Origin: Demequina sp. NBRC 110051
GTDB taxonomy: Bacteria; Actinomycetota; Actinomycetes; Actinomycetales; Demequinaceae
DNA length: 64,000 bases
Reading direction: 5' to 3'
Assembly: GCF_002090055.1 (NCBI RefSeq)
Contig: NZ_BBRH01000012.1
Location: forward strand, 62,001 to 126,000
Shown here: in pieces, positions 1 through 64,000 of the stretch
Numbering within the stretch: the stretch's first letter is position 1
Layout of the letters: every line of letters begins with the position of its first letter
Notes under the pieces: generated by a model
What the model was told of the DNA's origin: nothing
Database searches by the model: none
What the model saw: the letters and a program-made list of their open reading frames with translations, nothing else
Translations under genes and position numbers: made by a program

Positions 1-540
1 CACGGCGCCAACGTCATCAACCTGTCGCTCGACGAGACGGGCCTCTTAGGCCGCATCGAGAAGGGCGGCCCCGTCAACGACGCCATCACGCGGGCGGACG
101 AGGCCGGTGTGGTCGTCGTCGCGGCCTCCGGCAACGCCGGCGAGGTGGGCCAGCAGTATCAGTTCGGCGTGCACGTGTTGGTCGTCAACGCCTCGAACAA
201 GGTCGGCACCGCCACCTATTTCTCCAACGTGGGTGACGCCCGCGCCGTGGCCGCCCCCGGCATGGACATCCTGTCCACGGTCCCGACCTACGCCACCACC
301 CTGTTCCCCGACGGCACGGACGGTTACGCCACTCTCGCGGGCACGTCGATGGCCGCCCCGCTCGTGGCGGGCGTCGCCGCCCAGCTCATCTCGGCGGGCG
401 TCCCGAGCGAGGAGGTCATCGACCTGATCACCGAGACAGCGTCGAACCCCGACGCCCGTCCCGGCCTTGGCAACGGCATCGTCGATGCTCACGCCGCGCT
501 CGTGGAGGCAGTGAACCGCGGCTTTATCGCAGTCGACTGA
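1..540 (+). CDS. Subtilisin-like (S8) serine protease, C-terminal fragment
   Basis: The gene enters from outside the window, and only its last 179 codons are present in frame 1, ending with TGA. Visible are the subtilase core strand HGANVINLSL near the left edge, VVAASGNAG with the likely oxyanion-hole Asn at fragment residue 45, and GTSMAAPLVAGVAAQL with the catalytic Ser at fragment residue 116. The catalytic Asp and His, and any signal peptide or propeptide, lie upstream of the window. Subtilases of this kind are usually secreted peptidases. No C-terminal anchor or extra domain follows the catalytic domain. The 3' end overlaps the convergent Rossmann-protein gene by 17 bases. The family call is secure; substrate and location cannot be told from this part. 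Confidence 0.9.
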   Translation, partial: HGANVINLSLDETGLLGRIEKGGPVNDAITRADEAGVVVVAASGNAGEVGQQYQFGVHVLVVNASNKVGTATYFSNVGDARAVAAPGMDILSTVPTYATTLFPDGTDGYATLAGTSMAAPLVAGVAAQLISAGVPSEEVIDLITETASNPDARPGLGNGIVDAHAALVEAVNRGFIAVD

Positions 541-1120
541 CCCCCGAGTCGCGCACCTCGATCACCCCGGGCGCCTCGTCCAAGAGGTCGATGGTGACCT
601 TGGCCGCCGTGTCGATATGCACCCGGTCCTCGGACCGAGGCGCGGTCTCGTCCCACGTGCCCGGCCCGTAGAACAGCCCATAACGGATCGACAGGCCTCC
701 CACCGAGTCGACGGCGTCCTCGAGGTAGGTCACCGCACGCTGCGCCGCACCCGGCAACGGGAAGGCGACGGACTGCGCGATGAATCGCGCGTCGACGGCC
801 CGTGCCGCGGCCACTAAGGCGTCGGTCCCCACCGTCCGTATGCGTCCCAGTCCGCGGACCTTGAACAGCAGCGCGGAGCGGCGATCGGGCAGGTCCGTCG
901 CCTGATGCATGATCAGGTCGGGCCGATGCTCGTGGGCGACGGTGAGCATGGCCGCGGCATCCATGACGTCCTCCACCACGGGTGTCGCACCCGCGGCGGA
1001 CAGCAGCGCCGCCTTGGACGGTGTGCGCGTGATGCCCACCACCTCGTGGCCCGCCTCGTGCATCAGCGGTACCAGGCGCGCGCCAATCACCCCGGTCGCG
1101 CCCGCCAGTAGGATCCGCAT
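524..1120 (-). CDS. Short atypical SDR / NAD-dependent epimerase-like protein
   Basis: 198 residues starting with ATG at 1120. The N-terminus MRILLAGATGVIG carries a GxxGxxG dinucleotide-binding loop at residues 7-13, so a Rossmann fold binding NAD(P) is likely. The remainder resembles the front and middle of extended-SDR epimerases, including RYGLFYGPGTW near the C-terminal half. It is shorter than the usual ~300 residues, and I do not see a clear YxxxK catalytic pair. It may be a substrate-binding or atypical SDR, or a naturally shortened enzyme. The frame stays open further upstream, but ATG 1120 is preferred because the glycine motif falls at the normal distance. Its end overlaps the subtilase gene tail-to-tail. 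Function unknown. Confidence 0.7.
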   Translation of the reverse strand: MRILLAGATGVIGARLVPLMHEAGHEVVGITRTPSKAALLSAAGATPVVEDVMDAAAMLTVAHEHRPDLIMHQATDLPDRRSALLFKVRGLGRIRTVGTDALVAAARAVDARFIAQSVAFPLPGAAQRAVTYLEDAVDSVGGLSIRYGLFYGPGTWDETAPRSEDRVHIDTAAKVTIDLLDEAPGVIEVRDSGVSRLR

Positions 1121-1170
1121 GCCTCCACGATATTCCCCGCCGCGCGCCGGCGCGCGAGATAGCAGGGGTG

Positions 1171-2340
1171 TCAGCGGGCCCGCACGCGCAGCGCGCGGTC
1201 GACGGCATCGGGCAGGACGGCCATGAGCGCGTCCACGTCCGCGTCCGTCGTCGTGTGCCCCATCGAGATGCGCAGCGTCGAGGAGGCATCGGCGTGCGAG
1301 TACCCCATGGCCTCCACGACATGGCTCGCCTGGACCACGCCAGCGACACAGGCCGAGCCGTTGGAGACCTCGACGCCGTGACTGTCGAGCACATACAGCA
1401 GCGCCTCCCCGGGGGCGCCGGGGACGATGAGGTGGACGATGCCCGGCAGGTGCGCACCGGCCGCAGCGGGGCCCGACACCCATGCCTGGGGGATGTCGGC
1501 GTCGATCAGCGCGACGAGCCGATCCCTGAGCGCGCCCAGCCGAGCCTCCTCGGCGGCGCGTTCCGCCACGGCAGCCTCAACGGCCACGGCCGCGGCGATC
1601 GCGCCGGCAGGGTCGAGCGTGCCGGAGCGCACCGATCGCTCCTGTCCCCCACCGTGCGTGAGGGGCGTCAGCCGCGCGCGGCGAGCCAGCAGCAGGGCGC
1701 CCACGCCCACGGGGCCGCCCACCTTGTGAGCGCTGAGCGCCAGCGAGGTCAACCCCGACGCGGCGAAGTCGACCGCGACGTGACCCACCGCCTGGACGGC
1801 ATCCGAGTGCACCGGGATTCCGTGAGCGGCCGCGAGCGCCGCGACCTGTGCGACCGGCTGCAGTGCGCCCACCTCGTTGTTGGCCCACATGACGGACGCG
1901 AGCGCGATCTGGCCCGCATGCTCCGCTAGTTCCCGCTCGAGCGCGTCGAGCCGCAGCACGCCCGTGCGGTCCACAGGCAACTCGACAGCCGTGGCACCCT
2001 CAGCGGCGGCGAGCCACCGCACCGGGTCGAGCCCCGCGTGATGCTCGACGGAGGTCGTCACGACCCGGGTGCGCGCGGCATCGGCCCCCCGCCGCTGCCA
2101 AAAGTGACCCTTGATCGCGAGGTTGTCCGCCTCCGTGCCGCCGGAGGTCCAGATCACCTCCGTGGGATGGGCGCCGAGAGCCGCTGCCAGGCGTTCGCGC
2201 GCCTCCTCGACGATGGCCCTGGCACGCCGTCCGGCGCCGTGCAGTGCCGACGCATTGCCGACCTCTGCACTCGCCTCGAGCCACGCCGCGCGCGCGGCCG
2301 GCCTGAGCGGCGTGGTGGCGGCGTGGTCGAGGTAGGTCAC
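1171..2340 (-). CDS. Cysteine desulfurase (NifS/IscS-like, class V aminotransferase)
   Basis: 389 residues, full length for the family. It is a PLP enzyme that moves sulfur from L-cysteine to an acceptor for tRNA thiolation or Fe-S assembly. Visible motifs: YLDHAATTP at the N-terminus, SGGTEADNLAIKG, the EHHAG histidine region, SAHKVGGP with the PLP lysine at about residue 206, RSGTLDP, and the catalytic Cys at about residue 331 in NGSACVAG. In many actinobacteria this gene follows etfB-etfA and precedes mnmA. Here etfBA lie on the same strand about 5 kb upstream, separated by a nuclease and an SDR gene. No scaffold protein gene is in view. A role in tRNA 2-thiolation is inferred from that synteny. 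Confidence 0.93.
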   Translation of the reverse strand: MTYLDHAATTPLRPAARAAWLEASAEVGNASALHGAGRRARAIVEEARERLAAALGAHPTEVIWTSGGTEADNLAIKGHFWQRRGADAARTRVVTTSVEHHAGLDPVRWLAAAEGATAVELPVDRTGVLRLDALERELAEHAGQIALASVMWANNEVGALQPVAQVAALAAAHGIPVHSDAVQAVGHVAVDFAASGLTSLALSAHKVGGPVGVGALLLARRARLTPLTHGGGQERSVRSGTLDPAGAIAAAVAVEAAVAERAAEEARLGALRDRLVALIDADIPQAWVSGPAAAGAHLPGIVHLIVPGAPGEALLYVLDSHGVEVSNGSACVAGVVQASHVVEAMGYSHADASSTLRISMGHTTTDADVDALMAVLPDAVDRALRVRAR

Positions 2341-2378
2341 GGCGCCCAGTCTAGAAAGCGGCGCGCTACGGTGGCGCC

Positions 2379-2798
2379 ATGACGGAGATTCCCGGCAGCC
2401 AGCGCCTGCACCAGCTCGCCCTCCTCACGCTCGACCACGGTGTCGCCTCGGCCGCTGACGGCCCCGTGATCGCGTTCACCGTGGAGGAGGACGCTGCGGG
2501 AAAACGGTCGCTGAACCGCTTCGCGTCGGACACCCTCGAGGAGGGGCTCATCCACGCGCGTGCGAGCCTGCGCGAGTCGCCCGCGGACCTCATCGCCGTG
2601 TGCTTTGACGGATTCGTGACGCTCGAGGAGGGCAAGTTCGACGCCATCTGGGTGATGGCGCAGGAGCGCGGCGAACTGCGCTCGCAGTCCTTCTTCCAGC
2701 GCTACCAGCCGGCCGATGCCGAGGGCGGTTTTTCCCCGATCGGCAACGCCGGGTGGGGCGGCTCGGCCGACCCGTTGTGGCGGCCCGACAACGACTGA
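2379..2798 (+). CDS. Conserved hypothetical protein, 139 residues
   Basis: Begins with ATG at 2379, 38 bp from the divergent cysteine desulfurase start, so the two share a short promoter region. The product is soluble and acidic, with no signal peptide or membrane segment. It reads like a small alpha/beta domain followed by a Gly/Trp-rich tail (FSPIGNAGWGGSADPLW). I do not recognise a named family or catalytic motif. Codon use and composition match the neighbours. Its TGA stop overlaps the first bases of the bidirectional hairpin at 2797-2834, which shows where this gene ends. Function unknown. Confidence 0.7.
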   Translation: MTEIPGSQRLHQLALLTLDHGVASAADGPVIAFTVEEDAAGKRSLNRFASDTLEEGLIHARASLRESPADLIAVCFDGFVTLEEGKFDAIWVMAQERGELRSQSFFQRYQPADAEGGFSPIGNAGWGGSADPLWRPDND

Positions 2799-2834
2799 TG
2801 GCCGATGCGGTGGTTGCCCACCGCATCGGCCATC
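2797..2834. terminator. Bidirectional hairpin built from two iterated-word copies
   Basis: A perfect 17-bp inverted repeat with a 4-base loop (ttgc at 2814-2817) lies between two convergent genes. Each arm contains the 9-bp core GGCCGATGC in inverted orientation. There is no clear T-tract, as is common for actinobacterial terminators. It should end transcripts from both sides. Confidence 0.75.
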
Positions 2835-2846
2835 CCTTGTCGAGCG

Positions 2847-5800
2847 TTACGCGACGCGCACGCGGCTGCGGCGTGCAGCGACGGCCGCGAAGGCGGCGCC
2901 GAACGTGAGCAGCAGAAGCGCCGCGGTGATCGAGGCGCCCACCTCGGGACCCGTGTTGGGCAGCGAGCCCCCGTCAGTCGCGGCGGCTGTCACCGTGATT
3001 TCGTAGCGGGCGATCTCGTTGCCCGCCTGGTCGAGCGCGACCAGGTGGTGCGTGCCGGGCTCGAGGTCGGCGGGGATGGTCACCGTGGCGGTCGCGGTGC
3101 CGTCCTGCACCATGACGACCTCGAGGCGCTGGTACACGCTCTCGACGCCGAACTCGACGCCCAGGACGTCCTCAGGCAGGTCGGTCAGCGTGATGGTCAC
3201 GCTGGCGCCGGGCGTGAAGGTGCCCGACGGAACCGTCCACCGCGGACCGTTGCCCTGGCCGTGGCCACCGGCGTTGCCGTTGCCGTTGCCTCCGGCGTTG
3301 CCGTTCTGGCCGGCGTTACCGCCTGCGTTCCCGTTGCCGTTGCCTCCGGCGTTGCCATTGCCGTTCCCGTTGCCGCCGGTGGTGCCGTCGCCGTCTCCGT
3401 CGCCGTCACCGTCGCCGTCGCCGTCGCCGTCGCCCGGGTCCACCGGCTCGTCGCCGAGGCTCAGGCCGATGAGCACGGGGTCGTGGTCGGACGTGCGGTA
3501 CATGTCCGGCGCGTAGAGCGACTCGACCTGCGACGCCGACTGGAAGTCGGTGTTGTAGTCGAGCACGGGAACCTCGTCGGCGTTGATGTGGAAGTGTGCC
3601 GAGTCGGTCACCTGCTCCACGAGCGACGCCGAGCCGAACGCGTAGTCGAGCGATCCCCACTGGCCGTCGAAGACGTACGAGTAGTCGTCGGCGAGGTCCA
3701 CGTAGCCGGCGTCACGCAGGACGTCGATGGGGTCCTCCTGGGCGTAGGAGTTGAGGTCACCCATGATGATGACGTCGCCGTCCTCCACCCCCGTGGGGTA
3801 GGTGGCGATCCAGTCGACGAGCGCCTCCGCGCCCAGGCGACGGGTCTCGTTCCAACAGCTCGCACCGTCACCCTGGTCGGCGTCGAGCCCGCTGTCCGCG
3901 CAGCTGCCCTTCGACTTCCAGTGGTTTGTGACGACCGTGAAGGTCTCGCCGGAGGCGGTCTCCTCGAAGGTCTGCGCAAGCGACGGACGGTTGCGGTCAT
4001 CATCGAAACGCTCGTCAACCGTGGAGTCGAGCACCGCGAAGGTACCGGCCTCGGTGACGACGTCGGCGTTGTAGAGCACACCCACCCGGATGGTGTCGGT
4101 GCCGATGACGCCCGTGTCGACGTAGGTCCACGCGTCGCCGCCGGTCGCGGTGTTCATCGCGTCGGCAAGCACCGCAAGCGGCTCGGCGCCGGGGGTGTTT
4201 TCCATCTCCATGATGCCGATGACGTCGGCGTCGAGCTCCGTGAGCGCCGCCACCAGCTTGTCGGTCTGGCGCTCGAGTTCCTCGGCGGTGTCCGCGCCGC
4301 GGCAGTACTGCTTGTAGCCCTCGGGCCCACAGATCATGCCCGAGCCGTCAATGGTCGTGAAGAAGTTCAGCACGTTGAAGCTCGCGACCTGGATGTCGCC
4401 GCCCACCTCGGGAGCTTCGGTGGGGCGCGGGTTGTTGGCGACGAACTCGCCCACGTGCGACTCGGTGCTCACGGGGCGCACGCGCCACGTGTTCGAGTCC
4501 GAGTAGTAGCCGTCGTACGACCACGTCATCACGCCGGTCATGCCGGTGATCGAGTCACCGCCACGCAGCGGGTTGTCCGCGGACAGGGGCTCGGAGCCGC
4601 CACCGTAGATGATCGGGTCGGGGTTCTGGGCGTACGTCGCGTCGTCAAGCTGAATGCGCGCGATGTCGTTGGCGGCCTGCAACGCGTTGGCGGCGTCACC
4701 GGGCTCCACGACCGCGGTGGGCTGGTCGAGACGGTCGTTGACCGACAGAGACAACTCACCGAAGCGAGCAAGCTCGTAGTACTCGGTGACGTACAACTCC
4801 TGCGGGAAGGTCACGAGCATGCCCTCGTAACGCTCCGCGACATCGGCACTGGCGAACGGCAGGGTCACCTCGGTGGGCTCCACCGCCTGGCCCTCGGCGA
4901 TGGGCGTCACCGTCGCGTAGCTCATCTGGGTCTGGCCGTAGTACTCCGACACCTCGCCGGTGACCGACACGAGGTCACCGAGCTCCACCTCGTGGGTGCC
5001 CGCGTTGAAGACAAAAATGCCGTCCGAGGTCGCGGGGTCTCCGTCGGTTTCTCCATCGGGCGACTGCAGGTAGTAGCCGCGCAGCGAGCCCTCGGCGGAG
5101 GTGCCCGGGTAGTTGCCGACCACCACACCCGTGGTGGTCACCGTGGTGCCCGCATAGGGCGACGTGTCGGTCGTGCCCTGGATCTCACCGATGGTGATGG
5201 GGCCCGGGGTCACCGTGAAGGCGAAGGCGCCGTCCTCGGCCATCTGGTCCGCGGTCTCGCCATCGCGATCGGTGACGGCCGATGCGTCCACGGTCAGGGC
5301 GCACTCCTCACCGTTCGCGAGGGTCACCTCCGGAGTGAAAGTGTAGGTCGCGGGGCCGCCGGCCTGAGTAAGGGCGACGTCTCCGGTCTCAACACAGGTG
5401 AGGGTGACCGCACCCTCGGCCAGATCGACATCTTCGGAGAAGGCGATCTCGATGGTCGGGTCTGTGCTCACACCCATCGCGCCGTCCGCCGGCGTGACCG
5501 ACGACACCGTCGGGGCCACATCCACTACCTCGCCGCCACACTCCATGGTGTGGGTGCCGAGGCCGTCGACCGTATCAACGGGGAAGCTCTCCCACTCAAG
5601 GGACGCGTCGAAAGCATCGTCGGGAACGGTATCGCCGGCGCAGACCGTCGAGAGGCGACGCAATGTCTCGTTCTGCCCCCCGCCGACCCACTCCGACCCC
5701 GGGTCATAACCGACCTGACCGAAGCTGTCGACCACATCGTCGCCATTCTTCAGCACAATCGCATCGTCACCGCTGAAGAAACTTGCACCCGACTCCTGAT

Positions 5801-6125
5801 CGAAGTCCACGCTGGTCTTGTCGGTGAGGTCGTTGTCGATGAGCACAAAGGCGTCCCCTATTGCGACCGTGCCAGCAAGTTCGATCGTGGTGGCCGCGCT
5901 CGTTGCGCCGTTGAAGTAGAACTCGAGCAAGTAGCCGTCGAGGTCTATTGCAGCGTCGGTACCGTTGTACAGCTCGATGGCCTTGTTGTTGCTCGAGCCC
6001 TCGACATACTCACTGATGATGAGGTCGCTGGCGTAGACGGTCTCCTCGGCGGCAGTCGCGGGGAGGGCTGCTGCGCCCACCCCCAACGCTGTCACGGCCG
6101 CGACCGCTGTGGCGCGCATGCGCAT
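2847..6125 (-). CDS. Cell-wall-anchored ExeM/NucH-type extracellular endonuclease
   Basis: 1092 residues. Order: signal peptide to about residue 26 (ALPATAA); lamin-tail domain about 28-150 (LIISEYVEGSSNNKAIELYN); Ig-like Big_5-type domain about 200-305; OB-fold region typical of ExeM/NucH (TIGEIQGTTDTSPYAG); endonuclease/exonuclease/phosphatase domain about 575-885, with FNVLNFF, IGIMEMEN, GDLNSYAQEDP and the catalytic TSDHDP; an Asp-Gly then Asn-Gly linker; another Ig-like domain; and an LPNTG sorting motif near residue 1055, followed by a hydrophobic helix and a basic tail. Family knowledge indicates metal-dependent cleavage of extracellular DNA. The sortase signal places it on the cell wall, probably for nutrient or phosphate scavenging or biofilm DNA turnover. 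Confidence 0.93.
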   Translation of the reverse strand: MRMRATAVAAVTALGVGAAALPATAAEETVYASDLIISEYVEGSSNNKAIELYNGTDAAIDLDGYLLEFYFNGATSAATTIELAGTVAIGDAFVLIDNDLTDKTSVDFDQESGASFFSGDDAIVLKNGDDVVDSFGQVGYDPGSEWVGGGQNETLRRLSTVCAGDTVPDDAFDASLEWESFPVDTVDGLGTHTMECGGEVVDVAPTVSSVTPADGAMGVSTDPTIEIAFSEDVDLAEGAVTLTCVETGDVALTQAGGPATYTFTPEVTLANGEECALTVDASAVTDRDGETADQMAEDGAFAFTVTPGPITIGEIQGTTDTSPYAGTTVTTTGVVVGNYPGTSAEGSLRGYYLQSPDGETDGDPATSDGIFVFNAGTHEVELGDLVSVTGEVSEYYGQTQMSYATVTPIAEGQAVEPTEVTLPFASADVAERYEGMLVTFPQELYVTEYYELARFGELSLSVNDRLDQPTAVVEPGDAANALQAANDIARIQLDDATYAQNPDPIIYGGGSEPLSADNPLRGGDSITGMTGVMTWSYDGYYSDSNTWRVRPVSTESHVGEFVANNPRPTEAPEVGGDIQVASFNVLNFFTTIDGSGMICGPEGYKQYCRGADTAEELERQTDKLVAALTELDADVIGIMEMENTPGAEPLAVLADAMNTATGGDAWTYVDTGVIGTDTIRVGVLYNADVVTEAGTFAVLDSTVDERFDDDRNRPSLAQTFEETASGETFTVVTNHWKSKGSCADSGLDADQGDGASCWNETRRLGAEALVDWIATYPTGVEDGDVIIMGDLNSYAQEDPIDVLRDAGYVDLADDYSYVFDGQWGSLDYAFGSASLVEQVTDSAHFHINADEVPVLDYNTDFQSASQVESLYAPDMYRTSDHDPVLIGLSLGDEPVDPGDGDGDGDGDGDGDGDGTTGGNGNGNGNAGGNGNGNAGGNAGQNGNAGGNGNGNAGGHGQGNGPRWTVPSGTFTPGASVTITLTDLPEDVLGVEFGVESVYQRLEVVMVQDGTATATVTIPADLEPGTHHLVALDQAGNEIARYEITVTAAATDGGSLPNTGPEVGASITAALLLLTFGAAFAAVAARRSRVRVA
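3249..3435 (-). repeat. Coding Asn-Gly and Asp-Gly repeats in the nuclease linker
   Basis: Short in-frame repeats encode GDGDGD units (about 3387-3435) and then NGNGNAGG units (about 3249-3383). They form a flexible spacer between the nuclease domain and the wall-proximal Ig-like domain. Low-complexity DNA of this kind is prone to length variation between strains. Confidence 0.85.
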
Positions 6126-6293
6126 GAATTCTCCCTGCTAGTAGGTGCCCAGCCACGCTAACTGGACACAGCAAAGGGGCCGTTGCGAGCCGGAAAACAC
6201 TACGTAAACACTGCGTGACATGCGGGACCAAGGGGGTCCACCAAGGCTGCCCCTGTCCACCTAGGCTGAGGTGAGGACAGCGAAAGGACTCCC

Positions 6294-7118
6294 ATGGCCA
6301 CCTGGTTCATCTCCGGCTGCTCGACGGGCATCGGTCACGCGCTCGCCGCCGCGGCCGCCGACGCGGGCCACACCGTCATCGCCACCGCCCGCCACCCCGA
6401 GACGCTCGACGAGCTCGTTGCCGCGCATCCCGATACCGTCACTGCGCTCGCACTCGACGTGACCGACGCCGACAGCATCGCCGCGGCGGTCGCCGCCGCC
6501 ACCGCACGCGGCCCGATCGACGTGCTCGTCAACAACGCAGGGATCGGCTACTTCTCGACGATCGAGGAGTCGGACCCCGCCGAGGCCAGGCGCGTGCTCG
6601 ACACCAACTTCTGGGGCGCCGCGGACCTCACCACGGCGCTGCTGCCGCATCTGCGCGAGCAGCGCCGGGGCCACGTCATCACCATCTCGTCCATCGCGGG
6701 TGTGCGCGGGTCGGCAGGCATGGGCTACTACTGCGCGTCCAAGTGGGCCGTGTCCGGCTTCATGGAGTCGCTCGCCAAGGAGGTGGCGCACCTGGGCATC
6801 AAGGTCTCGATCATCGAGCCCGGGCCCATCGTGTCGCAGTGGATCCCCTCGGGCGCCAAGGTGCGCCACATCCACCCCGACTACGCCGAGGTGATGGAGC
6901 CCTACTGGGAGCGCATCGACCACCTGCCGGGCAACCAGCCCGGCGACCCGCACGCGCTCGCCCGCGTCATGCTGCAGATCGCCGAGATGGACGCTCCCCC
7001 GCTCCACCTGCTTGCGGGCAGGCATGCACTCACACAAGGCGCGGCCAAGGCCCAGGCGCTGGCGGACGAGGCCGAGCGCTGGGAAGAACTGGGCCTGTCG
7101 GTCGACACCCGGGGCTGA
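6294..7118 (+). CDS. Short-chain dehydrogenase/reductase
   Basis: 274 residues, ATG at 6294 preceded by a GAAAGGA ribosome site. Classical SDR features are present: a cofactor loop (SGCSTGIG), NNAGIG, the catalytic Ser in ISSIAG, and the YCASK catalytic Tyr/Lys pair. After PGPI comes a substrate-binding C-terminal part. It resembles the oxidoreductase/retinol-dehydrogenase-like SDRs common in actinobacteria, whose substrates are mostly unknown. It is transcribed divergently from the nuclease gene and ends convergently against etfA, with a hairpin between them. The cofactor cannot be decided with confidence. Family call secure, substrate unknown. Confidence 0.9.
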   Translation: MATWFISGCSTGIGHALAAAAADAGHTVIATARHPETLDELVAAHPDTVTALALDVTDADSIAAAVAAATARGPIDVLVNNAGIGYFSTIEESDPAEARRVLDTNFWGAADLTTALLPHLREQRRGHVITISSIAGVRGSAGMGYYCASKWAVSGFMESLAKEVAHLGIKVSIIEPGPIVSQWIPSGAKVRHIHPDYAEVMEPYWERIDHLPGNQPGDPHALARVMLQIAEMDAPPLHLLAGRHALTQGAAKAQALADEAERWEELGLSVDTRG

Positions 7119-7160
7119 CCGCCGACGCGGCACGCGCTCCCGCCCGTCATCTCGCCGATC

Positions 7161-7198
7161 GACGGGCTGTAGTGCAGAATCCTGCACTACAGCCCGTC
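7161..7198. terminator. Hairpin terminator, member of an AGTGCAG palindrome family
   Basis: Perfect 17-bp stem (arm begins GACGGGCTGTAGTGCAG) with the 4-base loop AATC, located between the convergent SDR and etfA genes. A near relative lies at 35485-35522. No T-run follows. Confidence 0.7.
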
Positions 7199-7231
7199 AT
7201 ATGACGGATTGACGGGAACGAGCGCCAGCGA

Positions 7232-8179
7232 TCAGCCCGCGCGGTGCTCCTTGATGCGCTCGATCGCCTGCGGGATCACGTCGAAGAGCGAGCCCACCAC
7301 CCCGAAGTCGGAGATCTCGAAGATGGGGGCGTCGGGATCCATGTTGATGGACACGATGGTGCCCGAGGCCTGCATGCCTCCGCGGTGATGCACGGCGCCC
7401 GAGATCCCGGCCGCGACATACAGCGCCGGCGTCACGGTGGTGCCGGTCTGGCCCACCATGTGCTCGTGGCTGATCCAGCCCTCGTCCGTGGCGTCTCGCG
7501 AGGCACCGACAGCGCCGCCCAGGAGTTCCGCCAGCTCCGTCACAAGCGTGTAGTCGCCGCCCGTGCCGCGACCGCCGGAGACCACCACGGGCGCCTCGGC
7601 AAGCGGGACACCCTCGTCCGCCTCGCCGGGCTCCACGTGGGTGACACGCTCACGGATCTCGGGAAGCTCGACGGTGATCGGCACCAGGGTGGCCGCCGCC
7701 GCTGCGTCCGCTGGCACCGCCTGGGTCGTGTTGGGCCTGATCCCCACGATCGCCCGAGCGGACTCGATGCGCGTGCGCACATTCCAGGTCGCCGCGAACA
7801 CCGTCTGGACGGTCTCGACGCGGCCGTCGACCATCGCGGCGCCGGCGGCGTCGACGACCACGCCCGCCCCTGTCGCCATCGCGAGTCGCGTCACGATCTC
7901 CTTGGTGACGAACGTCGAGATCACGACCACCACGTCCGCATCCTCCGACGCGGCACCGAGCGCGGTGGCCGCGTGCGCCGAGAGCCGCGCGTCGGCCTCG
8001 ACGGCTCGCACCTCGGTGGCGCCGTAGTCGCCCAGGAGGGCCGCGGCATCGGCCGACGGGCGCTCCCCCAGCCACACCGCGACGGGCGTGCCAAGCGAGC
8101 GCGCGAGGGTGAGGGCCTCGAGGGCCGGGCGCGTCACCACGCCTGCGCGGTGGTCGATCAGCACAGCGACGGTGGTCAT
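7232..8179 (-). CDS. etfA: Electron transfer flavoprotein alpha subunit
   Basis: 315 residues starting ATG at 8179, overlapping the etfB stop as ATGA. The C-terminal FAD-binding domain is clear: GGRGTGGDY, then GQTGTTVTPALYVAAGISGAVHHRGGM and NMDPDAPIF. The N-terminal domain (TTVAVLIDHRAG) has the expected alpha/beta fold start. EtfA pairs with EtfB to carry electrons from flavin dehydrogenases to ETF:quinone oxidoreductase in the membrane. No dehydrogenase or quinone oxidoreductase gene is visible nearby. The frame is open upstream of 8179, but the overlap with etfB makes this start the natural one. Confidence 0.95.
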   Translation of the reverse strand: MTTVAVLIDHRAGVVTRPALEALTLARSLGTPVAVWLGERPSADAAALLGDYGATEVRAVEADARLSAHAATALGAASEDADVVVVISTFVTKEIVTRLAMATGAGVVVDAAGAAMVDGRVETVQTVFAATWNVRTRIESARAIVGIRPNTTQAVPADAAAAATLVPITVELPEIRERVTHVEPGEADEGVPLAEAPVVVSGGRGTGGDYTLVTELAELLGGAVGASRDATDEGWISHEHMVGQTGTTVTPALYVAAGISGAVHHRGGMQASGTIVSINMDPDAPIFEISDFGVVGSLFDVIPQAIERIKEHRAG

Positions 8180-8964
8180 GCGAGCCCCTTCTCGATGAGG
8201 AAGTCCGCGAGCCGCGTGCCGGCGTCCCCGGTGTCGGTGATCTTGACGCGGTTCTCGCGCGGTGGCGCGGGCGAGGCATCCACCACCACGGTCCTCGCGC
8301 CGGCCTTGCCCACGGAGGCGGGATCGACGCCGAGGTCGGCCAGCGACCACTCGGTGACGGGCGCCTTGCGCGCGGCCATGATGAGCTTGAAGTTGGGATA
8401 GCGCGGTTTGTTCGCCTCGTCGGTCACCGACACGACCGCGGGTAGCGGCGCCACGAGGGTCTCGTGCGAGTCGGCGAGGTGGCGCTCGACCGTGACCTCG
8501 CCGTCTGCAACCGAGACGGCCGATGCGAGGGTCGCCTGCGACCAGTCGAGCTCGGCCGCGAGCGCGGTCGGCAGCATGGAGGTCAGCCCGTCGAGGGCCG
8601 CCATCCCCGTGATGATGAGGTCGAGGGGAGCCTCTGCGTGCACCGTGCGCACGGCGGCCGCGATGACCTCCGCCGTGCCGAAGACGTCGGAGTCCGCGAT
8701 GGCCTCGTCGGTGACGTGGATGGCGTGCTGCACGCCCAACTGGAGGGCCTTACGGACGGCCGCCACGGCATCGGCCCCACCCACGGTGAGGGCGTAGACC
8801 TCACCCTCACCCGCGGCTTCGACGAGCTGGAGCGCAGCCTCGACGGCATGCTCGTCCAGCTCGTTCATGGTGCCGTCGTCCGCGGTGCGGGTGACGCGCC
8901 CGTCAGTGAACGAACGCTGCGACTGAAGGTCGGGGACGTGCTTCACGGTGACCAGGATGCGCAT
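8176..8964 (-). CDS. etfB: Electron transfer flavoprotein beta subunit
   Basis: 262 residues from ATG 8964 (MRILVTVKHVPDLQ), a typical EtfB opening and length. The gene is translationally coupled to etfA by a 4-base overlap. The signature-like region around residues 110-140 (LIITGMAALDGLTSMLPTAL) fits the ETF beta AMP/FAD-interface segment. With EtfA it makes a soluble heterodimer. The sequence VGGADAVAAV is encoded across one exact copy of the iterated 14-bp word (8763-8776). A gap of 29 bp separates it from the membrane-protein gene upstream, which may be in the same operon. Confidence 0.95.
   Translation of the reverse strand: MRILVTVKHVPDLQSQRSFTDGRVTRTADDGTMNELDEHAVEAALQLVEAAGEGEVYALTVGGADAVAAVRKALQLGVQHAIHVTDEAIADSDVFGTAEVIAAAVRTVHAEAPLDLIITGMAALDGLTSMLPTALAAELDWSQATLASAVSVADGEVTVERHLADSHETLVAPLPAVVSVTDEANKPRYPNFKLIMAARKAPVTEWSLADLGVDPASVGKAGARTVVVDASPAPPRENRVKITDTGDAGTRLADFLIEKGLA
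8763..8776 (-). repeat. Exact copy of iterated word GGCCGATGCCGTGG
   Basis: Lies inside etfB, where it is read as Ala-Asp-Ala-Val on the coding strand. One of eight exact copies in the window. Confidence 0.8.
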
Positions 8965-8993
8965 GGCTTCCACCCTACCCACGCGGTCCCTCC

Positions 8994-9632
8994 TCAGTCG
9001 CGGTGCTGGGCCGCTCTCGACGCCTGGGACGCGAGCGTCGCGACGATGAAGAACACCCCGCCCGCGATCGTGGCCGCGGCGATCCACTCCGCATACGGCC
9101 GCTGCTCGCCGGGCGGCAGGCCGTAGTCTACGACCGCGGCTGCCGCGAAGGCCAGAGAGCCGGCAAGTGTCAACCACGCGGTCGCGGGGGTGCGCGCCCG
9201 CGGGTCCCACAGTTGCTCGCGCTTGGACACCGCCACCAGCGCGAGGATCGCGGCACTCACGTAGGCAGCGGAACCCCACGGTGCGCTCGTCCACACGATG
9301 TCCGCCGCGTCGACGGCGGTCAGGGCCGCGACGAGCGAACTGAGGATAGACGCGACGAACGCGCCCGCTCCCAGCAGCCGCATCGCGGCCGCCCACCAGT
9401 CGGCGATGTTCCCGGGCGTGGATCCCTGACGCGGTACGCGACGCCCGTCGAGGCGCAGTTGCTCGATGGCGGCCCACAGGAACAGAAGCGAGCCCGCGAG
9501 ATACAACGCGTTGGTCGCGATGACTCCGATCGCGGCCAGGGTATGGGGATAGGCCGCGACGATGAACAGCACGGAGCCCGCCGCGAAGCCCCAGGCCTCG
9601 CGGCGCATCCAAAGGAGGCTTCGCGCACGCAT
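8994..9632 (-). CDS. Small polytopic membrane protein, YrhK-like
   Basis: About 212 residues if started at ATG 9632; a GTG 18 bases further upstream is also possible, and neither has a strong ribosome site. Four to five hydrophobic segments are visible. The first pair (AWGFAAGSVLFIVAAYPH... and ALYLAGSLLFLWAAIEQL) resembles the YrhK-type repeat of two glycine-containing helices, and the second half repeats this pattern. No catalytic or transport motif is seen. The gene lies head-to-head with glgX and directly upstream of etfB. Family assignment is tentative and function unknown. Confidence 0.6.
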   Translation of the reverse strand: MRARSLLWMRREAWGFAAGSVLFIVAAYPHTLAAIGVIATNALYLAGSLLFLWAAIEQLRLDGRRVPRQGSTPGNIADWWAAAMRLLGAGAFVASILSSLVAALTAVDAADIVWTSAPWGSAAYVSAAILALVAVSKREQLWDPRARTPATAWLTLAGSLAFAAAAVVDYGLPPGEQRPYAEWIAAATIAGGVFFIVATLASQASRAAQHRD

Positions 9633-9741
9633 CGCGGCCACCGTACGCACGGCCCCCGTCTCAGACTCAAGCGGACCGTGTTCGCTCAGGGCGACACGCC
9701 CGCAACATGGCGCCGACACACCAGCCAGGCACAATGAGGAC

Positions 9742-11883
9742 ATGAACATCGAGGCAGTTGTGCCGTCCCCCACACCGCACCGCATGGGAGTCCACCTGGT
9801 CGACGACGGCGGCGTGGTCGGCGTCTACGCCGGTCACGCCACTGGGGTGGACCTGTGCCTGTTCGACGACGAGGACGCCGAGACCCGCATCCCACTGTTC
9901 GGGCCGAAGGCGGGCGTGTGGCACGCGTTCGTGCCGGGCCTGACGGAGGGGCAGCAGTATGGCTTCCGCGCCCACGGCCCGTGGGCGCCCAAGAAGGGCC
10001 ACCGCTACAACCCCGCCAAGCTGCTGCTCGACCCCTACGCGCGCGGCATCGAGGGCCACCTCACTCCCATGAACGACCCCGCGGCGCAGGCCCTGCTGTC
10101 CAACAAGGACGAGACGGACACGGCGCCGCTGGTGCCGCGCTCGGTGGTGACGGCGGAGCCGGGCGGCTCGTGGCAGACCCCGCGACCCCAGATCCCGTGG
10201 GAGGACACGGTGGTCTACGAGCTTCACGTCAAGGGCTTCACGCAGCAGATGACGGACGTGCCCGAGCACCTGCGCGGCACCTACGCGGGCCTGGCACACC
10301 CCGCATCGATCGACTACCTCACGTCCCTGGGAGTCACGACGGTCGAGTTGCTGCCGGTGCACGCGTTCGCGTCGGAGCCGCACCTCGAGAACATGGACCT
10401 CACCAACTACTGGGGCTACTCGACGATGGGGTTCTTCGCCCCGCACGCCGCGTATGCGACCGAGGAGGCGAGGTCGAAGGGCGCCCAGGGCGTCCTCGAC
10501 GAGTTCGTGGGCATGGTGGATCTGCTGCACCAGGCCGGGCTCGAGGTCATCCTCGATGTGGTCTATAACCACACGGCCGAGGCGGGCTGGGGTGACCGCA
10601 CGCTCTCGTGGCGCGGCCTCGACAACCACGCCTACTACCGCCACCAGCCGCACTCGCCCGGCCACTACGACGACACCACGGGAACGGGCAATACGCTCGA
10701 CTTCTCACACCCGCGCGTGGTGCAGATGACGATGGACTCGTTGCGTTACTGGGTTCAGGAGGTGGGTGTCGACGGGTTCCGCTTCGACCTCGCCGCCACG
10801 CTGGGCCGCACGGGCCACGGGTTCTCGACCAAGCATCCGTTCCTCGTGGGCCTCACCATGGATCCCCTGCTGGGCGGATCGAAGCTGATCGCCGAGCCGT
10901 GGGATGTCGGCATGGGCGGGTGGCAGGTGGGCAACTTCCCGGCACCCATGGCCGAGTGGAACGACCGCTTCCGCGACAAGGTGCGCTCGTTCTGGCTGGG
11001 CGACATGGCCAAGGGCGGGCGTAGCCACCCCACCGCTCCCGAGTTCGCGACGCGCCTGGCCGGCTCCTCCGACCTGTTTGGGCACTCCGAGCCGCCGCTC
11101 ATGCGAGGACCCATCGCCTCGGTGAACTTCGTGACGGCTCACGACGGCTTCACGGCCTACGACCTCACGTCGTACAACCACAAGCACAACGAGGCCAACG
11201 GCGAGGACAACCGCGACGGCAGCGACAACAACCGGTCCTGGAACCACGGGTTCGAGGGTGAGACGAGCGACGCGGACATCAACGCGATGCGCCGGCGCGC
11301 CATCCGCAATCTGCTGGGCACCACCCTGCTGAGCGCGGGCACGCCCATGCTGCTGGCCGGCGACGAGATCGGCAACACCCAGGGCGGTAACAACAACGCG
11401 TACTGCCAAGACAATGAGATCTCGTGGCTCGACTGGGCCATGCACCCGTGGCAGGCGGATCTGCGCGCCTCGGTCCAGCACCTGGTGGCGCTGCGTCGCG
11501 GGCACCGGGTCCTGCGCCCGGCCGAGTTCTACGAGGGGCGCGACCCGCACCCCGACGGGGACAACCCGCGCGCGGATTCCGCGTGGTTCACGGCGGGCGG
11601 CGAACCCGAGAGCGAGGACTGGTGGGAGGACCCGGCGACCCGCGTGCTGCAGTTCATGCGGTCGCTGGCGGACCGTGAGGAGCCCGACGCCCTGGTGATC
11701 GTGAACGGCTCGAACGACCCCGCGACCGTCATCACTCCCCCGGACGACGGCCCCGACTGGGAGATCGTGTGGGACTCCGCGTGGGAGTCACCCGTGGGTG
11801 TCCCCATCGAGATCGTGAAGCCCGGCGAGGAGCAAGTACTCGAGCCGCGCACCATCCGCGTGCTCGTCTCCCGGCGCTCCTAA
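9742..11883 (+). CDS. glgX: Glycogen debranching enzyme GlgX/TreX-type (GH13)
   Basis: 713 residues from ATG 9742, with AGGA a few bases before. An N-terminal CBM48-like domain (QYGFRAHGPW, YNPAKLLLDPYA) precedes the (beta/alpha)8 barrel. The catalytic motifs are clear: DVVYNHTAEAG, GFRFDLAA with the nucleophile Asp at residue 349, AEPWDVG with the acid/base Glu at residue 385, and VTAHDGF with the third carboxylate. The enzyme hydrolyses alpha-1,6 branches of glycogen in the cytoplasm. glgE and glgB lie about 11 kb downstream on the same strand, with the galactan locus between. It ends in the strong palindrome at 11892-11942. Family call firm; isoamylase versus GlgX specificity is inferred. 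Confidence 0.95.
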   Translation: MNIEAVVPSPTPHRMGVHLVDDGGVVGVYAGHATGVDLCLFDDEDAETRIPLFGPKAGVWHAFVPGLTEGQQYGFRAHGPWAPKKGHRYNPAKLLLDPYARGIEGHLTPMNDPAAQALLSNKDETDTAPLVPRSVVTAEPGGSWQTPRPQIPWEDTVVYELHVKGFTQQMTDVPEHLRGTYAGLAHPASIDYLTSLGVTTVELLPVHAFASEPHLENMDLTNYWGYSTMGFFAPHAAYATEEARSKGAQGVLDEFVGMVDLLHQAGLEVILDVVYNHTAEAGWGDRTLSWRGLDNHAYYRHQPHSPGHYDDTTGTGNTLDFSHPRVVQMTMDSLRYWVQEVGVDGFRFDLAATLGRTGHGFSTKHPFLVGLTMDPLLGGSKLIAEPWDVGMGGWQVGNFPAPMAEWNDRFRDKVRSFWLGDMAKGGRSHPTAPEFATRLAGSSDLFGHSEPPLMRGPIASVNFVTAHDGFTAYDLTSYNHKHNEANGEDNRDGSDNNRSWNHGFEGETSDADINAMRRRAIRNLLGTTLLSAGTPMLLAGDEIGNTQGGNNNAYCQDNEISWLDWAMHPWQADLRASVQHLVALRRGHRVLRPAEFYEGRDPHPDGDNPRADSAWFTAGGEPESEDWWEDPATRVLQFMRSLADREEPDALVIVNGSNDPATVITPPDDGPDWEIVWDSAWESPVGVPIEIVKPGEEQVLEPRTIRVLVSRRS

Positions 11884-11891
11884 GCGACAGG

Positions 11892-11942
11892 CGGCCGATG
11901 CCGTGGCGGGCCCGCGTACGGGCCTCGCCACGGCATCGGCCG
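11892..11942. terminator. Long bidirectional hairpin with two exact 14-mers
   Basis: A 23-bp stem with one bulged base and loop CGTA separates convergent glgX and the galactanase gene. The exact word GGCCGATGCCGTGG is at 11893-11906 and its exact inverse at 11928-11941. Inner arms GGCCCG/CGGGCC complete the stem. Confidence 0.8.
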
Positions 11943-11953
11943 TGTTTCGTGTC

Positions 11954-14900
11954 CTACTGAGTGACGGTGCACGACGAGTGGTTCAACACCATCTCCTCGA
12001 TGTCCCGCGCATCATGCGCAGCGCCATTGAAGCCGAAGGTCAGCTTCTTGCCAGGCCGGATGATGGAGTTCCAGGGCATCGCTTCGACGGTGACGTCACC
12101 GCCGATTTGATGTGCGGTTCCACTCCACAGATTCGTGATCGTCTCGTCACCCGCGAAGGTCCAGGACAGGTTCCAATCCTCGATGGTGTCGTCTGAGACG
12201 TTGGAGATCCACACCTGCGCGTTGAAGCCGCCCGGCCAGCGCCCATTGACCTTGTACGAGACCTCGCAGATCGGCTCCGCGTCATACGCGAGCATGGTGG
12301 TCGCGAAGGCGAGGTCGTGCACCGCGGCATCGACCGCGTCCTGGGCGGAGCGCGGCGAGACCATCAGGATCGCTCCGCGCTCGGTGGCCAGGTCGAGGCG
12401 CACGAGGCTGGCCTCGGTGTAGGCCGAACGGTCCACGCTTGCAGCGTCGGCAAGCGCGTCTGCGAGGGCGCCGGTGTCCGCCACCGACTCCTCCACGCGC
12501 ACGAGTCTCACGTCGTCGACGTATGACCAGTCACCGGGAACCAGGTCTGCCGAGACCCACACGTCGACCGCGGACGGCTCGGCGAGGGTGAACGTCACGC
12601 TCGCCTCGTCGTGGAGCGGCCAGCCCAGCAGAGCCAGCTGGTCCGTGTGCGTGGCGGTGCCGTCCCACACTCCCAGCTCGTAGGTCGTGTCCGATGCCCC
12701 GTTGGCACCGCCACCCGCCGAGCGTGCGCTCAGCGCGTAGGTACCCGCAGGCATGGTCGCGGTGGTCTGCGTCGCCGAGATCCAGAAGCCCGACGCCGCC
12801 GTGCCGTTCGACCATCCGTTGAGCGCGTAGGAGCCTTCCAGGTCGCTGTACTCGCTGACCCAGGCCGTGCCCTGGTCGGCCGAGGGCCACTCGTCGCCGG
12901 CCGCGATGGTCCATGGCGAGGGGTCGTCGACTCCCGCCTCGAAGCCACCGTTGCCGACCCAGTTGCGCTCGGTCACGGTGACGGTCGCGGTGGCGAGCCA
13001 GCCGTTCTCACTCTCGCCGTACACGGTGTACTCACCGGGTCCGTCGATGAGGCTCAGCACATCGTGCCAGGCGACCGACTCCGTGCTCGTCGAGTCGTCG
13101 TAGGCGACCACCGTGACAGTCGCGGGGAGGGTGATCTCCTCGCCGTCCACGACATTCACGGTGACGGGCCGCACGGTGGGATCGGGGATGGTGTTGTCGC
13201 CCTCGGTCAGTCCGTCGACGGCGTCCCTGAGCGCCGTCGTGGCCGCATCCACCGAGGCCTGGCTGGGCTCGGGCGAGCCCAGGATCAGGTCGGCGCGGTC
13301 CAGGCCGCGTCGCACCGCCAACGCCGAGACGGCGGTGTAGCCGTCGAGGTCGATCGCGGCGGCCTCCGCGGCAGCCTCAGCGAGCGCGGACGTGTCGACC
13401 GGTTCACTGGCAACGACCTCGGCGAACACGACCTCGTCGACGGTACCCCAGGCGCCCGCGGCGGCGTCGACCGCGATGGAGACGACCGCGGTGCCGTCGG
13501 AGGCGACGTTCAGCGGCGCCGTGGTGGGGTTCTGCCAGTTTGTCCAGTCGTCGAGGGTGGCGGTCGCGGACACGGTCGAAATCCCGGAAGACGCCGAGAT
13601 CACCACCTGGTCTCCCCTGCGGCCCTGGGCCTGAGCGGCCATCCGGTACTCGCCCGGAGCGAGACCCGTGATGGTCTGCTCAACCGTGAACCGCACCGTG
13701 CTGGAGCTGTAGAAGTGCAGCGAACGCGTGCTGTCGGGGAACGGGTCCTCGGACGACGAGATGGTGTAGCCGTTGCCGCTGCCGGTCCACGGCTCGACGC
13801 CGTCCTCGAAACCGCCGTTGACCACCATGGTGGTGCCAGCGCCGCCCTCGGGCAGCACGGTCACGGTGGCGGTGGCGTCGACGCCGGCCGAGGTGACGCC
13901 GTGCACGGTGTACGTGCCCGCACCCTGGATCCAGCCGTCACGGTAGGTCCAGGTCACGTCCTGAGTCTCGGTGATGCCGTCGGTGTAGCGCACCTGCACG
14001 GTCGCGGGAAGCGTGATCGTGTCACCGTCGGCGACCGTGAGCTCGGGCGCAATCACGCCGTCGAGCTCGCGTGGGCCCACGGTGCCGTTGACGGCGTACT
14101 GGTAGACGTTGAGGGACTCGAGCGGCGTGCCGTCGAAGGAGAACATCGCCTGGTTGTCCCAGGCCGAGCCACCGTAGCACTCGTCGTGGATGTACTCGTA
14201 GGAGGCCGAGGTCGCCCAGCCGGAGCCGTACTGCTCCCACAGCAGGGAGTTGGCCTCGACCTGGTCCGCGGGTCCCACGGGCAGCCATGCGGGCTCCCAG
14301 TAGAACGTGCCGATGCCGCGCTCCTCGTCGACGTTCGCGACGGCCTGCATTACGTCGCGCACCGCGAGCGCCTGGCCCTGGACCGACGTGGAGTACTGGT
14401 CGTAGTCGCTGTAGATCACGTTCGTGTGGCCGTCGCCGTCCTCGAGCGTGTGGGCCCACGAGACCTCCGCTACCGCAACCTCCTTATCAAAGGTCGTCGC
14501 GACGTCCGACAGGGTGCTCGTGAGGTTCTCGAGCGTGCCGTGCCAGTACGGGTAGTACGAGCTGAGGAACACGTCGTAGTCGACGCCGTTGTCCGCGAGC
14601 CTCTGCGCGTAGCCGGGGTAGGCACCGCGCTCGGGGTTGGTGAAGTGCACCGCGACCTTCGCGTCCGGGTAGACCTCGCGCACCGCGCTCGAACCCGCCT
14701 GGAAGATCTGCGAGGTGTTGGACCAGGTCGAGTTCGAGGTGGTGCCTGCGATCTGTCCGCCGGTGGTCTCGTTGCCGACCTGCACCATGCCGACGTCCAC
14801 TCCGGCATCGGCCATCTGCGTGAGAGTCGCGGCCGTGTAGTCGTGGACGTCGGTCACGATCTGGTCGAGGGTGTCTCCCTCCCAGGCCTTCGGAAGGATC

Positions 14901-15346
14901 TGCTGGCCCGGGTGGGCCCAGAAGTCCGAGTAGTGGAAGTTCACGAGGACGCGCATGCCGGCGTCGGTGGCGCGCTCGGCGATCTCGGTGGCGCGGTCGG
15001 CGTCGACGTTTCCCGCGCCGTAGCCCTGCCCCTCGGCGTTGAAGGGGTCGTTCCATACGCGCACGCGCACCCAGTTGACGCCGTGGTCCGCGAGGACCTC
15101 GAAAAGGTCTGCGGGCTCGCCGGAGTCGTCGCGGAACACCACGCCGGACTCCTCGAGCGACAGCACCGACGAGACGTCGACGCCGTTGATCCAACCTTCT
15201 CCCATGCCCTCGACCTTGGGCACGGTGATGCCCGCCTCCGCGGGTTCCTCGGCGGCGAGCGCCGCGCTGGACGCTCCCGCCGCGGTGAGAGCACCCGCCA
15301 CGGCTGCCGCCGTGACCGCTCCCAGTCGTGATCGCAACATTGCCAT
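11954..15346 (-). CDS. Secreted multidomain endo-beta-1,4-galactanase (GH53)
   Basis: 1130 residues from ATG 15346, with AAGGAAAG upstream; an earlier in-frame ATG at 15388 lacks this. A signal peptide ends near residue 35. The GH53 barrel spans about 45-420: VNWVRVRVWNDPF, LVNFHYSDFWAHPGQQ, acid/base Glu near 192 in QVGNETTGG, nucleophile Glu near 293 in AVAEVSWAH. Then come an Ig-like Big_4 segment, a jelly-roll CBM (NGGFEDG..., about 505-650, CBM61-like), another Big_4 segment, a second such module (NGGFEAG, about 795-950), and a C-terminal CBM2-type domain (about 1024-1130) with the expected terminal Cys pair. It cuts pectin-side-chain galactan outside the cell; the products fit the adjacent importer. 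CBM names are inferred. Confidence 0.93.
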   Translation of the reverse strand: MAMLRSRLGAVTAAAVAGALTAAGASSAALAAEEPAEAGITVPKVEGMGEGWINGVDVSSVLSLEESGVVFRDDSGEPADLFEVLADHGVNWVRVRVWNDPFNAEGQGYGAGNVDADRATEIAERATDAGMRVLVNFHYSDFWAHPGQQILPKAWEGDTLDQIVTDVHDYTAATLTQMADAGVDVGMVQVGNETTGGQIAGTTSNSTWSNTSQIFQAGSSAVREVYPDAKVAVHFTNPERGAYPGYAQRLADNGVDYDVFLSSYYPYWHGTLENLTSTLSDVATTFDKEVAVAEVSWAHTLEDGDGHTNVIYSDYDQYSTSVQGQALAVRDVMQAVANVDEERGIGTFYWEPAWLPVGPADQVEANSLLWEQYGSGWATSASYEYIHDECYGGSAWDNQAMFSFDGTPLESLNVYQYAVNGTVGPRELDGVIAPELTVADGDTITLPATVQVRYTDGITETQDVTWTYRDGWIQGAGTYTVHGVTSAGVDATATVTVLPEGGAGTTMVVNGGFEDGVEPWTGSGNGYTISSSEDPFPDSTRSLHFYSSSTVRFTVEQTITGLAPGEYRMAAQAQGRRGDQVVISASSGISTVSATATLDDWTNWQNPTTAPLNVASDGTAVVSIAVDAAAGAWGTVDEVVFAEVVASEPVDTSALAEAAAEAAAIDLDGYTAVSALAVRRGLDRADLILGSPEPSQASVDAATTALRDAVDGLTEGDNTIPDPTVRPVTVNVVDGEEITLPATVTVVAYDDSTSTESVAWHDVLSLIDGPGEYTVYGESENGWLATATVTVTERNWVGNGGFEAGVDDPSPWTIAAGDEWPSADQGTAWVSEYSDLEGSYALNGWSNGTAASGFWISATQTTATMPAGTYALSARSAGGGANGASDTTYELGVWDGTATHTDQLALLGWPLHDEASVTFTLAEPSAVDVWVSADLVPGDWSYVDDVRLVRVEESVADTGALADALADAASVDRSAYTEASLVRLDLATERGAILMVSPRSAQDAVDAAVHDLAFATTMLAYDAEPICEVSYKVNGRWPGGFNAQVWISNVSDDTIEDWNLSWTFAGDETITNLWSGTAHQIGGDVTVEAMPWNSIIRPGKKLTFGFNGAAHDARDIEEMVLNHSSCTVTQ

Positions 15347-15455
15347 CCTGCTTTCCTTTCGATCCTCTTTGATCTGGGGTACTGCCATGGTGCGGCCTGA
15401 GGCGCTGATGCGCCTACTGCGCGGGGAGTGGGGCGGCGCCTGTACCGCCCCGGAA

Positions 15456-15469
15456 GCCGTCGCGACGGC
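15456..15469. promoter_or_regulatory. Perfect 14-bp palindrome upstream of the galactanase
   Basis: GCCGTCGCGACGGC is a perfect palindrome centred on CG, 110 bp before the galactanase start. It does not match the TGnAACCGCTTnCA sites near lacI. It could bind a dimeric repressor or may be chance in GC-rich DNA. Confidence 0.3.
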
Positions 15470-15480
15470 ACACGACGCTC

Positions 15481-15512
15481 CTGGGAGCAGTCACCTCTGT
15501 GACCGCTCCCAG
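15481..15512 (-). terminator. Hairpin after the galacto-oligosaccharide permease operon
   Basis: Two 14-base arms (CTGGGAGCAGTCAC and its partner) flank the loop CTCT. The only non-Watson-Crick position becomes a G-U pair in the leftward transcript, so the RNA hairpin is complete only in the direction of the permease genes. It lies 50 bp after the last permease stop. Confidence 0.65.
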
Positions 15513-15561
15513 GAGTGGGAACGCTGCAGTGCGCGAGAACGGAAGTGGCATCGGCCCTGGG

Positions 15562-16452
15562 TTATCCCTTGACCGAGCCTGCGGTGAGGCCGCCCACGAT
15601 GTACTTCTGGAGCGACAGGAAGATGACCAGCACCGGGATCGACGCGATGACCGCGCCGGCCGAGAACAGGCCCCAGTTGGCGCTCAGCTGGTTCGACACC
15701 CACTGGTACATGCCGACGGCCAGCGTCCACTGGTCCTGCGAGACCAGCACGATCTTGGCGAGGATGAAGTCTCCGAATGCCGAGATGAAGGCCAGCAGTC
15801 CCACCACCGCGAGGATGGGGGTCACGAGCGGCATAATGAGCCTCCAGAAGATCTGGGCGTGGGTGGCGCCGTCGACCTTCGCGGACTCGTCGATGTCCTG
15901 CGGGATGGTGTTGAAGAAGCCGTACATGAGGAACGTGTTCGCCCCGAGTGCGCCGCCCAAATACACGCAGATGAGGGCGATCTTCGAGTTGATGCCGAGC
16001 GCGGGAATCACGTTGCCCAAGGCCGTCAGCAGCAGGAAAACGGACACGAACGCGACCGTCTGAGGGAACATCTGGACGATGAGCAGCGTGGTCAGTCCCC
16101 CGCGGCGGCCCTTGAAGCGGAAGCGCGAGAAAGCGTAGGCCGCGCACGCGCCCATGAGGACGGCGCCGAGGGCCGAGGCTCCGCCGACGATGAGCGTGTT
16201 CCACACCCATGTCCAGTACGAGGTGTCCGACAGTGCCGCGTAGTTGCTGAAGGACAGGTCGGAGAACAACGCCGATGTGCTCGACAGCGTGCCCGATGAC
16301 GACAACGACGCCGACAGCACGTAGACCAGCGGGAAGGCCGCGTAGAAGATGATGATCGCGGCGACGGGATACTTCCAGCCCACCTCGCCCCACCAGCGCG
16401 AGCGGCGGCTGGGGTTGCGACGGACGGGAGCCTGGGCGGTGACCTCACTCAT
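15562..16452 (-). CDS. ABC sugar permease, MalG/GanQ-like
   Basis: 296 residues from ATG 16452. Six hydrophobic segments are visible; the first, KYPVAAIIIFYAAFPLVYVLSASL, follows a basic cytoplasmic tail. The EAA loop contacting the ATPase is recognisable around VDGATHAQIFWRLIMPLVTPIL (E/A-A---G pattern). It is a carbohydrate-uptake-1 family permease. Together with the preceding MalF-like protein it forms the channel for the adjacent binding protein. No ATPase gene is present, so a shared MsiK/UgpC-like ATPase elsewhere is likely, as usual in actinobacteria. Galacto-oligosaccharide as substrate is inferred from the neighbouring GH53 and GH42 genes. Two bases separate it from the MalF-like gene. 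Confidence 0.92.
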   Translation of the reverse strand: MSEVTAQAPVRRNPSRRSRWWGEVGWKYPVAAIIIFYAAFPLVYVLSASLSSSGTLSSTSALFSDLSFSNYAALSDTSYWTWVWNTLIVGGASALGAVLMGACAAYAFSRFRFKGRRGGLTTLLIVQMFPQTVAFVSVFLLLTALGNVIPALGINSKIALICVYLGGALGANTFLMYGFFNTIPQDIDESAKVDGATHAQIFWRLIMPLVTPILAVVGLLAFISAFGDFILAKIVLVSQDQWTLAVGMYQWVSNQLSANWGLFSAGAVIASIPVLVIFLSLQKYIVGGLTAGSVKG

Positions 16453-16454
16453 GG

Positions 16455-18062
16455 CTAGATCTCCTCAAGCTTGCGGGTCTGACGGAAGGCGATCGCCGAG
16501 ATGATGCCGACGACGATGAACACGATGATCGACAGTGCGGAGGCCAGGCCGTAGTCGGCCGATCCGCCGGAGACGCCCGAGATGTTGTAGATCGCGGAGA
16601 TGAGGATGTCCGTCGATCCCAAGCCTGAGGTGCCGGGGAAGGGCGGCCCTCCCTCTGTCAGCATGTAGATGATCGTGAAGTTGTTGAAGTTGAACGCGAA
16701 GGACGAGATCGCCAGCGGCGCGGTCGACACCATCAGCAGCGGCAGGGTGATGGAGCGGAACTGACGCCAGCGGCCCGCGCCATCCATGCGGGAGGCCTCC
16801 ATGGTCTCGCTCGGTAGCGCCTGCAGCGCACCGGTGCACACGAGGAACCAATAGGGGTAGCTGAGCCACAGGTTGACCCACAGGATCGCGAACTTCGCGA
16901 GCCACGGGTCGCCGAGCCAGTTGATGTCCGCGCCGAAGAAGAACCAGTCGTTGATGATGCCGAACTCGCGGTTCAGCATGCCGCGCCACAGCAGCGCGGA
17001 CATGAACGCGGGGAAGGCGTACGGCAGGATGAAGACGGTGCGCATCCACTTGCGGCCGCGGATGCGGTCGTCGTTGTAGATCAGCGCGAACAGCAGGCCA
17101 AGGCCAAAGCTGGTGAGGACCGTGAGGACCGCGAACGCGAATGTCCACAGCGTGACCTTCAGCAGCGGGCCCGCGAGGTTCTGGTCGGTGACGGCGCGCA
17201 CAAAGTTGTCGAAGCCGACTGTCACGGACCAGCCGGTGGGCAGGCGCGAGCCGTCGTCCGCGACGAAGTTGCCGACTTCCTGGTCCGCGTAGTAGACCGT
17301 GCCGGTTTCCTTGTCGGTGAAGGTCTGGGCCTCGTCGTCCCACTCGATGGACGACTGGTAGATGGCGCCAGAGGAGCCGTCGCGGGTGCGCATGGAGCCG
17401 TCCTCGGCCTCGTCAGAGACGGGGACGCGCAGGTCGATGACGTCCTGCTGCAGGTCCTGGTCGGAGAACAGTTCGTTCTGGGAGACGACCTCCCAGCCGG
17501 GAACTTCGGTGGGGCGGCTGTTGGTGTCGACCACGGCACCGCTGACGGGCTCGAGCACGTCCTCCTCGGTGCCGACAGAGACGATGCCATCCTGGGTCAC
17601 GGCGAAGCCGAGCGTGTCGCCGTCGCGGACGATGCTGAGCGGCACCGTGGGCGTTCCGTCGACGCGGCGTTCGTTCTGGATCAGGGTGGCCTCGACGGCC
17701 TGCTGCTGCGAGCCCGCGTGGCCGGTGCCGTAGTTGGTGAAGGCGACGTAGCCGGTGTAGGCGAGCGTGAAGAGCTGGAAGATCGCCAGGAAGATGAGGC
17801 CCGGGTACAGGTACTTCAGCGGCAGCGTGCGCTTCGCGAAGTAGATGATGTCCGCGCCCACGATGAGCACGATCGACAGGGTGAGGATCGCCCACGCCTC
17901 GGCGTTCCAGGCCGACATGATGATGGTGAGCGCGAGAGCGTTCACCAACGCCATCAGCAGGAGCTTGGCGATGAAACCTCCGCCCAGTCCGCTCCAGCGC
18001 CGCGCGTGCGACTCCCGGGGAGCCTTCGGCTCCTTCACCGCGACCGCGTCATCGTTGGCCAT
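16455..18062 (-). CDS. ABC sugar permease, MalF/GanP-like, with large extracellular loop
   Basis: 535 residues from ATG 18062, AGGAGAG ribosome site just before. Three membrane helices lie at about 30-115 (FIAKLLLMALVNALALTIIM onward). A soluble stretch at about 125-280 sits where MalF has its P2 loop, and five more helices contain the EAA loop (ETMEASRMDGAGRWRQFRSITLPLL). The loop probably docks the binding protein outside the membrane. Length and layout are MalF/GanP-like rather than the short permeases common in Gram-positives. It is co-transcribed with the binding protein upstream and the MalG-like permease downstream. Confidence 0.92.
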   Translation of the reverse strand: MANDDAVAVKEPKAPRESHARRWSGLGGGFIAKLLLMALVNALALTIIMSAWNAEAWAILTLSIVLIVGADIIYFAKRTLPLKYLYPGLIFLAIFQLFTLAYTGYVAFTNYGTGHAGSQQQAVEATLIQNERRVDGTPTVPLSIVRDGDTLGFAVTQDGIVSVGTEEDVLEPVSGAVVDTNSRPTEVPGWEVVSQNELFSDQDLQQDVIDLRVPVSDEAEDGSMRTRDGSSGAIYQSSIEWDDEAQTFTDKETGTVYYADQEVGNFVADDGSRLPTGWSVTVGFDNFVRAVTDQNLAGPLLKVTLWTFAFAVLTVLTSFGLGLLFALIYNDDRIRGRKWMRTVFILPYAFPAFMSALLWRGMLNREFGIINDWFFFGADINWLGDPWLAKFAILWVNLWLSYPYWFLVCTGALQALPSETMEASRMDGAGRWRQFRSITLPLLMVSTAPLAISSFAFNFNNFTIIYMLTEGGPPFPGTSGLGSTDILISAIYNISGVSGGSADYGLASALSIIVFIVVGIISAIAFRQTRKLEEI

Positions 18063-18115
18063 TGTCTCTCCTGCTGTGTCGTCGTTGTCAGAGCCGGGCG
18101 TACCCGGCGGGGAGA

Positions 18116-18149
18116 GGGAGGACGAGCCGGCGAGCCGACCCGCCCTCCC
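18116..18149 (-). terminator. Attenuator-like hairpin between binding protein and permease genes
   Basis: Two 15-base arms around a 4-base loop. All three imperfect positions are G-U pairs on the leftward RNA but mismatches on the other strand, which marks it as a leftward RNA structure. Such hairpins usually stabilise the binding-protein message and reduce permease expression. Confidence 0.6.
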
Positions 18150-18157
18150 TTCGGACC

Positions 18158-19441
18158 TTAGCCGATGGCGGCCTCGAGCTCCGAGACCATCGAGTCCCAG
18201 GTGCCGGCGGGGTCATCCGCGGTACCGGTGATGAGCTGGATCTCGGCGGCGTTCCAGAAGTCCCACACGTCACCCATCTGCGGGATCGACGGCATCGGGA
18301 CGCCCTGGGCGGCCGAGGCGACGAAGCCGGCGGTGATCGGGTCGGCCGAGAACTCCTCGGCGAGCGCGGTCAGCGCGGGCAGGCGCGGGTCGGCCTCATA
18401 CAGGGCGCGCTGGGCGTCCTCGGTGGCCATGTAGTTGGTGAGGAACTGGTTGGCCAGCAGCGTGTTCTCCGACTGCGAGGACACGTAGAAGCCCTGCACA
18501 CCCACGAACGGGGCGGCGGTCTCGCCACCGGCGGAGACCATGGGCGACACGACGAGGTTCATCGAGTCGTCGTCGAAGAACGGCATCCACGGGCCCTGCA
18601 GGATGAACGGCGACTCGCCGTCAGCGAAGAGCTGGTTCGAGGTGTCGTAGTCGATGGTGTCCGAGAAGTAGCCGGTGCCGGCCGAGCCGTTGTCGTACAG
18701 GAACTGCGCGAAGGCCTGACCGGCCTCGCCACCCATGCCGACCTCGGTGGTGTAGGAGCCGGACTCGTCCTGGACGAACACGGGGGCGCCGAACGAGGTC
18801 TGCAGCGGGTACGCCGAGTAGCCGTCGCCCGACGTTCCGTTGGTGAACAGGATGAACGGGCGGTCCTCGAAACCGGCCTCCTCGGACATCGCGATCATCT
18901 CGTCCCACGTGGTGGGGGCGGTGTCGCCGACGAGGTCAGCGTTCTGGATGAGCGCGATCGCCTCGGTCGCATACGGCAGGCCGTACAGCTGGCCGTCGTA
19001 GGTGAAGGCGTCGATCGCGACCTGCTCGAAGTCGTCGGCGGTCTCGCCGAGGTCGACCGTGTTGACCACACCGGCCTCCACGAGCGCGCCGGCCCAGTCG
19101 TGCGCGCCGACGGTGATGTCGGGGCCCTCGCCGGTGGGAACCTGGGCGATGAAGTCGTTGCGAAGGTCCTCGAAGTTCTTCTGGACGATCTCGACGGTCG
19201 CGCCGGTCTCCGCCTCGAACGTGTCGGCGACGGTCTGGATGGCGCCCTCACGCTCGGCGTCGGTCCAGATGGTCAGGGTCTGACCCGAGGCGTCGATGGC
19301 CTCGGGCGCTTCCGAGGTCGACACGGTCGGCTCGGCGCTGGTGGTCTCAGCGGTCTCGGCGGGCTCGGGGTCCGAGCTGCACGCGGCCAGGAGCGCAGCG
19401 GTCGCGACGAACGCGGCTCCCATTCCGATCTGCTTGCGCAT
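18158..19441 (-). CDS. Sugar-binding lipoprotein of an ABC importer (MalE/GanO-like)
   Basis: 427 residues from ATG 19441 with GGAAGGA upstream. The N-terminus has a lipoprotein signal, lipobox LAAC with Cys near residue 21, then a low-complexity acidic linker. The body is a family-1 extracellular solute-binding protein: LTIWTDAEREGAIQTVADTFEAETG, PDITVGAHDWAGALVEAG, YGLPYATEAIALIQN. It should capture galacto-oligosaccharides released by the GH53 enzyme and hand them to the two permeases encoded next. Substrate is inferred from context; maltose-type ligands cannot be excluded from sequence alone. The upstream leader carries two hairpins, suggesting RNA-level control. Confidence 0.93.
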   Translation of the reverse strand: MRKQIGMGAAFVATAALLAACSSDPEPAETAETTSAEPTVSTSEAPEAIDASGQTLTIWTDAEREGAIQTVADTFEAETGATVEIVQKNFEDLRNDFIAQVPTGEGPDITVGAHDWAGALVEAGVVNTVDLGETADDFEQVAIDAFTYDGQLYGLPYATEAIALIQNADLVGDTAPTTWDEMIAMSEEAGFEDRPFILFTNGTSGDGYSAYPLQTSFGAPVFVQDESGSYTTEVGMGGEAGQAFAQFLYDNGSAGTGYFSDTIDYDTSNQLFADGESPFILQGPWMPFFDDDSMNLVVSPMVSAGGETAAPFVGVQGFYVSSQSENTLLANQFLTNYMATEDAQRALYEADPRLPALTALAEEFSADPITAGFVASAAQGVPMPSIPQMGDVWDFWNAAEIQLITGTADDPAGTWDSMVSELEAAIG

Positions 19442-19462
19442 GATGTTTCCTTCCGAAGTGGG

Positions 19463-19504
19463 GGTCGTCATCCGCCTCCGCTTCGAGGCGGGTCCATGAC
19501 GACC
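19463..19504 (-). promoter_or_regulatory. Compound hairpin in the leader of the binding-protein gene
   Basis: Outer arms GGTCGTCAT/ATGACGACC (9 bp) and inner arms CCGCCTC/GAGGCGG (7 bp) stack with a small bulge and a 6-base loop, 22 bp before the start codon. It may act as an mRNA stabiliser or a translation or attenuation element. No known riboswitch class fits. Confidence 0.45.
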
Positions 19505-19514
19505 GTTGTGCTGA

Positions 19515-19535
19515 CGAGCGGCACCGTGCCGCTCG
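19515..19535 (-). terminator. 21-base palindromic hairpin after the beta-galactosidase gene
   Basis: CGAGCGGCACCGTGCCGCTCG is self-complementary and lies 64 bp past the GH42 stop. It probably ends or trims the GH42 transcript before the binding-protein gene. Confidence 0.55.
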
Positions 19536-19598
19536 CTGATGGTGCTGGTCCGGGGTGTGTGCGCCGACGACTGCGTCAGCGCACGCTGGAGGTGGCGA

Positions 19599-21620
19599 TC
19601 AGGCACCACCCCCCGGGTTCTCCCTCGCGACGCGGACGACGGCGACGTCGCCGGCCGGGAGGTGGAGCTGTCCCTCGATCGTGGCACCGTCCAGCAGGTT
19701 GGTGCCCGTGATCGACAGGCTGGTGTCCGTCTCGCGGTGATTCACCGCGATGACGAAGTCGTGAGTGGCGCCGCGGCGGGTCATGGTCTCGAGCCCCTCC
19801 GGTGCGCCGGAGGGCACGATGCCCGCGTCCGCGTACACCTGGTCCGCGACGGCCTTGAGCGACTCGACACCGAAGCGCGTACCGACGTACCAGGCGGCAC
19901 CCTTGCCGTGCGTGTGGCGCGTGACGGCGGGAAGTCCCGCGCCGGGCCCGCCGACGAACGTGCCGCGCACCTCGGCGCCCGCGAGCGCGATGTCCTCGGC
20001 CCAGGCATCCGTGGGCAGCTGCGTGCCGTCGAAGGACACAGCGCAGGTCTCGCCCTCGCGCAGCGGCAGGAACTCCTCGACCGTGAGGCCCAGGGCATCC
20101 TTCAGCGGAGCGCCGAACCCGCCCTCGTGAACGGCGTCGTTCTCGTTCACGATGCCCGAGAAGGCGCCCACCAGCAGCGTGCCGCCCTCGGCCACGTAGG
20201 TGGTCAGGTTGTGACCGGCCGATGCCGTGAGCAGGTAAGAGGTGGGTGCCACCACGAGTCGGTACGCGGAGAGATCCGCCTCCGGGTGCACAAAGTCGAC
20301 GGCAACATCGTCGCGCCACAGGCGCTCGTAGTAGGCACGCATGCGCTCGCGGAACTGCATGTCGTCGCTGGGGCGCCACTCGAGGTCGTGGGCCCACAGC
20401 GACTCCCAGTCGTACAGGACAGCGACGTCCGCGACCACGCGCGATCCGCGCAGCTCGGCGATGTCCTTGAGGTCCTGGCCCAGCTGCGTGACCTCGCGGA
20501 AGACCCGCGAGTTCTTGCCCGCGTGGGGAAGCATCGCGGAGTGGAACTTCTCGGCTCCCGAACGCGACGCTCGCCACTGGAAGAAGAGGATGCCGTCGGC
20601 GCCGCGTCCCACGTGGGTCAGCGCATTGCGCCGCTCCTCCCCCGGTCGCTTCGCGATGTTGCGGCCCTGCCAGTTCACGGCCGAGCTCGAGTGCTCCATG
20701 AGGATCCACGGGTTGCCGCCACCGACCGACCGAGTGAGGTCCGCGGACAGCGCGAGTCCCACGTGAGCGTCCGGGTCGGGCGACCACAGGTAGTGGTCGT
20801 CGGAGACCACGTCGACGTCCTTGGCCCACTTCCACAGGTCGGTGTTCCACGACTGGTGTGCCATGAAGTTGGTGGTGACGGGCTTGTCGGAGTACTGGCG
20901 GATCGCGTCGCGCTCGATGCGGAAGCACTCGCGCAGCTGGTCGTCCGTGAAGCGGGCCCAGTCGAGCTTCATCGCCGGGTTCGCGATGGTGGGGGTCGCG
21001 GCGGGGGCCACCACGTGCTCCCAGTCGCCGTAACGCTGGCCCCAGAAGGCCGTCCCCCAGGCCGCGTTGAGCGCCTCGAGGGTGCCGTAGCGGCGCTGGA
21101 GCCACTGCTGCCACGCCGCGACCGAGCGGGGGCCAAAATCCTCGCCCACGGGCACGCCGTACTCGTTGTGCACGTGCCACATGACCACGGCGGGGTGGTC
21201 GGCGTAGTGGCGCGCGAGCTCGGTGGCCATGCGCGCGATCGCCTCGCGGTATTCGGTCGAGGCGTGGGAGGCCATGCCGCGCGAGCCGAAGCCCATCACG
21301 GTGCCGTCCTTGGTGATGACCCGCGACTCGGGATACATGTGGAAGAACCACGCGGGGGGCGACACCGAGGGGGTGCCGAGGTCGACCGCGATGCCGTTGG
21401 CGTGCAGCAGGTCGAGCAGCTCGTCCATCCAGGAGAAGTCGTACAGACCCTCCTTGGGCTCGAGCATGGCCCACGAGAAGATGCCGACGGAGACCAGGTT
21501 GACGCCGGCCTCGCGCATCAGCGCGACGTCCTCGTCCCACACCTCGCGCGACCACTGCTCGGGGTTGTAGTCCCCGCCGTAGGCCAGGCCGTCAAGTGCG
21601 GGCCAGGAATACTCCGTCAT
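19599..21620 (-). CDS. Beta-galactosidase, GH42
   Basis: 673 residues from ATG 21620, TGGAG ribosome site. It opens with the GH42 signature GGDYNPEQWSREVWDEDV. The acid/base Glu is at about residue 153 (WHVHNEYG) and the nucleophile Glu at about 308 (ILMEHSSSAVNW). A trimerisation-like alpha/beta domain and a beta-sandwich C-terminus follow. There is no signal peptide, so the enzyme is cytoplasmic. GH42 enzymes of Gram-positives commonly hydrolyse beta-1,4- and beta-1,3-galacto-oligosaccharides. With the GH53 gene, importer and LacI gene, this matches the known Bifidobacterium-type galactan cluster. It is divergent from lacI, and the intergenic region carries two LacI-type operator candidates. 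Confidence 0.95.
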   Translation of the reverse strand: MTEYSWPALDGLAYGGDYNPEQWSREVWDEDVALMREAGVNLVSVGIFSWAMLEPKEGLYDFSWMDELLDLLHANGIAVDLGTPSVSPPAWFFHMYPESRVITKDGTVMGFGSRGMASHASTEYREAIARMATELARHYADHPAVVMWHVHNEYGVPVGEDFGPRSVAAWQQWLQRRYGTLEALNAAWGTAFWGQRYGDWEHVVAPAATPTIANPAMKLDWARFTDDQLRECFRIERDAIRQYSDKPVTTNFMAHQSWNTDLWKWAKDVDVVSDDHYLWSPDPDAHVGLALSADLTRSVGGGNPWILMEHSSSAVNWQGRNIAKRPGEERRNALTHVGRGADGILFFQWRASRSGAEKFHSAMLPHAGKNSRVFREVTQLGQDLKDIAELRGSRVVADVAVLYDWESLWAHDLEWRPSDDMQFRERMRAYYERLWRDDVAVDFVHPEADLSAYRLVVAPTSYLLTASAGHNLTTYVAEGGTLLVGAFSGIVNENDAVHEGGFGAPLKDALGLTVEEFLPLREGETCAVSFDGTQLPTDAWAEDIALAGAEVRGTFVGGPGAGLPAVTRHTHGKGAAWYVGTRFGVESLKAVADQVYADAGIVPSGAPEGLETMTRRGATHDFVIAVNHRETDTSLSITGTNLLDGATIEGQLHLPAGDVAVVRVARENPGGGA

Positions 21621-21738
21621 GACACTCCATTGGATCAGGCGACCTGAGGTCGCATACGTGCTCGGTCACCTCTGTTCGGGACTGTGACCGGTCCCAGTTT
21701 GACTCCTCCCTGGCGGATTTGCAATCCGGCGGCACCAT

Positions 21739-21760
21739 CGTGACGAAACCGTGACGAAAC
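21739..21760. repeat. Tandem 11-bp direct repeat in the divergent promoter region
   Basis: Two adjacent copies of CGTGACGAAAC. Each contains CGAAAC, the half-site of the palindrome upstream of the GH1 gene (37041-37052). It may be a regulator or RNA-polymerase contact site; evidence is limited to the pattern. Confidence 0.4.
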
Positions 21761-21785
21761 ATTCGCACTGCCGTCGCCGCGCCAA

Positions 21786-21799
21786 TGGAACCGCTTACA
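21786..21799. promoter_or_regulatory. LacI-family operator candidate 1
   Basis: TGGAACCGCTTACA fits the LacI-type pattern TGnAAnCGnTTnCA. It lies between the divergent GH42 and lacI starts. Confidence 0.6.
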
Positions 21800-21853
21800 T
21801 TCTCACCCTGCATCCGGCGGCGTTGCCACCGCGTGACAGGTTTGTGACCCAAC

Positions 21854-21867
21854 TGTAACCGCTTGCA
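21854..21867. promoter_or_regulatory. LacI-family operator candidate 2
   Basis: TGTAACCGCTTGCA shares the core AACCGCTT with the site 68 bp to the left and lies 47 bp before the regulator start. Two spaced sites suggest looping and autoregulation. Confidence 0.6.
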
Positions 21868-21914
21868 TTGCGGCGCCGCATCCGCGCAGGGCAGGAGCGC
21901 TAGGCTCTGTATTC

Positions 21915-22946
21915 GTGGAACAGATCGAGGGAGCACCCACGCGCGCAGTGCGGCGAAAGCCGACCATCCGTGACGTCGCTGCGGAGGCAGGCGTGTCCCG
22001 CGGCACGGTCTCCCGGGTGATCAACGGCGGCCACTGGGTCTCACCCGAGGCCCGCGCCAAGGTGGAGCAGGCCATCGAGGCCACCGGCTACTACGCCAAC
22101 ACCCATGCGCGCTCCCTCGCCACGGGACGCTCCGACTCCGTCGCCTTCCTCCTCACCGAGCCGCAGCACTTGCTGTTCGCCGACCCCACCTTCGCCCTGC
22201 TGCTGCGCGGCGCTGCCGAGGCGCTCGCGGCTCGCCGCAAGACGCTCGTGCTGTTGGTGGCCGGAACCGCCGAGGAGCGCGAGAACGTCGCGCACTTCGT
22301 GGGCGCCGGCCACGTCGACGGCGTCCTCCTGATCTCGTCTCACGAGCAGGACCCCCTGCTCGACACCCTCATCGCGACAGGGATTCCCACCGTGTCCTGC
22401 GGCATTCCGCTGGGCCACCAGGGCGAGATCCCCACGGTGTCTGTGGACGAGGTCGACTCGGCACGCGCCGCCACGCGCCACCTGCTGGACACGGGGCGCT
22501 CCAGGATCGCGATGATCGCGGGCCCCGAGGACACGCCAGGCGGGCGTTTCCGCGTGGACGGGTTCCGCGAGGTGCTGGGCGACGCCTTCGACGCCTCCCT
22601 CGTGGAACGCGGCGATTACTCCTCGGAGTCCGGCTCGCAGGCCATGGAGGTCCTGCTTGAGCGTGCCCCCGCCATCGATGCCGTGTTCGCCGCCTCCGAC
22701 CGCATGGCCGCGGGAGCGATCGCGACGCTGCGCCGCGCAGGACGTTCCGTGCCCCAGGACGTCGCCGTCGTCGGCTTCGACGATTCCGGCTTCGCGGAGT
22801 CCTTCGAGCCGCCGCTGACCACCATGCACCAGCCCTTCGACGAGATCTCCGCACACATGGTGCGCCTGTTGCTCGAGGCGATCGCGGGACGCCCCGCCGA
22901 GTCGGTCACGCTGCCTGCCACCTTGGTGAGGCGAGCGAGCGCGTAG
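21915..22946 (+). CDS. LacI-family transcriptional regulator of the galactan locus
   Basis: 343 residues, GTG start at 21915. The N-terminal helix-turn-helix and hinge are typical (TIRDVAAEAGVSRGTVSRVINGG, then VSPEARAKVEQAIEATGY). A periplasmic-binding-protein-like effector domain follows (VDGVLLISS, DEVDSARAATRHLL, IAMIAGPEDT, DAVFAASDRMAAGAI). It is divergent from GH42 and is the only regulator in the cluster, so it probably represses GH42 and its own gene through the AACCGCTT sites. The effector is likely galactose or a galacto-oligosaccharide. Whether it also controls the binding protein and galactanase is open, because I see no matching sites before those genes. Confidence 0.93.
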   Translation: MEQIEGAPTRAVRRKPTIRDVAAEAGVSRGTVSRVINGGHWVSPEARAKVEQAIEATGYYANTHARSLATGRSDSVAFLLTEPQHLLFADPTFALLLRGAAEALAARRKTLVLLVAGTAEERENVAHFVGAGHVDGVLLISSHEQDPLLDTLIATGIPTVSCGIPLGHQGEIPTVSVDEVDSARAATRHLLDTGRSRIAMIAGPEDTPGGRFRVDGFREVLGDAFDASLVERGDYSSESGSQAMEVLLERAPAIDAVFAASDRMAAGAIATLRRAGRSVPQDVAVVGFDDSGFAESFEPPLTTMHQPFDEISAHMVRLLLEAIAGRPAESVTLPATLVRRASA

Positions 22947-22967
22947 GTGACGCGTATCGCTACCCCG

Positions 22968-22981
22968 CCACGGCATCGGCC
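22968..22981 (-). repeat. Exact copy of iterated word GGCCGATGCCGTGG, unpaired
   Basis: Intergenic between lacI and glgE. Unlike the copies at 2797-2834 and 11892-11942, it has no inverted partner nearby. Confidence 0.8.
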
Positions 22982-23078
22982 GTCCTTCATCGTTGGAAGG
23001 CCGCCGCAGGCCCGGAACCTGGGGCGACCCACCCCGCAGCGGGTATCGGCGACGCCCGATCACCGGTAGGTTCGCTGT

Positions 23079-25079
23079 ATGGCCTTCCCAGGTGAATTGT
23101 CGGTTGGACGGATCCCGGTTGTGGGCGTGAGCCCCGCCCTCGAGGAGGGGCGTTGGCCCGCCAAGGCGGTTGTCGGCGAGGCCGTTCCCATCACCGCCAC
23201 CATCTTCCGCGAGGGCCACGACGCGGAGGGCGCCACGATCGTCGTCACACGCCCCGACGGCAAGCGCGACGTGCGGCCCATGCCGCTGAAGGACTTCGGC
23301 AACTCCCTGTACGAGGGGATCTATATCCCTTACCTCGAGGGCATGCACACCTTTCGCGTGGAGGCGTGGTCCGACCCGTACTCGACGTGGGCCCACGCCG
23401 CCGAGGTGAAGGTCGCCGCGGGGGTCGACGTGCAACTCATGCTGGACGAGGGCGTGGTGGTGCTCACGCGAGCGCTCAGCGAGGTGCGGCGTAAGGCGGC
23501 ACGCAAGGAGCTGTTGTCCGCTGCCGTCGACGCGCTCCAGGACCACTCGCTGGCCCCCGACAAGCGGCTCGCCCCGGCGTTGGCCGATGCGGTGAGGGAC
23601 GAGCTCACGGAGCGTCCGCTGCGCGATTGGGTGAGCCCGTCACGGGAGTACCCGCTCATGGTGCAGCGCGAGAAGGCGCTGGTCTCCGCGTGGTACGAGA
23701 TCTTCCCGCGGTCGGAGGGGGCCCGCTACAACGCGCGCTCAGGTCAGTGGAAGTCAGGCACGTTCACGACCGCCGCGAAGCGCCTTCCCGCGATTGCCGA
23801 GATGGGCTTCGACGTCGTCTACCTCACCCCCATCCACCCCATCGGCCTCACGCACCGCAAGGGCCGCAATAACTCGCTGACGGCCGAACCCACGGACCCC
23901 GGCAGCCCCTATGCGATCGGCGCGGCCGAGGGCGGGCACGACGCGATCCACCCCGAGCTGGGCACCATGCGCCAGTTCAAGAACTTCGTGAAGGCCGCCG
24001 CCGACAACGGGCTCGAGGTCGCCCTCGACCTCGCCCTGCAGTGCTCCCCCGACCATCCGTGGGTGACCGAACACCCCGAGTGGTTCACGCAGCGGCTCGA
24101 CGGCACCATCGCATACGCCGAGAACCCCCCCAAGAAGTACCAGGACATTTACCCCCTGAACTTCGACAACGACCCCGAGGGCATCTACCACGCGATTCGC
24201 GACGTGCTCCAGGTGTGGATCGACGCGGGAGTGACGCTGTTCCGCGTCGACAATCCGCATACCAAGCCGCTGACCTTCTGGGAGCGACTCCTCGCCGATG
24301 TCGCGCGCACGCACCCCGAGGTGATCTTCCTGTCGGAGGCGTTCACGCGGCCGGCCATGATGCACACGCTCGCGAAGATCGGCTTCCACCAGTCGTACAC
24401 CTACTTCACGTGGCGGCCCACCGCCGAGGAGATGGGCGAGTACCTCGAGGAACTCTCCGGCGAGGGGTCGTTCTACATGCGTCCCAATTTCTGGCCCACT
24501 ACGCACGACATCCTCACCCCCGACATGCAGGCAGGAGGCGCGCCGCTGTACCAGGCGCGCGCCGTGCTCGCCGGCACCGGCTCCCCCTCGTATGGGATCT
24601 ACACGGGCTACGAGCTGGTCGAGAATGTCCCCCGCCCGGGTGTCGAGGAGCAGATCGACAACGAGAAGTACGAGTTCAAGCACCGCGAGTGGGCGGAGGC
24701 CGATGCGCTCGGGGTACGCGACGTGATCACGCGCGTCAACGCGGCCCGCGGTCGCCGGGTGTCGCTGCGCCGGCTGCGCGGGCTGACGGTGCACGAGAGC
24801 TCGAACCCCTTCATTCTTTGCTACTCCTGCCACGTCCCCGCCGACCAGTCCCCCACCGGCAAGGCGGACACGGTCATCGTGGCAGTGAGCTTCGAGCCCC
24901 ACGTCGCGCACGACGCGATCATCCGGCTCGACATGGAGGCCATCGGGCTGGATGAGGATGCGCGCATCGTTGTCGATGACGCGCTGACGGACGAGACCTT
25001 CACGTGGGGACGCGAGTTTTACGTCAGACTCGACCCGGCGGTGACGATGGCGCACGTGGCCGAGGTGAGGACGCCATGA
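23079..25079 (+). CDS. glgE: Alpha-1,4-glucan:maltose-1-phosphate maltosyltransferase GlgE
   Basis: 666 residues from ATG 23079. An N-terminal beta-sandwich is followed by an insertion region and a GH13_3 barrel. The nucleophile Asp391 sits in FRVDNPHTKP and the acid/base Glu420 in FLSEAFTRP, positions within three residues of Streptomyces GlgE as I recall it. KYQDIYPLNFDND is also characteristic. The enzyme adds maltose from maltose-1-phosphate to alpha-glucan chains. glgB follows 41 bp downstream, the normal pairing. The genes that make maltose-1-phosphate (treS/pep2 or glgM) are not in the window. Cytoplasmic. Confidence 0.96.
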   Translation: MAFPGELSVGRIPVVGVSPALEEGRWPAKAVVGEAVPITATIFREGHDAEGATIVVTRPDGKRDVRPMPLKDFGNSLYEGIYIPYLEGMHTFRVEAWSDPYSTWAHAAEVKVAAGVDVQLMLDEGVVVLTRALSEVRRKAARKELLSAAVDALQDHSLAPDKRLAPALADAVRDELTERPLRDWVSPSREYPLMVQREKALVSAWYEIFPRSEGARYNARSGQWKSGTFTTAAKRLPAIAEMGFDVVYLTPIHPIGLTHRKGRNNSLTAEPTDPGSPYAIGAAEGGHDAIHPELGTMRQFKNFVKAAADNGLEVALDLALQCSPDHPWVTEHPEWFTQRLDGTIAYAENPPKKYQDIYPLNFDNDPEGIYHAIRDVLQVWIDAGVTLFRVDNPHTKPLTFWERLLADVARTHPEVIFLSEAFTRPAMMHTLAKIGFHQSYTYFTWRPTAEEMGEYLEELSGEGSFYMRPNFWPTTHDILTPDMQAGGAPLYQARAVLAGTGSPSYGIYTGYELVENVPRPGVEEQIDNEKYEFKHREWAEADALGVRDVITRVNAARGRRVSLRRLRGLTVHESSNPFILCYSCHVPADQSPTGKADTVIVAVSFEPHVAHDAIIRLDMEAIGLDEDARIVVDDALTDETFTWGREFYVRLDPAVTMAHVAEVRTP

Positions 25080-25120
25080 CGTCCCTCGCCCACCACACGA
25101 CGAACGGAAGGCGGTGAACC

Positions 25121-27292
25121 GTGGCTGATCGCAACATCGACGCGGTGGTGCTCAAGGAGATCGCGGGAGGCACGCATCACGAGCCCCATGCGGTGCTGGG
25201 GCCGCACGTGCACGATGCGGGCGTGTCGATCCGTGTGCTGCGCCCGCTGGCACGCTCGGTCAGCATCGAGACGCTCGACGGGACGTTCGAAGCCATCCAC
25301 GAGGCCGACGGCGTGTGGCGCACCGAGGTGCCCGGCGACGAGGCACCCGACTACCGCGTGCACGTCACCTACGAGGACACCACCCTCACGCAGGACGACC
25401 CCTACCGATTCCTGCCCATGCTCGGCGAGCTGGACCTGCACCTCATTCGTGAGGGGCGCCACGAGCGCCTGTGGGACGTCCTGGGCGCCAACGTGCGCCG
25501 CTTCCCGTCCGTCCTAGGCGACGTCGAGGGCGTCTCCTTCGCGGTGTGGGCCCCCAACGCGCGGGCCGTGCGCATCGTGGGCGACTTCAACTACTGGAAC
25601 GGCACCGCTCACGCCATGCGGTCGCTGGGCTCGTCCGGCGTGTGGGAACTGTTCATCCCCGGCATCGGCGCGGGCACCGCCTACAAGTTCGAGATTCTGG
25701 GTAAGGACGGCACCTGGCGCCAGAAGGCCGACCCCATGGCCCGCGCCACCGAGGTGCCGCCGCAGACCGCGTCCATCGTCGCCGAGTCCTCGTACACGTG
25801 GAGCGACGACGACTGGCTGACGCGCCGCGCTCAGTCCGAGGCCCACCGCGCGCCCATGAGCGTGTACGAGGTGCACCTGGGCTCGTGGCGCCAGGGCCTG
25901 GGCTACCGCGAGCTCGCCGACCAGCTGGTCGAGTACGTGACGCGGCTGGGCTTCACCCACGTCGAGCTGATGCCCGTCATGGAGCACCCCTTCGGCGGCT
26001 CGTGGGGCTACCAGGTGACGTCGTACTACGCGCCCACCTCCCGCTTTGGTTCCCCCGACGAGCTGCGCCACCTCATCGACACGCTCCACCGCGCGGGAGT
26101 GGGCGTCATCCTCGACTGGGTGCCCGGCCACTTCCCGAAGGACGAGTGGGCGCTGGGCCGCTTTGACGGCACGCCGCTGTACGAGCACCCCGATCCGCTT
26201 CGCGGCGAGCAGCCCGACTGGGGCACGTTCGTGTTCGACTTCGGCCGCCCCGAGGTGCGCAACTTCCTCGTCGCCAACGCCGTGTACTGGCTCCAGGAGT
26301 TCCACGCCGACGGCCTGCGTGTGGACGCCGTGGCGTCGATGCTCTATCTGGACTACTCGCGTCGTGCGGGTCAGTGGCGTCCCAACATCCATGGCGGGCG
26401 CGAGAACCTCGACGCGATCGCGTTCCTCCAGGAGGCCAACGCGACGGCCTACCGGACGAGCCCGGGCATCGTGATGATCGCCGAGGAGTCCACCGCGTGG
26501 CCGGGCGTCACCGCCCCCACCAACGGCGGCGGCCTGGGCTTTGGCCTCAAGTGGAACATGGGGTGGATGAACGACACCCTGCGCTACCTCAAGGAAGAGC
26601 CTTTCAACCGGCACTACCACCACCACACCGTGACGTTCTCGCTCATGTACGCGTTCTCGGAGCAGTTCATGCTGCCCATCAGCCATGACGAGGTGGTCCA
26701 CGGCAAGGGCTCGCTCGTGCAGCGCATGCCCGGCGACCACTGGCAGAAGCTCGCGGGCGTGCGCGCCCTGCTCGCCTACCAGTGGGCCCACCCCGGCAAG
26801 CAGCTCATCTTCATGGGCTCGGAGATTGGCCAGGAGTCCGAGTGGTCCGAGGGCCGGTCGCTGGACTGGTGGCACCTCGACGACCCGCTGCACCAGGGCG
26901 TCCAGGACCTCGTACGCGACCTCAATGCGTTGTACCGCGCCACGCCCGCCCTGTGGGAGCGCGACACCGATCCGCAGGGCTTCACCTGGATCGATGCCGA
27001 CGATGCCGACCGCAACACGCTGTCGTTCCTGCGCTGGGACTCCCGCGGCGAGCCCGTGGCCGTCGTCATCAACTTCTCGGGCAGCGCCCACGAGGGCTAT
27101 CGCCTGGGGCTGCCCGCGGGGGGCACCTGGGATGAGGTGCTCAACACCGACTCCGAGCTGTACGGCGGCTCCGGCGTGGGCAACCTTGGCCGGGTTGAGG
27201 CCGAGGCGATCGCGGCGGGGTCGCAGGACCACAGCGCGATCGTCCGCCTGCCTGCCTTCGGCGCCGTGTTCCTGCGCCCGCACCGGGACTGA
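25121..27292 (+). CDS. glgB: 1,4-alpha-glucan branching enzyme
   Basis: 723 residues, GTG start at 25121 with GGAAGG before it. An extra N-terminal beta-domain (about 1-110) and a CBM48 domain ([24 protein letters not shown]) precede the GH13_9 barrel. Asp402 in [17 protein letters not shown] is the nucleophile and Glu455 in IAEESTAWP the acid/base; [11 protein letters not shown] is the third motif. It makes alpha-1,6 branches in glucan extended by GlgE. The two genes are adjacent and in the same direction, so they are very probably one transcript. The end lies 24 bp from the convergent thioredoxin-like gene with no obvious hairpin. Confidence 0.96.
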
Positions 27293-27316
27293 CCCGGCGC
27301 GGGGCAGGGGCTCCGT

Positions 27317-28246
27317 CTAGAAGAGCGCCGCCGACAGCGCTCGGCGCGCCTCGCCCACGCGGGGGTCGGTGGGGCCCACCACATCGAACAGCTCGATGAG
27401 GCGCAGGCGCACCTTTTCGCGCTCGTCCCCTGCGGAGCCGCGCACGGCGTCGAGGAGGCGGCGGAACGCGTCCTCGACCTGTCCGCCCATGACGTCCATG
27501 TCCGCGACGGCCATCTGCGCGTCGACGTCCGCGGGGGCATCGGCTGCGGCCTTGCGTACCGCGGCAAGATCCGCCGTGCGCGTACGGTGCATGAGCGCGA
27601 CCTGGGCGCGCCCGGCCTTCGCCTCGTGGTCCTTGGGGTTCTCGCGCAGCGCCTGGTCGTAGGCCGCGATCGCCGCCTCGAAGTCCTCGCGCTCGATCGC
27701 GTCGTAGGCCTCCTGGTGCAGCGGGGGCAGCGGCTCGGGCTCGGGCTCCGCGGTGGGCGCGGTGGCACCGATGGTGCCGGTCACGCCATGCTGCGCAGCC
27801 ACCTGGAGCACTTGGTCGAGCACGTCCTTGATCTGCGCATCCTCGGCGTTGCCCTGGAACAGGGGCGCGGGACGGCCAGCGATGAGCGCGACAACGGTGG
27901 GCACCGCGGTGATCTGCAGCGCCTGGGCGATGCCTCCCTGAATGTCGATGTCGCATCGGCCCACCACAAAGCGGCCCTGGTACGAGCCTGCGACGGTGCG
28001 CACCCGCTCGACCAGCTCGCGAGACGCGGGCGACGCCGACGACAGGAACACGATGACGACCGGCACCTCGGTGGACTGCTGCGCGAGGTCGTTGAGGTTG
28101 GCCTCGGTGACGTCCACCGGTGCGGGCAGCGCGGCAGCACCGCCGCCGGAGGCCCCCGCACTCTCTGCGGGCGCGGCGGGGGCGGGCTGAGCGAACTGGG
28201 ACAGGTCGGGGGCGCCGCGCAGCGGCACCTCGGGGTTCTGAGTCAT
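27317..28246 (-). CDS. CnoX/YbbN-like thioredoxin-fold protein with TPR tail, cysteine-free
   Basis: 309 residues from ATG 28246 (AGGAAG upstream; a GTG one codon earlier is possible). After a Pro/Ala-rich leader of about 45 residues comes a thioredoxin fold, about 55-160, with cis-Pro in AVPTVV. SSASPASREL stands where WCxxC should be, so no redox pair remains. TPR-like helices follow (HQEAYDAIEREDFEAAIAAYDQALRENP). This layout is that of YbbN/CnoX, which in Escherichia coli is a holdase that delivers clients to chaperones. Chaperone function is inferred; redox chemistry is unlikely. Confidence 0.85.
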   Translation of the reverse strand: MTQNPEVPLRGAPDLSQFAQPAPAAPAESAGASGGGAAALPAPVDVTEANLNDLAQQSTEVPVVIVFLSSASPASRELVERVRTVAGSYQGRFVVGRCDIDIQGGIAQALQITAVPTVVALIAGRPAPLFQGNAEDAQIKDVLDQVLQVAAQHGVTGTIGATAPTAEPEPEPLPPLHQEAYDAIEREDFEAAIAAYDQALRENPKDHEAKAGRAQVALMHRTRTADLAAVRKAAADAPADVDAQMAVADMDVMGGQVEDAFRRLLDAVRGSAGDEREKVRLRLIELFDVVGPTDPRVGEARRALSAALF

Positions 28247-28252
28247 CACTTC

Positions 28253-29233
28253 CTAGCTCTCGGAGACCTTGATCAGGTTGTGGTCGGCCGCGACGACCGT
28301 GGGCTGTCCCTCGGCATCGGGCCCGGGAATCGATAGCACGATCATGTCAAGGTAGTGGTGCGTGACCTTGTCGTCGAGTTCGCCGTCCAGCAGGGGCTCA
28401 TCGGCCTCGGAGATCGACACGGTCGCGTCCTCGACCGTGAAGGACGAGGTGATCTCGAGGGGCGCGAACACCAACGCACCGCCGTCGGCCGTGCCCATCA
28501 CGTATGTGTCGTCCGTCACGGACTGGATGGTGTCGACGTACTCGCCGTCCTGCTCCTCGGCCGCATCGGTGAGCGTGTCCCGCGCGGTGAAGAGCTGCTC
28601 GCGGTAGGAGTCGGCACCGAAGGCATCATTCAGCTCGGAGTCCGTCCCCTCACGCAGCAGGCTGAGGTAGTCGTCGAGCACGGACTGCGCCGTGGGGTCG
28701 AGCGACGCGTCCTCGAGGGTCAGCTGCTCGGCCCCCGTGGTGGTGCCCGGCATGGCCGGCACGGTCGCGCCGGGGATCATGTGGGCCCAGCCGCGCAGCT
28801 GGTAGTCCTCGTCGATCGAGTCCTGCACCCACAGGTACATCACGGGGGTCTCGTCCTCGGAGGCCTGCTCCGAGACGGTCGCGAGCGTGCGCGGCCATGT
28901 CTCGGCGGCAGAGGAATACACGGCCTGCTGACCGCTGGGCAGGGCCACGGGCGTCTCGTCGTCGCCGTCGGCGCGGGTGTACTGCGCCTCGCGAATGGTG
29001 ACGGCGTCGCCGCCCACACGATCGGTCAGCAGGTCGGCGTCCTTGTCCGCGTCGGCGGCGGCAAGCTCGTCCATCGTGGCGTCGATGATCGCGGTCGACT
29101 GCGGGTCCAGCAGCGCGGCGGTCTCGGCCATGGGGGGCGCGGACATCACGGGCGCAGGCACGTCCGCGACACAGCCGGTCAGGATGAGCCCAGACGCCGT
29201 CGCCACGGCGCCGGCGGTGATCACGCGGTTCAT
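28253..29233 (-). CDS. Putative lipoprotein of unknown function
   Basis: 326 residues from ATG 29233, overlapping the upstream gene stop by 4 bases. The first 20 residues form a lipoprotein signal with lipobox ILTGC. The mature part is acidic, with Thr/Asp/Glu-rich segments and no recognised domain. It looks like an extracytoplasmic globular protein with beta-structure and repeated DDxxx turns. Tight coupling with the following two-helix membrane protein suggests the products work together at the cell surface. The stop is 6 bp from the CnoX-like start. I cannot assign a function. Confidence 0.8.
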   Translation of the reverse strand: MNRVITAGAVATASGLILTGCVADVPAPVMSAPPMAETAALLDPQSTAIIDATMDELAAADADKDADLLTDRVGGDAVTIREAQYTRADGDDETPVALPSGQQAVYSSAAETWPRTLATVSEQASEDETPVMYLWVQDSIDEDYQLRGWAHMIPGATVPAMPGTTTGAEQLTLEDASLDPTAQSVLDDYLSLLREGTDSELNDAFGADSYREQLFTARDTLTDAAEEQDGEYVDTIQSVTDDTYVMGTADGGALVFAPLEITSSFTVEDATVSISEADEPLLDGELDDKVTHHYLDMIVLSIPGPDAEGQPTVVAADHNLIKVSES

Positions 29234-30132
29234 GCGCGGCCCTCCTCGTCGTGGGGGTCGGGGGTGGGGGCGGCCGATGCCGTGGCCGGCTCCTCGTCGA
29301 GGCTCGCCTCGGGAAGGTGCTCGCCTGCGGCGCGGCGGGCTCGGCGCGAGCCCGGGCGGGCGTCGTCCTCGTCCTCGCCGGTGCGCTGGCGACGAGCGAT
29401 CCACTCCTCGTACTTCGCCTGCAGCGGGCGCAGGTCGACGAAACGCAGAATCAGCGCGATGACGCCCACGGCAGTGAGGACGATGCCCCACCAGATCAGC
29501 GGAGTGATCCAGCCGTCGTTGACCTCGCGCACAAAACCCACGTCGGTGCTCGCGAGCGCCTCACCGCTACGGTCCATGACCACGAGGACCTCGCCGGCGG
29601 GAACGTCGGACGCAAGGATCTCGAGACGGTCGGTGCCCTCCCACTGCTCACGCCAGTGGTCGGACGACGTGTCGGTGAGGAGGTCGACCTCAGGCTCGGC
29701 GCTGGGTGAGGCCGATGCCGACGGGCTCGCCTCTGCCGAGGCTTCCTCGGACGGCTCGTCCGAGGGCTCTTCGGAGGCCGATGCCGACGGCGACGGGCTC
29801 GCGCTCGCGGCCGTTTGGGGTTCGTAGGCCTCGGTCGCCAGCACCTCCCACTCGGGCAGGCCCGTCACCTCGGTCGCCTCGTGCTCCGCAAGCCACGCGT
29901 CGGCGTCGGCGGGGCGGGCGGTCACGGCGACAAGGTCACCCTCGCCCTCGATGCCCATGGTGCTATCGGCGGCAAAGGCGATCATCTCGGGCTCATACAC
30001 CAGCACGGAGGTGCTGAGCGTCGCCTCGGCGATGACATCGCGCGGCGGCCGCTGCGCATCGGCGATCAGACCCGCTGCTAACAGCAGCACTCCGATCACG
30101 CCCGCGATCAGCGCGGTCGTCCTCACAGTCAC
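29230..30132 (-). CDS. Two-helix membrane protein with Ser/Pro/Glu-rich extracellular linker
   Basis: 300 residues, GTG start at 30132 with an excellent AAGGAGG site. One helix near the N-terminus (TALIAGVIGVLLLAAGLIAD) and one at about 210-232 (WITPLIWWGIVLTAVGVIALIL) place about 185 residues outside, including a low-complexity run of Ser-Ala-Ser-Glu/Pro repeats. A basic then acidic cytoplasmic tail ends in PATASAAP, encoded by an exact copy of the iterated 14-mer. No known domain is recognised. Coupled by ATGA to the lipoprotein gene and divergent from the Scy-like gene across a 141-bp region. Confidence 0.8.
   Translation of the reverse strand: MTVRTTALIAGVIGVLLLAAGLIADAQRPPRDVIAEATLSTSVLVYEPEMIAFAADSTMGIEGEGDLVAVTARPADADAWLAEHEATEVTGLPEWEVLATEAYEPQTAASASPSPSASASEEPSDEPSEEASAEASPSASASPSAEPEVDLLTDTSSDHWREQWEGTDRLEILASDVPAGEVLVVMDRSGEALASTDVGFVREVNDGWITPLIWWGIVLTAVGVIALILRFVDLRPLQAKYEEWIARRQRTGEDEDDARPGSRRARRAAGEHLPEASLDEEPATASAAPTPDPHDEEGRA
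29272..29285 (+). repeat. Exact copy of iterated word GGCCGATGCCGTGG
   Basis: In the C-terminal tail of the two-helix membrane protein, read in the opposite sense as Ala-Thr-Ala-Ser-Ala. The surrounding 19 bases GGGCGGCCGATGCCGTGGC recur in the wecA-like gene (46237-46250 region). Confidence 0.8.
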
Positions 30133-30273
30133 GTTGGTCCTCCTTCTTTCCCGTCCACTCTAGGAGACAGAGGGTCCAACGTCCCAGTTCGCGGCTTTGT
30201 GCCTCACGCCGCGCCCATTACCCTGGAGCGGACTGCGCACGCCATCCACGACGGCCGCGCCCAAGGAGTGACA

Positions 30274-33138
30274 ATGCCAGAGGACAACCTTCCGTTCCCC
30301 GTTGCCATGCGTGGCTACGACCGCGAGGCCGTCGCCGCCCATGTGGCGCGACTCGAGGATGCGGTCAAGGAGGCGCGCGAGGCCGCCGAGCAGGCGCGCC
30401 AGGACGCGGACGCGACCCGGTCGTCGCTCGACGAGGCCCAGAAGAGCCTGCGCGAGTCCGAGCAGCCCACCTACAAGGGCCTCGGTGCTCGCGTGGAGCA
30501 GCTGCTGCGCTCAGCCGAGGAACAGTCCTCCGACGTGGTGGCGCGCGCCAACACGCACGCCCAGGACACCGTGGCTCGCGCCCAGGTGTCCGCACAGCAG
30601 CTGCGCGCGCGTGCCGACAACGAGGTCGCCGAGATTCTCGCGCAGAGCCGTCGCGAGGCCGAGGAGATCCGCGCCGCCTCCGAGCACGAGGCCACCGGGG
30701 TCAAGGAGGCCGCGCAGCGCGCCGCCGCCGAGACGGTCGAGAAGGCTCGCCGCGACGCCGAGCGCGTGAAGGCCGGCATCGACGCCGAGGTCGCCGAGCT
30801 CAAGGCCGGCGCCGACCGCGAGGCGCACGCGCTGCGCGCGACGGCCGAGCGCGAAGCCACCGAGATCCGTGTCGCCGCCCAGCGCGAGGCCGACGAACTC
30901 CTGGAGTCCGCGCGCTCCGAGGCCGAGGAGGCCATCGCCAACGCGACGGCCGAGGCGGACCGTGTGCTCGCCGAGGCCGAGCAGGAACTCGCCGACGCGC
31001 GCGCCGAGGCCAAGCGTCTCGAGGGCGAGGCCCGCGACGCGAAGGCGGCGGCCGATGCCGAGGCGTCCGACATCCGTGCGACCGCCGAGGCCGACGCCGC
31101 CAACCTTCGCAACGAGGCCCACTCGTTCCTCACGCAGGCGAACCGGGAGGCCGAGGCGACCCGTGCATCGGCCGATACCGATGCCAGGGACCTGCGCGCG
31201 ACCGTTGCCGCCGAGGTCGCGTCGCTGCGCGCCGACACGGATGAGTACGACGAGGCCATGCGCGCCGACGCCGAGCTGTACGCGACCGGCACGCGCGACG
31301 AGGCCGACGCCTACAGCCGTGCCACTCGCGACGAGGCCGACCAGTACTCCGCCTCGACCCACGCGGACGCCGATGCCTACGACTCCGCGACGCGTGAGAG
31401 CGCCGAGGGCGACGCCGCCCAGGTGCGCGCCGACGCGCAGGCGCACCTGGACGAGGTGACCGCGGCCGCGGCCGCGCACCGTGCCGAGGTCGAGGCGGGT
31501 GCCGACGAGTACGACCGCGCCACGCGCACCGCGGCGGATGACTACGCCGCGACCACCAGGGCCGAGGCGGACGAGGACGCACGCGACGTGCGCGAGGCCG
31601 CCGATGCCTACGACGAGGCGACGCGAGCCGACGCCGAGGCACACCTCGAGACCGTCCGCTCGGAGGCCGACGAGTACCGCAACGTCACCCGCGCCGAGGC
31701 GGACGACTACCGCACGGTCACCACCGCCGATGCTGACAGCTACGCGCTCGAGACCCGCACCAATGCCGACGCCTACTCCGACGCCACGCGCGCCGACGCC
31801 GACGCGTACCGCGAGGCGACACAGTCCGAAGCGGACGCCTACCGCGAGGCTACCCAGTCCGACGCCGACCGCTACGGCCGGCGCACGCGTGCCGAGGCTG
31901 ACACGTACTCCGAGGACACGCGCGCAGCCGCGGACGAGTACGACGCCGCCACGCGCGCCGACGCAGACGACTACCGGACGGCCACGACCGCGGAGGCTGA
32001 CGGCTACCGCGAGCGCGTGCAGGGCGAGGCCGACGCCTACTCGGAGACCACGCGCCGCGAGGCCGACGAGTACCGCCACGCGACCCACGGTGCCGCCGAC
32101 GCGTACAGCGCCGAGACCCGCGCCGCCGCTGACGACTACAGCAGCCAGACCCGGGCCGAGGCGGACACCTACGACGCGGACACCCGCGGCGCCGCCGACG
32201 AGTACGACGCCGCGACGCGCAAGGGCGCCGAGGACTACGCGGACGCCACCAAGTCCGCTGCGGAAACCGCGAGCCGACAGGTGCGCAAGGACGCCGACCT
32301 GTACGACCAGGCCACGCGCCGGGCCGCCGACGAGTACGACGCCGCCACGCGCACGTCCGCGGACGACGACGCCGCCACGGCTCGCCGGGAGGCCGACGAC
32401 TACGCGGCCACCACACGCACCGACACGGACGCGTACGCCGAGACCACGCGCCGCGAGGCCGACGCGTACGCGCTGTCGACCCGCGAGGGTGCCGACAGGG
32501 ATGCGGCTCGCACCGTGCAGGCGGCGAGCGACGAGGCCGAGGAGCGCCTCACCGCGGCGCAGCAGGAGGCCAAGCACGTCATGGGCATCGCCCAGCGCGA
32601 CGCCGACCAGGCACGCGCCGAGGGCGCCGCGGACGCCGACGCCGCCCGCGAGGAGGCCCGCCGCGCCCGCGAGGACCTGCAAATCGAGATCGCGCAGCGC
32701 CGCGAGGCGGCCGAGAAGGACCTCACCGCGCGTCACGAGGAGGCGAAGGCCGAGACCGCCGCGATGGTCGAGGACGCGCGTGTGCGCGCCGACGAGGCCG
32801 AGGAGCGCCTGTCCAGCGCCCTTGAGCGCGCCGAGGTCACCCGACGCGACGCCGAGGTCCACGCGCAGACCCTGCTCACCAACTCGCGCAACAACGCCGA
32901 CGAGATCGTCTCCGAGGCACGCGAGCACGCCGAGGCGATCATCTCCGAGGCCGTCTCCGACGCCGAGCGCGAGCGCACCATGGCGCAGCGCGAGGTCGAC
33001 GAGCTGAACCGCCAGCGTGAGTCCATCACCGGCTATCTCGACGAGCTGCGCAACCTCCTGGGTGCGGACCCGATCGCGGGCCTGGCCAAGGCATCGGCCC
33101 TGCGCCAGGAGCACGAGGCTGCCGAGGCGGGCAACTAG
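30274..33138 (+). CDS. Scy/DivIVA-like giant hendecad coiled-coil protein
   Basis: 954 residues from ATG 30274, AAGGAG ribosome site. The N-terminal ~30 residues (FPVAMRGYDREAVAAHVARLE) resemble the DivIVA membrane-curvature segment. A short linker follows, and then almost the whole protein is helical with an 11-residue period. Residues ~130-320 are classic hendecads with Leu/Val/Ile. Residues 321-749 are 39 uninterrupted Tyr-bearing units. Residues ~750-935 return to a charged coiled coil (RRDAEVHAQTLLTNSRNNADEIVSEAREHAE), ending in a DivIVA-like ELNRQRESITGYLDELRNLLG. Family knowledge: Scy and FilP of Streptomyces are similar scaffolds for polar growth. Here a polarity or septum scaffold is inferred. 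Confidence 0.85.
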   Translation: MPEDNLPFPVAMRGYDREAVAAHVARLEDAVKEAREAAEQARQDADATRSSLDEAQKSLRESEQPTYKGLGARVEQLLRSAEEQSSDVVARANTHAQDTVARAQVSAQQLRARADNEVAEILAQSRREAEEIRAASEHEATGVKEAAQRAAAETVEKARRDAERVKAGIDAEVAELKAGADREAHALRATAEREATEIRVAAQREADELLESARSEAEEAIANATAEADRVLAEAEQELADARAEAKRLEGEARDAKAAADAEASDIRATAEADAANLRNEAHSFLTQANREAEATRASADTDARDLRATVAAEVASLRADTDEYDEAMRADAELYATGTRDEADAYSRATRDEADQYSASTHADADAYDSATRESAEGDAAQVRADAQAHLDEVTAAAAAHRAEVEAGADEYDRATRTAADDYAATTRAEADEDARDVREAADAYDEATRADAEAHLETVRSEADEYRNVTRAEADDYRTVTTADADSYALETRTNADAYSDATRADADAYREATQSEADAYREATQSDADRYGRRTRAEADTYSEDTRAAADEYDAATRADADDYRTATTAEADGYRERVQGEADAYSETTRREADEYRHATHGAADAYSAETRAAADDYSSQTRAEADTYDADTRGAADEYDAATRKGAEDYADATKSAAETASRQVRKDADLYDQATRRAADEYDAATRTSADDDAATARREADDYAATTRTDTDAYAETTRREADAYALSTREGADRDAARTVQAASDEAEERLTAAQQEAKHVMGIAQRDADQARAEGAADADAAREEARRAREDLQIEIAQRREAAEKDLTARHEEAKAETAAMVEDARVRADEAEERLSSALERAEVTRRDAEVHAQTLLTNSRNNADEIVSEAREHAEAIISEAVSDAERERTMAQREVDELNRQRESITGYLDELRNLLGADPIAGLAKASALRQEHEAAEAGN
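31234..32520 (+). repeat. 39 tandem 33-bp coding units (11-residue hendecads)
   Basis: Reading in steps of 33 bases gives 39 units with no insertion or deletion. The consensus is (E/D/A)AD-x-Y-x-x-x-T-R-x, for example EADAYREATQS. Tyr recurs at position 5 in most units, and Leu is nearly absent. DNA copies are diverged except for units 18-19, which are nearly identical. Confidence 0.95.
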
Positions 33139-33173
33139 GCCGCGCTCGGCTGACTGCTCACGGACTGACGGCG

Positions 33174-33593
33174 ATGGACGGCAACCGCGACGAGGACACG
33201 GCGAGGCGCCTGGCGCAGGCCAACGCCCTCGAGCGCCGTCGGCTCGCCGAGGTCGCGCAGGCGGCCACCTTGGTGCGCCAGTTCGCGGCCGATGCCGCGG
33301 CCGCCGGAATCGTGTCCGAGCGGCTCACGGCGCGCTCGTACGACGGTCGCTCGCGCTACCGCACCGACGTGACGGGCTGGTACCTCCGGCGCGACCATTC
33401 GGTGGGGGTCGGTACGGACGGCGAGTTCTACGTGCTGTCCGTGCCCGCGAGCCTGCGGGGCCGGCTCACGGGTGTGAGCGTGCCGCCGGCCGAGCCGCCG
33501 CTTGAGCTCGGCAAGGGCGGGCGCGACGGCGAGTCGATGCCCATGGCCCAGGCACTCCAGCAACGCCTGGACGCGGGCAACTCCTGGCGCTAA
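33174..33593 (+). CDS. Hypothetical protein downstream of the Scy-like gene
   Basis: 139 residues from ATG 33174, 35 bp after the coiled-coil gene and in the same direction, so probably co-transcribed. The N-terminal ~45 residues are helical and Ala/Arg-rich (ARRLAQANALERRRLAEVAQAATLVRQF). The middle part (YDGRSRYRTDVTGWYLRRDHSVGVGTDGEFYVLSV) looks like a small beta-sheet with aromatic residues. No domain is recognised and there is no signal peptide. Composition matches the genome. It could be an accessory or partner of the coiled-coil protein; this rests on position only. Confidence 0.7.
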   Translation: MDGNRDEDTARRLAQANALERRRLAEVAQAATLVRQFAADAAAAGIVSERLTARSYDGRSRYRTDVTGWYLRRDHSVGVGTDGEFYVLSVPASLRGRLTGVSVPPAEPPLELGKGGRDGESMPMAQALQQRLDAGNSWR

Positions 33594-33596
33594 CCG

Positions 33597-34337
33597 TTAC
33601 TTGAGCAACGGGGCCAATGCCCGCGCCACGGCGGCGGGATCCTCGAAGGCCGCGAGGTGGCCCACGCCGGGGATGACCACGGGCTCGACGCCGAGAGCAT
33701 CGGCCATCGCATCGATCGCCTCGCGCGGCACCACCGCGTCCTTCTCCCCCGCGATCACCACGGACGGGCCGTCAACGGAGCGCAGCACCTCGGTGCGGTC
33801 GGGACGCTCGGCCATGGCTCGCTGGCCCCACGCGATCCCCTCGCCGTGGTGGCGGGCGATGTTGCGGGTCACCCACTCGACGAGCTCCTCGCGCCGGGGG
33901 CCCTCGGTGCCAATCAGCGGCTCGGCCATCGCGGCAGGGTCTTCAGCGCCGTCGCGGTTCTCCACGGCATCGGCCAGCGACCGGCGCTTGGCAGCCGCCT
34001 CCTCGGTGTCCGCCACCGCCTTGGTGGCGATGAGACCCAAGCCGGCCACGGCATCGGGATGCCGTTCGGCGACCGCCATCGCCACGTAGCCGCCCATCGA
34101 GCAGCCGATCCAGTGGGCCTTGTCCTCGCCGGTGGCCTCTCGCATCGCGAGCACGGCGGCATCGGCGATGAGCTCGAGCCCGGGCTCGTCGTCGGGCAGC
34201 GGCATCTCGCCGATGCCGGGCATGTCGAACGTGATCACGTCGCCGCGCACGTCGGAGCCGAGCACCGAAAGGAGCCCCTCCCACTGCGCGCGGTCGACGG
34301 GGAAGGCGTTGAGGAGGACGATGGGCGTTCCGGTCAT
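33597..34337 (-). CDS. Alpha/beta-hydrolase fold enzyme
   Basis: 246 residues from ATG 34337, overlapping the upstream hydrolase stop as ATGA. The fold is evident from LLNAFPVDRAQW near the oxyanion region, Ser80 in the nucleophile elbow GCSMGGYVA, an acidic residue in AGEKDAVVP, and the C-terminal His in PGVGHLAAFE. It resembles 3-oxoadipate enol-lactonase/haloperoxidase-type hydrolases, but no aromatic-degradation genes are near. The substrate is unknown. Convergent with the 139-residue gene, whose stop is 3 bp away. Confidence 0.85.
   Translation of the reverse strand: MTGTPIVLLNAFPVDRAQWEGLLSVLGSDVRGDVITFDMPGIGEMPLPDDEPGLELIADAAVLAMREATGEDKAHWIGCSMGGYVAMAVAERHPDAVAGLGLIATKAVADTEEAAAKRRSLADAVENRDGAEDPAAMAEPLIGTEGPRREELVEWVTRNIARHHGEGIAWGQRAMAERPDRTEVLRSVDGPSVVIAGEKDAVVPREAIDAMADALGVEPVVIPGVGHLAAFEDPAAVARALAPLLK
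33962..33975 (-). repeat. Exact copy of iterated word GGCCGATGCCGTGG
   Basis: In the alpha/beta-hydrolase gene, read as Ala-Asp-Ala-Val. A close variant (CCACGGCATCGGGA) lies about 80 bp to the right. Confidence 0.8.
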
Positions 34338-35077
34338 GCGAGCACCTCGTTCGGGACGGCGGTGGGCAGCGGCGCGACACCAGGGGCGACACGGTCGACG
34401 ATGGCGTCGAGCACCAGTCTGACGTACTTCTCCCCGACCCACAGGTGTTTCGCGCCGTCGACCGCGACAAGGTCGAGTTGTGTGAGCGGAGCGAACCGCT
34501 CGCGGGCCTCGTCTGGCTGGAGGAAGTCGTCGAGTTCGGGCACCAGGGCCGTGACGGGGCGGCCGGTGGCGGCCCAGCGCTCGAGGTCCTCGGGCTTGGC
34601 GCGGTGCAGCGGGGGGCTGAGCAGGATCGCGCCCTCGACATCCTGGTCGGCGCCGTGCATGAGCGCGAGCTCGGTGCCGAACGACCAGCCCACGAGCCAG
34701 CGGCGTGGGAGCCCTCGCTCGACGGCGAACGCGACGGCCGCGCGCAGGTCGGCGGCCTCGGTGACGCCCTCGCCAAACTCGCCCTCGGACGTGCCGCGCG
34801 GCGAGTGGGTGCCGCGCGTGTTGAAGCGCAGCACGGCGATGTCCGCGAGGTGCGGCAGTCGCCATGCGGCCTTGCGGTACACGTGGGAGTCCATGAAGCC
34901 GCCGTGGGTGGGCAGCGGGTGCAGCGTGATGAGGGTCGCGACGGGCGGGCGGCCATCGGTGGGCAACGCGAGCTCGCCCACGAGCGTGAGTCCGTCCTCG
35001 GTGGTCAGGGTGATGTCCTCGCGCTCGGCCGGCAGCACCGTCATGGCGCGGATCTCTTCCATGGCGTCCTCAGCCAC
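34334..35077 (-). CDS. Alpha/beta-hydrolase family protein (dienelactone-hydrolase-like)
   Basis: 247 residues. The start is GTG 35077, because GGGAGGA lies just before it; the longer open frame upstream overlaps the zinc-ribbon gene. Motifs: LHPLPTHGGFMDSHVYRK near the N-terminus, VLRFNTRGTHSPRG, nucleophile Ser132 in VGWSFGTELALMH, and a C-terminal His in DGAKHLWVG. The pattern resembles serine hydrolases of the YsgA/YtmA (COG2945) type. Its start overlaps the upstream stop by 8 bases, and its stop overlaps the next hydrolase by 4. The three leftward genes 35381-33597 are therefore one operon. Substrate unknown. Confidence 0.85.
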   Translation of the reverse strand: MAEDAMEEIRAMTVLPAEREDITLTTEDGLTLVGELALPTDGRPPVATLITLHPLPTHGGFMDSHVYRKAAWRLPHLADIAVLRFNTRGTHSPRGTSEGEFGEGVTEAADLRAAVAFAVERGLPRRWLVGWSFGTELALMHGADQDVEGAILLSPPLHRAKPEDLERWAATGRPVTALVPELDDFLQPDEARERFAPLTQLDLVAVDGAKHLWVGEKYVRLVLDAIVDRVAPGVAPLPTAVPNEVLA

Positions 35078-35381
35078 GTGTCCTCCCGAAGGTATTCCAA
35101 CAGTGGGTGTGCCAATGGCGGCGCTGGGCCGCGGCGGCCTCTGGTCCGAAGAGTCCGTCCGCGGGCCACGCGACCACGTGCACGGTCTGTCCGTCGATCT
35201 CCTGGGAGCAGCCGGGGCACGTGTAGGTCTTCTCGCTGGGACGCGGCGTCGCGACGAGGTATTCCTCGCCACCGGGGCCGCTCTCGCGCCGGCCCCCCAT
35301 GCTTCCCGAGAGCCTCTCGACGTCCAGTTCCTCGTGCGGCTGCCCGTACGGGCGCTTGCGCGAGCGACGGGACTTCGGCAT
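35070..35381 (-). CDS. Small zinc-ribbon-like protein
   Basis: 103 residues from ATG 35381. A very basic N-terminus (MPKSRRSRKRPYGQPHEEL) is followed by YTCPGCSQEIDG and then HVVAWPADG and RRHWHTHCWNTFG. Two Cys in CxxC plus later His/Cys residues suggest a bound zinc ion. Homologues in actinobacteria are often labelled ATP/GTP-binding protein, although I see no P-loop here. The basic tail would suit nucleic-acid binding. First gene of the three-gene operon with two hydrolases. Function not established. Confidence 0.75.
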   Translation of the reverse strand: MPKSRRSRKRPYGQPHEELDVERLSGSMGGRRESGPGGEEYLVATPRPSEKTYTCPGCSQEIDGQTVHVVAWPADGLFGPEAAAAQRRHWHTHCWNTFGRTRG

Positions 35382-35484
35382 GCGGCCAGTCTACGGGCGG
35401 CATGGTGCGCGGCTCACGTGCCGGTGCCGACGCGTGCTCCCGGCCCGTCTTCCTGCGACAGCCCAGCCCGTCAGTTCACAGAAC

Positions 35485-35522
35485 GACGGGCCTGAGTGCA
35501 GAAATCTGCAGTCAGGCCCGTC
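35485..35522 (-). terminator. Hairpin terminator after the GH1 gene, AGTGCAG palindrome family
   Basis: 17-base arms with one mismatch around the loop AAAT; the left arm is GACGGGCCTGAGTGCAG. It is closely related to the hairpin at 7161-7198 in arm sequence, arm length and loop length. It lies 38 bp past the beta-glucosidase stop. Confidence 0.65.
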
Positions 35523-35559
35523 GGTTCGCGATCTATGCCCCCACTGTGAGGGCGGCTCC

Positions 35560-37026
35560 CTAGAAGTGACGCGGCGGGGTCTCGGCGAGCGCGTCCGCCT
35601 CCGCGGCGGGGATGACCTCACGGCGTCGCAGCACCTCGCGGTAGTAGTACGCCGAGTCCTTCCAGCGGCGCTCGAGGGTGTCGTAGTCCACGCGCACGAT
35701 CCCAAAGCGCTTGGCGTAACCCTGCGCCCACTCGAAGTTATCCATGAGCGACCACGCCATGTAGCCGCGGACGTCGGCACCCTCGGCGACGGCGTCCAGG
35801 ACGGCGCGCAGGTGGCCCTCGAAGTACTCCACGCGGTCGGTGTCACGCACGCGACCGTCGGCGTCCACGACGTCGTCCCATGCGGAGCCGTTCTCGGTGA
35901 CGTACAGCGGCTTGCCGGTCTCGCGGTAGGTCTTCAGCAGGTGGGCGTGCAGCGCGGAGGGGTCGACGTTCCAGCCCATGGCGGTGTGCTTGCCGGTGAG
36001 CGGCATGAACTCGATCTCCTCGTCGCCGGGCCACGGCGAGTTGGCGCCCGCCTTGTGGCCGTCCGCGAGGGTCGCGAGCTCGGACTGCGCGGCGGCCTTG
36101 TGAGCGTTGTGGCGCACCAGGTGAGACGCGTAGTAGTTGACGCCGAACCAGTCGATGCGGCCCTTCATCTCGTCGAGGTCACCGTCATGGACGAAACCCC
36201 AGTCGGTGAGGTGCGCCGTGTTGGGCTTCAGCACCGCGGGGTAGGTGCCGTGGATGAAAGGCTCGTGGAAGAACGTGTTGGCCAGGGCGTCGATGTGCGC
36301 GGCGGCCGCGAGGTCCTTGGGGTTGGACGGGTCCCACGGGCGCGGCGTGTGGCAGTTGTTGACCAGGCCGATCTGGATGTCGGCGTTGACGGCCTTCATC
36401 GCGTCGTAGGCACGGGCGTGTGCCAGGTTCAGGTGGTGCGCCGCCGTGAGGGCCTCGACGTCGTCGGCGTGACCGGGGGCGTGTGCGCCCGCGCCGTATC
36501 CCACGAAGGAGCTCACCCACGGCTCGTTGAAGGTGGTCCACATCTCGACGTCCGCGCCGAACTCCTCGACCATCCGCACGGCGTACGGCACGAATGCGTC
36601 GACGGTGTCGCGGCTGAGCCAGCCACCGTTGTCCTCGAGCTCCTGCGGCAGGTCCCAGTGGTACAGCGTGATCAGCGGCGTGATGCCCTTGCCCTTGAGG
36701 CGGTCCACGATGCCGCGGTAGAACGCGATGCCCTCGGCATTGAACTCGCCGGTGCCACCCGGCTGCACGCGAGGCCAGGCAATCGAGAAGCGGTAGGCCT
36801 CGAGCCCCAGCTCGGCCATCATGTCGATGTCCTCTTCCCAGCGGTGGAAGTGGTCACAGGCCACGTCACCGTTGTCGCCGCCCACGACCTTGTCGGGGGT
36901 GGCGCAGAAGGTGTCCCAGATCGAACGGCCGCGGCCGCCCTCATGGGCGCCGCCCTCGATCTGGTAGGAGGCGGTCGCGGCTCCCAGCAGGAAGCCGTCG
37001 GGGAAAGCAGCTGGCGTCGTTGTCAT
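35560..37026 (-). CDS. Beta-glucosidase, GH1
   Basis: 488 residues from ATG 37026. GH1 hallmarks: FLLGAATASYQIEGG at the N-terminus, acid/base Glu168 in TTFNEPW, nucleophile Glu378 in YVTENGSAW, and SLMDNFEWAQGY binding the sugar. No signal peptide, so it is cytoplasmic and likely hydrolyses imported cellobiose or other beta-glucosides. No transporter gene adjoins it. A perfect CGAAACGTTTCG palindrome sits 15 bp before the start codon, typical of LacI-family control (CelR-like), but the regulator gene is not next to it. The gene stands alone with its own hairpin terminator. Confidence 0.95.
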   Translation of the reverse strand: MTTTPAAFPDGFLLGAATASYQIEGGAHEGGRGRSIWDTFCATPDKVVGGDNGDVACDHFHRWEEDIDMMAELGLEAYRFSIAWPRVQPGGTGEFNAEGIAFYRGIVDRLKGKGITPLITLYHWDLPQELEDNGGWLSRDTVDAFVPYAVRMVEEFGADVEMWTTFNEPWVSSFVGYGAGAHAPGHADDVEALTAAHHLNLAHARAYDAMKAVNADIQIGLVNNCHTPRPWDPSNPKDLAAAAHIDALANTFFHEPFIHGTYPAVLKPNTAHLTDWGFVHDGDLDEMKGRIDWFGVNYYASHLVRHNAHKAAAQSELATLADGHKAGANSPWPGDEEIEFMPLTGKHTAMGWNVDPSALHAHLLKTYRETGKPLYVTENGSAWDDVVDADGRVRDTDRVEYFEGHLRAVLDAVAEGADVRGYMAWSLMDNFEWAQGYAKRFGIVRVDYDTLERRWKDSAYYYREVLRRREVIPAAEADALAETPPRHF

Positions 37027-37040
37027 GCCAGCCAGTGTAA

Positions 37041-37052
37041 CGAAACGTTTCG
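37041..37052. promoter_or_regulatory. LacI-family operator candidate upstream of GH1
   Basis: CGAAACGTTTCG is a perfect 12-bp palindrome centred on CG, placed between promoter and start codon. It differs from the galactan-locus sites, so a different LacI regulator is implied. Confidence 0.6.
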
Positions 37053-37214
37053 CTATTTTCTACCAGTCGGTAGGGCCGATGCTGTGGGCAGCGCGCGCCG
37101 GAGGCGAGGTGAGCGACGGACCCGGCCGTCGCATCGGCCGTTCGCACCGTGGCCCGCCCTCCGTACCTTTCGGATGGCCGATGCGCCTGGCAGACTGCCG
37201 CCAGGAGGTCACCA

Positions 37215-37988
37215 ATGGCGCTGCTCACCTGCCGATACTTTTCCGACACCCTCGGGCTGTCGACGACCGCGACGGTCATCCTGCCCGAGCCCGCGACCGA
37301 GGCGGGCGCGCCCGCGGCTCCCGCCGACGGCGCTCCCCTGCCGGTGCTGTACCTGCTGCATGGGCTGTCTCAGGACGACTCGTCGTGGACCCGGTTCACG
37401 TCTCTCGAGAGGTACGTGGCGCACCGACGCCTCGCGGTGGTGATGCCCGCCGTGCACCGGTCGTACTACGCGAACCAGGACGATGGCTACCGCTATCGCG
37501 ACTTCCTGGTCGACGAGCTCCCGCGAGCGATGCGGGCCTTCTTCCCCCTGTCGACCCGGCGCGAGGACACCTTCATTGCGGGCCTGTCCATGGGCGGATA
37601 CGGCGCGATGAAGGCCGCGCTCACCCGTCCAGAGCGCTACGCGGCCGCCGCGAGCCTTTCGGGCGGCCTGGACGTCACCGCCAAGCCCAACCTGGCGCCC
37701 GAGGAGTGGCGACGCACCTTCGGCTCGCCCGAGACGGCACGGGAGGCGGGTGAGGACGTCGTCGCGCTCGCGCGCGCGGCCTCCCCCACGGACGTGCCGC
37801 GCCTGTGGGCCTGGTGCGGTACGGAGGACTTCCTGCTGGAGGAGAGCCGCACGTTTGCGCGGGCGTGCGAGGAGTCCGGGCTGGGGCTCGAGTACTCGGA
37901 GTCCCCCGGCGCGCACGACTGGCCGGCATGGGACGAACAGATCCCCCGAGTCCTCGACTGGCTGGACGAGGTGCGCGGGAACGACTAA
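37215..37988 (+). CDS. Esterase of the S-formylglutathione-hydrolase/esterase D family
   Basis: 257 residues from ATG 37215 with AGGAGG seven bases before; an earlier in-frame ATG at 37149 has no such site. Fold and motifs: [14 protein letters not shown], nucleophile Ser125 in [14 protein letters not shown], and His234 in [13 protein letters not shown] near the C-terminus. This resembles tributyrin/acetyl esterases (PF00756), which remove acetyl or feruloyl groups from carbohydrate substrates or act in formaldehyde detoxification. No signal peptide is present. The neighbourhood of glycoside hydrolases makes sugar de-acetylation a reasonable guess. Its stop overlaps the convergent nucS stop by 4 bases. 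Confidence 0.88.
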
Positions 37989-38680
37989 AACAGGCGCGTG
38001 GTGGGGTCCTCGGCGCCGCGCATGGCGTCGTAGTCGAGGATCAGGCAGCGGATGCCGCGATCGGTCGCGAGGACGCGCGCCTGGGGCTTGATCTCCTGCG
38101 CGGCGAACACGCCCTCCACGGGGCTCAGCAGCGGGTCGCGATTCATCAGCTCGAGGTAGCGCGTGAGCTGCTCCACACCGTCGATCTCGCCGCGGCGCTT
38201 GATCTCGACCGCCACCGAGCCGCCCGAGGGCGACTTCGCCAAGATGTCGACCGGGCCGATGGCCGTCATGTACTCGCGCCTGACAAGCGTGTGGCCGTCG
38301 CCCAGCAGCGCGATCTGCTCCGCGAGCAGCTCCTGCAGGTGAGCCTCGACCCCGTCCTTGATGAGGCCGGGATCGGTGCCGAGTTCGTGCTCGGTGTCCG
38401 ACAGCAGCTCGTAGATCTCGATCTCGAGGCGGTCGTCCGTCTTATCGTGCTGGACGGTCCACACCTCAGCGACGCCGGCCTCGACCTGGGCGTCCGAGGG
38501 CGCGACCTCGCGCGTGGTGCACGGCGGGCTCATCCAGTTCAGCGGTTTGTACGACCCGCCGTCCGAGTGGAGCAGCACCGAGCCGTCGGCCTTGAGCATG
38601 ATGGCCCTCGTCGCCAACGGCAGGTGGGCGCTGAGCCTTCCTGAGTAGCGGGCGGCGCAGCGGGCGATCACGACTCTCAC
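37985..38680 (-). CDS. nucS: Mismatch-specific endonuclease NucS/EndoMS
   Basis: 231 residues from GTG 38680 ([25 protein letters not shown]), matching the usual start of the family. The N-terminal dimer domain contains [15 protein letters not shown]. The C-terminal nuclease domain carries Asp145, Glu159 and Lys161 in GPVDILA and [13 protein letters not shown], a PD-(D/E)xK-type active site. Family knowledge: NucS performs mismatch repair in actinobacteria that lack MutS/MutL. Placement just downstream of atpC on the same strand is common in the phylum. The two are separated by a strong terminator. Confidence 0.95.
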
Positions 38681-38746
38681 GCCCACCAGGATAGGCGCTA
38701 GAGCACTGACCTCAGCCCGCCAGAGGCGCACCGCAAAGGGCATGCA

Positions 38747-38777
38747 AAAGGCCGCCCGGCATTCCCGGGCGGCCTTT
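38747..38777. terminator. Intrinsic terminator of the ATP synthase operon
   Basis: 13-bp perfect stem (AAAGGCCGCCCGG and its inverse) with a 5-base loop, followed on the leftward RNA by a run of four U. Located 15 bp after the atpC stop. Confidence 0.85.
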
Positions 38778-38792
38778 CACAAGGGAACAGGA

Positions 38793-39059
38793 TCAGTCCT
38801 CGTCAGCCACCACAGGGTCAGCAACAATCGTGATCGTGTTGTGGTCGAACGACACGAAGCCACCGGTGACGGGGAACTCGTGCTTCTCGTTCTCGGAGGT
38901 CACGCGGATCGTGCCAGCCTTGAGGATGGACAGGATCGGCTCGTGGTTCGCGAGCAGTCCGATCTCACCCTCGACGGACGGCGCGATGACGCGGCTCGCC
39001 GTACCGGACCACATGACGTGGTCCGGCGCGACGATGTCGACGGTCAGCGCATCGGCCAT
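38793..39059 (-). CDS. atpC: ATP synthase F1 epsilon subunit (short form)
   Basis: 88 residues from ATG 39059. It corresponds to the N-terminal beta-sandwich of epsilon (LTVDIVAPDHVMWSG, GEIGLLANHEPILSIL). It ends before the usual C-terminal helical hairpin, so the product is about 45 residues shorter than in Escherichia coli. Short epsilon subunits are known in actinobacteria. The subunit contacts the c-ring and couples rotation to catalysis; loss of the helical hairpin removes one known inhibitory arm. Last gene of the atp operon, 2 bp from atpD. Confidence 0.93.
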   Translation of the reverse strand: MADALTVDIVAPDHVMWSGTASRVIAPSVEGEIGLLANHEPILSILKAGTIRVTSENEKHEFPVTGGFVSFDHNTITIVADPVVADED

Positions 39060-39061
39060 AA

Positions 39062-40564
<1,503 letters not shown>

Positions 40565-41458
40565 TCACGAGGCCGCGAGCGCATCGGCGCCCGAGACGAT
40601 CTCGCTGATTTCCTGGGTAATCTCGGCCTGGCGCGCCGAGTTGGCGAGCCGGGTGTACTGCTTCACGATGTCTTCCGCGTTCTCCACGGCGGTGTGCATC
40701 GCGCGCTGGCGGTTGGCCAACTCGGATGCGGCGCCCTGGAGCATGCACGCGTGGATGCGGGACTCGATGTAGCGCGGCAGCAGAGCATCGAGCACCTCTT
40801 CGGCATTGGGCTCGAACTCGTAAAGCGGCTCCACGTCCTCGTCCCGCTCCGCGACGCCCGAGACGAGCTCGATGGGCAGCAGACGGATGACGCGGGGCTC
40901 CTGCGACACCATGGACGAGAAGTGCGTGTAGACGATGTGAAGCTCGCTCACACCACCCTCGTCGGCCGATGCCGTGAAGGCTCCGTACAAGGCCCGCGCG
41001 ATCTCCTGGGCGGTGGCGAGGGTCGGGGCATCCGACTCTCCCTGCCACTCGCCCGCGAGCTCGCGCTTACGGAACTTGAAGTAGCCCACGCCACGGCGAC
41101 CGACCGCGAACGGCACGATCTCCTTGCCCTCGCCGCGCAGACGCTCGGCGAGGCGCTCCCCCTCACGCAGGACGTTGGCCGAGTACGCGCCCGCCATACC
41201 GCGGTCGGCGGTGATGACGAGCACGGCCACCCGGTTGGTGTCCGTGCGCTCGGAGGTGAGCGGGTGATCGACGCTCGAGTGGGTCGCCACGGCGCTGATG
41301 GCCCGTGTAATGGCACGCGAGTACGGGGCGGCGGCGGTCACACGGTCGCGAGCCTTGCCGATGCGTGAAGCCGCAATGAGCTCCATCGCACGGAAGATCT
41401 TCTTCAGCGACTGTGTCGACCGGATCCGCTGCCGGTAGACGCGCTGCTGTCCACCCAT
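40565..41458 (-). CDS. atpG: ATP synthase F1 gamma subunit
   Basis: 297 residues from ATG 41458 ([29 protein letters not shown]), the typical opening helix of the central shaft. The C-terminal helix ([41 protein letters not shown] type) completes the rotor coiled coil. The globular middle part contains [21 protein letters not shown]. It rotates within alpha3beta3 and joins the c-ring through epsilon. 3 bp from the atpA stop, tightly coupled. Confidence 0.97.
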
Positions 41459-41461
41459 CGG

Positions 41462-43096
41462 CTACTTCTTCTTCTTTGCGACGATCTGCTCCTGCTCGAC
41501 CTGAGCCTCGCCGCCGCCCTCGATCGAGGCGGAGGTGGTGAGCTCGGTGCCCTCGGACTCGAGGAACGTCGAGACGAACGAGTCGACCTCGGAGTGCAGG
41601 GTCTCCTCGTTCTCGTCGGAGAGCTGGCCGGTCGAGGCGATGTCGGACAGCACCGAGGTGCCGCGACGCAGGTGGTCGATCATCTCGCGCTCGAAGCGCA
41701 GCACGTCCGCCACGGGGATCTTGTCGAGCTTGCCCTTGGTGCCGGCCCAGATCGAGACGACCTGCTCCTCCACCGGGTACGGGGTGTACTGGGCCTGCTT
41801 GAGCAGCTCCATGAGGCGAGCACCACGCGTCAGCTGCTGGCGCGACGCGGCGTCGAGGTCGGACGCGAACATCGCGAAGGCCTCGAGCGAGCGGTACTGG
41901 GCGAGGTCGATCTTGAGCGTTCCCGAGACCTTCTTCATCGCCTTGACCTGCGCCGAACCACCCACGCGGGACACCGAGATACCGACGTCGATGGCGGGGC
42001 GCTGGTTGGCGTTGAACAGGTCGGACTGCAGGAAGATCTGGCCGTCCGTGATCGAGATGACGTTGGTCGGGATGTACGCCGAGACGTCGTTGGCCTTGGT
42101 CTCGATGACGGGCAGACCGGTCATCGAGCCCGCGCCCATGTCGTCCGACAGCTTCGCGCAACGCTCGAGCAGGCGGGAGTGCAGGTAGAACACGTCGCCG
42201 GGGTAGGCCTCGCGGCCCGGCGGGCGGCGCAGCAGCAGCGACACGGCACGGTAGGCCTCGGCCTGCTTGGACAGGTCGTCGAAGACGATGAGGACGTGCT
42301 TGCCGTCGTACATCCAGTGCTGGCCGATGGCCGAGCCGGTATACGGGGCGAGGTACTTGAAGCCCGCGGGGTCCGAGGCGGGGGCGGCGACGATCGTCGT
42401 GTACTCGAGAGCGCCGGCCTCCTCGAGGGCGCCGCGCACGGAGGCGATGGTCGAGCCCTTCTGACCGATGGCCACGTAGATGCAGCGCACCTGCTTGGTC
42501 GGGTCGCCCGAGTCCCAGTTGGCCTTCTGGTTGATGATCGTGTCGATCGCGATCGCGGTCTTACCGGTCTGGCGGTCACCGATGATCAGCTGGCGCTGGC
42601 CGCGACCGATCGGGATCATCGCGTCGATCGACTTGAGGCCGGTCTGCAGGGGCTCGTGCACGGACTTGCGGTCCATGACGCCGGGCGCCTGAAGCTCGAG
42701 GGCGCGGCGGCCCACGGTCTCGATCTCACCCAGGCCGTCGATGGGGTTACCCAGCGGGTCCACGACGCGGCCGAGGTAGCCGTCGCCGACGGCGACCGAC
42801 AGGACCTCTCCGGTGCGGTGGACCTCCTGGCCCTCCTCGATGCCGGTGAACTCACCGAGCACCACGACACCGATCTCGCGCACGTCGAGGTTCAGGGCGA
42901 GGCCCAGGGTGCCGTCTTCGAAGCGCAGCAGCTCGTTCGCCATGCAGCCGGGGAGGCCCTCGACGTTCGCGATGCCGTCGGCGGCCAGCGTCACGCGGCC
43001 GACCTCTTCGCGCACGACGCCGGACGGCTCGTACGACTTCACGTAGCTGTCGAGCGCACTCCGGATCTCCTCCGGACTGATCGTCAACTCAGCCAT
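41462..43096 (-). CDS. atpA: ATP synthase F1 alpha subunit
   Basis: 544 residues from ATG 43096 with AGGAG upstream; an open frame extends further but overlaps atpH. P-loop [14 protein letters not shown] with Lys179, then [20 protein letters not shown] containing the arginine-finger region. The C-terminal tail is extended and ends in a run of lysines (VAKKKK). Alpha binds non-catalytic nucleotide and completes the catalytic interface with beta. The lysine-rich C-terminal extension (about 30 residues) is a feature of actinobacterial alpha subunits linked to suppression of ATP hydrolysis in mycobacteria; that role here is inferred. Confidence 0.98.
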
Positions 43097-43142
43097 GTCT
43101 TTTCTCCTGTCACTACCGCCGGGGAGGCGGTGGTCGTCTGTG

Positions 43143-43955
43143 CTAGCCGACGAGTCGTCGTCGTGCGTCGTCGAGCTTGCTGAGGATGGTGCCGTCGACC
43201 ACCTCTGACCCGACCTGAACTCGGATGCCGCCCAGGACCTCGGGGTCCACGGCGACGTTGATCTTGATATCGCGACCGTACGCCTTCGCGAGGATGCCCG
43301 CGAGACGCTCACGCTGCGCCGCGGAGAGCTCGACCGAGGCCGTCACGGAGGCAACGACGCGTCCGCGACGCTCGGCGGCCTGCTCGAGCAGCGCGTTGAT
43401 CGCCGGAATCAGGCGACGTCCGCGCGGCACCCCCACCACACGCGACAGCAGCGCGTGCGTGGTGGGCAGCAGCTTCCCGCCCAGGGTGTCCTCGAGCAGC
43501 TGCAAACGCTGCTCCTTGGTCGCCGAGCGGTTCGAGCCCGCGATGAGCAGCTCGCGGTGTGCGACGAGCAGTCGCTCCACACGGAACAGCTCCTCTTCGA
43601 CCGAGGACAGCGTGCCCTGGGACTCGGAGTAGGCGAACAGGGCCATCTCGCCGGCGTCCTCGATGGACTCGGCGAGGTCGGCCTCGCCGGACCACCGGGA
43701 CTCGGCGAAGGCCGCCACGATGTCGACCGCACGGGGCTCGAGAGACCCGAACAGCTGCTTCACCAGCGAGGCCTTGTCCTTGCCGGGGCGGGCAGGGTCG
43801 GTGAGCGCACGGCGCAGCGAGCCCGACGAGTCGAGCGCGTCGACTACGACGAACAGGTGCTCAGCAATCGTGAGCCCATCCTTGCCCGCCGCAGTAACGA
43901 TCGGGTCGAATTCCCGAATCACCGCGTCGTGCGAGGCCTGACTGGTTCCACGCAT
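43143..43955 (-). CDS. atpH: ATP synthase F1 delta subunit
   Basis: 270 residues from ATG 43955, ribosome site GGAGGGA. An N-terminal helical bundle precedes a C-terminal domain with [46 protein letters not shown], a clear OSCP/delta signature. It is longer than the ~177 residues of Escherichia coli because of an extended N-terminal part, but it is not the b-delta fusion of mycobacteria, since a separate atpF is next to it. It joins the peripheral stalk to the top of F1. Confidence 0.96.
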
Positions 43956-43960
43956 CGGGC

Positions 43961-45702
<1,742 letters not shown>

Positions 45703-45796
45703 AGAATTATCTCCTGGTGTTGTGGAGCACGCGCGGGCGGGGCTGCCGAGCACGCCGGGGACCGTGATGCGTAGGAATCCTAACGCATGAAACGTC

Positions 45797-46207
45797 CTAC
45801 TTCGACCGCCCGTCGACATACGGGATGCGTGCGGAACGGATCACCCAAAAGTCAACCACAAGCGTGGCGAGGACGCCGCCCACACAGAACGCCGCGAACA
45901 GCACCTTGTGGAATCCGTCGATGCCCTGAAGCACAATCAGCGCGATCACGATGATGAGCATTTTCGCGAGCCAAGAGCCGCCCACGTAGCCCGCCATGAC
46001 GTGCGCGGGCTTGTCGTGCGCGATGACCATCGCGATCTGGGTGGTGAGACCCGCGAGGGCCGCGACCAGCACGCCGATCTCTGCCGCGACGAGGCCCGCG
46101 CCGCCTGCGACAAGAAGCCCCACAGGGGCGGCAATCACCGCGAGCGCAGCGATGACGATGGCGGTGACGCGCAGGGCGCGGCGGTAGGTGAGCGATTCCT
46201 CGTTCAC
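45797..46207 (-). CDS. atpI: Putative AtpI-like membrane protein preceding the ATP synthase genes
   Basis: 136 residues from GTG 46207 with CAGGAGA before it; the start overlaps the wecA-like stop as GTGA. Four hydrophobic segments are visible ([77 protein letters not shown]). Position and topology match the AtpI/UncI assembly factor, which helps c-ring formation or ion handling. Sequence conservation in this family is low, so the name rests mainly on location and helix count. Confidence 0.8.
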
Positions 46208-47436
46208 GATGTCTCCTGAGTCTTGGGGTGAGGGGCGGCCGATGCCGTGGCGGGGTTGTCCTCGTCCGTCTCGCGGTCGTGGCGACCCTCGGGCGTGAGC
46301 CGCTGAAGCGGCTTCACTCCCCTGCCGGCCGCTCGCCAGCCGCGCGACAGGCGGCGCCTCAGCGGCGGGGAGAACGTCACGATGAAGGCGACGGTGAGCC
46401 CCACTCCCGCGAGCACGAGCGCGGCGCCCAGCGGCAGGAACACGATCGACACGGTGCCGAACGACAACACGAAGGTCCACAGGTACAGCACCGACACGGC
46501 CCAGCGGTGGGAATGCCCTGCGCGCAGCAGCACGTGGTGCAGGTGGTGGGCATCGGGCATGAACGGGCTTTGACCCTTGAGGGTGCGCCGGATCACGGCC
46601 GCCGTCATGTCGATCAAGGGCACCGCGACCACCATGAGCGGCAACACGATCGGGATGAAGGCGGGGATGCGCTCGCGCTGCGAGACCACCTCGGGGTCGA
46701 TCTGGCCGGTCACGATGATCGCCGCGCCCGCGATGACGAGGCCCAGCACCATGGATCCCGAGTCGCCCATGAAGATGCGTGCGGGGTGCAGGTTGTGCGG
46801 CAGGAAGCCCAGGCACGCCCCCACGAGAGCGGCAAGCACGAGCGACGCGAGCGAGGAGTAGTCACCTGGCGACGCGGAGCGCGCGAGCACGTACGTGTAC
46901 GTGAGGAATGCGGCGCCACCGATCGCGATGACACCGGCGGCAAGGCCATCCAGGCCGTCGACGAAGTTCACCGCGTTCATGGCCACCACGACGACGATCA
47001 CCGTTGCCGCGAGTGAGAGGTACGAGCTGCCGATGGTGAGGCCGAAGATCGGCACCGACACCAGCTGCACGCCGCCCCACGCCATGACGAGTGCCGCGAG
47101 GACCTGGCCCGCGAGCTTGGCCATCCAGTCCAGGTCCCAGATGTCATCGGCGAGCCCGAGCAGGCACACGAGACCCGCGCCGGCGAGCACGCTCCAGGCG
47201 CCCGACGAGGTCTCGAACACCGGCTCGAGGAACGGGATGTTGCTCGACAGGGCGATCGCACCGGCCAGGCCAAGGAAGATCGCGACGCCGCCCAGGCGCG
47301 CGATGGGCACCTTGTGAACGTCGCGCTCGCGCACCGCCGTGACGGCTCCCACGCGCGCCGCGAGGTGCCTCATCGCCGGTGTCGTGGCGTATGTGACAAG
47401 CGCCGCGATCACCAGAAGCGTGAGGTAGACCTTCAC
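46204..47436 (-). CDS. Polyprenyl-phosphate GlcNAc-1-phosphate transferase (WecA/TagO/MraY family)
   Basis: 410 residues from ATG 47436, overlapping tsaC by ATGA. About ten or eleven membrane helices. Catalytic motifs: LADDIWDLD (Asp pair), [10 protein letters not shown], and the [11 protein letters not shown] histidine motif. [14 protein letters not shown] lies near the N-terminus. It moves a sugar-1-phosphate to undecaprenyl- or decaprenyl-phosphate at the cytoplasmic face, starting arabinogalactan, teichoic-acid or polysaccharide synthesis. The same gene stands before atp genes in mycobacteria. The C-terminal tail is disordered and ends [17 protein letters not shown], containing one iterated word. 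Confidence 0.93.
46237..46250 (+). repeat. Exact copy of iterated word GGCCGATGCCGTGG
   Basis: In the 3' end of the wecA-like gene, read as Ala-Thr-Ala-Ser-Ala in a disordered tail, the same reading as the copy at 29272-29285. Confidence 0.8.
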
Positions 47437-48104
47437 CCGTCGGACTCCTGGGCGTCGGGCTCTGGCGCGAAGGCGTCCGCGCCCGCAATCTCGACGAGGC
47501 GCTCGCGGCTGATGCCGCCGTCGCGTACCACCCTGAGGCCCTCGGGATCCGTCGCGTCGACGATGGTCGACGCCGTGCCGAGCGGCGCGTCGCCGCCGTC
47601 CAGGTAGACCGCGACGGCGTCGCCCAACTGCTCGAGGGCATCCGATGCCGTGGTCGCCGCGGGTTGCCCGGTCTTGTTCGCGCTCGTCACGGCCAGGGGG
47701 CCGGTGCGCTTCAGCAGCGCCAGCGCCGCGGGGTGATCAGGCATGCGCAGCGCGACGGTCCCGTGCGTGTCCCCCAGGTCCCACGCGAGCGACGGCTGCG
47801 CCTGGACGATCACGGTGAGCGCGCCCGGCCAGCAGGCCTCCATGAGCGCGCGGGCCGAGGCCGGCACCTCGTAGCCCAGTCCGTCGACCGTGCGTGCGTC
47901 GGGAATCAGCACGGGCGGCGGCATCTGCCGCCCCCGGCCCTTGGCCGCGAGCACCGCCGCCACGGCATCGGCGTTAAACGCGTCGGCACCCACGCCATAG
48001 ACGGTGTCGGTGGGAAGGACGATGACGGCGCCGCGACTGACCGCGTCGACGGCGGCGTCGAGGCTGGGACCCCAGGTGGCGGGGTCGGAGCACGGGTAGA
48101 TCAC
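47433..48104 (-). CDS. tsaC: Threonylcarbamoyl-AMP synthase (Sua5/YrdC family)
   Basis: 223 residues, GTG start at 48104. The YrdC fold is shown by [55 protein letters not shown] and [17 protein letters not shown]. It makes the threonylcarbamoyl adenylate used for t6A37 in tRNAs. It lacks the extra Sua5 C-terminal domain, so it is the short TsaC type. It sits between prmC and the wecA-like gene in one leftward operon, the usual actinobacterial position. Confidence 0.95.
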
Positions 48105-48117
48105 GAGAGGTAGTGTC

Positions 48118-49014
48118 TCAGACTCCCACGCGAGTCACGATGAGCATGCGGTCGCGTCCCGTGAGGTCCTGCTCGGTGCGCCCACCGTCCCAGAACTCGG
48201 AACGCTCGCAGTGAGCCCTCAGGGCCGCGCCCTGGTTCTCTGCGTGCTCCATGATGAGCGTGCCGCCCACGCGCAGCAGTCGCGCGGCCTCGTCGATGAT
48301 CGCGCGCGGCAGGTCCAGCCCGTCCTCACCCATGCCGTACAGCGCCTCGGGCGGATCGTATTCGCGTACCTCAACGTCGCGGGGCACACCGTCCGGTGGA
48401 ATGTACGGCGGGTTGCTGACGACGACGTCCGCGCAGCCCTCGAACAGGTGCAGACAGCGCTTGGCGTCGCCCAGAAGCGTGCGGGTGCGCTCGCGCACGT
48501 CGGCGCGCATGCCGCGCGCGTTGATCCGCAGGTAGACCAGGGCACCTTCGGAGGCCTCGACCATGGAGACCTCGGCGTTCGGCACCTCGTCGGCGATCGA
48601 CAGACCGATGGCGCCCGAGCCGGCGCACAGGTCCGTCACGCGCACCTTGCCGTCCTTGCCAGGGGTTGCGGCGCGGGCCGCGTCGATCGCGGCCTGGGCG
48701 ACGATCTCCGTCTCGGGCCGGGGCACGAACACGCCGGCACCCACCTGGAGGTCGATGTTGCGGAAGAACGCCTTGCCCGTGATGTGCTGCAGCGGCTCGC
48801 GGCTCACGCGGCGGGCCACGCGCGCCTCGAGGAGGTCGTGGTCCAGGGGGTCAAGAGGCCAGTGGTCGTCACGCGCGGCAGCCGTACGGACGTCCCCCGG
48901 CTCCCACTTGAAGGTGTGCGCCATGAGGGCCACGGCATCGGCCTCCGGAGAGGGAACACCGGCATCGGCCAGACGACGGGTGATCTCTTTGAGACGTGCC
49001 CCGACGGAAGGCAA
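48118..49014 (-). CDS. prmC: Release-factor glutamine methyltransferase
   Basis: 298 residues, apparent TTG start at 49014, immediately after the prfA stop (TAATTG), with CGAGG inside prfA as ribosome site. An N-terminal helical domain precedes the SAM-binding domain (VTDLCAGSGAIGLSIA). Catalytic NPPYIPP has Asn at residue 201. The enzyme methylates the Gln of the GGQ motif in RF1 and RF2. Adjacent prfA supplies one substrate. Full length for the family; an iterated 14-mer lies in the N-terminal part. Confidence 0.95.
   Translation of the reverse strand: MPSVGARLKEITRRLADAGVPSPEADAVALMAHTFKWEPGDVRTAAARDDHWPLDPLDHDLLEARVARRVSREPLQHITGKAFFRNIDLQVGAGVFVPRPETEIVAQAAIDAARAATPGKDGKVRVTDLCAGSGAIGLSIADEVPNAEVSMVEASEGALVYLRINARGMRADVRERTRTLLGDAKRCLHLFEGCADVVVSNPPYIPPDGVPRDVEVREYDPPEALYGMGEDGLDLPRAIIDEAARLLRVGGTLIMEHAENQGAALRAHCERSEFWDGGRTEQDLTGRDRMLIVTRVGV
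48930..48943 (-). repeat. Exact copy of iterated word GGCCGATGCCGTGG
   Basis: In prmC, read as Ala-Asp-Ala-Val. A core-only copy lies about 20 bp to the right. Confidence 0.8.
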
Positions 49015-50100
49015 TTACGCCTCGTGAGCGGCGAGGCGGGCGGCCTCGTCGGCATCGATGGCTGACTGGATCACGGGCTGGAGGTCTCCTGCCAAGACGT
49101 GGTCAAGGTTGTAGGCCTTGTACCCGGTGCGATGGTCGGCAATGCGGTTCTCGGGGAAATTGTAGGTGCGGATGCGCTCCGAACGGTCGACGGTGCGCAC
49201 CTGCGACTTGCGCATGTCCTGGGCCTCGGCCTCCGCCGCCTCCTTCTGGGCGGCGAGCAGGCGGGCACGCAGGATGCGCATGGCCGACTCCTTGTTCTGG
49301 AGCTGGCTCTTCTCGTTTTGGCAGCTCACCACGATGCCCGTGGGAAGGTGCGTGAGGCGCACGGCGGAGTCGGTGGTGTTGACCGACTGGCCGCCGGGGC
49401 CAGACGAGCGATACACGTCGACGCGCACGTCGTTCATGTCGAGCTCGACGTCCTCGACCTCTTCGGCCTCGGGGTACACGAGCACGCCCGCGGCGGAGGT
49501 GTGAATGCGGCCCTGCGATTCGGTCGCGGGCACGCGCTGGACGCGGTGCACGCCGCCCTCGTACTTGAGGTGGGCCCACACGCCGTCCTCGGGCTCCACG
49601 GAGCCGCGCGCCTTCACGGCGACGGACAGGTCCTTGTAGCCGCCCATGTCGGTCTCGGTGGCCTCGAGGATCTCGGCCTTCCAGCCCTTGGACTCCGCGT
49701 ACTTGAGGTACATCTTGAGCAGGTCGCCAGCGAACAGCGCAGACTCCTCGCCGCCCTCGCCGGACTTGATCTCGAGGATCACGTCGCGGGCGTCGTCGGG
49801 GTCGCGCGGGATAAGAATGCGGCGCAAGGTCTCGGTGGCCTGCTCTGCCGTCGTCTCGAGAGCGGGGACCTCGGCGGCGAAGTCGGGGTCCGCATCGGAC
49901 ATTTCCCTGGCCGCCTCGAGGTCGTCCTGGGCTGTCTCCCAGGCCCGATGCGCGGCGACGACGCGGCCGAGCTCCGCAAACCGACGGCCCAGCGTGCGCG
50001 ACTTCCCGGCATCCGCGTGGATGGAGGGGTCGGCGAGCTGACGCTCGATATCGGTGTACTCGTCCAGCAGGGGCTGGACTGCTGCGAAGGCTTCGGCCAC
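49015..50100 (-). CDS. prfA: Peptide chain release factor 1
   Basis: 361 residues, GTG start at 50100. An in-frame stop a few codons upstream fixes the limit. [14 protein letters not shown] contains the PAT tripeptide that reads [30 protein letters not shown] contains the catalytic GGQ at 236-238, and the C-terminal helix has [23 protein letters not shown]. It frees completed proteins from the ribosome. It follows rpmE by 24 bp and is followed directly by prmC, which modifies its GGQ. Confidence 0.97.
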
Positions 50101-50124
50101 GTCGTCGTCGTGTAAAGCTTCGGG

Positions 50125-50334
50125 TTACTTCTGGTTGCCGTAGCGCTTCTGGAAGCGCGCGACGCGGCCACCGGTGTCCATGATCTTCTGCTTGCCGGTG
50201 TAGAACGGGTGGCAAGCCGAGCAGACCTCGACGTTGATGGCGCCGGACTTCACGGTCGAGTTGGTCTCGAACGTGTTGCCGCAGGTGCACGTGACAGTGG
50301 TGGCCACGTACTCGGGGTGGATGTCCTTCTTCAT
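50125..50334 (-). CDS. rpmE: Ribosomal protein bL31, zinc-binding form
   Basis: 69 residues from ATG 50334, AAGGGAGA upstream. Cys16, Cys18, Cys38 and Cys41 form the zinc site of the C+ type of bL31 (TCTCGN and [11 protein letters not shown]). It is a large-subunit protein at the central protuberance, bridging the subunits. In zinc starvation the C- paralogue usually replaces it, but none is in the window. The usual partner upstream, rho, is here separated by an inserted metalloprotease gene. Confidence 0.97.
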
Positions 50335-50517
50335 GATCTCCCTTAAGAGTGCCTCCGGGTCCTTGCGCGTACTTCGCGGTCGGTGAACCGGACGGCCAGC
50401 GTTCTATTGTGCCACGGGTGTCAAGGGGTGGCGAGCCGCGTGTGACGTCAGGCACGGCGGGCAACCAAGCCAGCAACGGCATCGGCCGCCTGCTGTTGCC
50501 TTGCCCTGTGCGCGACG

Positions 50518-50567
50518 GGAGCCACTGAGTGCCCAGTATCTGCGGATTCCGGGCACTCAGTGGCTCC
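50518..50567 (-). terminator. Hairpin terminator after the M6 protease gene
   Basis: Perfect 17-bp stem (GGAGCCACTGAGTGCCC and inverse) with a 16-base loop, 13 bp past the stop codon. CTGAGTGC and ATCTGC recall the palindromes at 7161 and 35485. Confidence 0.65.
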
Positions 50568-50580
50568 TAGGAAGCGGCGG

Positions 50581-52929
50581 CTACGAGACCGCGACCGTCA
50601 TCGACGTACCCTTGCTCTTCAGCACCTCGATCTGAGTACCCGTCGCGGGGAGCTTGACGCCGTGGTTGTGCAGCTCCTCGAACCAGTACTGGTCGGTGTC
50701 GTCGAACACCGGGTTGCCGGCCTGGCCCTTGACCTTGCTCTTCACGCCATCGACGTGCAGGGTCATGCCGTCGGTCCGCTTGAGGCCGAACGGGGCGTCG
50801 TACACCTGCACACGGGCCCTCCACAGGTCACCGTTGACGTCCGCAAACGGCTCGGGGTGGGCGTCGATGTAGAGGTTGCGACCGCTGCCGGGGTGGGCGA
50901 ACGTGTCGTTGTCCGAGTACGAGGTGTCCCAATACGAGATCAGGAGTCCCTCCTGGTAGGCGTAGTGATCCACCAGGTCGGGCTTGTCCTCGCCGTAGCC
51001 AAAGAAGTACGGACCGGTCTCCAGGTACTTGTCGTACGAGGTGTAGGTGCGGTTCGCCGCGATGTAGTAGTGCGGGTAGTCCTCGGTGGACTCGGAGCCC
51101 ACGATCGAGAAGCCGTCCGCGACCCAACCGTTGTCGCCGCTTTCGGCATCGTCCGTGAAGACGCCCTCGACCGCGATGTCGTCGAGGAAGATGCCGTCGA
51201 CCACGTCGGGGTCATCGCCCGCGACCGCGCCGTCCGTCATGTAGCGCAGGCGCAGGCTCACGTCCTGTCCCGCGAAGGCGGTCAGGTCAAAGGTGGCGTC
51301 CGTCCACTCCGCCTGCGTCCCGTCCGTGGCGAAGATGTCCTCGGTCGTGGTGAGCGAGCCCTCGATCGGCACGTAGCCCGAGCCCGAGTCGACCTCGACG
51401 TAGAAGTAGTCGTAGCCGGTCTCGATGTCGTAACGGGCTTGGAACGTCAGGGCCGCGCCCTCGGCCGGGACCGTGAGGTCCCGCGTGAGGGTGTTGCTCA
51501 GGTCGTCACCCGTGCCGGAGTACCACTGCGACTCGCCGCTGACCGGCGCGCCCAGGTCGACCGTGACGGTCTTGGGCGGAAGGCCCACGATGAGGGACTG
51601 GGGCTTGGTGGAGTTGTACTCCGCGGGGCCCAGGTCGACCGTGGTCTCGGTGCCCGCGGTGACGTACTCGTAGTCGAGCCAACCCAGCTGGAGCTTGTTC
51701 CACGCGCCGAGGTCTCCGCCGCGCTCGCCGAGCCCGCCGTCGCTCTTCGCGTTCAGGCGGCTCTGCGCCATGAGCGTCCAGTGCTCGTTGTTGTTGTCGC
51801 CGCCGGACAGCACGTTGTAGTCGTCCGGCAGGCCCAGGTCGTGGCCGTACTCGTGGTAGAACACGCTGCGACCGCCGTTTTCGGGCTGGATCGTGTAGTC
51901 ACCGATCCACACGCCGGACGTGCCGATCTCCGTCCCGCCCAGCGGGTTGGTGGCGGGGCCGTTCATGCCGATCTGGTTCGCGAAGGCGTACCAGCGGTGC
52001 GACCAGATGGCGTCCGAGCCGTAGATGGGGTCGCCATCGGCCTGGTCTCCACCGGCGTGGACGATCTGGAAGTGGTCGATGTAGCCGTCCGCCTCGTTGA
52101 AGTCGCCGTCGCCGTCGAAGTCATAGCGGTCCCACACGTCGAAGGACTGCAGGTCAGCGTTCACCTCCTCGACCGAGCGGCCCTGGGCGAGCTGGTCCTC
52201 GTACCAGACGTTGGCGGCGTCCTTCACGAGGTCCCACACGGTCGAGCAGACGTTCGAGCCGCACGCGTCGGTGCCGTAGCGCGCCTGCGAGTAGTCGACC
52301 TTGACCCAGTCGGTCACGGTGCCGTCCACGCTGTAGCGGCCCGAGGACTGCGTCTCGTAATACTCGCGCAGCGACTCGTCATCGCCGAAGTACAGGTCCT
52401 GGTAGTGGTCCTGCGAGTAGTCCGCCTGCCACACGGTCGAGTTGTCGACCTTGCGGTCGGGTGCCGGGATCTCATTGTGGAGGGGGCCCTCGGTGCGCTG
52501 CGCATCCTCGGCGGGCTCAATGCCCTCGAGCTGCTCGTCGCCGAACTCCGCGAGAATCACGAAGATGCGGTCCGTCGCCTCGCGCTCGAGTTCGACGTAC
52601 TGATCCTTCGTCTTGGTACCGCCCTTGGCACCGCGCGCGTTCGGGTTGGTGGCCGCGACGGTCTCCTCACCCACCTTCGCGACGGTGCTCGCACCGCGCT
52701 TCTCGGTCTGCAAGTCGCCGCTGAGGACCTGCGTGATCGCGGTCTCTCGCAGCGCCGATCGCTTCTCGTCGAGCGGGTTGGGCATGTTGTCCGTGTGGGG
52801 CGCCTCGCTTGCGAGCGGATCCTCCGGTGGAGCCGCAGTGGTGCTGGGCGCGGCGTGGGCCGCGGGGACGGCGAACATGCTCCCCCCAAGGAGCGCTGCA
52901 GTGGTCGCCGCCAGCATGGTCTTTCGCAT
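50581..52929 (-). CDS. Secreted M6-family metalloprotease (immune-inhibitor-A-like)
   Basis: 782 residues from ATG 52929 with GGAGGA before it. A signal peptide ends after AAHA near residue 26, followed by a propeptide of about 80 residues. The peptidase domain has HEYGHDLGLPDDYN, the zinc motif at 359-363, and downstream NNNEHWTLMAQSRLN with the Met-turn-like segment. A jelly-roll (MAM/P-domain-like) part follows at about 480-640 (LTFQARYDIETGYDYFYVEVDSGSG). The C-terminus has no anchor. M6 proteases degrade host or environmental proteins. The gene interrupts the usual rho-rpmE pair. Confidence 0.93.
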   Translation of the reverse strand: MRKTMLAATTAALLGGSMFAVPAAHAAPSTTAAPPEDPLASEAPHTDNMPNPLDEKRSALRETAITQVLSGDLQTEKRGASTVAKVGEETVAATNPNARGAKGGTKTKDQYVELEREATDRIFVILAEFGDEQLEGIEPAEDAQRTEGPLHNEIPAPDRKVDNSTVWQADYSQDHYQDLYFGDDESLREYYETQSSGRYSVDGTVTDWVKVDYSQARYGTDACGSNVCSTVWDLVKDAANVWYEDQLAQGRSVEEVNADLQSFDVWDRYDFDGDGDFNEADGYIDHFQIVHAGGDQADGDPIYGSDAIWSHRWYAFANQIGMNGPATNPLGGTEIGTSGVWIGDYTIQPENGGRSVFYHEYGHDLGLPDDYNVLSGGDNNNEHWTLMAQSRLNAKSDGGLGERGGDLGAWNKLQLGWLDYEYVTAGTETTVDLGPAEYNSTKPQSLIVGLPPKTVTVDLGAPVSGESQWYSGTGDDLSNTLTRDLTVPAEGAALTFQARYDIETGYDYFYVEVDSGSGYVPIEGSLTTTEDIFATDGTQAEWTDATFDLTAFAGQDVSLRLRYMTDGAVAGDDPDVVDGIFLDDIAVEGVFTDDAESGDNGWVADGFSIVGSESTEDYPHYYIAANRTYTSYDKYLETGPYFFGYGEDKPDLVDHYAYQEGLLISYWDTSYSDNDTFAHPGSGRNLYIDAHPEPFADVNGDLWRARVQVYDAPFGLKRTDGMTLHVDGVKSKVKGQAGNPVFDDTDQYWFEELHNHGVKLPATGTQIEVLKSKGTSMTVAVS

Positions 52930-53238
52930 CCATTCCTCCGTGCGTATCGGACACCAGGGCCGCTCGTGGTGGTCCCGGCGTCGTGCCAGGCGGGTCCGGT
53001 TGGCCCGCCTTGGTTCGTGACGCCTCGACGGCGGCGCGGTGGCCGCCATCGGAGGTCGCATCGTCACGACCTGGGGAATAGGAGTAGCACTGTTGGAGGG
53101 TAAATGTCCTGGTTTGTGGGGTTGTCGACATCTGACTTGCGCTCTCAGAAACCTCACAGCGGTGGGGTTCGCGGGTGGCCCGTGCGGGTGGCTCGCGGGC
53201 CGGCCTGGCGACCCGCGTGACCCGTTCGAGCCACCACG
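52930..53238. other. Intergenic region upstream of the metalloprotease gene
   Basis: About 310 bp between the rho terminator and the protease start. It is less GC-biased in its middle (around 53080-53130, GGAATAGGAGTAGCACTG and TGTCCTGGTTTGTGG), where a promoter is likely. I could not define -10 and -35 boxes with confidence. No open frame with coding character is seen. Confidence 0.5.
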
Positions 53239-53287
53239 CACCAGAGCCCCGGCGCCTCCCGCAAAGGGAAGCACCGGGGCCCTGGTG
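53239..53287 (-). terminator. Rho-gene terminator hairpin
   Basis: Outer arms CACCAGAGCCCCGG and its partner (one mismatch) with a nested CCC/GGG stem inside, 36 bp past the rho stop. Confidence 0.7.
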
Positions 53288-53322
53288 AGCGGCGCGCGAA
53301 CCACAGAGTCCGCGCGCTCCGC

Positions 53323-55203
53323 TTACTTCGTCGTGAGCTCGTTCTCGAGGTCGTCCTTGCCCGGCGTGGTCTTGGCGACCTGCATCAGGAACTCGGCGTT
53401 CGACTTGTTCTCGCGCAGCTTGCCCAGCAGCAGCTCGGTCGCGGCCTGAGCGTCGAGCGCGGTGAGCACGCGGCGCAGCTTCCACATGACCTTGAGCTCC
53501 TCGTTGGAGACCAGGATCTCCTCGCGGCGCGTGCCGGACGCGTTGACGTCCACGGCCGGGAAGATACGGCGGTCGGCGAGCTGACGCGACAGGCGAATCT
53601 CCATGTTGCCCGTGCCCTTGAACTCCTCGAAGATGACCTCGTCCATCTTGGAGCCGGTGTCGACCAGCGCGGTCGCGAGGATGGTCAGCGAGCCGCCGTT
53701 CTCGATGTTGCGCGCCGCGCCGAAGAACTTCTTGGGCGGGTACAGCGCCGCCGAGTCCACACCGCCGGACAGGATGCGACCGGACGCGGGCGCCGACAGG
53801 TTGTAGGCGCGACCCAGGCGGGTGATGCCGTCGAGCAGCACCACGACGTCCTGACCGAGCTCCACGAGGCGCTTGGCACGCTCGATCGCGAGCTCGGCAA
53901 CCTGCGTGTGGTCGGAGGCGGGACGATCGAAGGTCGAGGCGATGACCTCACCCTTCACGGAGCGCTGGAAGTCCGTGACCTCCTCGGGGCGCTCGTCGAC
54001 GAGGACGACCATCAGGTGGACCTCGGGGTTGTTCGCCACGATCGCGTTGGCGATGTTCTGCATGATCAGCGTCTTGCCGGCCTTGGGCGGCGAGACGATG
54101 AGGCCACGCTGACCCTTACCGATGGGCGCAACGATGTCGATCACACGGGTCGACAGCAGGCGCGACTCGGTCTCGAGGTGCAGGCGCTCCTGCGGGTACA
54201 GCGGGGTGAGGTCGCCAAACTCCTTGCGGTTCCTGGCCTCCTCGGGCGTCACACCGTTGACGGTGTCGACGTGGGCGAGCGCGTTGAACTTCTGACGCTG
54301 GCCGCGGTCGCCCGGACGGGGCGGGCGCACGGCGCCGGTGATGGCGTCACCCTTACGCAGGCCGTACTTCTTGACCTGGTTCATCGAGACGTACACGTCC
54401 GACTTGCCCGACAGGTAGCCGGTGGTGCGCACAAAGGCATAGTTGTCGAGGATGTCGATGATGCCGCCGACGGGAGTCAGTTCCTCATCGTCGCGGACGT
54501 CGTCCTCGTCCTGGCGCAGGACGGGGCTGCCCTGTCCGCCCTGGCCGGCGGGCTGCTCGTCGCGCTCGCGTCCGCGCCCACGGCCACGGCCGCGTCCACG
54601 GCGGCGGCGACCGCCGCGCTCGTCATCGTCATCGTTCTGGCGGTTCTGGTCGCTGCGGCCCTGCGCGTCGTCCTGGCCGTCCTTCTGCTCGGGCTTGTCC
54701 AGGCCGGGCAGCTGGAGCGCCTCGGCGGCGCGGCGCGCACGCTCGGAGCGGTCGTCGTCGTTGTCACGACGCTGGGGCTCGCCTTCCTGGCGAGCGCTCT
54801 GCTGCTGGGTGTTCTGCGGCTGGCCGCCCTGAGACTGGCTGCGGCGCGAACGCTGCGCGGGCTTCTCCGTTGCAGGGGCCGATGCCGCGGCGGGGGCCGA
54901 TGCCTCGGTCGCCTGGGCGGCGGGGGCCGCCTCGGCGGCCTGCTTGGCAGCCGAGCCAGCGGCCGGGGCGGCAGGCGCGCTCGCTGCAGCCGCATCGGCC
55001 TTGGGAGCCCGCTCCTTCTTCGGGGCGGGGGCCGCCTTGGCAGGCGTGGCGCCGCCGTTCTTGATGGCCTCGATGAGGTCGCCCTTACGCATCTTCTTGA
55101 CGCCGGAGACTCCAAGCTCGGAGGCGAGTGCCTGCAACTGGGGGAGCTTCATGGCGCTGAGGGCCGCGCTGTTATCCGCGCTGGCCACGGTGGTGTCGGT
55201 CAC
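53323..55203 (-). CDS. rho: Transcription termination factor Rho
   Basis: 626 residues, GTG start at 55203, GAAGGAA before. The N-terminal Rho-N helix bundle ([28 protein letters not shown]) is followed by an insert of about 170 residues, Ala/Pro-rich then Arg/Gly/Asp-rich ([15 protein letters not shown] type). The cold-shock RNA-binding domain ([19 protein letters not shown]) and the ATPase domain with Walker A SPPKAGKT (Lys377) follow, then [12 protein letters not shown]. The hexameric helicase ends untranslated transcripts. A large basic insert is typical of actinobacterial Rho and extends its RNA contact surface. Confidence 0.97.
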
Positions 55204-55569
55204 ACTGTTCCTTCCCTCGCACGAGCCGGGGCGGCTCTAGAGAATGTGAATGCGAGTGATCCCCTCAAAGCATCCGGGTATGCGCGTACGCCGTCGTCCG
55301 CTGACGCTTCAAAGTCTGGGAATCGTTCCTCACCCGCGACCTGTGTCTGCCGGGAGGAACGCCCTCAGGTTAGCATCCGGCCGTTGACCGGCTCAACCAG
55401 CACGGATCCCGGGCGTGGCGCTCGCGCGAACCCTCGGGCGGCAGCCCCGGGGCCACAAGTCCGCTACTTCTTTGCGCGCGCCCATCTTGCTGGCTCCGAT
55501 GCCGGGCAATACCCTCAGCATGACGGCCACCGACGGTGCGTCGAGAGACAACGAGAGGATGTGCGGTCC
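55204..55569. other. Divergent promoter region between rho and the DUF6325 gene
   Basis: 366 bp without a gene. It includes the rho leader of about 155 bases, with an inverted repeat CGTTCCTC/GAGGAACG near 55324-55360 that could form a leader hairpin, and a promoter candidate for rho. The remaining right part must hold the promoter for the rightward trio; no clear boxes are recognised. Confidence 0.5.
55367..55396 (-). promoter_or_regulatory. Candidate housekeeping promoter for rho
   Basis: On the leftward strand TTGAGC and TAACCT are separated by 18 bases, about 165 bases before the rho start. The match is modest. A long leader fits the autoregulation known for rho in other bacteria. Confidence 0.4.
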
Positions 55570-56013
55570 ATGACCTTGGGACCCATCGAAATCGTGGTGA
55601 TCGGCTTCGAGTCCGGCACCTTCAAGGGCGAGATCGTCCAGGAGTTGGGTGCCCTCGTCGACGCCGGCACCATCAGCATCGTCGACGGGCTGTTCGTGCG
55701 TCGCACCGGCGAAGATGAGCTCGACTACCTCGAGCTTGACCAGGTGGGCGACGACTCCGAGGTGTCGCGGCTCGCGGACCTCGCGGACCGCATCGACGGT
55801 CTTGTCTCCGAGGAGGACGTCGACGAGCTCGCGGCCGGCCTTCCGGTGGGTGGCGCCGCGGCGATCCTGGTGTTCGAGCACACGTGGGTGAAGCCCCTGC
55901 GCGACGCGGTGTTCGCCGCCGGCGGCGAGCTCGCCGAATCCATCCGTGTCCCCGGCCCGGTCGTCAGCGAGGTTCTCGCCGAGATCGAGGCCCTCGAGAA
56001 CGAGGAGAACTGA
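55570..56013 (+). CDS. DUF6325-like small acidic protein
   Basis: 147 residues from ATG 55570 (AGAGGA upstream; GTG nine bases earlier is possible). It starts MTLGPIEIVVIGFESGTFKGEIVQELGALVDAGTISIVDGLFVRR. This pattern, with an acidic middle and GAAAILVFEHTWVKPLRDAV, is what I know as DUF6325, often found next to a SHOCT protein. Soluble, no signal peptide. Its stop is 1 bp before the SHOCT gene start, so the pair is translationally coupled. Function unknown; a stress or membrane-sensing role is often guessed but not shown. Confidence 0.8.
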   Translation: MTLGPIEIVVIGFESGTFKGEIVQELGALVDAGTISIVDGLFVRRTGEDELDYLELDQVGDDSEVSRLADLADRIDGLVSEEDVDELAAGLPVGGAAAILVFEHTWVKPLRDAVFAAGGELAESIRVPGPVVSEVLAEIEALENEEN

Positions 56014-56014
56014 T

Positions 56015-56374
56015 ATGCCCCGCAGGATGGGCCGTCCCGGCCTCATCGGCACCATGGCCCGCACGGCCGTGATCTCCGGCACCGCCACCGCGGTCTCGGG
56101 CAACGTCGCGCGCCGCCAGGCCGGCCGCGCGCAGGCACGCCAGGAGCAGCAGTACGTCGAGCAGGTCCAGGCGCAGCAGGTGCAGGACAACCAAGCCCAG
56201 CTCGCCGCGATGCAGGCCCAGCTCGCCGCGCAGCAGGCTGCCCCGGCCGCCACCCCCGCGCCCTCTGCCGGCGACGGCCTCATGGCTCAGCTGTCCAAAC
56301 TCGCCGACATGAAGAACGCAGGAATTCTGAGCGACGCCGAGTTCGCTGCCGCGAAGGCGAAGCTCCTCGGATGA
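56015..56374 (+). CDS. SHOCT-domain protein
   Basis: 119 residues from ATG 56015. A short Arg/Gly N-terminus with a weakly hydrophobic stretch (TMARTAVISGTATAVSG) is followed by a Gln/Ala-rich helical linker (QQYVEQVQAQQVQDNQAQLAAMQAQ). A C-terminal SHOCT motif follows (LMAQLSKLADMKNAGILSDAEFAAAKAKLLG), a two-helix oligomerisation module. Genes of this type travel with DUF6325. The stop overlaps the DUF389 start by 4 bases. Likely a membrane-associated oligomerising partner; no enzymatic function seen. Confidence 0.85.
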   Translation: MPRRMGRPGLIGTMARTAVISGTATAVSGNVARRQAGRAQARQEQQYVEQVQAQQVQDNQAQLAAMQAQLAAQQAAPAATPAPSAGDGLMAQLSKLADMKNAGILSDAEFAAAKAKLLG

Positions 56375-57411
56375 CAGGGTGGGCTTCCCTGATTCGGGAA
56401 ACTCGCTGGTCAGGGAAGCTCAATAGCGTCGACTACATGCGCGACGCGGTCCTCTTCACAGGGGACCGCGTCCGCGCGCAGTACACGCGTTTCTGGCTAC
56501 TCCTCATCCTCGCCGCGGCGATCGCGACGGCAGGCATCGCCGCCGATTCGACCGCCACCGTCATCGGCGCGATGATCGTCGCGCCCCTCATGCGCCCCAT
56601 TCAGGGCACCATGCTCTCCACCGTCCTGGGTGACCGCCGTCAGCTCATCCGCTCGATCGCCACCATGTGCGCGGGAGCCGCCGCCGCGGTAGGCGTTGGT
56701 TTCCTCCTGGGCCTGCTCATCGTGCAACCCATGCTCGCCTCCACGAACGGCCAGATCGCCGGCCGCGTCTCGCCGGGCCTCATCGACCTCTTCGCCGCGC
56801 TCGCCACGGGTGTGGTGGGATCGATCGCGCTGGTGCGCTCGGATATCTCCGACACCCTTCCCGGCGTCGCGATCGCGATCTCCCTGGTCCCGCCGCTGTG
56901 CGTGGTGGGACTCACGCTCGAGTCCGGCGCATGGTCGCAGGCTCTCGGCGCGCTGCTGCTGTTCGTCACCAACGTCGCGGCGATCCTCGCGACGGGCGCG
57001 ATCGTCATGGCCATCTACGGCTATTCGAAGCTGCGCCTGCTCGATGTCGAGGACATGGAGGCCGAGCGGCGCCGCCGTGTCCGGGTCTACCTCACCACCG
57101 CGACGCTCGTCTTGCTCGTCTCTGGTCCCCTCGCGTGGTCGACCGCGAAGGCAATCGAGGACCGCGGCCGCATCGCTTCAGTCCAGTCCTATCTGGAGGA
57201 CCTCACCGAGGACACCCGGTGGGCGATCGTGTCGGTCACTCCCCGCGAAGACAACGTCATCTACGTGGTGGTCAAGGGCACTCCCCCGCTACCCGATGTC
57301 GACGAGGTCTACGCGGGCATGGAGGCCGAGGGACTCGAGGCGGAGGACATCGTCCTCGAGTTCATCCCGTCGTATACCTACGACATGGCCGGAGAGCGCG
57401 ACAACTTCTAG
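56371..57411 (+). CDS. DUF389 integral membrane protein
   Basis: 346 residues from ATG 56371. Six or seven helices: FWLLLILAAAIATAGIAADSTATVIGAMIVAPLMRPIQG is the DUF389 signature (GAMIVAPLM), then ATMCAGAAAAVGVGFLLGLLIV, LIDLFAALATGVVGSIALV and GALLLFVTNVAAILATGAIV. A soluble C-terminal domain of about 95 residues follows (SVQSYLEDLTEDTRWAIVSVTPREDNVIYVVVKG). DUF389 proteins (TIGR00271/TIGR00341-type) have no established biochemical role. It is last of the three coupled genes and ends convergently 42 bp from the ABC exporter. Confidence 0.9.
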   Translation: MTGWASLIRETRWSGKLNSVDYMRDAVLFTGDRVRAQYTRFWLLLILAAAIATAGIAADSTATVIGAMIVAPLMRPIQGTMLSTVLGDRRQLIRSIATMCAGAAAAVGVGFLLGLLIVQPMLASTNGQIAGRVSPGLIDLFAALATGVVGSIALVRSDISDTLPGVAIAISLVPPLCVVGLTLESGAWSQALGALLLFVTNVAAILATGAIVMAIYGYSKLRLLDVEDMEAERRRRVRVYLTTATLVLLVSGPLAWSTAKAIEDRGRIASVQSYLEDLTEDTRWAIVSVTPREDNVIYVVVKGTPPLPDVDEVYAGMEAEGLEAEDIVLEFIPSYTYDMAGERDNF

Positions 57412-57453
57412 TTTCAGGGCCTTGCGAGCCGCGTCGGATGGCCGATGCAGTCA

Positions 57454-59523
57454 CTAGGCCCGCGTACCGTCCTCGCCCTCGCTCGGCGCGGGGTTCGGGG
57501 TCGCCTGTTCCTGCGGCAGCACCGCCTCGGGGACGACCCCCTCCTCGACAGGAGCCGGGGGAATCGGGGCGACCGCGGCACCGGCCCCCGCCTGTGTGAG
57601 GTCCTCCTCGCTGATGCCGCCGCCCAGCGGGTCGTCCACGTCCTCGACGGGCGCAGAGAACTGCGCCTCGTACAGGCGCGCGTAGGCGCCGTGCGCGGCG
57701 ATCAGCTCGTCGTGGCTGCCCTGCTCGACGATGTCGCCGTGCTCCATCACCAGGATGAGGTCGGCGTCGCGGATGGTCGACAGGCGGTGGGCGATGACGA
57801 AGCTGGTGCGGTCCTTGCGCAGGTCCGCCATGGCTTGCTGTACGAGCAGCTCGGTGCGGGTGTCGACCGAGCTGGTGGCCTCGTCGAGGATCAGCACGCT
57901 CGGGCGGGCCACGAAGGCGCGCGCGATCGTGATGAGCTGGCGCTCGCCCACCGACACGTTGGTCGCGTCGTCATCGAGCACCGTGTCGTAGCCCTCGGGA
58001 AGGGAGTGCACAAAGCGGTCCACGTACGCGGCCTTGGCGGCGTCGAGGATCTCGTCGTCGGTGGCGCCGGGGCGGCCGTACGCGATGTTCTCGCGGATGG
58101 TGCCGCCGAACAGCCACGCGTCCTGCAGCACCATGCCCGTGCGCGAGCGCAGGTCGTCGCGGGTCATGAGCGCGATGTCCGTGCCGTCGAGCGTGATGCG
58201 GCCCCCGTCGAGCTCGTAGAAGCGCATGATGAGGTTGACCAGCGTGGTCTTGCCCGCTCCCGTGGGGCCCACGATCGCGACCGTCTTGCCCGGCTCCGCG
58301 ACCATGGACAGGCCCGTGATCAGCGGCTTGTCCTCCTCGTAGGAGAACTTCACGTCCTCGAACTCGAGCCGGCCGCGGAACTGTTCGGGGGTGTCGGCGG
58401 GGTCCGGGTCATCGCTCTGGTCGTCGGCGTCGAGCAGCTCGAACACGCGCTCGGCGGAGGCGACGCCCGACTGCAGCAGGTTGAACATCGAGCCCAACTG
58501 GCTCAGCGGCTGCTGGAACTGGCGCGTGTACTGGATGAACGCCTGGATGTCGCCGATGGGCAGCGCGCCGTTGGCGACCATGACTCCACCGACCACCGCG
58601 ACGGCGACGTAGACGAGGTTTCCGATGAACATCGTCGCGGGCATGATGATGCCGGAGATGAACTGGGCCCCAAACGACGCCTGGTAGAGCTCGTCGTTCT
58701 TGGCGTCGAACTCCTCCTGCGTGCGAGCCTGGCGGCCGAACACCTTGACCAGCGAGTGCCCCGTGTAGGTCTCCTCGATCTGGCCGTTGAGCTCGCCCGT
58801 GTGCTTCCACTGGGCGACGAACTTCACCTGCGAGCGCTTGGCGACCTGGGTGACGATGATCAGTGTCAGCGGGATCGACACGAGCGTCACGGCCGCGAGC
58901 AGCGGCGAGATGACGACCATCATCACGAGCACGCCGATGACCGTGAGCACCGACGTGAACAGCTGGCTCAGCGTCTGCTGGAGCGTCTGCGAGACGTTGT
59001 CGATGTCGTTGGTGACGCGGCTGAGCAGCTCGCCGCGCTGGTGCTTGTCGAAGTAGCTCAGCGGCAGGCGGTGAATCTTGGCCTCGACGCGTTCGCGGAG
59101 CCGGTAGACCGTGCGCTGGGTGACGCCGTTGAGGATGTAGCCCTGCGCGAGCGACAGCAGCGACGAAGCGACATAGATGCCGACGACCCACAGCAGGATG
59201 CGGTGCAGGTTGTCGAAGTCGATGCCCGTGCCGGTGACGAGTCCCTCGAAGATGACCGTGGTGGCATTACCGAGGATCTTGGGGCCGATGACCGCGAGCG
59301 CAACCGACGCGGCGCCCAGCAGGATGACGACGCCCACGAGCGTGCGCTCGGGACGTAACTCGCCGAACAGGCGCTTCAGCGAGGCCCCGAAGTTCATCGC
59401 CTTCTCGGTGGGCATGCCAGCCCCGCCCATGGGGCCGGGGCCGCCGCCGCGCGGGCGTGCGCGGGCCGCGGCCTTGGTGTCGGCGTCCTGCACCGGCGCG
59501 GTGGTCTTCTCGTGCTCGGCCAT
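57454..59523 (-). CDS. ABC exporter half-transporter B (membrane plus ATPase)
   Basis: 689 residues from ATG 59523, overlapping the partner stop. A Gly/Pro/Arg-rich N-terminus of about 45 residues precedes six helices. The nucleotide-binding domain has Walker A GPTGAGKTT (Lys425), signature NVSVGERQ, Walker B VLILDEATSSVD, and an H-loop in VIAHRLST. The signature starts VSVGE rather than LSGGQ, so this half may carry the degenerate site of a heterodimer. It pairs with the upstream half-transporter. The C-terminal tail is acidic and Pro-rich. Multidrug/lipid exporter type; substrate unknown. Confidence 0.93.
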   Translation of the reverse strand: MAEHEKTTAPVQDADTKAAARARPRGGGPGPMGGAGMPTEKAMNFGASLKRLFGELRPERTLVGVVILLGAASVALAVIGPKILGNATTVIFEGLVTGTGIDFDNLHRILLWVVGIYVASSLLSLAQGYILNGVTQRTVYRLRERVEAKIHRLPLSYFDKHQRGELLSRVTNDIDNVSQTLQQTLSQLFTSVLTVIGVLVMMVVISPLLAAVTLVSIPLTLIIVTQVAKRSQVKFVAQWKHTGELNGQIEETYTGHSLVKVFGRQARTQEEFDAKNDELYQASFGAQFISGIIMPATMFIGNLVYVAVAVVGGVMVANGALPIGDIQAFIQYTRQFQQPLSQLGSMFNLLQSGVASAERVFELLDADDQSDDPDPADTPEQFRGRLEFEDVKFSYEEDKPLITGLSMVAEPGKTVAIVGPTGAGKTTLVNLIMRFYELDGGRITLDGTDIALMTRDDLRSRTGMVLQDAWLFGGTIRENIAYGRPGATDDEILDAAKAAYVDRFVHSLPEGYDTVLDDDATNVSVGERQLITIARAFVARPSVLILDEATSSVDTRTELLVQQAMADLRKDRTSFVIAHRLSTIRDADLILVMEHGDIVEQGSHDELIAAHGAYARLYEAQFSAPVEDVDDPLGGGISEEDLTQAGAGAAVAPIPPAPVEEGVVPEAVLPQEQATPNPAPSEGEDGTRA

Positions 59524-61316
59524 CACGCCTCCTCCGCCCTCAGCTGGGTACTGACGATCTCTTGGTAGGTAGGCGAACTCGCAAGCAACTCGTGGTGCGT
59601 GCCGCGGTCGACGATCTCGCCGTCCTCGATGACGAGGATGAGGTCGGCGTCCTGAATGGAGCTGACGCGCTGGGCGACCACGATGACGGTGGCGTCAGCC
59701 GCCGCCGTCTTCAGCGCCGCGCGCAGGCGGGCATCGGTCGCGGTGTCGAGCGCACTGAACGAATCGTCGAACAGCAGGATCTCGGGCTTGCGGATGAGCG
59801 CACGGGCGATCGACAGGCGTTGGCGCTGGCCGCCCGACACGGTCGTGCCGCCCTGCGCCATGGGCGTGTCAAGCCCCTCGGGCATCGCCTTCACGAAGTC
59901 CTCGCCCTGGGCGACGCGCAGCGCCTCCCAGATCTCCTCGTCGGTCGCGTCCTCCTTGCCGTAGCGAAGGTTGGAGCCGACAGTGCCCGAGAAGAGGTAG
60001 GGACGCTGCGGTACGAGGCCGACGCGGGTCCACAGTGCCTCGAGGTCCGCGTCGCGCAGGTCCACGCCGTCGATGCTGACGGTCCCCTCGGTCGCGTCAT
60101 ACAGGCGCGGCACCAGGCCCACCAGGGTGGACTTGCCCGCGCCGGTCGAGCCGATAATTGCGGTCGTCGTGCCTGGTGTGGCGGTGAACGAGATGTGCTT
60201 CAGCACCGGCTCCTCGGCGCCAGGGTAGGCAAACGTGACGTCGTCGAAGACCACGGTGCCGCGCTGCGAGAAGGTGCGTGTCGCATCGGCCGTCTGCACC
60301 ACGGTGCTGTCGGTCGACAGCACCTCGCTGATGCGATCGGCCGAGACGGACGCGCGCGGGATCATCACGAACAGGAACGTCGCCATCATCACGGACATGA
60401 GGATCTGGATGATGTACGTGAGGAACGCGGTGAGCGCCCCCACCTGCATTTCGCCGTTCTCGACGCGCTCGGCGCCGAACCACAGCACGGCGACGGACGA
60501 GACGTTCATGATGAGCATCACGATGGGGAACATCGCGGCCATGAGGCGGCCCGCCTTCAGCGCGGATTCCGTGACCTTGTCGTTGGCCTGGGCGAAGCGT
60601 GCGGTCTCCTCGCGCTCGCGCACGAACGCGCGCACCACGCGGATGCCGGTGAGCTGCTCACGCATGACCCGGTTGATGGCGTCGATGCGCTTTTGCATGC
60701 GCTGGAAGTGCGGCACCATGCGCGAGATGATGAGGATCACCGCGATCAGCAGCAGCGGGATTGCGATGACGAGAATCCACGACAGCGTCGCGTCCTGGTG
60801 CAGCGCCATGAACACGCCGCCGATCGCCATGAACGGCGCCGTCACGAGCAGCGTGCAGCCCATGAGGACCAGCATCTGCACCTGCTGCACGTCGTTCGTG
60901 GAGCGCGTGATGAGGCTGGGCGCGCCGAAGCGCTGCACCTCGTTTTCGCTGAACGCGCCCACGCGGCGGAAAATCTGCGCGCGCAGGTCACGGCCCACGG
61001 CCATGGCGACCTTGGCGCCGAAGTAGACGCCGACAATGGCGCAGGCGATCTGCAGAAGCGACAGGGCGAGCATGATGCCGCCCACCTGCCAGATATACGC
61101 GATGTCGCCGGTCGCGACGCCGTCATCGATGATCGAGGCGTTGAGGCTGGGCAGGTACAGGTTGCAGACGGCCTGGGCACCCTGGAAGATGACGACTCCG
61201 AGGAGCAGCTTCCAGTAGGGCTTGGCCGAGGCCACGAGCAGGGGCCACAGGGCACCCTTGGTCTTCTCGTCGTCGGTCGCGCCGCCTGTCCGGGCGGACG
61301 TGGCGACGGCCGTCAT
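59523..61316 (-). CDS. ABC exporter half-transporter A (membrane plus ATPase)
   Basis: 597 residues from ATG 61316 (a GTG at 61331 is possible). Six helices; the transmembrane domain includes RVGAFSENEVQRFGAPSLITRSTNDVQQVQ, the type-I exporter coupling region. The ATPase domain has GSTGAGKST (Lys395), signature TVSGGQRQRLSIARAL, and Walker B ILLFDDSFSALD, where Asp replaces the catalytic Glu of the consensus LLLDE. It is coupled to half B by a TGATG overlap. Since this half lacks the catalytic Glu and half B has a weak signature, the pair forms one full and one degenerate site, as in TM287/288-like exporters. Confidence 0.93.
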   Translation of the reverse strand: MTAVATSARTGGATDDEKTKGALWPLLVASAKPYWKLLLGVVIFQGAQAVCNLYLPSLNASIIDDGVATGDIAYIWQVGGIMLALSLLQIACAIVGVYFGAKVAMAVGRDLRAQIFRRVGAFSENEVQRFGAPSLITRSTNDVQQVQMLVLMGCTLLVTAPFMAIGGVFMALHQDATLSWILVIAIPLLLIAVILIISRMVPHFQRMQKRIDAINRVMREQLTGIRVVRAFVREREETARFAQANDKVTESALKAGRLMAAMFPIVMLIMNVSSVAVLWFGAERVENGEMQVGALTAFLTYIIQILMSVMMATFLFVMIPRASVSADRISEVLSTDSTVVQTADATRTFSQRGTVVFDDVTFAYPGAEEPVLKHISFTATPGTTTAIIGSTGAGKSTLVGLVPRLYDATEGTVSIDGVDLRDADLEALWTRVGLVPQRPYLFSGTVGSNLRYGKEDATDEEIWEALRVAQGEDFVKAMPEGLDTPMAQGGTTVSGGQRQRLSIARALIRKPEILLFDDSFSALDTATDARLRAALKTAAADATVIVVAQRVSSIQDADLILVIEDGEIVDRGTHHELLASSPTYQEIVSTQLRAEEA

Positions 61317-61428
61317 GCGGCCGCCTCGCACTTGCGTGTGATGGTCATGAGTTCACAGTAGAACTGTCGGGCCTGGTCCGTGGGCCATGCGGGGCATTCG
61401 TTCGCCACCGGCGTTACGCGTGCGACCG

Positions 61429-62019
61429 TTACGGTGAGGCGAGACGGCGCAGAAAGAGATCCTCGCTCGCACCTACCGTGAACCCCACCCGTGGATAGAA
61501 CATGCGGGCCCCGTCGTTGCGGGGATCGATGCCGAGGTGGACGCCTGCGGCCCCGCGTTCGGCCAGCAGCGCGCAGGCTGCCTCGATGAGGGCACGCCCG
61601 GCTCCCCTGCCCTGGGACTCGGGAAGCAGGTCAATGTGGAGGTGCGCCGGATAGCCGTCGGGAAGATCGTCGAGCATCCGGTGGCGGTTCGCGGCGCTGC
61701 GCAGGAGCTTCTCGTCCGCCTCGGTGACCAGTGCGTGGTGGTCGGCAACAGCGGGCCACCAGTGCTCGCTGAACCACGTTTGGAAGGCCACCGTGTCCTC
61801 GGTTCCGAGCACGTAACCCAGCGGCCCGTCGCCCTCGGCCCACACCAGGGCGAAAGCTCCGGGACCGTGAAGGTACGGAGTCGCATAGACGTCCGCGAGC
61901 ACGGTGTCGTCGCCGTACATGCCCGTGGCATCCGCGCCCGCATCGCCGGTGAGGCGGCAGATGCGTGCGATGGCGTCGTGATCCGCCGGCGTGGCGGGAC
62001 GGATCGACGAAACGGTCAT
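61429..62019 (-). CDS. GNAT-family N-acetyltransferase
   Basis: 196 residues from ATG 62019, overlapping the ThuA-like stop by 4 bases. IRPATPADHDAIARIC opens the fold. HIDLLPESQGRGAGRALIEAACALLAERGAAGVHLGIDPRNDGARMFYPRVGF carries the acetyl-CoA loop (QGRGAG) and the C-terminal strand. The family modifies amines on small molecules, proteins or sugars. The middle part (YLHGPGAFALVWAEGDGPLGYVLGTEDT) resembles the GNAT proteins associated with sugar or beta-hexosaminidase genes. Operon with ThuA-like and membrane-protein genes. Substrate unknown. Confidence 0.88.
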   Translation of the reverse strand: MTVSSIRPATPADHDAIARICRLTGDAGADATGMYGDDTVLADVYATPYLHGPGAFALVWAEGDGPLGYVLGTEDTVAFQTWFSEHWWPAVADHHALVTEADEKLLRSAANRHRMLDDLPDGYPAHLHIDLLPESQGRGAGRALIEAACALLAERGAAGVHLGIDPRNDGARMFYPRVGFTVGASEDLFLRRLASP

Positions 62020-62708
62020 GGCCGCGCCTGCCGGGCGGCCCACTCCATGCCACGCAGGACAACCGTCTCCACCTCGGGACGGCGCAGTGTCGTGAGGTCG
62101 TGACCCAAGGTGTGAACGAAGATCCTGCCGGCTCCCCAGCGCCGGGTCCACACGGCCGGCATCGTGGCGGGACCATGCCACGCGTCCCCTTCTTCGGGCG
62201 CAAGCGTGCTCGTCGCGAGCACGTTGTTCAGCCCATCCGCCAGGACCCAGTACTGCTCCGTGACGACCTCGAACTCCGCGACGCCCGCAGTGATCGGGTG
62301 TGCGGCGCCCAATGGGGTGGGTGTCACCCGATAGCGCCGGTACTGCGGTTCGTCGGGCGTCGCGCGGCTTGCCGGATGTGCAACAAACTGGGCGCCGAGC
62401 ATCTGTAGGTAGTCGAGTTGACCTCGATAAGCGGCGATCAGCCCCCCGTGCCACCCCGCAAGGCCGGCGCCGCCCTCGACGGCGGCGCGCAGTCCCGCCG
62501 ACTGGGCGTCGGTGATGGCGCCGTTCGTGACTGCCTGGACCACCAGGTCATAGGTGGCCATCCGGGTGGCGTCGGCGTACACCTCGGGAGAGTCCTCCAC
62601 ATCGAGGGCGAAGCCCCTACGCTCGAGATGGGGGCGCATGGCGTCGGTCTGTCCCACGGGGTCATGACCGGACCAGCCTCCGCGCACGATCAGGCACGTT
62701 GCCGTCAT
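62016..62708 (-). CDS. ThuA-like (trehalose-utilisation) domain protein
   Basis: 230 residues from ATG 62708. A class-I-glutamine-amidotransferase-like fold of the ThuA family is suggested by CLIVRGGWSGHDPVGQTDAM, DLVVQAVTNGAITDAQSAGLRAAVEGGAGLAGWHGG, HPITAGVAEFEVVTEQYWVL, and RWGAGRIFVHTLGHD. ThuA-type proteins act in sugar catabolism, often on disaccharide intermediates, with an unclear reaction. The catalytic Cys of true amidotransferases is replaced by His in WHGG, typical of the family. Overlaps genes on both sides (ATGA twice), so a three-gene operon. Confidence 0.88.
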   Translation of the reverse strand: MTATCLIVRGGWSGHDPVGQTDAMRPHLERRGFALDVEDSPEVYADATRMATYDLVVQAVTNGAITDAQSAGLRAAVEGGAGLAGWHGGLIAAYRGQLDYLQMLGAQFVAHPASRATPDEPQYRRYRVTPTPLGAAHPITAGVAEFEVVTEQYWVLADGLNNVLATSTLAPEEGDAWHGPATMPAVWTRRWGAGRIFVHTLGHDLTTLRRPEVETVVLRGMEWAARQARP

Positions 62709-63676
62709 CGTTGCCCCCGGGTGGCCGCACGCTGAGACCACGACCGGTCTAGCCTCGCGACGATCAGCCCCAGGGCGACGGCGGCCAGCCCTCCCACGAG
62801 CGTCAGGAGCGCGCGCTGGCCGGCGACCTCCCACGCAGCCTCGGACGTTGAGACCCCTGCGATCAAGACCACAGCCGCCGCGACGAATCCCGCACCACGA
62901 GCCTGATTCTTGGCGATGATCCACGCGATGCCCCACACCAGGAGTACCGCCACGAGAGCCAGCGAGATGACCGCGGGCAGCACCATACTCGCGGCCGAAG
63001 CCACCACCGTTCCCACGACAGTACCGAGCACACGCGCTCGAGCGGCGCGGACGGTTTCGCCCGCCACAGGCAGCAAGACAGCACTCAGCGCGACAATGAC
63101 CCACACCCCGTGGGGCACCTCCCATGCGACGATCAGCCCCGCTGCCAGTGCCGATCCGAACGCCACCGCGCCGAGGTACACCACCAAGACGCGTCGCGAC
63201 GGCGTCGGAGGCGCGGGCGCGCGCAGGCGCAGCAGCCGGACGACACCGATCGTCAGCACCGCGGCGAGGAGTATTCCCGCCAAGGCACCCTCCGGACCAA
63301 TCGCGACGGCATCGGTCCCCGCAAGCGCGACGACGACGGGCACACTCGACACGACCGCACCATGGCGCAGCACGAGGGGGAAAGTCGCGAGGACGGACGC
63401 CGCCACCACGGCCGCGAGCCCCCAAGGGGACGGTGCCACGAGGGTGGCGCCCGACGATCCGACGGCGACGATTACTCCGAGCGCGAGGACGTGCGTGGCC
63501 GGCGGCCGCCTCAACGCAAGCATCAGCACCGCGATCACGCCCAGCACGGACGCGACGCCTGCGGATGGACCTCCCCACCACCACACCACGGCACCGATGC
63601 CTCCTGCCGCGGCCACGATGACGCAGACCAGCCGCACCACAGCGCTCGGCGGGAGCCAGGTCGAGAGCGACGACAT
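62705..63676 (-). CDS. FUSC-like polytopic membrane protein
   Basis: 323 residues from ATG 63676; a GTG two codons earlier is equally possible. About ten hydrophobic segments occur in two similar halves, with a basic loop (RLRAPAPPTPSRRVL) between them. ETVRAARARVLGTVVGTVVASAA in the second half matches the FUSC/aromatic-acid-exporter pattern (R-RxxGTxxG). Such proteins are thought to export aromatic or phenolic acids, or to lie in envelope stress systems. No fused soluble domain is present. First gene of the operon with ThuA and GNAT. Family call is moderate. Confidence 0.78.
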   Translation of the reverse strand: MSSLSTWLPPSAVVRLVCVIVAAAGGIGAVVWWWGGPSAGVASVLGVIAVLMLALRRPPATHVLALGVIVAVGSSGATLVAPSPWGLAAVVAASVLATFPLVLRHGAVVSSVPVVVALAGTDAVAIGPEGALAGILLAAVLTIGVVRLLRLRAPAPPTPSRRVLVVYLGAVAFGSALAAGLIVAWEVPHGVWVIVALSAVLLPVAGETVRAARARVLGTVVGTVVASAASMVLPAVISLALVAVLLVWGIAWIIAKNQARGAGFVAAAVVLIAGVSTSEAAWEVAGQRALLTLVGGLAAVALGLIVARLDRSWSQRAATRGQR

Positions 63677-63701
63677 GGCCACGACGCTACCGCGCCGGTG
63701 T

Positions 63702-64000
63702 CTAGACCCGGTGAGTCGAGGCGCCGGGAACCCGCTCGACGGTGTGCACCACGCGCCAGTTTTCGTCGCCGATGCCGCGTGCCCACTGAGGCATGCCCGA
63801 GGCCAACCCGTGAGACGCGAGGTCCGTACCCAGCACCAAGACGGAGGGCCCGGCCCCCGAGACGACGGCGGCCAGGCCCTGAGCGCGCAGGTGCGACAGC
63901 ATCGCCATGGCGGCCGGCATCACGTCGGCGCGGTAGCCCTGGTGCAGGCGGTCCTCGGTGCCCTCGAACAGCAACTCGGGCTGGCCGTTCAGCGCGGCGA
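63702..64000 (-). CDS. thrB: Homoserine kinase, C-terminal fragment
   Basis: Only the last 98 codons are inside the window; the start lies beyond 64000. LLFEGTEDRLHQGYRADVMP and LAAVVSGAGPSVLVLG are characteristic of the GHMP-kinase ThrB. The first contains the substrate-region motif and the second the third GHMP glycine motif. The enzyme phosphorylates homoserine on the way to threonine. In many actinobacteria thrB lies directly upstream of rho on the same strand; here about 8.5 kb of other genes lies between. Confidence 0.93.
   Translation of the reverse strand, partial: AALNGQPELLFEGTEDRLHQGYRADVMPAAMAMLSHLRAQGLAAVVSGAGPSVLVLGTDLASHGLASGMPQWARGIGDENWRVVHTVERVPGASTHRV

Follow-up and report, generated by a model that had tools for sequence, protein, structure and literature searches.

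The Demequina ortholog of FilP probably contains a straight rod of 11-residue repeats (hendecads), a coiled coil adjustable in length and built around a core of alanine, threonine and tyrosine. Its gene was found in a window of 64,000 nucleotides from Demequina sp. NBRC 110051 (Table 1). To judge by profile and alignment evidence, the gene is the FilP ortholog of Demequina and not Scy, and the array of tyrosine hendecads in its product is an extension of the FilP rod specific to the lineage.

Table 1. The filP-like gene and the parts of its product, in window coordinates.
Feature	Position	Strand	Remarks
filP-like gene	30274..33138	+	954 aa plus stop, ATG 30274
DivIVA-like N-terminal motif (RGYDREAV) and first coiled coil, residues 13-61	30310..30456	+	PF05103; AF2 helix
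N-terminal half of rod, Ala/Leu hendecads, residues 68-320	30475..31233	+	hydrophobic period, FilP-like block
Tyr-hendecad array, 39 x 11, residues 321-749	31234..32520	+	consensus (E/D/A)AD-x-Y-xxx-T-R-x
Conserved C-terminal rod and end, residues 750-930, terminus ESITGYLDELRNLLG	32521..33063	+	kept in A3

The longest open reading frame begins upstream, with a GTG at 30199, and the ATG start was chosen from the alignment, in which a methionine occupies the same position in 35/35 Demequina proteins analysed. Passages of a published survey describe the FilP/Scy group of DivIVA-like proteins by a GYDxxEVD motif preceded by R, a short coiled coil, a rod expanded by hendecads with an Ala-rich core, and obligate dimerization (PMC9858780). 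The protein studied here has the GYD motif with its preceding R at residues 13-20, where A replaces both the E and the D of EVD, followed by a short coiled coil (helix 17-61 and a break at 62-67 in the AlphaFold2 model), and, for the hendecad rod, a period of 3.66-3.67 and 26% Ala. The DivIVA family model PF05103 reached 28.1 bits against a cut-off of 28 when residues 1-209 were searched alone, and did not appear at E <= 0.001 when the full-length protein was searched; this FilP is missing from the DivIVA profile matches, whereas the FilPs of other Demequina are present there.

A two-block match (residues 1-240, E 7e-13; residues 757-929, E 3e-8) was obtained to a protein adjoining a Scy that scores 1569.7 bits with NF041483, the model for the polarized growth protein. 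No family model names this neighbour, which we take to be FilP from its position beside Scy. The second block, residues 757-929, aligns to the FilP of L182, and a FilP-like YKGLGARVEQLLRSAEE block opens the N-terminal half of the rod. With FilP of the SCO5396 type, known for its self-assembly into striated filaments, the protein shares a DivIVA-like head, the LGARVE(K/Q) block, a hendecad rod and the ESI/DSI...L..(V/L)R block near the C-terminus, but it differs in the 39-unit insert and in its length of 954 aa, compared to 322 aa for the open frame next to Scy in G482. A very long hendecad rod is also typical of Scy; however, since there was no NF041483 match at E <= 0.001 (curated cut-off 1040 bits) and the FilP blocks are present, an ortholog of Scy is ruled out, and the "Scy-like scaffold" of the initial annotation holds for the FilP/Scy group but not for Scy itself. 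The DivIVA/Wag31 model NF050102 gave 19.4 bits, under its cut-off of 260 bits, a strict test because a DivIVA of family f4 (L136) also falls short with 52.2 bits; the genome encodes its DivIVA separately (G000:C8), and that protein has no Tyr array. The gene neighbourhood of Demequina filP is conserved and presumably resembles that of Streptomyces filP. Crotonyl-CoA reductase and methylmalonyl-CoA epimerase, encoded beside some FilP clusters, were not found among the 18 window proteins scanned, FilP included.

The array falls into exactly 39 rows of 11 residues with zero insertions or deletions, and its columns are dominated by Ala at position 2 (37/39), Asp at 3 (32/39), Tyr at 5 (31/39), Thr or Val at 9 (30/39 and 7/39) and Arg at 10 (28/39). 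All 31 tyrosines are located in column 5, while the maximum in any one phase was 11, with a mean of 5.6, in 20,000 shuffles. An origin by chance or composition is ruled out because both the shuffles and the conservation described below contradict it. The unbroken register of 39 units seen in the initial annotation is therefore confirmed, as is the near absence of Leu, with 6 of 429 residues next to 10 Val, 1 Met and no Ile, Phe or Trp. The same annotation had placed Tyr in every unit, which is correct for 31 units but not for the other eight (rows beginning at residues 376, 387, 398, 431, 453, 662, 695 and 739), where column 5 is D, H or A. Nor does Tyr take the exact place of the preceding Leu: in the rows directly before the array Leu is at column 9, which turns into Thr/Val within the array, whereas Tyr is at column 5.

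Ala2, Tyr5 and Thr9 form one stripe with 3-4-4 spacing, and the array period of 3.67 is close to the hydrophobic period of 3.66 at residues 68-254. In the 11-residue frame, the array stripe and that of residues 68-232 are some 160-200 degrees apart; the shift is spread over residues 233-331, and none of the steps by which the stripe joins the hydrophobic faces of adjacent 33-residue windows exceeds about 70 degrees. No second conserved apolar stripe was found in the column counts of the unit. A core of Thr, Ala and Tyr is weakly hydrophobic. AlphaFold2 predicted helix for the whole protein (mean pLDDT 62.6, with 164/954 residues under 50) and for the array alone (mean pLDDT 72.5), with a confidence that is moderate given alignments of 3-4 sequences and pTM values of 0.21-0.36. 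The period of 11/3 and the predicted helix, rather than disorder, thus support the helical rod proposed at the outset. No solved relatives were detected at E <= 0.01. Apolipoprotein A has the same 11-residue period and gives weak Pfam matches, but at 49 bits against a gathering score of 90, and LEA group 3 proteins consist of 11-mer amphipathic helices with that period; with sub-threshold matches only, no homology is claimed to either.

We hypothesize that this FilP is a coiled-coil protein of the intermediate-filament-like type, with a DivIVA-like head and a rod that may have been lengthened in the lineage as whole 33-bp units were gained and lost. The Ala2-Tyr5-Thr9 stripe would be the only core stripe of a hendecad coiled coil with almost no twist, with Thr as the small residue toward the axis, Ala and Tyr on its flanks, and Asp3 and Arg10 positioned for salt bridges along the edge. 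The array would then act as a straight spacer, a helix about 64 nm long (429 x 0.149 nm), adjustable in steps of 1.6 nm with the register kept, and could determine how far the DivIVA-like heads stand from the conserved C-terminal region within a filament network at the poles or septa.

The insert is derived, because it is absent from the protein of a sister genus (G186) and from that of another Demequina (G021), and because eight proteins of outgroup families have 0-19 rows between the anchors; the tree comes from a quick search that left 16 of its 40 inner branches open. Insert lengths in the orthologs bear out the variation in unit number that the initial annotation had proposed to look for, and they vary mostly by steps of 11, the anchor distances falling into a few classes modulo 11. 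Unequal crossing-over of 33-bp repeats alone is enough to yield such steps. A 198-aa part of the array had no match in plasmid or phage collections, so the array was not taken to be cargo of a mobile element, a weak result because the low-complexity filter of BLAST was on.

In the inserts of 35 Demequina orthologs, 578/585 Tyr and 77/80 Trp are found in a single column of the 11-residue frame, which also takes 25/68 Phe and 51/339 His. Such a preference for aromatic residues would also be expected if the column formed an external ladder, with the helix pairing elsewhere and Tyr and Trp bundling the filaments laterally or binding a ligand such as cell-wall glycan. Arg10 could contact Tyr in this arrangement, and passages of a published study report cellulose affinity for the coiled-coil proteins FilP, Scy and DivIVA (PMC6224456). 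However, the unit has no other conserved apolar stripe to act as a core, and the continuity of the array stripe with the adjacent hydrophobic faces also argues against the ladder. Streptomyces FilP is cytoplasmic, and if the same holds here a contact with glycans would be unexplained; we consider the ladder unlikely. The core itself is variable: G005 and G009 have His/Ile arrays, G035 has Leu, and eleven orthologs mix Tyr with Trp and Leu, which indicates that the genus as a whole does not depend on Tyr.

In other Actinomycetota the consensus was identified in shorter arrays, namely in the DivIVA of family f4, which we take to be the Bifidobacteriaceae, in Streptomyces-type Scy and in FilP-like proteins; for example, there are three Tyr units in the G482 Scy and a Phe version of the array in a Scy-like protein of G1009. 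The f4 DivIVA arrays have the same unit consensus, steps of 11 and most of the Tyr in one column, but belong to a paralogous family and are located close to the C-terminus. The initial annotation had named as a refutation that the array be common in FilP/Scy families, and this is half borne out: short arrays of the consensus recur there, but within the set of genomes searched Demequina alone showed arrays of tens of units. A tentative hypothesis, which we hold somewhat short of even, is that the AD-x-Y-xxx-T-R hendecad represents a recurrent structural module of the actinobacterial DivIVA superfamily that has arisen or spread several times, a class with an Ala/Thr/Tyr core that may provide poles and septa with a rigid, evolvable ruler. 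Its carriers would be the FilPs of Demequina and of families f20 and f24, the f4 DivIVA, Streptomyces-type Scy and other DivIVA-like proteins.

Two close pairs of orthologs, with array identities of 86% and 67%, show zero replacements in the Tyr column. In the comparison with G015 (67%), column 5 is identical in 39/39 rows (hypergeometric 7e-8) and has a pN of 0.000 compared to 0.217 for the array, with dN/dS of 0.015 at column 2, 0.12 at column 9 and 0.52-0.79 at columns 4, 6, 7, 8 and 11. Against G213 column 5 is kept in 38/38 rows and dN/dS is 0.027 and 0.084 at columns 2 and 9 and 0.13-0.45 at the same five columns, such that the neighbouring columns are near neutral against G015 only. Synonymous change is also low at column 5 (pS 0.15 versus 0.42-0.46 for the array, from only 13-14 sites), and codon-level conservation may therefore add to the lack of replacements. 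It could be argued that the array is a near-neutral expansion by tandem duplication of a tolerant rod, with nothing but helicity and register preserved and the Tyr bias a side effect of unit homogenisation. The array flavour does vary by species, its length drifts, its dN/dS of 0.37 against G015 exceeds the 0.12-0.16 of the flanks, and wide variation in rod length is described for the FilP/Scy group (PMC9858780). This seems improbable, however, given the unchanged Tyr column in the close pairs, its retention in two further, more distant pairs (33/34 and 32/33), and the recurrence of the consensus in distant families, where DivIVA, Scy and FilP-like proteins carry it.

Least probable is the phosphorylatable ruler of the initial annotation, in which the periodic tyrosines would be substrates of a bacterial tyrosine kinase (BY-kinase) that sets assembly: no direct evidence was found, the core-like placement would bury the Tyr hydroxyls, and, in a search of 35 genomes for the TIGR01007 family only, six Tyr-array genomes lacked a match over cut-off (G001, G003, G007, G010, G029 and G032, the first two single contigs), while G009 has two matches and an insert without Tyr. 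What remains is one match in this genome (G000:C6) and a weak positive association, 25/31 Tyr-array genomes against 1/4 of those without (Fisher p 0.044, kinship and draft status ignored), and a kinase substrate is not favoured.

Passages of PMC9858780 present hendecad coiled coils as a field that has hardly been explored, and the main text of that paper does not contain the words tyrosine, Tyr, aromatic or Demequina. In titles and abstract openings of the papers listed on hendecads, FilP, Scy, DivIVA and Demequina, the Tyr-hendecad array did not appear as a subject. Together with the amplification of its unit in paralogous pole and division proteins, the 39-unit array offers a natural series that begins at a few units and includes Tyr, Trp, Leu and His variants, in which core composition can be related to packing, stiffness and filament spacing. 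Our findings suggest that rod length in the scaffolds of the DivIVA superfamily evolves by register-preserving steps.

The tyrosine array lies in a FilP-like gene, where residues 321-749 form 39 consecutive 11-residue rows of consensus (E/D/A)ADxYxxxTRx with no insertion. The initial annotation had described 39 uninterrupted tyrosine-bearing hendecads, and all 39 units are indeed in register, but Tyr is present in 31 of them, leaving eight rows without it. Every array Tyr is at column 5 and is encoded by TAC (31/31), whereas the best of 20,000 shuffles gave 11 in one column. The other regular columns are Ala2 (37/39), Asp3 (32/39) and Arg10 (28/39), and column 9 contains Thr in 30/39 and Val in 7/39 rows. 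An open reading frame antisense to the gene is best explained as a shadow ORF of the GC-rich repeat.

Features of the FilP-like gene and of proteins with related arrays
Feature	Position	Strand	Size	Remark
FilP-like ORF (window)	ATG 30274 to stop ending 33138	+	954 residues	
ORF antisense to FilP-like gene (window)	30511-33114	-	867 aa	
G526 protein (L181)	1607-2647	-	347 aa	7 strict Tyr-hendecad motifs
DivIVA with Tyr-hendecad arrays, family f4	L136-L142, L144-L146, L103, L107, L115			length steps of 11 between LHDQYV and FE..Y blocks

Judged by sequence, the protein is best called a FilP ortholog, because of its N-terminal DivIVA match, a two-block alignment to a Streptomyces-type genome (G482), recurring neighbors, the lack of a Scy match and a separate DivIVA in the same genome. 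The N-terminal 209 residues matched Pfam DivIVA at threshold (28.1 bits, cut-off 28), while the full-length protein had no DivIVA match at E <= 0.001. A whole-genome DivIVA search did not list it but listed FilPs of other Demequina, some of which pass the cut-off only together with neighbors in the same frame. G482 encodes Scy above the curated cut-off (NF041483, 1569.7 bits), and the adjoining 322-aa open frame, called FilP by position, aligned to the window protein in one block at residues 1-240 (E 7e-13) and a second at 757-929 (E 3e-8), which flank the array. A trx-TPR gene and a 139-aa gene recurred in 33/37 and 35/37 Demequina pieces (L035-L071, some short), and the same trx-TPR gene and NucS in 8/16 and 4/16 pieces from other families (L072-L087). 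Scy was rejected as a candidate, with no NF041483 match at E <= 0.001, and the DivIVA of the genome has 291 residues and no Tyr array. FilP is an already known kind of protein; the literature searched, seen in part and with the earlier Scy/FilP hendecad papers outside its scope, yielded no account of a hendecad array with a Tyr column for any FilP, Scy or DivIVA protein.

The window protein was matched in all 36 other congeneric genomes searched, and comparison of the sequences marks the array as a derived insertion specific to its lineage. The insert is absent from FilP in the sister genus (G186, 513 residues from the likely start) and in Demequina G021 (443 residues). In eight proteins from other families these anchors enclose between 0 and 19 rows; the maximum is reached in family f20 (G057), where 7/8 Tyr of the stretch share one column. 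Complete Demequina proteins extracted ranged from 443 to 1182 residues. The analyzed set consisted of 35 distinct Demequina proteins, the window protein included, after exclusion of broken, split or partial sequences (L033, L047/L071, L059, L061/L070, G019), of L049, which is identical to L031, and of G107, G265, G314 and G701, which were found later. Both L033 and L059, the FilP orthologs in Demequina litorisediminis and G026, are split over several frames, possibly through assembly errors in a repetitive GC-rich gene.

When each of the 35 proteins was divided rigidly into elevens starting at residue 216, 578/585 insert Tyr and 77/80 Trp fell in the same column; Phe (25/68) and His (51/339) had no such bias. 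Anchor-to-anchor distances modulo 11 left five remainders: 5 was the commonest (16 proteins; 12 distinct lengths, 456-775), followed by 8 (12 proteins; 6 lengths, 822-998) and 1 (five proteins; 4 lengths, 595-749), and 4 and 2 occurred in one protein each. The C-terminal phase was thus altered a few times, with only whole-unit change within a class. Such steps alone are no proof of selection, since unequal crossing-over also yields whole 33-bp changes.

Pairwise comparisons with Demequina genomes address the individual columns. The array aligned to that of G015 without gaps at 67% identity, and column 5 was identical in 39/39 rows, the eight Tyr-less rows included (hypergeometric probability 7e-8), with a nonsynonymous difference per site of 0.000 versus 0.217 for the whole array. 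The dN/dS ratios were 0.015, 0.12 and 0.16 for columns 2, 9 and 3, and 0.52-0.79 for columns 4, 6, 7, 8 and 11. Relative to G213 (86% identity, one 11-residue unit fewer), column 5 was identical in 38/38 rows (nonsynonymous difference 0.000), and the latter five columns are not near neutral, because their dN/dS was 0.13-0.45. Column 5 agreed in 33/34 rows with G010 and 32/33 with G036, in alignments with several gaps. Synonymous change in column 5 was also low (pS 0.15 on 13-14 sites; Tyr codons changed in 1/30 and 1/31), which may reflect codon bias or DNA-level constraint and counts against a simple selection reading.

The conserved Ala2-Tyr5-Thr9 triad has the 3-4-4 spacing of hendecads, and hydrophobicity recurs with a period of 3.67 in the array and of 3.66 in residues 68-254. 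In an 11-residue frame, the hydrophobic moment is 111-173 degrees in array windows, with shifts of no more than about 70 degrees per step to the adjoining windows, and -37 to -70 degrees in residues 68-232; this turn of some 160-200 degrees is spread over residues 233-331. By arithmetic, a helix making three turns in eleven residues places Thr9 angularly between Ala2 and Tyr5, which fits the published requirement for a small residue pointing at the axis in dimeric hendecads (PMC9858780). AlphaFold2 monomer models of moderate confidence were helical nearly throughout for the whole protein (mean pLDDT 62.6, 4 sequences) and at 2-198 and 206-428 of 429 residues for the array alone (pLDDT 72.5, 3 sequences).

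Our best reading is that the array would act as a straight helical spacer of about 64 nm within a FilP-type filament protein; FilP of Streptomyces coelicolor assembles with a 60-nm repeat (PMC6599971). It is possible that the Tyr column forms an external aromatic ladder, and FilP, Scy and DivIVA bound cellulose in vitro (PMC6224456). A kinase-controlled ruler is less likely: a TIGR01007 (BY-kinase-family) match occurs in 25/31 genomes with and 1/4 without a Tyr array (Fisher p 0.044, uncorrected for kinship), but six of the 31, two of them single-contig, have none above cut-off, and G009 has two yet zero array Tyr.

Beyond Demequina, when 297 genomes of the order were searched with the array (E <= 1e-8), 48 matched, namely 22 from Demequina, counting the own genome, 23 from family f4, presumably Bifidobacteriaceae, and three from f20; Demequina G035 and sister-genus G186 were unmatched. 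All 13 of the 23 f4 matches inspected are DivIVA proteins with a same-consensus array near the C-terminus, most containing MALLTPKDIREHTF...GYDVDEVDDFLDQV. Their anchor distances leave remainder 3 modulo 11 (13/13; six distinct lengths, 135 to 223), with 6 to 15 of 7 to 17 Tyr in one column. The f20 matches are FilP-like (3/3 inspected, plus G057). A 66-column profile built from 25 such arrays matched, besides the own genome, 8/395 phylum and 7/393 class genomes at E <= 1e-6, together 14 distinct. Among 10 matched proteins scanned, eight hit Pfam DivIVA, seven above cut-off; one further protein is Scy by NCBIfam (G482). Four (G902, G787, G884, G1009) were assigned by eye from RGYD/RGYN-type N-termini; that of G902, when scanned, had no DivIVA match, and that of G1009 is Scy-like with Phe replacing Tyr. 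Strict motifs numbered 1-5 per protein, none in the Phe version, and were most numerous in the G526 protein, in which no DivIVA-like head was recognizable. Thus 13/14 appear to belong to the DivIVA superfamily, nine by model and the rest by eye, and the short Tyr-hendecad units may have recurred by convergence or by spread.

Within Demequina the flavor of the array varies. Tyr-poor inserts include His/Ile arrays in G005 (L039) and G009 (L043), with EHESRIAxER, and Leu hendecads with almost no Tyr in G035 (L068), with RETNELRT, and eleven orthologs have at least four Trp mixed with Tyr and Leu. FilP of G018 (L052) carries at residues about 376-485 a 22-residue repeat, EADRYFSxKTA/EADELHGAKVx, in which Tyr-Phe units alternate with Leu-His units, a homogenized sub-array; the DivIVA linker of the same genome (L131) has a GAPGV/GDDAP tandem repeat. 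Given this variation among FilP inserts, the Tyr module is one of several ways to build a long rod of hendecads.
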